A DNA stretch of 31,192 bases from a virus. Under the pieces are notes generated by a model, which ran no database searches, had not been told where the DNA came from, and saw only the letters and a program-made list of their open reading frames with translations. Below, in pieces: positions 1-31,192 of the stretch (position 1 is the first letter of the stretch; the number at the start of each line of letters is the position of its first letter). Location of the stretch: positions 1-31,192 of the IMG/VR virus record IMGVR_UViG_3300045922_000190; one strand, given 5' to 3'. Made by a program: the position numbers and the translations under genes.

Positions 1-49
1 TCTGCAAAAAGCTAAAGTCACAGAAAAAGATAGGTGAAATAGAGGTTTT
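1..49. repeat. Terminal direct repeat, left copy
   Basis: These 49 bases are identical to the last 49 of the window (31144-31192). The reading frame entering from the left edge is the continuation of the frame leaving the right edge, so the repeat marks the circular junction of a 31,143-bp map and not two separate sites. It may be an assembly overlap of a circularly permuted genome or a real short terminal redundancy; the sequence alone does not decide. Confidence 0.9.
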
Positions 50-413
50 TGAATGCGAAGAGTTCTTACAGAAAAACATAAGCTATGTTGTTAAGCGTAA
101 TGACAAATTCTCCCATGGCGAGACGATTGAAAACGCTATTGAGGATATGCGTTACAAGGTTTCTGAAAGAGACGTTTCAGAATTTGAGTCATGGAAGGAT
201 AACCAAGACCAAGAGGTAACAATAGATGACGCAATTGCCGCATATAGGACAATCACTGGCGCTTGCGAGTTTGGGGTAAAAGAATTTGTTAAATCAATCG
301 AAGTTCCAAAAAAGCTAACGCCAAGGTTGATTTTGAAAATAACTAAAGGCCATTTTGGAAACGATGATTTTGGTAAATTTTTAGCGGATGGCTCATTGCT
401 CCGCACCGAATGA
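1..413 (+). CDS. C-terminal part of NSSV-repeat phage protein (continues from 30729)
   Basis: This is the second half of the gene that starts at 30729. Joined across the junction it is 828 nt, 275 aa, with the stop at 411-413. The part here begins in codon phase 3 and has no start of its own; the internal ATG at 147 is only a methionine inside the frame. It is a charged, globular-looking region without catalytic motifs that I recognise. The stretch around SHGETIENAIEDMRYKVSER and the DDAIAAYR segment look like the C-terminal region that often follows NSSV/WGNSSV repeats in phage proteins. A small CxxC protein follows 44 nt downstream. Function unknown. Confidence 0.8.
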   Translation, partial: CKKLKSQKKIGEIEVFECEEFLQKNISYVVKRNDKFSHGETIENAIEDMRYKVSERDVSEFESWKDNQDQEVTIDDAIAAYRTITGACEFGVKEFVKSIEVPKKLTPRLILKITKGHFGNDDFGKFLADGSLLRTE

Positions 414-457
414 TTGTAGATGAATTATCGCGACGCTGTGGGGGATGAATAAAAACC

Positions 458-646
458 ATGGGAATAAACAAAAGAACAATCTGTGAACTTTGTGGCGAGC
501 TGGGGTTATGTAAAAGATCTAAAATAAAGTTAAAAACAATCAAGGCTTGCAGCTTGTGTTTAATAAAAAATAGGCAAAACAAAATAAAATATTTAGGTAA
601 ACTACCATCAGATAAAACTAAACCAAAAATGTCTATGATTTTTTAG
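458..646 (+). CDS. Small CxxC zinc-finger-like protein
   Basis: This 62-aa basic protein has C9-x2-C12, then C18, then C31-x2-C34, a spacing that could bind one zinc ion. The rest is lysine-rich, which would suit nucleic-acid binding; that is inference. ATG at 458 has a G-rich stretch (440-445) about 12 nt upstream, a loose ribosome binding site. It is the last gene of the plus-strand unit, and its stop lies 5 bases from the stop of the convergent minus-strand nuclease gene. No strong terminator hairpin is visible between them. Family not recognised. Confidence 0.6.
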   Translation: MGINKRTICELCGELGLCKRSKIKLKTIKACSLCLIKNRQNKIKYLGKLPSDKTKPKMSMIF

Positions 647-650
647 GCTT

Positions 651-1112
651 TTATTTCCTGGCTAATTCGTTCAAAAGATATTCCTGCGCTTTTAAAGAAC
701 ATTCTTTTTTAATCATCACCCATTGCGTATACAGCCTAGCCAGCAAATCAGATGAATCAACAACCACGGCAAAAGCATTAGTTTTTATTTTTCTAGTTAA
801 AAAATAAATCTGGGACGCTGAAACAGTCGATAACTTTCCTTTTGCTTTTAATTCTATAAATAAAGCATGACCATTCTTGTCGTTCCCAACCAGATCTGAA
901 AATCCTTGCTCAGCCTGGCCCGATAAATAAACCCCAGCAGCTCTACTGTAGACAGCCTTGGACTCAATGACAGACAAATCAAATCCTAGAATTTTAGATA
1001 AAGCTAAAACCTCTTTTTCAACTTGCTTTTCAGGCCTAGAGTTTTTTGATTTCTTTTTTTTTACACCACTGGTTTTTTTTGAATATTTCATCAAAGCATC
1101 AAATGCGCTCAT
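651..1112 (-). CDS. VRR-NUC / Holliday-junction-resolvase-like nuclease
   Basis: A 153-aa protein with a PD-(D/E)xK nuclease signature of the VRR-NUC type. A lysine-rich N-terminus (residues 11-30) is followed by GFSDLVG with D73, FIELKAKG with E87 and K89, and Q101 in the motif after it. Such phage enzymes cut branched DNA or nick DNA during replication, recombination or packaging. I chose ATG at 1112 over the upstream frame because AAAGG lies 8 nt before it; it then overlaps the amidase stop by 14 nt. It is the last gene of the long minus-strand unit. Substrate (junction or flap) cannot be told from sequence. Confidence 0.75.
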   Translation of the reverse strand: MSAFDALMKYSKKTSGVKKKKSKNSRPEKQVEKEVLALSKILGFDLSVIESKAVYSRAAGVYLSGQAEQGFSDLVGNDKNGHALFIELKAKGKLSTVSASQIYFLTRKIKTNAFAVVVDSSDLLARLYTQWVMIKKECSLKAQEYLLNELARK

Positions 1113-1659
1113 TGTGTAATGCCTTTCGGTCAAATAAGTCAGCATAAAATCTTCGCCAATTAAAATACTGGCCTGGATCGCTTTTTCTACCTGGCGCTAT
1201 GTTTTCATGGCCCAAAATGCACTGCGGATGTATTTCTGGGAATGAAATCATTATCTGCCTACAAAGACTAATAAGGCTTGTGTATTGACTTTCGGTGTAG
1301 TCGATAATGTTACCATCACCAACTAGTTCAATGCCAATTGCCCACCTGTTCCAATCACGAACTATACGCCTTAACTTAGCGTTATAGTGCTCTGACACCC
1401 CAGCATGAAATGATTCATACAAAACAGGATCAACTATTTTAGAAAGCTCACCAAACCTTCCGATCTGGTAATGCGCAGAAACAAAAATATCGTCATCTTT
1501 TGACAACCATCGAACTACATTTGTGTGGAATTTCCGCCATAAAGATTCATTTGATAAATCTTTTTTTAGCTCATCACTGATTCCAGTATGGTGAATAATT
1601 ATCCCAGTCCATTCATTTTCACGCCGTATTCTTTTGTCCTTTGGATTTATGTAGCTCAC
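1099..1659 (-). CDS. Endolysin: N-acetylmuramoyl-L-alanine amidase (Amidase_2)
   Basis: A 186-aa single-domain zinc amidase of the AmpD/T7-lysozyme fold. IIIHHTG near residues 20-26 supplies the first zinc histidine (H23), SAHYQIG at 61-67 the substrate loop, and GHENIAPGRKSDPG at 150-163 the other ligands (H151, D161) with K159. It should cut the bond between N-acetylmuramic acid and L-alanine in peptidoglycan at lysis. No signal peptide or separate wall-binding domain is seen, so it likely depends on a holin. ATG at 1659 overlaps the previous stop as ATGA, showing translational coupling. The holin-like genes are about 4 kb away, with tail genes between. Confidence 0.9.
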   Translation of the reverse strand: MSYINPKDKRIRRENEWTGIIIHHTGISDELKKDLSNESLWRKFHTNVVRWLSKDDDIFVSAHYQIGRFGELSKIVDPVLYESFHAGVSEHYNAKLRRIVRDWNRWAIGIELVGDGNIIDYTESQYTSLISLCRQIMISFPEIHPQCILGHENIAPGRKSDPGQYFNWRRFYADLFDRKALHNERI

Positions 1660-2270
1660 GACTTTAGCCTTTTAAACTGCGTGGCAAACCCAGCAGAAAC
1701 AGTTCTGTGGTCCCAGCTTGGTATACCTAAAATATCCCCAGGATAAATTTTCCATCCAATCCAAAACCTTCTGCGGCCAAGACCTAAAAAATTACCTTGC
1801 CATCTAAAGTTAGAGTAAAAACCTTGCCAAGAAAATGACCAAAAATCACACTCGTCTAAATCATATTTTTTTAAAACATCTGACGACAAATGATCGTCAC
1901 TTGAGCCAAATGAACCGACAAAATTAACTTTGTCTGGATCAATTTTTAACGACAAATATTGAACGAATCTAAGGTTATTTGCAGGATTTCTTAACACATC
2001 AGAGTACAAAATTCTAAGCCACAAAGGCCAATCTTGATTTCCATAGTGCCCAAGCCCTTCCTCTTCATTTCCCCAAAGCCAAAAAAGATTGCATTTCCAT
2101 TTTCGTACATAAACATTTTTGTAAAACATAGAGGGACTTGTTTTATAGCCTGAAAATATAATCGCCATCGGCACCATTAAATAGCCTAGAAAAATTAGTG
2201 ATGACCTAATGACTAAAAACAAAATCCAAATTGGTATTGATAAAATAATTCTAAAATAAGTTAATAACAA
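1656..2270 (-). CDS. Membrane-anchored phage protein with aromatic C-terminal domain (unknown)
   Basis: About 204 aa. The N-terminus (residues 1-40) is one or two hydrophobic segments, followed by a W/F-rich soluble part containing RNPANNLRF and ending in RFWIGWKIYPG, which weakly recalls a phage family of unknown function (possibly DUF7338). The frame is open to 2348, but that part overlaps the glycine-rich fibre gene. I place the start at TTG 2270, because GGAGG lies 8 nt upstream (2283-2279) and the overlap shrinks to 20 nt; GTG at 2279 sits too close to that site. Located between the fibre and endolysin genes. Role unknown. Confidence 0.6.
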   Translation of the reverse strand: MLLTYFRIILSIPIWILFLVIRSSLIFLGYLMVPMAIIFSGYKTSPSMFYKNVYVRKWKCNLFWLWGNEEEGLGHYGNQDWPLWLRILYSDVLRNPANNLRFVQYLSLKIDPDKVNFVGSFGSSDDHLSSDVLKKYDLDECDFWSFSWQGFYSNFRWQGNFLGLGRRRFWIGWKIYPGDILGIPSWDHRTVSAGFATQFKRLKS

Positions 2271-2991
2271 GAACCACACCTCCACCACCAGTTCCTCCGC
2301 TAGTAGAACCTGATGTTGACCTAGCAGCTCCTGATCCACCTGCGCCATATACTGAAGAATTTCTGACGCTAGAAGGATTTGAGTTGTTTAGAACGCCACC
2401 ACCTGCGGTAGCTCCACCACCCCATAATGATGCACCACCAGCGCCGCCTATTGGATTAAATGATTGTTCATTTGGAGTGAAAGCATTTGAATAACCAATA
2501 ATACCAAACCCTCCCATGCCGCCAGGAATGTTTATGTCGCCACCTGATGCGGTGCCGCCTTCGCCACCAGAACTTGGCCTAGCTGTTGTGATTGGACTTG
2601 AGTTTGTCCCATTTGCACCAACATTGGCAGTTAATCCTTTAAAGGTAGTAGACGTTGAGTTTATTGTTACAGATTCAGTGGCGTCTAATGCGCTTGAGTC
2701 GTAAAACTTAATAGCCGTTCCACCTGCGCCCCCACCACCTGATGCGCTTTGGCCAGTACACGATCCACCGCTGCCGCCACGACCAGTGGCTATAACAATA
2801 TGCTTTCTTGCCCCAGCAGGTTTAGTCCAAGTACCAGTTGCGGTAATTAAATCAAAAGTAAATGTCGATGTCCTATCAATCAATCCGTTAATGTTTGCAG
2901 CCATTTTTGTAAATAACTGTTCGGACAAATTTGCCTGAAACGCAATTTCAATATCGTTCATTTTTGAAATAGAACTAGCTACATCAGCCAC
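2251..2991 (-). CDS. Glycine-rich tail fibre / tail-tip adhesin
   Basis: A 246-aa protein. The first 55 residues are mixed helical, then a TGTWTKPAGARKH stretch leads into a long glycine-rich part with many GGxGG islands, as in tail-tip adhesins whose loops form polyglycine-type sandwiches. Such proteins bind host surface receptors and vary fast. Start is GTG at 2991 with a strong GGAGG six bases upstream. It follows the tail hub gene. The four-residue repetitive glycine code makes the DNA T/G/A-biased on the minus strand. The exact receptor cannot be inferred. Confidence 0.7.
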   Translation of the reverse strand: MADVASSISKMNDIEIAFQANLSEQLFTKMAANINGLIDRTSTFTFDLITATGTWTKPAGARKHIVIATGRGGSGGSCTGQSASGGGGAGGTAIKFYDSSALDATESVTINSTSTTFKGLTANVGANGTNSSPITTARPSSGGEGGTASGGDINIPGGMGGFGIIGYSNAFTPNEQSFNPIGGAGGASLWGGGATAGGGVLNNSNPSSVRNSSVYGAGGSGAARSTSGSTSGGTGGGGVVLVINLF

Positions 2992-3022
2992 AAAAACCTC
3001 CTAAATATTAACCTAAAAACAA

Positions 3023-5284
3023 TTAACTCATGCGATAAGGACCAAGATTATCATCAAAATCATTAACCCCATCCGACATATACCCATATATAACAGTAGC
3101 ATTTTTAAAATTAGCCTGATTATCGTATAGTGACAATTCAACAATATAGCCAGGCTGCGGAGTAAATGTAAAAGGATTGTCTACCGTTAAAATATTACCA
3201 GATATAGACTGCAATATAGCTTCGCCTACAAATACAAAATCAGTAGACCTAACCCTGATCGTAGCTCCAATTAAAGACTGCCATTTTTTAAATTCATCAG
3301 TACCAAACTGATCGGTATTAAAACTAGCTTGTATTTCAAAACTAGATTCATCAATCCCAGCCTTAACAATGCTAGAAGGACCGATTAAAGCAAATCGTGA
3401 ACTTAAATCGAAGTTAGTGTCAACAATGTCAAACGTACAAACCCCAGTTTTAATATTAAATGTTTTGTTAGATATTTCAAAAATCCTAGCATCACCAGAC
3501 CTTGTAGCAGTTTTAATGTCTGAGATTTTTAATTCCGACAAATTTACTAGTATTTTATCGCCAACCTCTAAATCAAAACCAAAAGCAAAGTTAGTTTTCA
3601 CGCCTTTAATTGTTTCAGCACCATATTTGTATTTAGAAAGCCGTCTAGGCGCAGCAACACCTGTAATTGTTGACGCTGACAAAGATGATCTAAGCCCAAG
3701 TGATTCGATAATAAGAGGCCTGTTCCCAACAGGTATTCTTGAAATAGACGCCCCGTCTAAAGACACATTACCAGATAAAAACCTGTCATCTAAAATACTA
3801 AAATCATATTTGTATATGATTGAATTGTAAAAATTCTGGTTAATACTTCTGGTCAAAACCAATTCACTAGCATTTAAACAGTTATTTGAATTCAATTCCT
3901 TAATATTTGCACCAGGGATTGGTCCAATATGGTAACCAATTGAGCTTTGAGCTTTTCGTGGAATACTAAATGCAGAAACTGGATTTAACAGTTGCTCAGA
4001 AATAAATTCTAGTCCTGATTTTATCTCCTCTGTTAATTCAAACCTCATGCTTGCGCTTGTTAGGTAACGCCTTTTAACAAATAAATGTTCTGCGATGTCT
4101 ATTTCATCATTTAACATCGCAAAACCAGCACCAGGACCCCATGTGTCGTATTGTGATCTAAATGACACCTCAGCAGATCCACCGGATTCAGCAGTCAATG
4201 TTTCGTCAATTTCAAGTAGCGTTATATTGTCAATTGTCCTGATTAATAAAATTTCTTTTAACGAAAAATCATTAGAACTAGAGTTTGTGACAGTAACAAA
4301 ATCGCCAATTTGTATATTTGCTTCATTGATAACAGAAGAATCAATTGCAATAGTGTTTGGGAAAGTCTGCAATATATTTGCAATTGTGTGATCGACAAAA
4401 CTTAATGGCGTAATGTTTGAAAGATAAAACCCATCAACCCCAGATACCATCATTTTTAAAACTAGATCAATGACATTGCCTTCTAAAACATAAATACTCT
4501 CAACAGTGTCACCTTCATTATGATTTGCAATAGTAGACCCTAGTTGTGCTCTTGTGCAGCTAGTAAAGCTAGATCCTGTTAACCCTTCATATCTAATGAT
4601 TTCATCGTTTACCCTCACATACAGCTTTAAAGAGTCATCAATTAACCCATTTGGACCAGTGTACGGCGCCAGAAATGTTGATGTGTCATCAACTGGGAGC
4701 GTAACAGTTGCAGGGTTATTATTTACGGCTGCTGTAAGCTCAGTTTCACCACGCAGAAAAATTGCAGCCCTTTTTTTAGTGTCACTTGATGAAATGCTGA
4801 TGCTTACATTTCCTGCTTTTGCTTGCACTTCATCAATTAGGCCGCGAAATATTGTGATGTAATCCTCTTTAAATCGCAAATCCTTAAATCCAAGCCAAAC
4901 TTTAGCGCGTCTACCCAAAATATCAGGGACAGTAAACCCAGGACTTATCAGCTCTGTCGCAAAAAATTCTTTATCAATTAAGTTGATCGTTAACTTACCT
5001 GTAGAATTATCTGTCCCTTTATCTATGTTTAATGTCTGTCTAATTTCTGAAAATGTACCTTTATCAAAAGAAATCAAATCGGTAGCTGTTTCTAGCACTA
5101 ATGGGAATCCATACAATAAACCATCTTGACCGTAAACCAAGTTGTCATCGCCATATCTTGGCGTATATCTAACCTCACCTGCGCTAAAAAATGTCCCAGC
5201 ACCATCAATCTCTAAAACTATTTGCGGCGATATTTGCCCAGATTGGGAATACCTTAATGCATCAACTGTTAAACTAAAGGCCAT
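3023..5284 (-). CDS. Tail hub / tail-tip protein
   Basis: The largest tail-tip gene, 753 aa. The N-terminal part reads as a beta-rich hub: VDALRYSQSG, then RYTPRYGDDNLVYG, then a disc-like region with KGTDNSTGKLTINLIDKE. The middle carries a central-hub-like part, and the C-terminus is rich in beta-turns. Position (after tape measure, distal proteins and lysis genes, before a fibre) and size fit the hub that caps the tail tube and carries fibres. No peptidase or lysozyme motif is visible. ATG 5284 overlaps the lipoprotein stop by 11 nt. Calling it hub rests on order and size more than on a motif. Confidence 0.6.
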   Translation of the reverse strand: MAFSLTVDALRYSQSGQISPQIVLEIDGAGTFFSAGEVRYTPRYGDDNLVYGQDGLLYGFPLVLETATDLISFDKGTFSEIRQTLNIDKGTDNSTGKLTINLIDKEFFATELISPGFTVPDILGRRAKVWLGFKDLRFKEDYITIFRGLIDEVQAKAGNVSISISSSDTKKRAAIFLRGETELTAAVNNNPATVTLPVDDTSTFLAPYTGPNGLIDDSLKLYVRVNDEIIRYEGLTGSSFTSCTRAQLGSTIANHNEGDTVESIYVLEGNVIDLVLKMMVSGVDGFYLSNITPLSFVDHTIANILQTFPNTIAIDSSVINEANIQIGDFVTVTNSSSNDFSLKEILLIRTIDNITLLEIDETLTAESGGSAEVSFRSQYDTWGPGAGFAMLNDEIDIAEHLFVKRRYLTSASMRFELTEEIKSGLEFISEQLLNPVSAFSIPRKAQSSIGYHIGPIPGANIKELNSNNCLNASELVLTRSINQNFYNSIIYKYDFSILDDRFLSGNVSLDGASISRIPVGNRPLIIESLGLRSSLSASTITGVAAPRRLSKYKYGAETIKGVKTNFAFGFDLEVGDKILVNLSELKISDIKTATRSGDARIFEISNKTFNIKTGVCTFDIVDTNFDLSSRFALIGPSSIVKAGIDESSFEIQASFNTDQFGTDEFKKWQSLIGATIRVRSTDFVFVGEAILQSISGNILTVDNPFTFTPQPGYIVELSLYDNQANFKNATVIYGYMSDGVNDFDDNLGPYRMS

Positions 5285-5474
5285 TTTTCTTACCCCGACA
5301 CTCTGATAGTTCTATTGCCAAGTCTTCAAGGTCTTTTTGTGTTATACAAGCCATTGGACTTTGCCCTGGTACTGGCTCATAAAACTCAATCGTCTTTGGC
5401 AGGAACTCTCTTTTTAGCGGTGCGGCTGAACACCCGAGCAAGCCGCTTGCCATCGCGCTCACGAAAAGCAGCAT
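5274..5474 (-). CDS. Small lipoprotein, putative outer-membrane spanin (Rz1-like)
   Basis: A 66-aa protein with a signal peptide and lipobox: MLLFVSAMASGLLGC, with the modified cysteine at residue 15, then a proline-containing mature part. ATG at 5474 is preceded by AGGA at seven-base spacing, whereas a GTG at 5510 would add a charged leader. The gene starts inside the frame of the upstream gene (5386-5598) and runs past its end, the classic Rz/Rz1 nested layout. O-spanins sit in the outer membrane and, with an inner-membrane partner, fuse the two membranes at lysis, which implies a Gram-negative host. The mature part is less proline-rich than typical Rz1, so the call is by layout and lipobox. 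Confidence 0.65.
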   Translation of the reverse strand: MLLFVSAMASGLLGCSAAPLKREFLPKTIEFYEPVPGQSPMACITQKDLEDLAIELSECRGKKNGL

Positions 5475-5598
5475 TGATTTCCTGTAAGTCTTTTTTAAGT
5501 TCCTGCGCACGTTTATGATCCTCGTAGCTTTGTATGATTTGCCTTACCAGCTCTAGTATGTCCGGTAAGGCTTTAATAAAAGCCCAAATGGTTTTCAT
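5386..5598 (-). CDS. Lysis-cassette protein in inner-membrane-spanin position
   Basis: 70 aa. The N-terminus (IWAFIKALPDILELVRQII) is amphipathic to weakly hydrophobic, followed by a charged, probably helical stretch (EDHKRAQELKKDLQEI) and a basic tail. It lies directly upstream of, and overlaps, the lipoprotein gene in another frame, the position of an i-spanin (Rz). A convincing N-terminal membrane segment is missing, so it might instead act as a membrane-associated regulator. ATG 5598 overlaps the previous stop as ATGA. Confidence 0.55.
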   Translation of the reverse strand: MKTIWAFIKALPDILELVRQIIQSYEDHKRAQELKKDLQEINAAFRERDGKRLARVFSRTAKKRVPAKDD

Positions 5599-5774
5599 TT
5601 TGCTGTAGCTGGCAGCTCTTGTGCTTTTTCAGTAGCCGCACTGGGTGCAGTTGCTTCGTGGATGGCTTGCCGTAAGTCTGTGGACATGATCCCAAGACTT
5701 GTTAAAAGCATCACGATAAGTGCAATGATCTTTTTCTTATGGTTTTCCCATATTGTTTTTAGTGTCTCTTTCAT
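5595..5774 (-). CDS. Small single-span membrane protein, holin candidate
   Basis: A 59-aa protein beginning MKETLKTIWENHKKKIIALI. A positively charged N-terminus (HKKK) precedes one membrane segment, IIALIVMLLTSLGIM, at residues 16-30, and then a polar alanine-rich tail. It overlaps both neighbours by four bases (ATGA), so it is translationally coupled within the lysis cassette. One membrane span with a short charged N-terminus fits small holins or antiholins, which release the endolysin through the inner membrane. There is no family-level motif; the role comes from size, topology and position. Confidence 0.65.
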   Translation of the reverse strand: MKETLKTIWENHKKKIIALIVMLLTSLGIMSTDLRQAIHEATAPSAATEKAQELPATAK

Positions 5775-6016
5775 TTCTCCCCCTTGGTTTGTTCTTCAGC
5801 TATTGCCCGTTTAGTTCCAATAATAAGTGCGATATTGTGGATGTCCCTTTGGACTGTCTTTACATCTTTAGCATTATTTTCTGTGATTACTTTTACCATC
5901 CTTTGTTCAGCCTTTAGCTCCGAGATCTGGTCCTTTAGCTTAATGTAAGAGGTAAGTATTGCCCCACCTACACCTAGGACCATCGAGATAATTTCTATTA
6001 TGTCTTTTGTTTCCAC
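5771..6016 (-). CDS. Holin-like membrane protein with coiled coil
   Basis: 81 aa. One membrane segment (residues 6-25, IIEIISMVLGVGGAILTSYI) is followed by a charged coiled-coil-like part (KDQISELKAEQRMVKVITEN) and a lysine/glutamate-rich tail. The order of membrane span then coil is the reverse of XhlA-type proteins. The frame opens with GTG at 6016. It is the first gene of a four-gene cassette of small membrane or lipid-anchored proteins, so holin or antiholin is the best guess. It follows the adhesin gene by 31 nt. Confidence 0.65.
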   Translation of the reverse strand: METKDIIEIISMVLGVGGAILTSYIKLKDQISELKAEQRMVKVITENNAKDVKTVQRDIHNIALIIGTKRAIAEEQTKGEK

Positions 6017-6047
6017 AAATCGTCTCTCTTACTCATATAAGGTTTAG

Positions 6048-8063
6048 TCATAGGGGGCCTATGCAAGTTATGTCTACTGTAGCGTCTTGCGCTGTCGGGG
6101 TTCCTAAATCGAAATTTCGTATTCTCCATGCAGTAGCTGTTGGGTTTGTATTGAAGTTTGGCGAGCAGTTTAAATGGGCAACTCCTGCTTGTCTTGAAAT
6201 ACAAGTGCAAGTAGGTACGGCGCTAAAAACTCCAGAGGAAAAGTTAACTGTGTAGTCTCCAGTGGCTGAGCGAGATACTGAAGAGACTCCGCCCGATTGC
6301 CTGTAGATGGTGCAAGTGCTCGCAGTGCAGTTGTTACTGCCTTCAGTAGTACCGCCAAAGGTTGCCCATTCAATTCTAGCTTGCCCAGAGTATGTGCTAG
6401 AAACACTATTCGCAATCACAGGCATTGGTGTTTGTTGATCTATGTAACGAGCTGTGATTTTGACGTCGCGTTGGCCAGTGGCTGCGTCGGCGTCGGCTAA
6501 AATTTGGTTGTTGATTACTGTGGCACCAATTATTTGTTCATACATCAATCTAATTGTGTGTTTCGCTGCTGTAGGTATTTGAAATGTACCGCAGAGTGTA
6601 TGCGGCAAACTGCCTGTAACTCCGCTAACTTGAGAAAAGACCCTAGCACCACCTTCTTCTGCAATTGTTTGCGATCCGTTTGCCGTTCTAATAGATTGAA
6701 ACGTAGTGTTTACGTTCCCCGTCGTTGTAGAAATTGAATGTGAAAACTGATGACAAACTTCCACCAAACCAGCTCTAGGAAAGTTAGCAACAAAGCCTAG
6801 TTCTTCGTTACCAGTGGGGCAGGTGGTATTACCAACACTGTTATCGTTAGTCGATGAACAAGATATACCAGCAGGTGCAGAACCTTTAGCCGTGTTGACT
6901 GTCATTGTTAAATTGGCATTGTTAGGAGCGATATAAGATGATTGGTTTGATGTACCTAATGACACATTCGCACCCGAAATATTTAAATCAAGTTTCCAAT
7001 TAGCAAGATCAGGTGTAACCGCTACCTCTGAGGCAAGTGGGTAGCGGTAAATCTGAAATGTCGTTCGGAAGTTACCGTCAGAGTTACTTATAGTAACCGC
7101 ATTTGTGTTTGCAGAACCAAAAATCTCAAAACTTCTATTTCCTGCGGTTGTATAAACAAAATTACCAGACAAACTTAATGCTTTTCGGCCTGATGTCCCA
7201 GAATTTCCACTTTGCGCTCTTCCGCTAGTAGTTGTTCCATCGCTTATTGTGTAGGCTACATCGTTTGCTGTGCCCCCACCACCCATCGCAAAGTTAAAAA
7301 TGACCTGATAATTTCCTGGTGGAAGGTTGTTGACCGTAACCCTTGGTAAATCGACATCTGTGGTCTGAATAACTCCAGGACCAGGATTAAATTCTACAGT
7401 TGGCCCTGGGCAAGCGGCTGTTGTTGGAAAAGCGCCAAGAGCGGTGTTAGTTCTGCTCCAATTGCACGAAGATGTTGTCGCAAAAAAAGCACTGCCAATA
7501 AAAGTTGCCTGGCTCACGTTACTAATGTTCGTAGCCAACCCCACATAGCAATCATCAATAGCGACTAGTGGCTCATTAGATGCTACCGAAAGAAGCCTTA
7601 CGCTGATATTTCCACTAGAAGGGAAAATGAAGTTAAGCGCGCTTAACGCAGGAGTTGAACTAGATATAACGTCCGTACTCGCCAGCACATTAGTCCCATC
7701 AAAAACCTCAAACTTATGAGTCGCCGTCCCCGATGGCGTTAAAATACGGCACGAAGCATACCCATTAGCCCCGTATAATCCGTTCGGTATTGCCACAGCA
7801 GTTGAAGTAAGTGTCTGAGACGCCGCCGACGCGTCCCATGTCGCAGAAACTCGGCCCACTAACAAGTTAGATCCACTGGTAACAGTAGAAAATGAACCAC
7901 CACTAGCCGTCCAGCGTGCCCTGCCATTTTCAAAACCAGGGTTATCTAAAAGGTTTTTGTAAAATAGCTCCTGCTTTGTTACGGACGTGACCTGCGCCAC
8001 TGCCATAAGCGGCTGAAACATAATCGCCAAAACTAAACTAAATGTAACACCTAAATTCTTCAT
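6048..8063 (-). CDS. Secreted-type adhesin / receptor-binding protein with Sec signal peptide
   Basis: A 671-aa protein encoded among tail genes. Start is ATG 8063 (ATGA overlap with the previous stop; GGAGG ten bases upstream). Residues 1-23 form a clean Sec signal: MKN, a hydrophobic core, and an AVAQ cleavage site. Next comes a carbohydrate-binding-like domain (NLLDNPGFENGRARW, about 35-180), then a second beta domain, a third Thr/Ser-rich part, and near the C-terminus GDYTVNFSSGVFSAVP, a motif common in phage tail-fibre knobs. About fifteen cysteines are present, unusual for cytoplasmically assembled tail proteins but fitting a protein oxidised after export. DNA is richer in G+C than the flanking genes. 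It could be a virion receptor binder, or a protein placed on the host surface. Confidence 0.7.
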   Translation of the reverse strand: MKNLGVTFSLVLAIMFQPLMAVAQVTSVTKQELFYKNLLDNPGFENGRARWTASGGSFSTVTSGSNLLVGRVSATWDASAASQTLTSTAVAIPNGLYGANGYASCRILTPSGTATHKFEVFDGTNVLASTDVISSSTPALSALNFIFPSSGNISVRLLSVASNEPLVAIDDCYVGLATNISNVSQATFIGSAFFATTSSCNWSRTNTALGAFPTTAACPGPTVEFNPGPGVIQTTDVDLPRVTVNNLPPGNYQVIFNFAMGGGGTANDVAYTISDGTTTSGRAQSGNSGTSGRKALSLSGNFVYTTAGNRSFEIFGSANTNAVTISNSDGNFRTTFQIYRYPLASEVAVTPDLANWKLDLNISGANVSLGTSNQSSYIAPNNANLTMTVNTAKGSAPAGISCSSTNDNSVGNTTCPTGNEELGFVANFPRAGLVEVCHQFSHSISTTTGNVNTTFQSIRTANGSQTIAEEGGARVFSQVSGVTGSLPHTLCGTFQIPTAAKHTIRLMYEQIIGATVINNQILADADAATGQRDVKITARYIDQQTPMPVIANSVSSTYSGQARIEWATFGGTTEGSNNCTASTCTIYRQSGGVSSVSRSATGDYTVNFSSGVFSAVPTCTCISRQAGVAHLNCSPNFNTNPTATAWRIRNFDLGTPTAQDATVDITCIGPL

Positions 8064-8875
8064 GTTATCAAGACCTCCCAAGCCGTTTTAAATATAAACA
8101 CAGATCCAGCAGCAGTGTCAGTGCCGCGGCTAAGCCTTACGCGAAGATTATCGCCAGGCGATACAGCAACCCCATTTATCTCCCCAGACGAATCTGTCAA
8201 ATCTAGCTCAACTTCTGTAATAACTCTGGCTGTTCCAGGCACCGTAATTGCCGTGTTAGTTGAGGCTTGCTGGTTCGTAGTGCTACTGCTTTGATCGACC
8301 CCAATGCGTAAAAGAGTAGATAACGTCTCAAACAAAACATCCCCAGATGTTTCATCCGTTTTAAATATTCCCTTCATTCTAATTTGCACACCTGGTAAAT
8401 AAGAATCAGGAACCCTTATGTCACAGAATAAATTCTGCGTAAGACCTGGCTCGTATTCATAAACAGCGGCGTTATTTTCTTCCCGTTCAATAGGTGCTGC
8501 GCTAAACGACTGCCACAAAACAGGGATTCCTCCACCAGCACCACCAGACGATGGTATGTTTACCCAATTAGATCCGTCCCAAGTAAGCACATCACCAATT
8601 GAAGGTGTACCAATGTTAACACTGTCTAGATCGTTTAGCTCATTTGCACCAACTAGCTTTTCAACCCCAGATGAATCAAGGAAGTAAATTCTTGAATCAC
8701 CTTTTGAGTAAAGTTTAGTTTTGCCAGCAGCAGGATTAGATGGCGTTGATGAAATGTGGTTTAGTAGAAGTTCTTTTTCTAAGTTAACAACACCTGCGGC
8801 ACTTGTGTCTTGTGTTCTAGAAACAAAAGCAGCATTTGTAACAGCAGCTGAAACAGCCTGACCATTCTGGACCAT
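8060..8875 (-). CDS. Tail fibre / upper-fibre protein
   Basis: 271 aa. The N-terminal third is Ala/Ser-rich, then LNDLDSVNIGTPSIGDVLTW with DGSNWVNIP, a repeat-type motif common in phage and bacterial fibre proteins (GDVLxWDGSxW), then a glycine hinge (SSGGAGGG) and a beta-rich C-terminal domain. This looks like a shaft joined by a hinge to a globular head. ATG 8875 follows the previous gene by two bases. It lies between the distal tail protein and the adhesin, so it may link the adhesin to the tail. Confidence 0.6.
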   Translation of the reverse strand: MVQNGQAVSAAVTNAAFVSRTQDTSAAGVVNLEKELLLNHISSTPSNPAAGKTKLYSKGDSRIYFLDSSGVEKLVGANELNDLDSVNIGTPSIGDVLTWDGSNWVNIPSSGGAGGGIPVLWQSFSAAPIEREENNAAVYEYEPGLTQNLFCDIRVPDSYLPGVQIRMKGIFKTDETSGDVLFETLSTLLRIGVDQSSSTTNQQASTNTAITVPGTARVITEVELDLTDSSGEINGVAVSPGDNLRVRLSRGTDTAAGSVFIFKTAWEVLIT

Positions 8876-8877
8876 AA

Positions 8878-9654
8878 CTACACCACCCTAAAATTTAAAA
8901 TACCAGTCCTAAAAACTTCTGGTAAATTTCTTTCGATTTCCTCTTTAAGCCTAAATCCGACGCCATTACTGCTAGAATCTGTAGACTCTAAAATAACTCT
9001 GTAAAATTCATTTGGATTTTTGTAGTCTGGCATAAATTCCATTGGCCCTTTTCTTATGGCAAACGATAGAAAATCCCTAGCATCTTGCAAGCCATTTGGA
9101 TTAAATCTGATAATCTCACCAGACTTTAAATCCTTATTTGTTATAAATAAAAGCTCCATTGATAAAAACCGCACATTCCCAAAATCTATAACCTCAACAA
9201 ATCCTGACGCTGCCCTGGAAACATTTGCCTGTTCTTTTTCTACAAAATCCTCTGGAGCTGTATAGCTTTGCGGAGGGAATTGACTCAAATACTGTCTACC
9301 AACCACCCCAGTTGTGTATGTAAGACCCCCAGTTTGATCGATATTCGTCGGCAAACCTATTGTCTGGTAAACGCCATTACCAGCATTTACACCAGATGAG
9401 GCCAAAATATTAAAATCAGAACCGTTTGATGATATTGTAAGTCGCCTTGAAGCACGATTAAACGAAACTGTATATAAATTTGAACCAGCAGAGTTTAATA
9501 CTCGTTCCAGTTCGTTTGCAAAATCTTCTGGCGCATATATTCTTGGCTGAACTTCCGCATTGATTTCAGAACCACCCTCATCAAAATCAAAAAATCGATT
9601 TAAAGTCGTAACCTCTATGCCATAATAAAATGATGAAAAATTTTTTAACGCCAT
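8878..9654 (-). CDS. Distal tail protein candidate
   Basis: 258 aa, directly after the tape measure (three-base gap), the usual place of the distal tail (Dit-like) protein that joins the tube to the hub. The N-terminus MALKNFSSFYYGIEVTTLNR and a later VIDFGNVRFLSMELLFITN block suggest a beta-rich tube-like fold; the NASGSNLYTV-type middle (residues 45-105) may be an inserted beta domain. No enzymatic motif. The call rests mostly on gene order. Confidence 0.5.
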   Translation of the reverse strand: MALKNFSSFYYGIEVTTLNRFFDFDEGGSEINAEVQPRIYAPEDFANELERVLNSAGSNLYTVSFNRASRRLTISSNGSDFNILASSGVNAGNGVYQTIGLPTNIDQTGGLTYTTGVVGRQYLSQFPPQSYTAPEDFVEKEQANVSRAASGFVEVIDFGNVRFLSMELLFITNKDLKSGEIIRFNPNGLQDARDFLSFAIRKGPMEFMPDYKNPNEFYRVILESTDSSSNGVGFRLKEEIERNLPEVFRTGILNFRVV

Positions 9655-9657
9655 AAA

Positions 9658-11337
9658 TTAACCTGTCACAACCCTGGTTCCAGTTGCAGAAAATGTGTCA
9701 TTTAAAATACTAGCAATTTGCTGCCCAACAGAGATCGGATCTAAAACAGTACCCTCAACATTTATTGCAACCCTAGTTTCACGCTCTAACCGCTCTGGTG
9801 GTTGATTTACAGGATTAGTGGCCAAATCTGGAGTCAATGGCGCATTGCCACCAACACCATTAACCTGTGGCCCAGAAGATCCAGCACCAGCCAATATTTT
9901 TAAAAATGTACCAAGTGCTACAAGTGCAATACCAGCAGCAATACCACCTGTCGGATCTAATGATTTTAACGATGCCAATGCGGAGCTTGTTACAATAAAA
10001 AATGTCCCTAGTTGTATTGCTAAATCACCAAAAACACCTATGACAGCTTTACCAAACGCTGCAAAAGCATTTTGCCCAGTAGCTAGTGCTCTAACTGCCG
10101 CTTGTATTCCTTGCGAAATAGCATTTCCAAATCCTTGTTGGATTTGTGCTCCGACTTTGCTTACATTTTCAACAATATTTTCCGTAACATCTTTTGGCGC
10201 AATGTTTGTGAACTTTTCACTTAGATCAACAAGAGTTCCAGATGTAGCCTGTACTTTTGCAATTAGTCGATCAAAAAAAGAAATTACAGCAGAATCATCT
10301 GTTTCGGAAAATGCAGCTTTTATCCTGTCGATTTCATTAATATTTGCCTGAAGTGCTGCATTAAAACTATCGCTTAAACCTGCTGTGGTTAAAACTTTAA
10401 AAGCATTAAATGCTGCTTTAGCTCTTTCCCATGCTAGTTCAAAACTAAGCGCAATTCTTTGCGCAGTTACAATTGTGGCCTGTAAAATAACAGAAAGGTT
10501 TATTATTATTGATTTGAAGAAATCTTCACTGTTAGATTGAGAAAAAGAATCAGAAAATTTTCTGAAAACTAAAGTCAACTCTTGGAACAAAACAATTAGT
10601 GCTGGTGATCTAGTAAACAAATTTCCAATTGATTTAAGTATATCGTCAAATGAATTGCCTAACTGCTTAATTGATCCTTGAAAAGTGTCTGCCGCTGCCG
10701 CTGCACCACCACCAAATTTTGATTCTAGCTGAGTTAATATCTGGCTAAATTGTTCTGCTTTTGTTTTTGTTTTATCAACTTCTATTCCATATCGTGAAAA
10801 AGCCTCAGTGTTTCCTGCCGCTGCCCTACCTACTAAATTTGCAGCAGTTCCAATGTCTACATTTAACCTAGCAGCAAAATCAGCAGCAGCCTGTGACGCT
10901 CTACCCAAATCACGAACAGATAAATTCCCAAGAGTTTGAATTTTAGATGCCGCATCTAATACTTGTTCACCAGAAAAGTTAGATGACCTTTCAATCTGGC
11001 TTGCTAGTGATTGAATTGATTGGCTTGCATCTTTGCTAAACTTACCAGTCAATGCCAGTGCTGAATTTAATGCATTAATGGATGTTTGCTGTTCTGAACT
11101 TGCTTGAATTGCGCTATTAATTCCACGAATCGCAGATTGAACACCTTTTAATGCTAAAAACCCAGCGCCTAAAGCTAAAATGCTTTTTCCAAACTTACTG
11201 ACAGCACCTTGCGCATTGTTAAATGATTTTTCAGTAGAACTGGCCGCATCAACCCCAGCTGATTTAACATTTGCTAAACCTTTTACTACGGCACCAGAGT
11301 CTAACGTAATTTCAATTTCAATTCTTTCGTCAGACAC
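9658..11337 (-). CDS. Tail tape measure protein
   Basis: 559 aa, short for this family. The N-terminus (EIEITLDSGAVVKGLANVKS, then a coiled stretch) is followed by long Ala/Ser/Gln-rich helical sequence and a hydrophobic region (residues 430-490, IGVFGDLAIQLGTFF and GGIAAGIALVALGTFLKIL), typical of tape measures, which fix tail length and later help DNA cross the envelope. By the usual 0.15 nm per residue, the tail would be about 80 nm. It overlaps the downstream end of the frameshifted chaperone frame by eight bases. No peptidase or lysozyme domain is visible. Confidence 0.85.
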   Translation of the reverse strand: MSDERIEIEITLDSGAVVKGLANVKSAGVDAASSTEKSFNNAQGAVSKFGKSILALGAGFLALKGVQSAIRGINSAIQASSEQQTSINALNSALALTGKFSKDASQSIQSLASQIERSSNFSGEQVLDAASKIQTLGNLSVRDLGRASQAAADFAARLNVDIGTAANLVGRAAAGNTEAFSRYGIEVDKTKTKAEQFSQILTQLESKFGGGAAAAADTFQGSIKQLGNSFDDILKSIGNLFTRSPALIVLFQELTLVFRKFSDSFSQSNSEDFFKSIIINLSVILQATIVTAQRIALSFELAWERAKAAFNAFKVLTTAGLSDSFNAALQANINEIDRIKAAFSETDDSAVISFFDRLIAKVQATSGTLVDLSEKFTNIAPKDVTENIVENVSKVGAQIQQGFGNAISQGIQAAVRALATGQNAFAAFGKAVIGVFGDLAIQLGTFFIVTSSALASLKSLDPTGGIAAGIALVALGTFLKILAGAGSSGPQVNGVGGNAPLTPDLATNPVNQPPERLERETRVAINVEGTVLDPISVGQQIASILNDTFSATGTRVVTG

Positions 11338-11904
11338 CCAAAAGACTCCTTGCTAATTGTTTAGCAGCTTGCTCGGTAGACATCTCAACTGTAACTGAAT
11401 CTTCATCAAAAAGTAATTTAGTAGATTTGTTTAGTGTATTTCTTAGTTTTGATCTATCCTGGTCTTTTTGATAGGGGAAACTAGACGATTGCAATGACCA
11501 GAGCTTGTCGTTTGCATCTATTGATACCATAGCTATCCAATAAGCCAAAAACGTATCAACATCAAAGGCAGAAACCTCAGCATGACTGAAGCCGTAGAAT
11601 TTAACTAATGTTGCTCTGGCAAGCTCGTACCTAGTTATTTTTTTTTAGAAGTAACGGACTCAATAAGTCGTTCCATTTGGTCAACTTCAAGCTCCATAGA
11701 CACATCTTTTGGGAATCCAAGATTAGCCAAAAAGTCTAGGATTTCGTTCATCATCTTTTGCTCGTCGTCTTTTATTTGAGACAAGCGCACCTGATAATCT
11801 GACAATTCCTTAAATCTTGGGCGACGAACCTCGTAGGTTTTGCCGCCATAATTTATTTTTAGAACTGTTGGTTGCCCTAAGTTTATCTCCGATGCGCTCA
11901 TCAA
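11330..11904 (-). CDS. Tail assembly chaperone GT (‑1 frameshift product)
   Basis: The shorter gene (11635-11904) ends in TCT AAA AAA AAA TAA. Nine consecutive A residues on the coding strand (11646-11638) form an A-AAA-AAA slip site. A -1 shift at 11638 moves the ribosome into a frame open without a stop from ATA (11638) to 11330, giving a product of about 191 aa. The extension begins ITRYELARATLVKFYGF and ends just past the tape-measure start. In siphoviruses G and GT chaperones guard the tape measure before tube assembly, and their ratio is set by exactly this kind of slip. An isolated 72-codon frame in 11330-11548 has no good start of its own, which favours the fusion. Confidence 0.8.
11635..11904 (-). 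CDS. Tail assembly chaperone G (short form)
   Basis: An 89-aa protein read without frameshifting. It begins MMSASEINLGQPTVLKINYG, contains a charged helical middle (FKELSDYQVRLSQIKDDEQK) and ends SVTSKKK at the slip site. It lies between tail tube and tape measure, the standard G position. It works with GT to keep the tape measure soluble and recruit tube subunits. Either of the first two Met codons may be used. Confidence 0.8.
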   Translation of the reverse strand: MMSASEINLGQPTVLKINYGGKTYEVRRPRFKELSDYQVRLSQIKDDEQKMMNEILDFLANLGFPKDVSMELEVDQMERLIESVTSKKK

Positions 11905-11917
11905 ATACCCCTAACTA

Positions 11918-12844
11918 TTATGGCCCAGGTGGTGGTGCTGGTGCTACAGGTTCAGAAAACACAGTGATTCCATCTTGCGTATGGTCTCCAAACGCAAATA
12001 AATTAACACCTTTTGGTCTGCTGTCGTCAATATATGCTTTAAATGAAATCGACATTGTTTCAGGATTTTCACCGCTGAACACAAGTGAAGAAATCAATGG
12101 ATATGATTTCCAAAAACATAAATCCCTACTCCTGTCGCTCTCAGGTAAAGCCACTGGATGCATAACCAATTTTACAGCCTCGGTAATTGTAGACAAACCT
12201 TGCTTTAAATTACCCCAGCCATAAACTTTAGTGCCAGAATTTGGTGTAAATCCACCACCAGCAGTCCCAGAGAACAAAGTGTCGCGTTTTGCATTATCAG
12301 ATTCCTGCAAAACCAGATCAACTGTCGCTGAAACACCTTGCCGAAGGTCTGCTAAAAGAGTCGTACCAGTCTGATGGCCAGTAAGCTCAAGGGTTGTCTC
12401 CTCAAACGCTACAGAAACATCACCCTGTAAAACTCCAAGGTAAACGCTTTTCCCCTTTTGAACTGTTGTGTGCAAAACGCCAACAACATCACTAGCGTCT
12501 GTGTCATCAACCGCCTCAGATGTTGACCTTGTAACACGGACAACTAAGCCGTCGATAGTGGCACTAAACCCAGATGATGCATTCATTGCCAAGGCAAAAG
12601 CCTGGGCAACCTCAGCCTCTGTTGGCGTAGCATCTAAATCAATCTCAATCTCTGTACCATCACCTGATGGATCAACACCTGTCGAGTTAACATCAAACCA
12701 GGCATAAGCCCCATCAAACTGAATAAATGAAGAATTGATGACTGTTGTGTCTACATTTGTGAAATCAAAACAATCGATTTCTGGGCCTTCCCATGTGACA
12801 TCAACAGGTTCAATTCTAATGTTTGCAACTGAACTGCAAGACAT
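11918..12844 (-). CDS. Major tail tube protein
   Basis: 308 aa, upstream of the chaperones. It is beta-rich with a tube-like strand pattern: QKGKSVYLGVLQGDVSVAFE and GHQTGTTLLADLRQGVSATVDLVLQE near residues 132-175, then VMHPVALPESDRSRDLCFWKS. Residues about 35-105 (YAWFDVNSTG through ATIDGLVVRVTRS) look like an inserted or N-terminal beta domain. The C-terminus ends PVAPAPPPGP, nearly the same tail as the major capsid protein. ATG 12844 follows the tail terminator gene by 11 nt. Confidence 0.75.
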   Translation of the reverse strand: MSCSSVANIRIEPVDVTWEGPEIDCFDFTNVDTTVINSSFIQFDGAYAWFDVNSTGVDPSGDGTEIEIDLDATPTEAEVAQAFALAMNASSGFSATIDGLVVRVTRSTSEAVDDTDASDVVGVLHTTVQKGKSVYLGVLQGDVSVAFEETTLELTGHQTGTTLLADLRQGVSATVDLVLQESDNAKRDTLFSGTAGGGFTPNSGTKVYGWGNLKQGLSTITEAVKLVMHPVALPESDRSRDLCFWKSYPLISSLVFSGENPETMSISFKAYIDDSRPKGVNLFAFGDHTQDGITVFSEPVAPAPPPGP

Positions 12845-12855
12845 AAAAAATCCCC

Positions 12856-13281
12856 CTAAAATTTGCCGAATGTAACGGCGTTAAAAGTTAATTCCAAAAT
12901 GACAGCATTGTCGTTTGTAGCACCTAAAGGCAGCACAGACAGGCCTGATAAATATACGTCTTTCACGCAAGGACCTTGTAGTTTGTTAGCAGGTTGTAGG
13001 ATGTCTGCTAAAATCCTTTCAGCCTCGGTAAATGATTTATCTATTGCATCAGCTGGTGTTCTGTAGCCTTTGAAATGAACACGAACAATTGTTGTCATTT
13101 CGAATGTTATTAATTGCTGATTCGGTCTTGTAGGGGAAACCGAATTAGTTTCTATGTGGTAACTCCCATTTAGTAGGGTTCTTGGGATGTTATCAACAGC
13201 AAAACCATCTTTCCATTCTTGAAAACCAAGTGAATTCATTCTGTTTCGAAAATACGGCCTGACAGATGAAAAATAACTCAT
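12856..13281 (-). CDS. Tail terminator / tail completion protein
   Basis: 141 aa in the position between the head-tail connector and the tail tube, with the usual alpha/beta pattern: an N-terminal helix (FRNRMNSLGFQEW), beta strands (LITFEMTTIVRVHFKGY) and a helix (PADAIDKSFTEAERILADIL). Such proteins form the ring that caps the tube and binds the head. ATG 13281 overlaps the previous stop as ATGA. Identification is by order, length and secondary-structure pattern. Confidence 0.55.
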   Translation of the reverse strand: MSYFSSVRPYFRNRMNSLGFQEWKDGFAVDNIPRTLLNGSYHIETNSVSPTRPNQQLITFEMTTIVRVHFKGYRTPADAIDKSFTEAERILADILQPANKLQGPCVKDVYLSGLSVLPLGATNDNAVILELTFNAVTFGKF

Positions 13282-14051
13282 CGACGGCTAATCCCCATCG
13301 TTTTCATATTTACACCTTCTTTGGTGTCTATATTCCCATCTCCATCAATATCAAGTCTTAGCTGTGATCTATCGCGATGCTTAATTGCTAATGAATCATA
13401 GTAACGCATTTTTTCTGTAAAAATATCGCCAACCTGATTTGCAATACCGTTGAAAATTAATTTCAATGTGTGTGCTGTTGCCCATGACCTTACTTCTTCA
13501 ACATCAACAACAGATGATTTGGTCAAGCGATTGCCGTTACTATCTGTAAAACCTTTTTCATCAAGCCAAGCTAAAATATCTTTTTGAGCTTGCCTGTGTA
13601 CGTTTAAAAAAGATGAACGACCAGCAGGAACCCATTTTAAAATGTCTGGCTCCATAGCTGTCAGCATCTGGTCGTTAGAAAAAAGCGCGTCATCTTCCTC
13701 TGTTACTACAACAATAGTTGCTGTAGTTTCTGCGTATTCAGGACTTGGCTCTGGTTCCGGCGATGGTTCAGGTGATGGCTCAGGTGATGGTTCCGGCGAT
13801 GGTGGCGCATCTTCAATAGTCACTCGAACAGTAACCTCTTTGTCACCATCTGTTAGATAAACCCAGTCTAAAAACCAATCATCGCTAGATGATCCAGTAA
13901 CATTAACAAATTCATCGTCGGCACTTGGTTTTATCTCAACTTTTGCAATCGGCAATTGACCTTTAGAAACAAAAGACTTTGTTGCACTTAATCGCGTTTT
14001 ATCTCCGACTTGCACCACGTCTTCAATTTCTATTTTTGCAAAAATTGACAT
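13278..14051 (-). CDS. Head-tail connector with Ig-like domain, SPEP linker and EF-hand loop
   Basis: 257 aa in three parts. Residues 1-80 are a beta-sandwich, Ig/PKD-like by look (KIEIEDVVQVGDKTRLSAT). Residues 82-104 are a linker of SPEP repeats, 12-nt DNA units. From about 120 a helical domain follows (WVPAGRSSFLNVHRQAQKDI, then KMRYYDSLAIKHRDRSQ), the part likely to be the head-tail connector. Its end holds DIDGDGNIDTKE, which fits the 12-residue EF-hand calcium loop (D1, D3, D5, G6, I8, D9, E12). It lies between capsid and tail terminator, where connectors are found. The fusion of surface Ig-like and connector parts is inferred. Confidence 0.6.
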   Translation of the reverse strand: MSIFAKIEIEDVVQVGDKTRLSATKSFVSKGQLPIAKVEIKPSADDEFVNVTGSSSDDWFLDWVYLTDGDKEVTVRVTIEDAPPSPEPSPEPSPEPSPEPEPSPEYAETTATIVVVTEEDDALFSNDQMLTAMEPDILKWVPAGRSSFLNVHRQAQKDILAWLDEKGFTDSNGNRLTKSSVVDVEEVRSWATAHTLKLIFNGIANQVGDIFTEKMRYYDSLAIKHRDRSQLRLDIDGDGNIDTKEGVNMKTMGISRR

Positions 14052-14066
14052 AAAACCCTACCTTTT

Positions 14067-14098
14067 AAAAAAGGCTAGACCAGTTCCCCAGTCTAGCC
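14067..14098 (-). terminator. Intrinsic terminator downstream of the capsid gene
   Basis: A perfect 8-bp inverted repeat, GGCTAGAC (14073-14080) and GTCTAGCC (14091-14098), with a ten-base loop. Read on the minus strand, six U follow (complement of 14072-14067). It lies just after the capsid gene and before the connector gene. It would let capsid mRNA be made in excess while some transcripts read on into the tail genes. Confidence 0.75.
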
Positions 14099-14125
14099 AA
14101 TAAAATCCTATGAACCAAAAAATAA

Positions 14126-15004
14126 TTATGGTCCAGGAGGAGGTGCAGGAGGTGTAGTGTTGGTGATTTGTACACCACGAACACCTGTCGCGCCGCCCAT
14201 AACTTTCACGCCATAGATCCAGTGAAGCAAATATTCATCACTGACTGAGCGCAGTTGAAAGTTTGTGCGGAATTCAGGAGCTAGTTGAATAGCCATTCCG
14301 ACGTGCGACTTGTGATATGCTAAAATTTCATCATCAGCCAAAGCAGTGTGCATCAAAACTGTAAATCCGTAGATTTTACCTAGCTCACCTTTTTGAATCG
14401 CTGTTGTTGAACCGTATTCGTTAGCTTTTACAAAGTCAGAAATTGCTAACATTTGCTTTTCTTTATCAGGACTAATGACAAGATAACGATTGTCCAATGG
14501 AACAACTGCTTTATTCAAAAGCGCACGCGCCTCTAAAATGTCACCTTTTGCTAACACATTAAATGATGTGTCCAGGTATTTTATCTCATGGTCAGGAGAT
14601 GTAGTTGACACCTTTCGAAGCTCAGCAATGATGTCTTTGTCTAGTTGTAGTGACAATTCTGCTGCTGATTCTTTTACGATTTCAGCAACAACATCAGGAC
14701 TAGCTTGAACACCAGCAATCTTTTCTAGCTTAGAATAAATCGCCTTATGCTTATCCAATGCAATAACATCAGATGCAAAAGTCATTTCCTGAGCTGTAAG
14801 ATCTGTGTTTTCAGCCTTGTTAGCTTGCGTGAACTGTGTTCGTCGAGGAACACCAACAGATTTTGCACCTTTAACTGCAAAGCGTGAGTAATCGTCAACT
14901 GTTGGCATCAAAATAGATTTCTGTTTTAAAACGTCTTGCACTAATGATGCAATTAGCGCTTGAGATACGTTTGTGACTTCCGTCACGCCAATTTCATTGG
15001 CCAT
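14126..15004 (-). CDS. Major capsid protein (HK97 fold)
   Basis: 292 aa, after scaffold and before connector. The pattern fits HK97-fold coat proteins: an N-terminal arm with VTNVSQALIASLVQDVLKQK, a spine-helix region (SPDVVAEIVKESAAELSLQLDKDIIAEL), NRYLVISPDKEKQMLAI, then a GKIYGFTVLMHTALAD strand and a C-terminal APEFRTNFQLRSVSDEYLLH part. There is no N-terminal protease cleavage region, matching a separate scaffold gene. The protein ends TTPPAPPPGP, a proline tail shared with the tail tube protein. A terminator follows. Start ATG 15004. Confidence 0.8.
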   Translation of the reverse strand: MANEIGVTEVTNVSQALIASLVQDVLKQKSILMPTVDDYSRFAVKGAKSVGVPRRTQFTQANKAENTDLTAQEMTFASDVIALDKHKAIYSKLEKIAGVQASPDVVAEIVKESAAELSLQLDKDIIAELRKVSTTSPDHEIKYLDTSFNVLAKGDILEARALLNKAVVPLDNRYLVISPDKEKQMLAISDFVKANEYGSTTAIQKGELGKIYGFTVLMHTALADDEILAYHKSHVGMAIQLAPEFRTNFQLRSVSDEYLLHWIYGVKVMGGATGVRGVQITNTTPPAPPPGP

Positions 15005-15035
15005 GTAATCCCCCTAAAAAGGTTATAGTTAAAAT

Positions 15036-15677
15036 TTACTGCCTACTGCCAATCAATGTTTCAGCAAATAATCTTGCTTTTTCATCGATCGACATTTTTG
15101 ACAAGTCTAGCTTGTCATCAACCCTAGAGGTTGGTGTACCAGTTTTTGGAGCAGGTTTTGACTCGCGAAAGAAAATTGAATTTTCTTTTTTCGCCATTTC
15201 AACTAATTCCTTTAGACGCTCGTGATCCGCATTAAACTCGTCATCGATTGCGTCAGCAGGTAAATCAGTCAATTTAACTAGCTTGTCTAAATGCTCGTTT
15301 TGGCAACCAGCCTTTAAAGCCTCAGTTTTAAAAGCCTCAACTAACGACTTGTGTCCAAAAGTCCCTACAACCTTCTTAAACTTGTCTTTAGTCTCGCTTA
15401 ACTGCTTTTTTAGATTCTCAATCAACTGGTCCTTTTGCCCCTCAGATTGCATTTTTTCGTCTTCATACTGCTGCAATTTTGACTGCAGTAGTTGGGTAGC
15501 TTCCGCAAGTTTCTTTTTCTCAGACAATACTTTTCGGTAGCTTTCATAAGCCACCCTGTTGTCTCGTCCTTGAGATTCAGAACCACCGGATTCAATCTGT
15601 TGTGTTGATTGTGTTTCCTGATCGTTACCACTGGTAGCGTCAGAGGCTCCACTGGAACCTGTAGAATCTTTACTCAT
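15036..15677 (-). CDS. Scaffolding protein
   Basis: 213 aa, immediately upstream of the capsid gene. A Ser/Gln/Thr-rich N-terminus (residues 1-40) is followed by a long coiled coil (SYRKVLSEKKKLAEATQLLQ, then QLIENLKKQLSETKDKFKKV), then a helical C-terminal part with basic residues typical of capsid-binding tails. Scaffolds guide capsid assembly and leave before packaging. A Shine-Dalgarno GGAGG lies upstream of ATG 15677. Confidence 0.8.
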   Translation of the reverse strand: MSKDSTGSSGASDATSGNDQETQSTQQIESGGSESQGRDNRVAYESYRKVLSEKKKLAEATQLLQSKLQQYEDEKMQSEGQKDQLIENLKKQLSETKDKFKKVVGTFGHKSLVEAFKTEALKAGCQNEHLDKLVKLTDLPADAIDDEFNADHERLKELVEMAKKENSIFFRESKPAPKTGTPTSRVDDKLDLSKMSIDEKARLFAETLIGSRQ

Positions 15678-15712
15678 TAAAGTTACCTCCTGTCGGATGT
15701 TTTTGTAAATAA

Positions 15713-16267
15713 TTATCGCTTCCTAGACCTTATGAATTTTCTAATTTCAGTAATTGCATTTCTTTTTATACGTTTAATTCCTCGTTCATCAAGACCAATA
15801 AAAGGACGACCTTGCTCAGAAACATAACCAGCTACCTTTTCGTTAGTTAAACCATCTCGCCTTGTACCAGTCACAAATATAGATATTGCACCGTTTTTAA
15901 CGCTGGATGTAATAGACCTTAGTAGCTGCCCTGTAAATGTCAGATTTGAAAGTCTTGGTTCAAAAAACTCTGGATCAACATCCTGAAGTCTTTCGTCTGG
16001 CTCTGGAAACGGGACTTTTTTGCCGTTAATTGTTCTAAACTTAACGGCACCCTCCCTCACAGCTATGTAACTACTAGATAGTCGCTTTAGTCGCTCAGGT
16101 TTTTTTGATTTGGCCAATGTTTTGCCAGACCTGGTGAATGCTTTAATCCTTTCAACAATAAATTCGGCCTGTGTTTTTAAGAATTCTTTATTGAAAACAG
16201 TTTTGTCTGAAAGTAAATTATCAACTAAATCATTAACTCTATCTAAGCCGTTCCATTTAATCTTCAT
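15713..16267 (-). CDS. gp10-like / virion morphogenesis protein, copy 2
   Basis: About 184 aa, basic. It holds LTFTGQLLRSITSSVKNGAI and then GYVSEQGRPFIGLDERGIKR, the pattern LTxTGxLL...GRPFxG seen in HK97 gp10 and virion-morphogenesis proteins at the head-tail junction. The adjacent gene (16257-16838) has the same pattern (LTGDMLELMDV and SRPFFGVSKTE), so these look like diverged paralogues. ATG 16267 is preferred over GTG 16279 because it shortens the overlap; neither has a clear ribosome binding site. Confidence 0.6.
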   Translation of the reverse strand: MKIKWNGLDRVNDLVDNLLSDKTVFNKEFLKTQAEFIVERIKAFTRSGKTLAKSKKPERLKRLSSSYIAVREGAVKFRTINGKKVPFPEPDERLQDVDPEFFEPRLSNLTFTGQLLRSITSSVKNGAISIFVTGTRRDGLTNEKVAGYVSEQGRPFIGLDERGIKRIKRNAITEIRKFIRSRKR

Positions 16268-16838
16268 CAGACGAGTCACTTTCAGTAAGACGTTTTGATA
16301 AATCCATTAGATATTTATCAAATTCGTCTCGTCCTTTTTCTTCATAAACTTTTATTGCCTCTTTAATTTCAGACCTTAAATCACTGGCCAGCTCTTTTAC
16401 CTCAGTTTTTGAAACACCAAAAAATGGCCGACTTGGAACGGTGTCGCCTTCAATGTGATTGTAAGCCTTTGGCACTTGGGATTTATCATTCCAACCAATC
16501 GTTATCGTGTTGGCCGTCTGTTTTGTAACGTCCATTAACTCAAGCATATCGCCAGTTAATCGCATATTAACCTGGTTTCTAGATTTACCAAAAGCCTTAA
16601 AATCTGGGCTTTTAACATAGGCCTGTGAGTAAGGTGATTTTAGTTTAACTGGAGTTCCTTTACCGCTTAAGCCAAATTTAACACCTTCACCTGATTCTGT
16701 TCTGTCGCGAATATACTCAATTATTCTTTCACCAATAATTTCCCTAAGCTCAGGCTTGCCAGAAAAATCAACCCCAAAGATTTCCTTTAAATCAATCTCT
16801 TGCTCAACTAATCGCTTGGTAACCTTTGGAGCTTTCAT
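16257..16838 (-). CDS. gp10-like / virion morphogenesis protein, copy 1
   Basis: 193 aa. Following an acidic-basic N-terminal part, it has MRLTGDMLELMDVTKQTANT, TITIGW, YNHIEGDTVPSRPFFG, and a charged helical C-terminus ending SDSSDED. The order of elements matches gp10-type connectors or morphogenesis factors and the neighbour at 15713-16267. Lying just after the portal gene, it likely helps head completion. Precise role unclear. Confidence 0.55.
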   Translation of the reverse strand: MKAPKVTKRLVEQEIDLKEIFGVDFSGKPELREIIGERIIEYIRDRTESGEGVKFGLSGKGTPVKLKSPYSQAYVKSPDFKAFGKSRNQVNMRLTGDMLELMDVTKQTANTITIGWNDKSQVPKAYNHIEGDTVPSRPFFGVSKTEVKELASDLRSEIKEAIKVYEEKGRDEFDKYLMDLSKRLTESDSSDED

Positions 16839-16847
16839 TTTTTTTAC

Positions 16848-18350
16848 TTACCCTTGTATGTTTTGCTGGATTTCTTCGTCGTCGCTTTTGTCGCTTTCTT
16901 CATTGTCTTGGCCATTTGGTACCCCCATTTTTTGGCTGTTAATTTCTAGCAGTTTTTCTTCTGCCATTTCTCTTGTCATACCATCTAAAATCATTAGCGC
17001 ATCAGCCTTTGTAATTAACCCCAAACTAAGTCGCTTTTCTATAGACGCCTCAAGATCGGATTTTGTCTGTATTGATTGAGGTTCATAAAATTTAACCTCT
17101 AGCTCTGTATCATCTGACACAACATCGCTATAATACATCTGGTCAATTACATCTGATCCTCGATAAATCTCTACCCAACGCTTCATAAAATAAAAAACAG
17201 ATTGCTCTACCTGGTAAAATAAATCCATGTCGTCTTTAGATGCTTCAAAGCTCTCAATCATCGCAAGCAATCTTTCAAGACCTGAGGAGTATGACTTAAC
17301 ATCACCCCTTGCAACCAGTGCCTTAGTGTCTACGCCTTTAGATGACAAAAATAGCTTTAAATTCATCTCTAAAAATTCTAACGATGATCCAAGATCAGGA
17401 CTTGGGTTCGCAAACTCAAATCTTGGTTGCAATGTTGAGTTTGGATCTTGCTCCATAAATAAAATATGGTTTGGTCCGACAATTATATTTTCTGGAAATT
17501 TAGATGCATACACAATTGCCTGAGCATAGCCTTGCAGCCTGATAATATTTGCCAAATCACTTAACAAAACACCGAAATCAATTGAAAACTCAACAACACC
17601 ATTTGAACGACGTGCCCAATACTCAAAATCACGATCTGAAACAATATCTACAAAAGGTAATTCGCCTAAAGGATTTTCAACTGTTTCGCTTAAAATCTGT
17701 CCGTTGCCATCCATGATAAAATTTAGATCGTTCGTCCAAACTTCAAATCGTTTTTTAGCATTCTTCTTGTAGTCATCTGGGTCGGCAATTTTTTGATTTA
17801 CACCATCAATAATTTCTTTTTCAAATCCACGGATGTCTTCCATTTTATCAAAAACACTTATGATGTATGCATAAGGTATACCTTCTGGATCATTTTCATT
17901 TGGTATCACATCATATTGATGTGGCAGCAAAACCCTCAATTGAATTTTTTTATCCCTAGGGACAACCTGTAAAGCCACCTGGTCTTGTAGCTTGTAATAT
18001 CTGTTGGCTTTTTTTAGCTGCTGGTTAACTTTTGACAGGTAATACCATTCTTCAATTTGCATTCTTTGGTCATCATCTGTGTTTGTAAACATTCGACTTG
18101 GCTCGTGCTTATATATCGACGCCATGTCATCAATTATTTTCTTGCAAAGATTGATCGACAGAATTTTTCGCATCTCGTCGACTGTTTTTTTGCTAAATTC
18201 TTCCCTTAGTTTTTTTTCTATATATCTACCTTGACGCTCTTTATAAACCTCAAATCTTTTCAAACTTTCAGATTTTCTCGATTTATTTTCATCATTATTA
18301 ATCTCTGCAATTATTTGCATACGATCTGTTAAGTTTCTTAAATCAATCAT
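16848..18350 (-). CDS. Portal protein
   Basis: 500 aa, straight after the large terminase gene (three-base gap), the standard place of the portal. The pattern fits SPP1-Gp6-like portals: a charged N-terminal helix, NLCKKIIDDMASIYKHEPSR, then VLLPHQYDVIPNENDPEGIP, an acidic wing, a helical stem region (NLKLFLSSKGVDTKALV and AMIESFEASKDDMDLFYQVE), and a disordered acidic C-terminus (NEESDKSDDEE). It forms the dodecameric DNA gate of the capsid and docks the terminase. Confidence 0.85.
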   Translation of the reverse strand: MIDLRNLTDRMQIIAEINNDENKSRKSESLKRFEVYKERQGRYIEKKLREEFSKKTVDEMRKILSINLCKKIIDDMASIYKHEPSRMFTNTDDDQRMQIEEWYYLSKVNQQLKKANRYYKLQDQVALQVVPRDKKIQLRVLLPHQYDVIPNENDPEGIPYAYIISVFDKMEDIRGFEKEIIDGVNQKIADPDDYKKNAKKRFEVWTNDLNFIMDGNGQILSETVENPLGELPFVDIVSDRDFEYWARRSNGVVEFSIDFGVLLSDLANIIRLQGYAQAIVYASKFPENIIVGPNHILFMEQDPNSTLQPRFEFANPSPDLGSSLEFLEMNLKLFLSSKGVDTKALVARGDVKSYSSGLERLLAMIESFEASKDDMDLFYQVEQSVFYFMKRWVEIYRGSDVIDQMYYSDVVSDDTELEVKFYEPQSIQTKSDLEASIEKRLSLGLITKADALMILDGMTREMAEEKLLEINSQKMGVPNGQDNEESDKSDDEEIQQNIQG

Positions 18351-18353
18351 TTT

Positions 18354-19574
18354 TTACCTCGAATAAACGGAAACTGTTTGTTGCTTTTTGTAAATGGGGG
18401 AACAGTAGTAAACATAATATCCAAGAGCATCCGAAATGTGAGTTAAATCACTGTCAGATGTGTCTGGCAAACTAGTCCCCTCTTTGTAAGTCACCTGTTC
18501 TAGATCTTTTATCAGTCGTTGACATTTGTCACTAATTACAATTTTGTTTTTAGATAAAAGGCCATTTACCGTATTATATCTGTCGATTCTAAATGGATTG
18601 TTCGTTGATTTAACGTCAAATCCCATTTGTCTTAAAATCTCATGATCCGACATACCAACACCTTGTGTTTTCATCGCACGACCTGTCGAGTCTGGGACTA
18701 TTGGCAAATTAAACCCATACTTTTGTCCTATATACTTACCAGCCTCACTTGTATTTGAATTTTTGATCCAAATCTCATCAATAACATAAATTGTGTCGTT
18801 ATAGTGCTGGCAAATAGCAGCCGTCATTGGACTGACGTTAAAATCCATACCAACCCATATTGGATAGTTTTGATGCTTTTCCACCCTTTTAACGTGCTTT
18901 TCCCTATCAAATGCATAATAGATTCGACCTTGTGTCGTCGATAAAAATTCGCCCATTACCTCTTGCTTAAAAATTTTTTCATCATAACTAGCCTGCATCG
19001 ACTCGATATAACTCTCTGGTAAGTATGGGTTGTCATAACTTGATGCTTTTATAGCTCTGAATTCATCTGTTTTCTTGTCTGCTATAAAATAATCATACAA
19101 AAACGTAAAACCTAGTGGCGTCGATGTGAACCTGGCCTTTAGTTTTTTGGCTCTTTTGTCCCTAAGCCTACCCATCAGCATTAAAAATGCTTGGTAGCTT
19201 AAATCCCTTGTTTCATCATTCCATAGCTTTCCAACCTCAACACCACGAACCATGTCGTAGTTATCCATAGAGTAAGTAAGCCATTTTGATTTTTCTATTT
19301 TTAGCATTTTTTTTTGCTGGTTATATTCATATCTCAAGCCTAGATTGTCTAACTCGGCAAACAATGTTTGTAGCGTCGCATTTATCAGCTGGTTATATGT
19401 GTTTGCACTGATTAAACCCATTGGCTCTGGATCTGTGATTGATTCCTGTATGACGAAATGGGCACCTGCAAATGTTTTACCGCTGCCAACACCACCTGCA
19501 AGTAAAACAAATTTTTCTTGTGAGGACAAAAAATCGAGCTGATGCCTAAGAAGATTCACTATCTTTTGTTGCAT
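18354..19574 (-). CDS. terL: Terminase large subunit
   Basis: 406 aa, ATPase plus nuclease packaging motor. Walker A is GGVGSGKT (27-34). A Walker B-like GKLWNDE lies at 115-121, followed by a STPLGF coupling-type stretch at 151-156. The C-terminal RNase H-like nuclease has D244 (VGMDFNVSP), D266/E267 (VIDEIW), D295 (VPDSTG) and D382 (HISDALGYYVYY). It overlaps the small subunit gene by 29 nt. It cuts and pumps DNA through the portal. Length is at the short end for the family, but both catalytic halves are present. Confidence 0.93.
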   Translation of the reverse strand: MQQKIVNLLRHQLDFLSSQEKFVLLAGGVGSGKTFAGAHFVIQESITDPEPMGLISANTYNQLINATLQTLFAELDNLGLRYEYNQQKKMLKIEKSKWLTYSMDNYDMVRGVEVGKLWNDETRDLSYQAFLMLMGRLRDKRAKKLKARFTSTPLGFTFLYDYFIADKKTDEFRAIKASSYDNPYLPESYIESMQASYDEKIFKQEVMGEFLSTTQGRIYYAFDREKHVKRVEKHQNYPIWVGMDFNVSPMTAAICQHYNDTIYVIDEIWIKNSNTSEAGKYIGQKYGFNLPIVPDSTGRAMKTQGVGMSDHEILRQMGFDVKSTNNPFRIDRYNTVNGLLSKNKIVISDKCQRLIKDLEQVTYKEGTSLPDTSDSDLTHISDALGYYVYYCSPIYKKQQTVSVYSR

Positions 19575-19974
19575 ATATTATTTTTATATCCCTTTCACCA
19601 TCATTGGCGGCATTGGCCATCTTTTCGCCAAGAACTTTACCAGCGGAGCTAATCATACTGAATTCACCTTCTAATATTTTTATTGCTAATTTAGTTCTGT
19701 CTGGATGATCTGGGTTATCTAACACCTGCTGAATAATTGAAATAGCTTTTGGCCTTAGCTCTAAGATCGTATTGATGTCGATTTGTTTTTTTAGAAACAT
19801 CTCCTCAGCTACATATCTTTTTCGATTTGCTATTTCTAATTGGACTTTTTCATCCTTTAGCATCGACATCACTTGTAACCTGCCAAACATTTTCACCAGG
19901 TCACCAGTGTGCATTTTTAAATTCACTATACAGTGAATAAAATCCTGCTCTATTTCAGATAGCTGTGAGCTCAT
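19546..19974 (-). CDS. terS: Terminase small subunit
   Basis: 142 aa, directly upstream of the large subunit. It is helical: SEIEQDFIHCIVNLKMHTGD and QLEIANRKRYVAEEMFLKKQ, then ELRPKAISIIQQVLDN and PDRTKLAIKILEGE, as in small terminases that bind DNA through a helical domain and oligomerise. ATG 19974 overlaps the Dam stop (19971). No certain helix-turn-helix is visible; the call relies on position and pattern. Confidence 0.75.
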   Translation of the reverse strand: MSSQLSEIEQDFIHCIVNLKMHTGDLVKMFGRLQVMSMLKDEKVQLEIANRKRYVAEEMFLKKQIDINTILELRPKAISIIQQVLDNPDHPDRTKLAIKILEGEFSMISSAGKVLGEKMANAANDGERDIKIIYATKDSESS

Positions 19975-21026
19975 AGTCCTAAAGCCTTAACAGCAATTTT
20001 ATTGCCGTAAACTTTTTCGGTTTTTACTAAATATTCCTTTTCTGAAGAAAAAAGTGATCTTTTTTGTGTTTTAAACACAAGTTTAAATCTTTCATCGTCA
20101 ATATTATATTCGCTTATGAATACTGGATTTTTTTGAGCATCTGCCCAATCAAAAAATGCCTTGTGATTAAACTCGCCGCCATAATCTGCTGTTCCTTTGT
20201 ATGGAATGTCGCAATAGATAACTGAATTTTCTTTTATCGGAACATTTTCATAGCTTGCTGTGTAAAAATTTATCCGCTCTAGTTGCTCTAGCTGCTCTAG
20301 CCGCTGTAGCCGCTGTAGCCGCTGTAGCCGCTGTAGCCGCTCTAGCTGCTCTAGCCGCTGTAGCTGCTCTAGCCGCTGTAGCCGCTCTAGCTGCTCTAGC
20401 TGCTGTAGCCGCTGTAGTTGCTGTAGACACCTAAAATTATCAGCGGTTTGATTTGCTTTTACTATTTTTAAATTTGATTCATTTAAAAAAGGCCAAAGAA
20501 ATTCTGGTACCTTTGTTTTTCTGTAGAATTCAATTTTATTTCTTAAAAACAATCTTTTTTGATATATAGTGTAGCCATCATTAAACTTTTTTAATCCTAA
20601 AGTCTTTTCAGCAAGTTCATCAAAGTCATTAAACACAATAGCATTATGCATTGATCTTTTGTATGGCTCTATTTCTTTTGAAAATAGATATGTTTTTCCA
20701 TCATTTCCAAATGACCAAATAATTTTAATCATTGGATCAGTGTCTAAATTAGCAAAAAACTCATTCCTAGAAACAAATGACGGATTAAAAACATCGTAAT
20801 TATATTTACCAGCCATAGCATTTTTTATCAGGTCGCAGATCCCAGGCCTTATTTCGTTAAAATGAAAATACTTAAAGTGATTTCTGCGCCTTAAAAGCAT
20901 TGCATGAGTGACTGAAAACCCACCACCGAAAAGATCGTAGAAATTGTCTGCCTTTGGGAAAATGCGAATAATTTCTTCGCATATACCACCCTTACTGCCC
21001 ATGTAAGGTATTCCATACTCAGCCAT
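19971..21026 (-). CDS. Dam-type N6-adenine DNA methyltransferase with internal L-x-Q/R repeats
   Basis: 351 aa, D12 class. The SAM site is near the N-terminus: YGIPYMGSKGG (4-14) and YDLFGGGFSVTH (30-41). The catalytic tetrapeptide is CDIPYKGT (272-279), where DPPY is usual, so isoleucine replaces the first proline. Between the two lies residues 201-251, a run of 17 three-residue units L-(Q/E)-(Q/R), absent from the core family and probably a looped coiled helix. It overlaps the ParB-like gene by eight bases and the small terminase by four. Methylation may mark phage DNA or protect it from restriction. Confidence 0.85.
   Translation of the reverse strand: MAEYGIPYMGSKGGICEEIIRIFPKADNFYDLFGGGFSVTHAMLLRRRNHFKYFHFNEIRPGICDLIKNAMAGKYNYDVFNPSFVSRNEFFANLDTDPMIKIIWSFGNDGKTYLFSKEIEPYKRSMHNAIVFNDFDELAEKTLGLKKFNDGYTIYQKRLFLRNKIEFYRKTKVPEFLWPFLNESNLKIVKANQTADNFRCLQQLQRLQQLEQLERLQRLEQLQRLEQLERLQRLQRLQRLQRLEQLEQLERINFYTASYENVPIKENSVIYCDIPYKGTADYGGEFNHKAFFDWADAQKNPVFISEYNIDDERFKLVFKTQKRSLFSSEKEYLVKTEKVYGNKIAVKALGL
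20274..20426 (-). repeat. 17 x 9-nt tandem repeat inside the methyltransferase gene
   Basis: Seventeen units of nine bases; on the coding strand the unit is CTA-(C/G)AG-C(A/G)G. Apart from one CAA, units differ almost only at two positions: the second codon (CAG or GAG) and the third (CAG or CGG), giving LQQ, LQR, LEQ and LER in a mosaic. A period of three codons keeps any unit gain or loss in frame. Confidence 0.95.
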
Positions 21027-21573
21027 TAAACTTAGCCTTTACAATCATTCCACGACCAGTTAGTTCCTCACAAAGAGCTGTCATTTCTTCGCTGCTTACG
21101 CACAAAACCTCAACTTTAAATTCCATTGGCTTTTCGCTTTCTGGTTTTTCATCGACATTTTCATCTAAAGAATGCAGCAAAAGATCCTCAACGCCAAAAA
21201 GATCTAGTTCAAATCCGTCTGGCAGCTCTAATTCTTTAATTAATGAGACCATCATTTCATCGTCGTGTTCTGCTAGTTCAGAAATTTTATTGTCACTGAT
21301 TAGGAAAGCAATTTCTTGCGACTTATCATCAAACTTTTGCATATCTACAGGAACCTCAGTCCAGCCATTAAGTTTAGCAGCAGCTAACCTTGCGTGACCT
21401 GCGACAAGGTGACCTGAAAGTGTTGAAACAACCAATGGATGCCGCCATCCTTGGTAGTTTAGAATTTTTGCCAGTAATTCAATCTGCTTATCAGAATGCT
21501 TGTTCGGATTTTGCGGATGCTCGATGATCTGAGTAATTGGAATCATTTGTTGATAGCTGCAATTGATGGTCAT
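21019..21573 (-). CDS. ParB-like N-terminal domain protein
   Basis: 184 aa. Residues 9-95 match the ParB/Srx-like domain: IPITQIIEHPQNPNKHSDKQ, then GWRHPLVVSTLSGHLVAGHA with RLAAAKLNGWTEVPV. The C-terminus is acidic, ending in a short beta-alpha domain (FKVEVLCVSSEEMTALCEEL). In phages this domain often sits upstream of methyltransferase and terminase genes, as here, where it may bind or nick DNA or regulate. GGGGGAAAA precedes ATG 21573. No helix-turn-helix partition domain is present, so a true partition function is not supported. Confidence 0.8.
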   Translation of the reverse strand: MTINCSYQQMIPITQIIEHPQNPNKHSDKQIELLAKILNYQGWRHPLVVSTLSGHLVAGHARLAAAKLNGWTEVPVDMQKFDDKSQEIAFLISDNKISELAEHDDEMMVSLIKELELPDGFELDLFGVEDLLLHSLDENVDEKPESEKPMEFKVEVLCVSSEEMTALCEELTGRGMIVKAKFNG

Positions 21574-21592
21574 TTTTCCCCCTGGTAAGCTG

Positions 21593-21811
21593 CTAATGAA
21601 GGTTTAAGTCATCTTCATTTGATTCGACAAAAAGCCTTTGTGGAAATTCATTTACATTGTCTACAAATTCAATCAAGTAATCCATAAAATCATCTGGTGT
21701 CATTGATTTTTTTGTAATGATTGAAAGATCGACTCGCCTCATGTCGTCGTCATATTTGATTAAGATTTCTAGCAACTGTTCTTTGTGAATTACTTTTTTG
21801 AAATTAGACAT
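21593..21811 (-). CDS. Small acidic phage protein (unknown)
   Basis: 72 aa, starting MSNFKKVIHKEQLLEILIKY at ATG 21811. It is helical and acidic at its end (VESNEDDLNLH). The start lies in an inverted repeat, ATGACCA and TGGTCAT around 21810-21827, that also covers the previous gene's stop; it might govern translation. No family recognised. The gene is one of two small minus-strand genes between the coiled-coil gene and the ParB-like gene. Confidence 0.6.
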   Translation of the reverse strand: MSNFKKVIHKEQLLEILIKYDDDMRRVDLSIITKKSMTPDDFMDYLIEFVDNVNEFPQRLFVESNEDDLNLH

Positions 21812-21823
21812 GACCAATTGTGG

Positions 21824-22006
21824 TCATTTTTCTTTAGGTAATTCAATTAATTCATTAGCCGAAACTGGACGTATTGATCCGTCTGGGAATTTAACAATTG
21901 GCTCTGGCCATTCGTAGTAAATTTCTTTAATTGTTTTGACGACCACAATTTTATCTGTTGGCTGATGTAGGTATGGCTCGTTTATTTTTAGATTTTCAAT
22001 TTTCAT
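21824..22006 (-). CDS. Small phage protein (unknown)
   Basis: About 60 aa, starting MKIENLKINEPYLHQPTDKI at ATG 22006; a GTG at 22024 would add six residues. Strand-forming sequence with a KFPDGSIRPVSANELIEL end recalls small SH3-like or beta-barrel accessory proteins of phages, but I cannot assign a family. Its stop abuts the next gene with a short inverted repeat. Confidence 0.55.
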   Translation of the reverse strand: MKIENLKINEPYLHQPTDKIVVVKTIKEIYYEWPEPIVKFPDGSIRPVSANELIELPKEK

Positions 22007-22055
22007 CGCTTTATTTTCTATCACAATTTTAGTTTTTTGATGTAATTAAAGAATT

Positions 22056-22241
22056 ATGGATGTGAATGAAAAGCTATTACTTATTGAAAATGAAGTTGAA
22101 GACTTAAAAGTTGACATTGAAAACCTTGAGGAGCGCATTGGTGACCTTAGGGATATGCTTTTGGTTTTGCTTAACCAGCTGGAAGAATCGGCATCACACC
22201 TAGCAAGACTAACGAGAGCAATGGACAAAAAAAGCCTTTAA
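22056..22241 (+). CDS. Plus-strand coiled-coil protein
   Basis: 61 aa with a near-continuous heptad pattern (ENEVEDLKVDIENLEERIGD, then LRDMLLVLLNQLEESASHLA). It is read on the plus strand, in a stretch where all neighbours are on the minus strand. The opposite-strand frame (22046-22228) is a serine-rich artefact. It starts 49 bases before the region upstream of the 22006 gene and ends overlapping by four bases the convergent YkgJ-type gene. AAAG lies five bases before ATG, a weak site. Without this gene the minus unit would have a 231-base gap here. Function unknown. Confidence 0.6.
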   Translation: MDVNEKLLLIENEVEDLKVDIENLEERIGDLRDMLLVLLNQLEESASHLARLTRAMDKKSL

Positions 22242-22813
22242 AGTCTCTCAATTTCACGCCACACAGCGTCTGGAATTGTGGTTTTCTCATCAACTGACGC
22301 CATTACGTTAGCAAGCATCACTATTTCTTGCGATGCAACAATCTTTATTTTCGATTTTCTACCTGGTGTGCAGTTTTCTTTTGGTGATGAAACGAACCAA
22401 CTTCTGCAAAACGATGGTCGCGCTTCGTAAACTCCACAGGAGCCATCTGGTTGATTGAAAACGCACAGAGCATCATTACCTAGGCTTTTTTGATAACTCG
22501 TCAAATTTTGGCGATTAGAGCGCCTAAACGCGATTTGTTTTTTAAGCCTGTTTTTATCTATTTCTATGTTTTTAAATTTAGCATACTGCATCATTAGTTT
22601 AACTTCTTGTGTCGTGCATTCCACTGGTTCGTAGCAGCAGAAATTGCATCCTTTTTGGCAGGTGATTTTTTTGGTCTCGTGTTCTTGCATCAATTTACAG
22701 GCCGCATCGATTGATTTATGCATCGTTACAACTGCAAGGTTGTGGCCGACCATTTCTTTGAGCTTTTTGTAGCTGGTCTTTATGGATTGAAATTCTTGGC
22801 TAAATTTATTCAT
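22238..22813 (-). CDS. YkgJ-type cysteine-cluster (metal-binding) protein
   Basis: About 191 aa. Residues about 52-70 contain CQKGCNFCCYEPVECT, and a second cluster follows (CGVYEARPSFCRSW, then NCTPG), which together match the YkgJ-type zinc/iron-binding family, C-x3-C-x2-CC...C...RPxxCR. ATG 22813 is chosen, with AAAGG eight bases upstream; GTG 22816 adds one residue. The family is common in bacteria, and its biochemical role is not firmly known. In this phage it lies between the origin-like region and the packaging block. Confidence 0.8.
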   Translation of the reverse strand: MNKFSQEFQSIKTSYKKLKEMVGHNLAVVTMHKSIDAACKLMQEHETKKITCQKGCNFCCYEPVECTTQEVKLMMQYAKFKNIEIDKNRLKKQIAFRRSNRQNLTSYQKSLGNDALCVFNQPDGSCGVYEARPSFCRSWFVSSPKENCTPGRKSKIKIVASQEIVMLANVMASVDEKTTIPDAVWREIERL

Positions 22814-22951
22814 CACAAAAGCCTTTGTTAATTGTGGTCAAATTACGAGTTTTTTGCCCTTTTTCAACGCATTTCGTTAGAAAAACCCGCTCCCCCAATT
22901 TCTGCGCAAAAAATGATGATTTTTTGCCATTTTTTACCTTTTTTCAAAAAT

Positions 22952-22973
22952 CAAATCGAATATATTCGATTTG
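22952..22973. promoter_or_regulatory. 22-bp perfect palindrome, operator or origin element
   Basis: The half-site CAAATCGAATA (22952-22962) is followed without a gap by its reverse complement (22963-22973). A perfect 22-bp dyad fits a dimeric repressor or initiator site. It lies 139 bases upstream of the YkgJ-type start and 8 bases before the first GTAAC motif, so it could control that gene or belong to the origin. The binding protein is not known; the XRE protein is one candidate. Confidence 0.6.
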
Positions 22974-22980
22974 GAGTTTT

Positions 22981-23269
22981 GTTACGGAACCTTGTTTCGC
23001 AAATACGTAACAAGAATTCTTTATGTATATCAATAACTTACAGCCAAAAAAATTTGTTACACTTTACTTTCGGAAAACTCTTAAAAATTTTTAAACAACT
23101 ATTATATTTTCTATTATCCTACCCCCTATTTTTACTATATTTTTTTTTTTTTTATTTTTATTAAAAAAAGAGTAACAAGTGTAACAAATAATATATCTAT
23201 CTGAAATCATTTGATTTTTTTTATTACATTTTGTCTAAAAAACCAGTAACAACCAGTAACACCCGTAAC
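22981..23269. other. Candidate replication origin with GTAAC iterons
   Basis: In this 290-base non-coding stretch the five-base GTAAC occurs eight times on either strand: 22981 and 23056 as GTTAC, and 23007, 23172, 23181, 23246, 23256, 23265 as GTAAC. The last five sit at nine- or ten-base steps within two groups. Chance would give about one half. Very AT-rich runs (23101-23170) lie between. It follows directly after the primase-helicase stop, a common position for a phage origin. CAG(TAAC), CCG(TAAC) and TG(TAAC) variants mean that the flanks vary. An mRNA leader role cannot be excluded. Confidence 0.55.
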
Positions 23270-23274
23270 AGCCT

Positions 23275-25617
23275 TTAATCAACTTTATATCTAACCCCAG
23301 GAACATATCTTTTAAGAGGTTTTGACAAAGTCGATCGATCCAAAAACCGCCCAACCATTGACTCAACTATTCCCCTTGGTGCCAACACATCTCTAAAGGT
23401 ATGCAGAATTGACGAGGTGAGTCGTTTTTTAGATGGCAAATACCTTTCAGAAATTCCTTCTTGCGTCATGTCAAAAATGAACCTGGCGTATATGTCAGGT
23501 ATTGGCACAGAAAAATTATTCCAAGTTGATTTTTCTGCAGCCAGAATACTTTCATCCACAAACAGATTGCTCACGATCCAGTCGTAGCATACGTCTGTTT
23601 CGCGTTTAAACGACTCAAGGGCTGACGTTGATCTTGATGCCTCAGTTAGCTTTCGATTAACGATAACGCGCCGTGCGCCTTCAAGGTACCAATTTAAAAC
23701 CCCTGCCAGCTCTGAGGCTTTGATGCGGTCCTTTAGTGTGTTGTCGCGTTTTTTTGGATCTACAAATTGGTCAAATGGAATAATGCAAAGCCTTCGAACG
23801 ATGGCATATCCGGTTTCCCCCATATTCGGGGCATGGTTTGAGTTAATAATCATCCTGGCTGTGACCTTGAGTTTGTAGGTGTCTTTGTATTTTCGGTTTG
23901 CATCGATCATTCCACCAGAAACAATAGTTTTAAATGCATCTGATTCGATCATGAATTTAGCTGTAGGCGATTCGTCGATGATATTGGCAATTTTGCCATC
24001 CATTTGGACCACAAAAGTTGGGTCACCTATTTTTTTAAGCGACACAGCTGAAAAGTTGTTGTCACCAATCACTGCCTGTGCAGTTTCCGACGCTACGGTT
24101 TTACCGTTTTCACCGCCCCCAATGCTAAACAGTGCTTTTTCTAAAAAAGGATTCCCACCGAGCAAAGTATAACCCATAAAATCTTGATATCTTGCAATTA
24201 AGTCATCATCGACAAGTGCCTCTTTGATGAATTTTAAAAATATTGGGCATTTAGCTTTTTCATCAAAAGAATAAGGCAGAGTATATCTAAATTTATATAG
24301 CTTATCGTGTGGAAACATTTTGCCGGACTCAATATCAATGACTCCGTTTTGCATATTAAGTAAACCAGTGGCATCCTTCCATTCAAATTTGTTTGAATGG
24401 CATTTTGCCCGAATTAATTTTTCAAATCCGTTAATGTGTGATGGTGTTTTAATAAGTCCACTATTTTGTTCAACGATGGCGCTTGGTAAAAACTCTTTAT
24501 CTAGGTCTTCCCATTGTTTTTTGTCATCGTTGTAATATATGTCCTCTGATCCTGAAAAAACATAAGATCCTTTGTTAAAAAACGACTCTCCCATTCGTTC
24601 ATAATCAGGTCTGTCAAAAATCTTTGGTTTATTGTCTCTGAATATTTCATATCTGTTGTAGAATTTAATTTCTTTGTAAATTTCGCCGTTTTTATCGTAT
24701 TTAATGTCACCTTCATCGCCACCACCAGTGTCGTAAGCGTCACGAGATCCATTATCTTGATCTTCAGCAACAGCGGAGTCTTTTAGTTTATTAATTTCGT
24801 CATATTTTCCGTATGGCCCGTGATTTTTAAAAAGCTCATCAACAAAATATTTTGCATTTTCTAGCTCGTTCTTTGATTTCCATTTTCTACTAGGGCAATT
24901 GAAATACCTGTAGTCGGCGTTTTTGTTATATTGTCGGTCTTTATCCATTAGGCGTTTTACAAGCATTTCGAAATCATATTTTTTATGGACAAGGGCGACG
25001 CCTAGTTTTGATATTTTCATATGACTGCCGTGACGACAGCGGCCGGGCTCTAGCGACTCGGAAATGTCGTCTTGATCGTCACAAAAAGATCTATTTTCAT
25101 TTTCAAGTGACTCCAAAAAATCAATGAGACCATCTGGTAAAATCGGCAGCTCGTCTCGGTCTATTTCTAAGAGGCTTTTACCAACCCAGGCGTATGGATT
25201 TCCTGTTTCTGGATGAATTGATGGCGGCATGACAGTTTGGGAGCCGTCACTTAGTACATCTATCTTTATGTTTTCAAAATGCTTTGTTGGCTCGCCGTTA
25301 TATTGAAAAAATCGGCTTGGCTGTTTAATTGGGTTACCAACTTTGCCGCTAAAAATAGGTGGTAATTTTTCTAGTATTTTTTTCAAAACAGGACTGTTCG
25401 GGTCTAGGATGTCTATATCTAAACAGATAACCCCAGATATTTCCCCACAGACCAGACCAACACCTGTGGCTTTATCCCATGACGCCTTTGGCGTTTGAGC
25501 CATTGGGTCTGTAATTTTTGACCACCCAGTCACAAAGGGACTTTTCCCCTTAACAGGGGTTAAAATTAAGTCTTTTTCAAAATACTGTTCTGTGATAGCT
25601 TGCAGATGTTCTTTCAT
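23275..25617 (-). CDS. Replicative primase-helicase (PrimPol plus SF3/D5 helicase)
   Basis: 780 aa. The N-terminal third is a PrimPol-like primase: KGKSPFVTGWSK, CLDIDILD at about 66-73 (acidic catalytic pair) and PPSIHPETGNPYAW near 150. The C-terminal half is an SF3 helicase with D5 features: a GGGENGKT Walker A near 500, IANIIDE near 542 as Walker B, and IINSNHAPNMGETGYAIVRR as motif C and arginine finger. It starts at ATG 25617 after GAGGGG. The enzyme should open the origin, unwind the fork and make primers. Its stop abuts the GTAAC cluster, suggesting a matched origin. Confidence 0.9.
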   Translation of the reverse strand: MKEHLQAITEQYFEKDLILTPVKGKSPFVTGWSKITDPMAQTPKASWDKATGVGLVCGEISGVICLDIDILDPNSPVLKKILEKLPPIFSGKVGNPIKQPSRFFQYNGEPTKHFENIKIDVLSDGSQTVMPPSIHPETGNPYAWVGKSLLEIDRDELPILPDGLIDFLESLENENRSFCDDQDDISESLEPGRCRHGSHMKISKLGVALVHKKYDFEMLVKRLMDKDRQYNKNADYRYFNCPSRKWKSKNELENAKYFVDELFKNHGPYGKYDEINKLKDSAVAEDQDNGSRDAYDTGGGDEGDIKYDKNGEIYKEIKFYNRYEIFRDNKPKIFDRPDYERMGESFFNKGSYVFSGSEDIYYNDDKKQWEDLDKEFLPSAIVEQNSGLIKTPSHINGFEKLIRAKCHSNKFEWKDATGLLNMQNGVIDIESGKMFPHDKLYKFRYTLPYSFDEKAKCPIFLKFIKEALVDDDLIARYQDFMGYTLLGGNPFLEKALFSIGGGENGKTVASETAQAVIGDNNFSAVSLKKIGDPTFVVQMDGKIANIIDESPTAKFMIESDAFKTIVSGGMIDANRKYKDTYKLKVTARMIINSNHAPNMGETGYAIVRRLCIIPFDQFVDPKKRDNTLKDRIKASELAGVLNWYLEGARRVIVNRKLTEASRSTSALESFKRETDVCYDWIVSNLFVDESILAAEKSTWNNFSVPIPDIYARFIFDMTQEGISERYLPSKKRLTSSILHTFRDVLAPRGIVESMVGRFLDRSTLSKPLKRYVPGVRYKVD

Positions 25618-25844
25618 CTTGTTTTTCCCCTCTGGTTGACCAGCTAGTTGGTTAACTATAAAAAATAGTTGTCTTTAGTTAAGACATTAATAAATGTCAT
25701 AAATTTAAAGACTTTTGCATCTATTGAGGGGATTAACTTTTCAAATAAACAAAAAGTTATCAACATAAATTATCTTGATTGCTCGTGTTGTCATGTGAAA
25801 TATCTAAATCAATCATCTTGGTTTATCATCTTGCTTGGTCCTTG
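25618..25844 (+). ncRNA. Candidate structured small RNA upstream of the primase
   Basis: No believable gene in this gap on either strand (a 63-codon plus-strand frame at 25669 has poor composition and ends in a terminator stem). Short inverted repeats are visible: AACTAT/ATAGTT near 25654, GACATT/AATGTC near 25682, and AACTTTT/AAAAAGTT near 25735-25758. TTATCAACA at 25757 is one base from a DnaA box. A strong plus-strand terminator follows at once. A short RNA antisense to the primase leader is possible. There is no clear promoter, so confidence is low. Confidence 0.3.
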
Positions 25845-25894
25845 GCCTCTTTGGTTTTAAATCAAAATCCTGGTTAAAACTAAAGAGGCTTTTT
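25845..25894 (+). terminator. Strong plus-strand intrinsic terminator
   Basis: Arms of sixteen bases (25845-25860 and 25874-25889) pair with one mismatch, GCCTCTTTGGTTTTAA against TTAAAACTAAAGAGGC, around a 13-base loop. Five T follow on the plus strand (25890-25894), while no T run follows on the minus strand, so it faces right. No plus-strand gene precedes it nearby, which is the reason for the small-RNA proposal. Confidence 0.75.
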
Positions 25895-25988
25895 ACGCCT
25901 ATCTAGATATTTACAAATGAAACTAGTCACTTGTGCTAGATGTCTATAATCTAAAAACAATAAACATTTTTTGAGTTTCGCTAAAACC

Positions 25989-26039
25989 AAAAAAGGAAAG
26001 CCCCTAAGGCCAATTAGGACAATTGACGTTAGGGGCTTT
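25989..26039 (-). terminator. Minus-strand terminator after the recombination operon
   Basis: A perfect 11-bp stem, AAAGCCCCTAA (25997-26007) and TTAGGGGCTTT (26029-26039), with CAATT/AATTG pairing inside the loop. On the minus strand it is followed by CC and six U (complement of 25994-25989). It lies 30 bases beyond the DUF669 stop and should end the regulator-Sak4-DUF669 transcript. Four T on the plus strand may make it partly bidirectional. Confidence 0.8.
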
Positions 26040-26069
26040 TGAAAAGAACGGATGAAATATGCTTTTTTA

Positions 26070-26531
26070 CTAAAACGCTAGATCTTCACTTGTGTCAAGA
26101 CCTGGCGCTTTTGGTCCGTTGTCACAAAATCCGTTAATGTAGATATTTTGATATGATTTTGATGGGTCTGTTTTTGATGGGTTTGTTTTTTTAAAAACAG
26201 AAATTTCTTTTCCCTCTAGGCTGTTCATCATTGCTTGCAAAATATCAATCGACGTACAAACAGCAACGTCAAGATTTAGCTTCAACATTTCTTTTGCGAA
26301 AATGTATTTAGCTTTATCTGACAAGTTGTAATTTGCCCACATATATCGACCTTTGTATTCACCATCTGAAACACTTAGCTTTGTTGATATTCTTGGGTAG
26401 CCTTTTTCGATATCAATTGCAGACTCAACAATTCTTACAACGTATTCACCATCTGGCAGCTGCTGCCGCCCACCAGATGAAAGCTCTTTTTTTACTTTCG
26501 ACACTTCGTCTTGATCCCATGATATTTGCAT
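26070..26531 (-). CDS. DUF669 protein, probable ssDNA-binding protein
   Basis: 153 aa. LPDGEYVVRIVESAIDIEKG, SDGEYKGRYMWANYNLSD and the YQNIYINGF strand match the DUF669 pattern of phage proteins found beside Sak-type recombinases. The C-terminus, DTSEDLAF, is an acidic tip ending in a hydrophobic residue, as in SSB tails that recruit partners. It likely coats single strands for the neighbouring Sak4-like ATPase and the primase. AGGAG precedes ATG 26531. Binding is inferred from family and tail. Confidence 0.75.
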   Translation of the reverse strand: MQISWDQDEVSKVKKELSSGGRQQLPDGEYVVRIVESAIDIEKGYPRISTKLSVSDGEYKGRYMWANYNLSDKAKYIFAKEMLKLNLDVAVCTSIDILQAMMNSLEGKEISVFKKTNPSKTDPSKSYQNIYINGFCDNGPKAPGLDTSEDLAF

Positions 26532-26565
26532 CTTTTGTTACTCCTCTTTTTTGTTTTTTGTTGGT

Positions 26566-27333
26566 TTAAGATAAACTTTTACCTGCTGTAGATTCGGTCA
26601 ATTTTGTGTTTTCATTTTTTGGTTTAGCAGCACTCGTGAAATCATTTTTAACTGTTTCGCCTAGATTCCACCTGCGAATTAAAGATCCTGTTTCTTCGCT
26701 AATCATAAATGGCGTAACACCGTCAAAAAGTCCTGTGCGATCTTTTGTCGCAACAGCTAGATGATCGATTGAAATATCAAAATTGATTGTGACTTCATAG
26801 CCAAAACCATCGCGCTGGATTTCTTTAAGTCCCATTTTTTGAACCTGCATCTTTCCAGATCGTTCAACCATTGCGTATTCCTCTTTTCGCCTCATGGTAC
26901 AAATGACGTGAACAGGCGCTTGCAGTATTGCATCGATAAATGATTTATGAAGTGGCGTTACCGTTGCCCAGTCTTGAAATCTACCACCAAGTTTTGTGTG
27001 AATATCTAAACAACCACCAGCACCATCCCATTCGTGTGATATTGAATCGATAATAATGCATTTGTAGCCTTCATTTACACAAAGCGAAATGGCATTGACA
27101 TACCTCTGCGGATGAAATGGAGGTTCAAAAGGCAAAACACCATAGTCACCAAGATCTGAATAAAGATTTGCAGATTTGTTTTCTGTGTCTACGACAACAA
27201 CTTTTGATAAGTCACCACCCATCAACCCCTTGGCAATTTTTAAACTGCTATAGGTTTTACCAGAGCCAGATGGCCCAGACAGCGATAGCTTTAGAGGAAC
27301 CTCTTCACGTTTTGCTTTTTTTATCAGAGACAT
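26566..27333 (-). CDS. RecA-like/Sak4-type ATPase (recombination)
   Basis: 255 aa. Walker A GPSGSGKT at 20-27 and Walker B KCIIIDS at 91-97 in a RecA-like core; the rest resembles phage AAA/Sak4 proteins that anneal or exchange single strands with help from an SSB. It follows the regulator by four bases and is followed by the DUF669 gene, a familiar pairing. GGTGAAAAA precedes ATG 27333. The C-terminal tail is polar and basic. Confidence 0.8.
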   Translation of the reverse strand: MSLIKKAKREEVPLKLSLSGPSGSGKTYSSLKIAKGLMGGDLSKVVVVDTENKSANLYSDLGDYGVLPFEPPFHPQRYVNAISLCVNEGYKCIIIDSISHEWDGAGGCLDIHTKLGGRFQDWATVTPLHKSFIDAILQAPVHVICTMRRKEEYAMVERSGKMQVQKMGLKEIQRDGFGYEVTINFDISIDHLAVATKDRTGLFDGVTPFMISEETGSLIRRWNLGETVKNDFTSAAKPKNENTKLTESTAGKSLS

Positions 27334-27337
27334 TTTT

Positions 27338-27649
27338 TCACCTTTTTTGTCCTTTCATTGGTCTACCCTTAGGTTTTGACCATTTTAATTTTGGTTGTTT
27401 GATGTTTAGTGTTTTACAAATCATTTGATCCTGGTCTGATAGGTAAATTTTTCGTACATACTCACGATCTAAAAATAAGGCCCTGCATACTTTTAAAATT
27501 TTTGAAACAGGAACGTCAGCTCGCCCCTTTTCGATATTGCACAAAAATTGTGCTGTTCCTATTTTTGTAATTTCAGCTAGTTGCGATTGAGTAATTCCCA
27601 ACATTTGCCTTTGTTGCCTGATTAGATGCCCCATTTTACTAATATTCAT
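27338..27649 (-). CDS. XRE-family transcription regulator
   Basis: 103 aa. Residues 1-70 are a Cro/C1-type helix-turn-helix: IRQQRQMLGITQSQLAEITK, with IGTAQFLCNIEKGRADVPVS as recognition and following helices. The tail is basic (KPKGRPMKGQKR). ATG 27649 has AAGGAG nine bases upstream, and the operator-like TGTTTGCTCCTTAA overlaps this ribosome site. It is first in the minus unit and faces the plus unit, so it probably controls the divergent promoters. Repressor versus activator cannot be told. Confidence 0.8.
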   Translation of the reverse strand: MNISKMGHLIRQQRQMLGITQSQLAEITKIGTAQFLCNIEKGRADVPVSKILKVCRALFLDREYVRKIYLSDQDQMICKTLNIKQPKLKWSKPKGRPMKGQKR

Positions 27650-27800
27650 AGATGTTTGCTCCTTAAATATAGCAAATAAGTGTGTTTTTACTGTTTGCTA
27701 CTTAATGTTTTCTTGAATGTTATACATAGATCAACTAAAGTCATTGTCAAGAAGTTTAAAGTTAATTACTTAAAAGTTGACTAATAAAGGCTAAAAATCA
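27650..27800. promoter_or_regulatory. Divergent control region with repeated operator-like motif
   Basis: This 151-base gap separates the two main transcription units. TGTTTGCTCCTTAA (27653-27666) and TGTTTGCTACTTAA (27692-27705) are direct copies 39 bases apart, with an inverted half AGCAAA at 27671. The second could cover the -35 area of a plus-strand promoter whose -10 may be TTATACAT near 27720. The first copy overlaps the XRE ribosome site. Autoregulation by the XRE protein is likely but not shown. Confidence 0.55.
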
Positions 27801-28346
27801 ATGAATGACACTGATAAAAACAGCTTATTTAGGAAAATAGTTCGCAACATTTTGTCAAAAGACGAGTGTGAACGGTTGATTAAAAGACATAAGTCTGAGG
27901 CTGGGGAAATGGCCAAATTTTGGAGTGGTGAAAAGCGAATTGAAGTTAAATCAACTAGAGATTCTAGACTTGTTTGGGTTGGGCATGATTTGGAGTCTGA
28001 AATTTCAAGCCGAGTCATGAGCGAAATGCCTGGCCATGAAAATTTATTCTTTAAAGACAAAATTCAACTAACTCATTACGCAGTTGGTGGACATTATGTT
28101 TGGCACCCTGATTATGTTCAAAAACATAATCCAAGAAAATATTCTGCTGCGATATTATTATCAGATAGATCTGAATTTGCAGGTGGTGAATTTGAGTTTC
28201 GAGACATTGATTTTAAGTGTGACTTAAACCAAGGTGACGCAATTATTTTTGACGCAAGGCTTTGGCATCGCGTAACCCCAGTAACCTCTGGGGAAAGGTA
28301 TAGTGCTGTGCTTTGGGCACTTGATGTAAAGGATAAACCGGAATGA
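27801..28346 (+). CDS. 2-oxoglutarate/Fe(II)-dependent oxygenase
   Basis: 181 aa. The iron triad is visible: H102 and D104 in VWHPDY, and H156 in WHRVTPV; R166 (GERYSAVLW) should bind 2-oxoglutarate. YSAAILLSDRSEFAGGEFEF (114-133) is the usual jelly-roll core, as in prolyl-hydroxylase/PiuC-like phage enzymes. It hydroxylates an unknown substrate: a protein, a nucleotide base or a small molecule. First gene of the plus unit; ATG 27801 has AAAGG 11 bases upstream. The following gene overlaps by four bases. Confidence 0.85.
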   Translation: MNDTDKNSLFRKIVRNILSKDECERLIKRHKSEAGEMAKFWSGEKRIEVKSTRDSRLVWVGHDLESEISSRVMSEMPGHENLFFKDKIQLTHYAVGGHYVWHPDYVQKHNPRKYSAAILLSDRSEFAGGEFEFRDIDFKCDLNQGDAIIFDARLWHRVTPVTSGERYSAVLWALDVKDKPE

Positions 28347-28633
28347 AATCTGAAAGGCACCAGCGAACAAAAAACAATCGGCCAATTTATTACAGTTGGC
28401 ACGACCACGGTAAGTTAACACCACCAGATATGCCAAGATATGTGATGCATGGTGAAACAATGACGGCATTTATTCAAGGGACATTAAAAAATTGGTACTG
28501 GTTTATTGTAGACCACAGAGGTGAGCAAGCTAAAGGACAGCACGATAACATTAGATATTGCAAATGGGTTGTTAAAGAAAAGTTAATTGATCTGGAGCAA
28601 AAATATGCAAATAAAAGAGAAACAAATCATTGA
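28343..28633 (+). CDS. Small phage protein (unknown)
   Basis: 96 aa, coupled to the oxygenase by ATGA overlap. A basic start (MKSERHQRTKNNRPIYYSWH) is followed by aromatic strands (LKNWYWFIVDHRGEQAKGQH), then a charged helix. Three histidines and a WHDH motif sit in the first forty residues. It could assist the oxygenase, but no family is recognised. It overlaps the Gp157 gene by 29 bases. Confidence 0.6.
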   Translation: MKSERHQRTKNNRPIYYSWHDHGKLTPPDMPRYVMHGETMTAFIQGTLKNWYWFIVDHRGEQAKGQHDNIRYCKWVVKEKLIDLEQKYANKRETNH

Positions 28634-29120
28634 GTTGACTGATGAAATTAGGTCGCTGCTTTTTCAGCGAGATAATTTTTTGCAAATGAATCAACCAGTC
28701 CCTGAAGATCTTGAAAAGAAAATCAACTCAAAACTGCATTTCACAGGAGACACAATAGATCAATGTGTGAGTTTTATTAAAATGTCTGAATCTCAGATTG
28801 AATGGCTGCAAAAGGAAATTGATTTCATAAAATTACAGCAAGACAAATATCAGAGAGCCATCGACTCGGTAAAAGATGCCGCAAAAATGATAATGGAGCG
28901 GGAGGGTATTTTGAAAATGGAAGGATCTTTAGGCCATTCATTATCGATTAGACGATCTGAAGTAGTAGAGATTACAGATATGTCTAAAATACCAGATAGA
29001 CTCAAGCGGCAAAAAATATCTATAGAACCAGACAAGGTTGCGATTAAGGCTTTAATTAAAGAGCAAGGGCAAGTTGATGGTGCAAGAATTTCTGAATCAA
29101 AATGGATTAAAGTAGATTGA
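28605..29120 (+). CDS. Siphovirus Gp157-like protein
   Basis: 171 aa from ATG 28605, chosen because GGAG lies seven bases before it. A long charged helical N-terminus (residues 1-85) leads to a compact end: MEREGILKMEGSLGHSLSIR, then IPDRLKRQKISIEPDKVAIK and VDGARISESKWIKVD, the pattern of Gp157. The family is linked in siphoviruses with resistance to phage exclusion or with recombination accessory functions; the biochemical role is not settled. It lies in the plus-strand early unit. Confidence 0.8.
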   Translation: MQIKEKQIIELTDEIRSLLFQRDNFLQMNQPVPEDLEKKINSKLHFTGDTIDQCVSFIKMSESQIEWLQKEIDFIKLQQDKYQRAIDSVKDAAKMIMEREGILKMEGSLGHSLSIRRSEVVEITDMSKIPDRLKRQKISIEPDKVAIKALIKEQGQVDGARISESKWIKVD

Positions 29121-29131
29121 GGATAGGCGCT

Positions 29132-29272
29132 ATGATTTTTTTATTTGGTTGGGCATTGATATTGGTTGGATTTTTGATTGGCTACATTTTGCGTGGGATT
29201 TTGATTGTAAATTTAGACGATGAAAAAGGGGCTTTTGAGGATCGGAAGAAATATGAGGATTGGAGAGGATAA
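29132..29272 (+). CDS. Small single-span membrane protein
   Basis: 46 aa. Residues 2-25 are a hydrophobic membrane segment (FLFGWALILVGFLIGYILRG), followed by a charged C-terminus ending YEDWRG. ATG 29132 follows the Gp157 stop by 11 bases with GAGGATAGG upstream. This frame is too short for a standard gene caller. Possible role in superinfection exclusion or membrane signalling is only a guess. Confidence 0.6.
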   Translation: MIFLFGWALILVGFLIGYILRGILIVNLDDEKGAFEDRKKYEDWRG

Positions 29273-29310
29273 ACGAGTTCCGAACGCGACAAATCAGAGA
29301 GGAAAGAGAA

Positions 29311-29652
29311 ATGAAGTACAGAAAAAAGCCAGTGGTTATTGAGGCACACCAATGGTTCAAAAATGGCGACCACCCAGAAGACAGGTGCGAGATAATTGTT
29401 GTAAACGATGGCGAATCATTTTTGTCTGAAGGTAAAATAGTTCGATATTACAGACATCCGAGAATTGACGGCGAAGTAGTATGCACTGAATGTAACTACA
29501 CCATGCATAATCACGGATGGATTGACACACTAGAAGGCGGCCACATTGTCTGCGTTGGCGATTTTATTATTACTGGAGTTAAGGGCGAAGTTTACCCATG
29601 TAAGCCAGACATTTTTGAAATGACTTATGAGGCAGTTTGTGAAACCAAATGA
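29311..29652 (+). CDS. MKYRKKPVVIEA-type phage protein
   Basis: 113 aa from ATG 29311, after GAGGAAAGAGAA; the ATG is well placed while earlier starts add a charged leader. The opening (MKYRKKPVVIEAHQWF) and the end (GVKGEVYPCKPDIFEMTYEA) are typical of a widespread phage family of unknown function, sometimes annotated with a PGDYG domain. Cysteines in CTECNY may bind metal. The next gene starts just past the stop. Confidence 0.75.
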   Translation: MKYRKKPVVIEAHQWFKNGDHPEDRCEIIVVNDGESFLSEGKIVRYYRHPRIDGEVVCTECNYTMHNHGWIDTLEGGHIVCVGDFIITGVKGEVYPCKPDIFEMTYEAVCETK

Positions 29653-29680
29653 AGAACGCGCCAAGGCGGCTAAGGAAAAC

Positions 29681-30415
29681 ATGAAAGCATTCCACAATGA
29701 CGAAAAAGTTAAACAAAAATATCTAAACCGAATATTGGCTCACCAAGCAGCCGATGAAATTATCAAAGGCAAGTACTGGGAGAACGGTAAAGGGTGTGCC
29801 GTGGGATGTACAATTCACAGCAATAAACATTCAGCATACGAGACCGAACTGGGCGTGCCAGAGTGGTTAGCTATATTAGAGGATAGAATTTTTGAAGGCT
29901 TACCAAATAATGAGGCCAAAGTCTTTCCAGCACTATTTCTAGAATCAATAAACATTGGCGCAGACTTAAATAAAATTAAGATACCGATGCTTATATTTAT
30001 TGTCGAGTCTGCAAGAGCAAGTACGAAAAACAAAAGGGCTTTGGCAGCTATTGACGGCGTTTTAGTTGAACTTCGTAAAGATGTTTTAGATTTAGATGCG
30101 CTAAAAAAAGCTCGTGATGCTGCTGATGCTGCTGCTGCTTCTTATTCTGCTGCTCGTTCTGCTGCTGCTGTTGCTGCTGCTTATTCTGCTGCTTCTGCTG
30201 CTCGTTCTGCTGCTGCTGTTGCTGCTTATTCTGCTGCTTATGCTGCTCGTTCTGCTGCTGCTGTTTATGCTGCTGCTCCTTATGCTGCTTATGCTGCTGA
30301 TGCTGCCGCTGCTGCTGCTTATTCTGCTGCTTATTCTGCTGCTGCTGCTGCTGCTAAAAAAAAATACAGCAAATTTGCCAATAAACTTTTAGAACTAATT
30401 AGGGGTTGCAAATGA
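29681..30415 (+). CDS. Phage protein with long alanine-rich repeat tail
   Basis: About 244 aa. ATG 29681 with AAGGA five bases upstream is preferred to ATG 29627, which lies inside the previous gene. The first 110 residues carry a conserved-looking domain (KYWENGKGCAVGCTIHSNKH, ELGVPEWLAILEDRIFEGLP) that recurs in many phages. From 30110 to 30355 the sequence is mostly Ala with Tyr, Ser, Arg, Val and Asp (AAYSAARSAAAV types), then a short basic end. The repeat may be a long helix or disordered linker. Function unknown. Confidence 0.8.
   Translation: MKAFHNDEKVKQKYLNRILAHQAADEIIKGKYWENGKGCAVGCTIHSNKHSAYETELGVPEWLAILEDRIFEGLPNNEAKVFPALFLESINIGADLNKIKIPMLIFIVESARASTKNKRALAAIDGVLVELRKDVLDLDALKKARDAADAAAASYSAARSAAAVAAAYSAASAARSAAAVAAYSAAYAARSAAAVYAAAPYAAYAADAAAAAAYSAAYSAAAAAAKKKYSKFANKLLELIRGCK
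30110..30355 (+). repeat. Low-complexity NNT-codon alanine repeat
   Basis: Eighty-two codons in which all but one (GCC near 30304) end in T. Most are GCT, with TAT, TCT, CGT, GTT, GAT and one CCT. Units such as GCTGCTTATTCT and GCTCGTTCTGCT recur. The pattern is a DNA-level expansion: all three frames stay open over it, and slippage by three bases preserves the frame. Confidence 0.95.
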
Positions 30416-30711
30416 AATCCGAACGCGACAAGGCGGCTGAAGAGTATGCCGATAGAATAATAAACACGCTGGAAGACGCCGACGCAACATCTAGATCGTT
30501 TAAAGCAGGCTGGGACGCGGCAATGAAGTCGTCAGTGGTGATGGGGCTGGTAAACCTATCTAAACATCCTGATTTCGAAGAGTTATCGTGTGAATGCGGA
30601 TATTACGGCGAAGATACTGAAGAGACCGGAATGAGTATTTGTTTTAAGTGCGCAATTGCTGAAGCCCTTTCCTTATATCGCAACACTGTAGATAACGAGC
30701 GAGTAAATTAA
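30412..30711 (+). CDS. Zinc-ribbon-like small protein
   Basis: About 99 aa, starting MKSERDKAAEEYADRIINTL at ATG 30412, coupled to the previous stop by ATGA. An amphipathic N-terminal helix is followed by FKAGWDAAM, which resembles small phage accessory proteins, then C60-x-C62 and C77-x2-C80, which could bind zinc. Function unknown. The NSSV-repeat gene starts 17 bases after the stop. Confidence 0.7.
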   Translation: MKSERDKAAEEYADRIINTLEDADATSRSFKAGWDAAMKSSVVMGLVNLSKHPDFEELSCECGYYGEDTEETGMSICFKCAIAEALSLYRNTVDNERVN

Positions 30712-30728
30712 AACTTAATGGGATTGAA

Positions 30729-31192
30729 ATGAAAACTGTAGTAATCAAAAAAAAATCTGATTTAGATGCTTTACCAGACAGTTTTGAAGAGTTCACGACA
30801 ATCGAAATCAGGTCGGAAAATTCAGACTGGCTTTATGTAAAAAAGGCCTGGGATAATTCCAGCGTTGAGGCCTGGGGCAATTCTAGGGTCGTCGCCTTGG
30901 GCAATTCCAGCGTCGTCGCCTTGGGCAATTCCAGCGTCCAGCTTTTTATTTCTGCTTACGCGATAGTGCTTTCATCAAAAGTTTTAATTAAAAAACTTAT
31001 GGACTACTCGACAGCAGTGTTTAAGGGATGCCCTGTCAATGTTGAGGAAAAATCAAACACTTCTTATGCTCGGGAAATCCCAAAAGAAATTGAGCCCTCA
31101 TTTGAAGAGTGGCTAAGGCGTGGCTACGTTTACGCTGACGGAATCTGCAAAAAGCTAAAGTCACAGAAAAAGATAGGTGAAATAGAGGTTTT
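30729..31192 (+). CDS. NSSV-repeat phage protein, N-terminal part (continues at 1)
   Basis: First 154 codons of a gene that crosses the window end and finishes at 413 (275 aa in all). It starts MKTVVIKKKSDLDALPDSFE at ATG 30729 with GGGA nearby. Residues 42-70 are 8-residue repeats (D/G-N-S-S/R-V-x-A-W/L) of the kind seen in the WGNSSVEA repeats of many phage proteins, probably a small beta-helix. A C-terminal domain follows across the junction. Such repeats may bind a surface or protein; the function is unknown. Confidence 0.85.
   Translation, partial: MKTVVIKKKSDLDALPDSFEEFTTIEIRSENSDWLYVKKAWDNSSVEAWGNSRVVALGNSSVVALGNSSVQLFISAYAIVLSSKVLIKKLMDYSTAVFKGCPVNVEEKSNTSYAREIPKEIEPSFEEWLRRGYVYADGICKKLKSQKKIGEIEV
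30852..30938 (+). repeat. 24-nt tandem repeats encoding NSSV octapeptides
   Basis: Three full units of 24 bases (30852, 30876, 30900) and a partial one at 30924, all in frame. The second and third differ at two bases only, while the first has diverged. The unit encodes GNSSVVAL. Near-identical neighbouring copies suggest recent duplication or gene conversion. Confidence 0.9.
31144..31192. repeat. Terminal direct repeat, right copy
   Basis: Exact copy of bases 1-49. It marks the same place on the circular map as the left copy. Confidence 0.9.

Follow-up and report, generated by a model that had tools for sequence, protein, structure and literature searches.

Tail fibres are normally cytoplasmic proteins, and the closest described counterparts of the gene reported here sit on the surface of a bacterial predator. 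Mosaic adhesive trimer (MAT) fibres of Bdellovibrio bacteriovorus carry a signal peptide, are located on the predator surface and resemble phage fibres in appearance (PMC10769870). The tip of one of them, Bd2734 of HD100 (PDB entry 8OKW, residues 691-843), has a divergent TNF fold with lectin-like, sugar-size pockets, and deletion of Bd2734 slightly reduces prey entry (PMC10769870). The predator has phages of its own, among them phi1422 (NC_019525), a cultured phage of B. bacteriovorus that is lytic (PMC3391216).

How does the present locus compare? We analysed a 31,192-base IMG/VR virus contig, referred to in its entirety as the window, that carries a terminase, a P22-like coat gene and tail genes and probably derives from a siphovirus-like phage. 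A preliminary description had proposed that a tail-locus gene at 6048-8063, next to the lysis genes, encodes an adhesin with a cleavable Sec signal and about fifteen cysteines. A genuine ORF occupies these coordinates on the minus strand (its ATG at 8063-8061, its stop codon ending at 6048), and the tail locus was confirmed by the terminase, the coat gene, a weak tape-measure match and fibre families. A good ribosome-binding site precedes the gene, whose ATG overlaps the TGA with which the upstream fibre gene ends; this places the adhesin in the tail operon, and the coupling suggests late expression. The relevant features are as follows.

6048..8063, minus strand: signal-bearing adhesin gene, 671 aa, 14 Cys
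7992..8063, minus strand: predicted Sec/SPase I signal peptide, residues 1-24, MKNLGVTFSLVLAIMFQPLMAVAQ (sequence and rule-based test)
7518..7958, minus strand: N-terminal beta-rich domain, residues 36-182, weakly carbohydrate-binding-module-like
7035..7520, minus strand: TNF-like domain, residues 182-343, related to the Bd2734 MAT fibre tip
6396..7037, minus strand: family hallmark domain, residues 343-556, predicted TNF/C1q-like jelly roll
6048..6395, minus strand: variable C-terminal domain, residues 557-671
8074..8079, minus strand: Shine-Dalgarno sequence GGGAGG, 10 nt before the adhesin ATG
8060..8875, minus strand: tail-fibre-like gene, cytosolic, without signal, directly upstream (ATGA overlap)
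5771..6016, minus strand: holin-like ORF (weak) with one predicted TM segment, downstream of the adhesin
5274..5598, minus strand: putative spanin-like pair of overlapping small ORFs, 5274-5510 being a likely lipoprotein
1099..1659, minus strand: amidase_2 endolysin, the only firmly identified lysis gene

That lysis genes adjoin the adhesin is thus likely, with the single-TM ORF and the spanin-like pair less firm than the amidase; Peptidase S74 is absent from the window. Several other features of the window deserve mention in their own right: a D12-type DNA methyltransferase (19971-21026) with an inserted 9/27-base tandem repeat at 20274-20426 (17 copies of 9 bp, encoding LQRLEQLERLQ-like stretches); a small protein with 10 Cys and a Pfam match to CxxCxxCC, a putative zinc- or iron-chelating domain (22238-22816); a 2OG-Fe(II) oxygenase gene on the strand opposite to the tail operon (27801-28346); a protein whose long Ala/Ser/Tyr-rich tail is encoded by a degenerate 42-bp repeat (29627-30415, repeat at 30118-30355); and, close to the contig end, a 24-bp tandem repeat of 3.9 copies without an assigned ORF (30846-30938).

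Six more viral contigs, siphovirus-, podovirus- or myovirus-like, encode homologues of the adhesin that are 26-52% identical to it. L002 and L003 came from scans of viral contigs, L019 from a peptide motif, and L031, L034 and L039 from the motif C-x2-GNEE-x-G-x13-C, which in viral contigs also returned many unrelated frames besides true members. L002 is podovirus-like, and the gene order of L003 largely follows that of the window. Baseplate genes of gpJ/gpI type occur in L019 and L034, and in L039 the adhesin is preceded by a baseplate gene and a short-fibre head gene. In several loci, lysis genes follow. Pfam and PHROG searches returned nothing above chance for any of the seven members, including no match to a virion-attachment head domain. 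Matches to ribosomal S11 and HoxA13 were regarded as chance. When a phage collection was searched by tblastn, the window protein, L034 and L039 found no match, and the hits of L031 were confined to stretches of fibre shaft in Pelagibacter phages and others. Plasmids yielded no adhesin homologue. Scans of bacterial genomes for host homologues, one with the Bd2734 tip as query, were empty as well, but carry little weight because even B. bacteriovorus itself was not recovered. Directly downstream of the adhesin, all three myovirus-like members have a second signal- or lipoprotein-bearing, Cys-containing ORF (L034 1-317, truncated and signal-like in appearance; L039 2918-3628; L019 159-1172). Homology between those of L034 and L039 is weak (E=0.003), and these ORFs could possibly be exported partners of the adhesin.

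At its N-terminus (MKNLGVTFSLVLAIMFQPLMAVAQ followed by VTS), the window adhesin combines a basic n-region, a 10-residue window of mean hydropathy 2.55 and the sequence AVA-Q, and cleavage would be expected near residue 23/24. Signals were scored with a simple home-made rule, relaxed once by allowing proline in the c-region; the remaining ORFs of these loci that reach 100 aa served for comparison. This rule called a signal in 7/7 family members and 3/87 other ORFs (Fisher P = 1e-8), two of these three lying directly downstream of an adhesin (in L019 and L039). With proline forbidden in the c-region, six of the seven members remained positive and the window protein was missed (P = 7e-7). Signal prediction, suggested earlier as a check, came out in favour of the proposed Sec signal: the signal-like start is present throughout the family by this simple rule, and its removal is predicted. 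By the same kind of prediction, the signal-bearing layout extends beyond the adhesin family, since a podovirus fibre (UOF83102 of Podoviridae sp., MW202898) has a signal after a T7-like fibre head. This long fibre follows a short fibre-head gene, shares its shaft with L031 and, as far as seen, lacks the family's hallmark domain. Its gene (L042 3782-6535) is annotated as a caprin-2 domain protein, and the annotated start may lie 11 codons too early, as the signal peptide begins at Met12.

The adhesin is indeed Cys-rich, with 14 cysteines rather than about fifteen. Against a Cys content of 0.37% in the other structural and lysis ORFs, 14 in 671 aa is more than expected (binomial P = 3e-7); few cysteines and no signal-like start are seen in the window's remaining tail proteins. 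Four cysteines of the hallmark domain (402, 415, 437 and 491) are kept in 7/7 members, and ten are kept among the three closest, including Cys105 and Cys172 of the N-terminal domain. Such conservation is as expected of a protein in an oxidising compartment.

What does the protein look like? A PDB profile search with the TNF-like region of five members gave 8OKW as the only significant match (E=1.8e-14), which covers residues 186-342 of the window protein and aligns its Cys200 and Cys218 to two cysteines of 8OKW; the window protein alone matched the same entry with E=1.7e-5. When L019 was added to the profile the match was lost, probably because the corresponding L019 domain is non-homologous. 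A predicted monomer model of residues 182-556 (pLDDT 77.6) likewise had 8OKW as top Foldseek hit (TM 0.82 by target), superposing with Z 19.2 over 146 residues at 2.1 A, and the next entry reached Z 11.9; a model built from three sequences (pLDDT 47) was set aside. The hallmark domain had no sequence match in the PDB, and its modelled jelly roll resembles BxpB (Z 10.8) and a cyanophage short-tail-fibre domain (Z 9.8). For the N-terminal domain only weak matches were found (8xmz, E=0.029; 2zey, 0.71), and the C-terminal domain ends in a motif with hydrophobic-x-C-x-G in 6/7 members. Thus, a signal-like start retained in all seven members despite their divergence, conserved paired cysteines and TNF/C1q-like lectin-type folds together give good support to the idea of an exported adhesin.

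Like Bd2734, the window adhesin has a predicted signal peptide, a beta-rich mosaic architecture and a TNF-like adhesive domain (about 25% identity). Unlike Bd2734, it is phage-encoded within a tail operon, it is shorter (671 versus 843 aa), and its TNF-like domain is internal rather than a C-terminal tip. MAT fibres have a conserved beta-rich domain of ~130 aa directly after the signal; as the comparison covered MAT tips and the adhesin is phage-encoded, it is not filed as a MAT. The fold of residues 186-342 is also that of TNF/C1q-like lectins such as the BC2L-C N-domain, PLTL and BclA (Z about 11), but these are cellular or spore proteins and gave no sequence match at the search threshold. 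With virion tail fibres the adhesin shares a gene position inside the tail-fibre region, yet it differs from such cytoplasmic proteins in its signal-like start.

A further parallel comes from phi1422, whose gp68 starts like a signal peptide, contains 8 Cys and lies directly after gpJ, gpI and the fibre gene gp67 and before a TM ORF. It thus occupies the same gene slot as the window adhesin, and both are signal-bearing and Cys-containing. Sequence similarity of gp68 to the adhesin family was undetectable, and homology was not supported (hhalign probability 2%). The excerpted text of the phi1422 genome paper does not discuss gp68 (PMC3391216). The slot comprises 13 ORFs in the three sister phages, whose hosts are Vibrio, Aeromonas and Pectobacterium, and not one of them bears a signal; small as the sample is, this links exported proteins of the fibre slot to a phage of Bdellovibrio. 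At its lysis end, phi1422 encodes another signal-bearing, fibre-like small protein, gp75 (L043 15299-15811). Given the Bd2734 match and the signal-bearing slot gene of phi1422, the host of the window phage is likely a Bdellovibrio-like predator. Prey binding, one of the uses floated in the preliminary description, thereby gained unexpected support, as one domain has a Bdellovibrio prey-interaction fibre tip for its sole relative of solved structure and a known Bdellovibrio phage has a signal-bearing, fibre-like gene in the same slot, with the host itself a likely assignment. Superinfection exclusion, biofilm and lysis-stage release, also named there, are further candidate uses.

Together, these observations lead us to a tentative but plausible reading, namely a late, Sec-exported, disulfide-stabilised lectin-like adhesin that acts outside the cytoplasm and is probably encoded by a phage preying on a Bdellovibrio-like predator. 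The protein would be translated late, together with the tail-fibre genes, cross the inner membrane via Sec, lose its signal peptide and form its disulfides in the periplasm. It may fold into a probably trimeric, fibre-like protein in which a carbohydrate-binding-like domain is followed by two jelly rolls of TNF/C1q-like type and by an exchangeable tip. Either on the infected cell's surface or released by lysis, it would bind glycans as Bdellovibrio MAT fibres do, and its likeliest use would be to make the infected predator, or its lysate, adhere to other cells, be they prey or predators. Against this reading stand the empty bacterial genome scans, the lack of detectable sequence similarity between gp68 and the family, and the poor fit of late expression with aiding prey entry by an infected predator; nor is a route across the outer membrane apparent.

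Alternatively, the adhesin could be a virion fibre that matures in the periplasm, acquires its disulfides there and joins the tail only when lysis brings it together with virions. Its place in the tail-fibre slot, beside gpJ/gpI-type baseplate and short fibre genes in the myovirus-like members, the fibre-shaft sequence after the signal in some relatives (L031) and the lysis genes that follow in several loci would all suit such a route. However, no virion-attachment domain is recognisable behind the signal of the window protein, the gene immediately upstream already encodes a complete cytosolic fibre, and a literature search found no precedent, leaving this possibility rather unlikely. The hydrophobic start might instead serve a tail protein that stays in the cytoplasm, as a structural element or a membrane tether, given that the signal prediction comes from a simple rule; retention of the signal layout in seven divergent starts, the conserved cysteines and the contrast with the other tail proteins of the window make this very improbable.

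Other uses would keep the protein outside the cell but give it a different task. An exported adhesin could cover the phage receptor on the infected cell or its debris, sparing the progeny. The C-terminal part of the upstream fibre gene is homologous to the gene preceding the adhesin in L002, in phages otherwise of different type, so that fibre tip and adhesin may travel together. Yet in L003 the adhesin is accompanied by a different upstream fibre, and known exclusion proteins are often early, whereas tail-operon coupling suggests late expression here; we regard receptor masking or superinfection exclusion as improbable. Doubtful to a greater degree still is lysogenic conversion, in which a prophage gene would supply its bacterium with a new surface fibre. 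The L031 record contains an integrase and MAT fibres are themselves phage-fibre-like (PMC10769870), but no integrase was found in the window or in four other records searched, which are possibly fragments, and phi1422 is lytic (PMC3391216).

Returning to the exported, MAT-like adhesin, what might it mean for predators and their phages? The variant described here combines a phage adhesin, a predicted export signal and a MAT-type tip domain. Conserved export signals on tail-locus adhesins in three phage types indicate deliberate placement of an adhesin beyond the cytoplasm by some phages. It is conceivable, if not the most probable outcome, that exported, MAT-like adhesins are a property of phages infecting Bdellovibrio-like predators, where they would act like the predators' prey-recognition fibres and alter the prey attachment of infected predators or their lysates, with domains exchanged with the MAT repertoire. 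The MAT link would offer a concrete source of, or partner for, predator prey-recognition fibres, and phi1422 together with B. bacteriovorus provides a laboratory system in which the exported adhesin can be put to the test.
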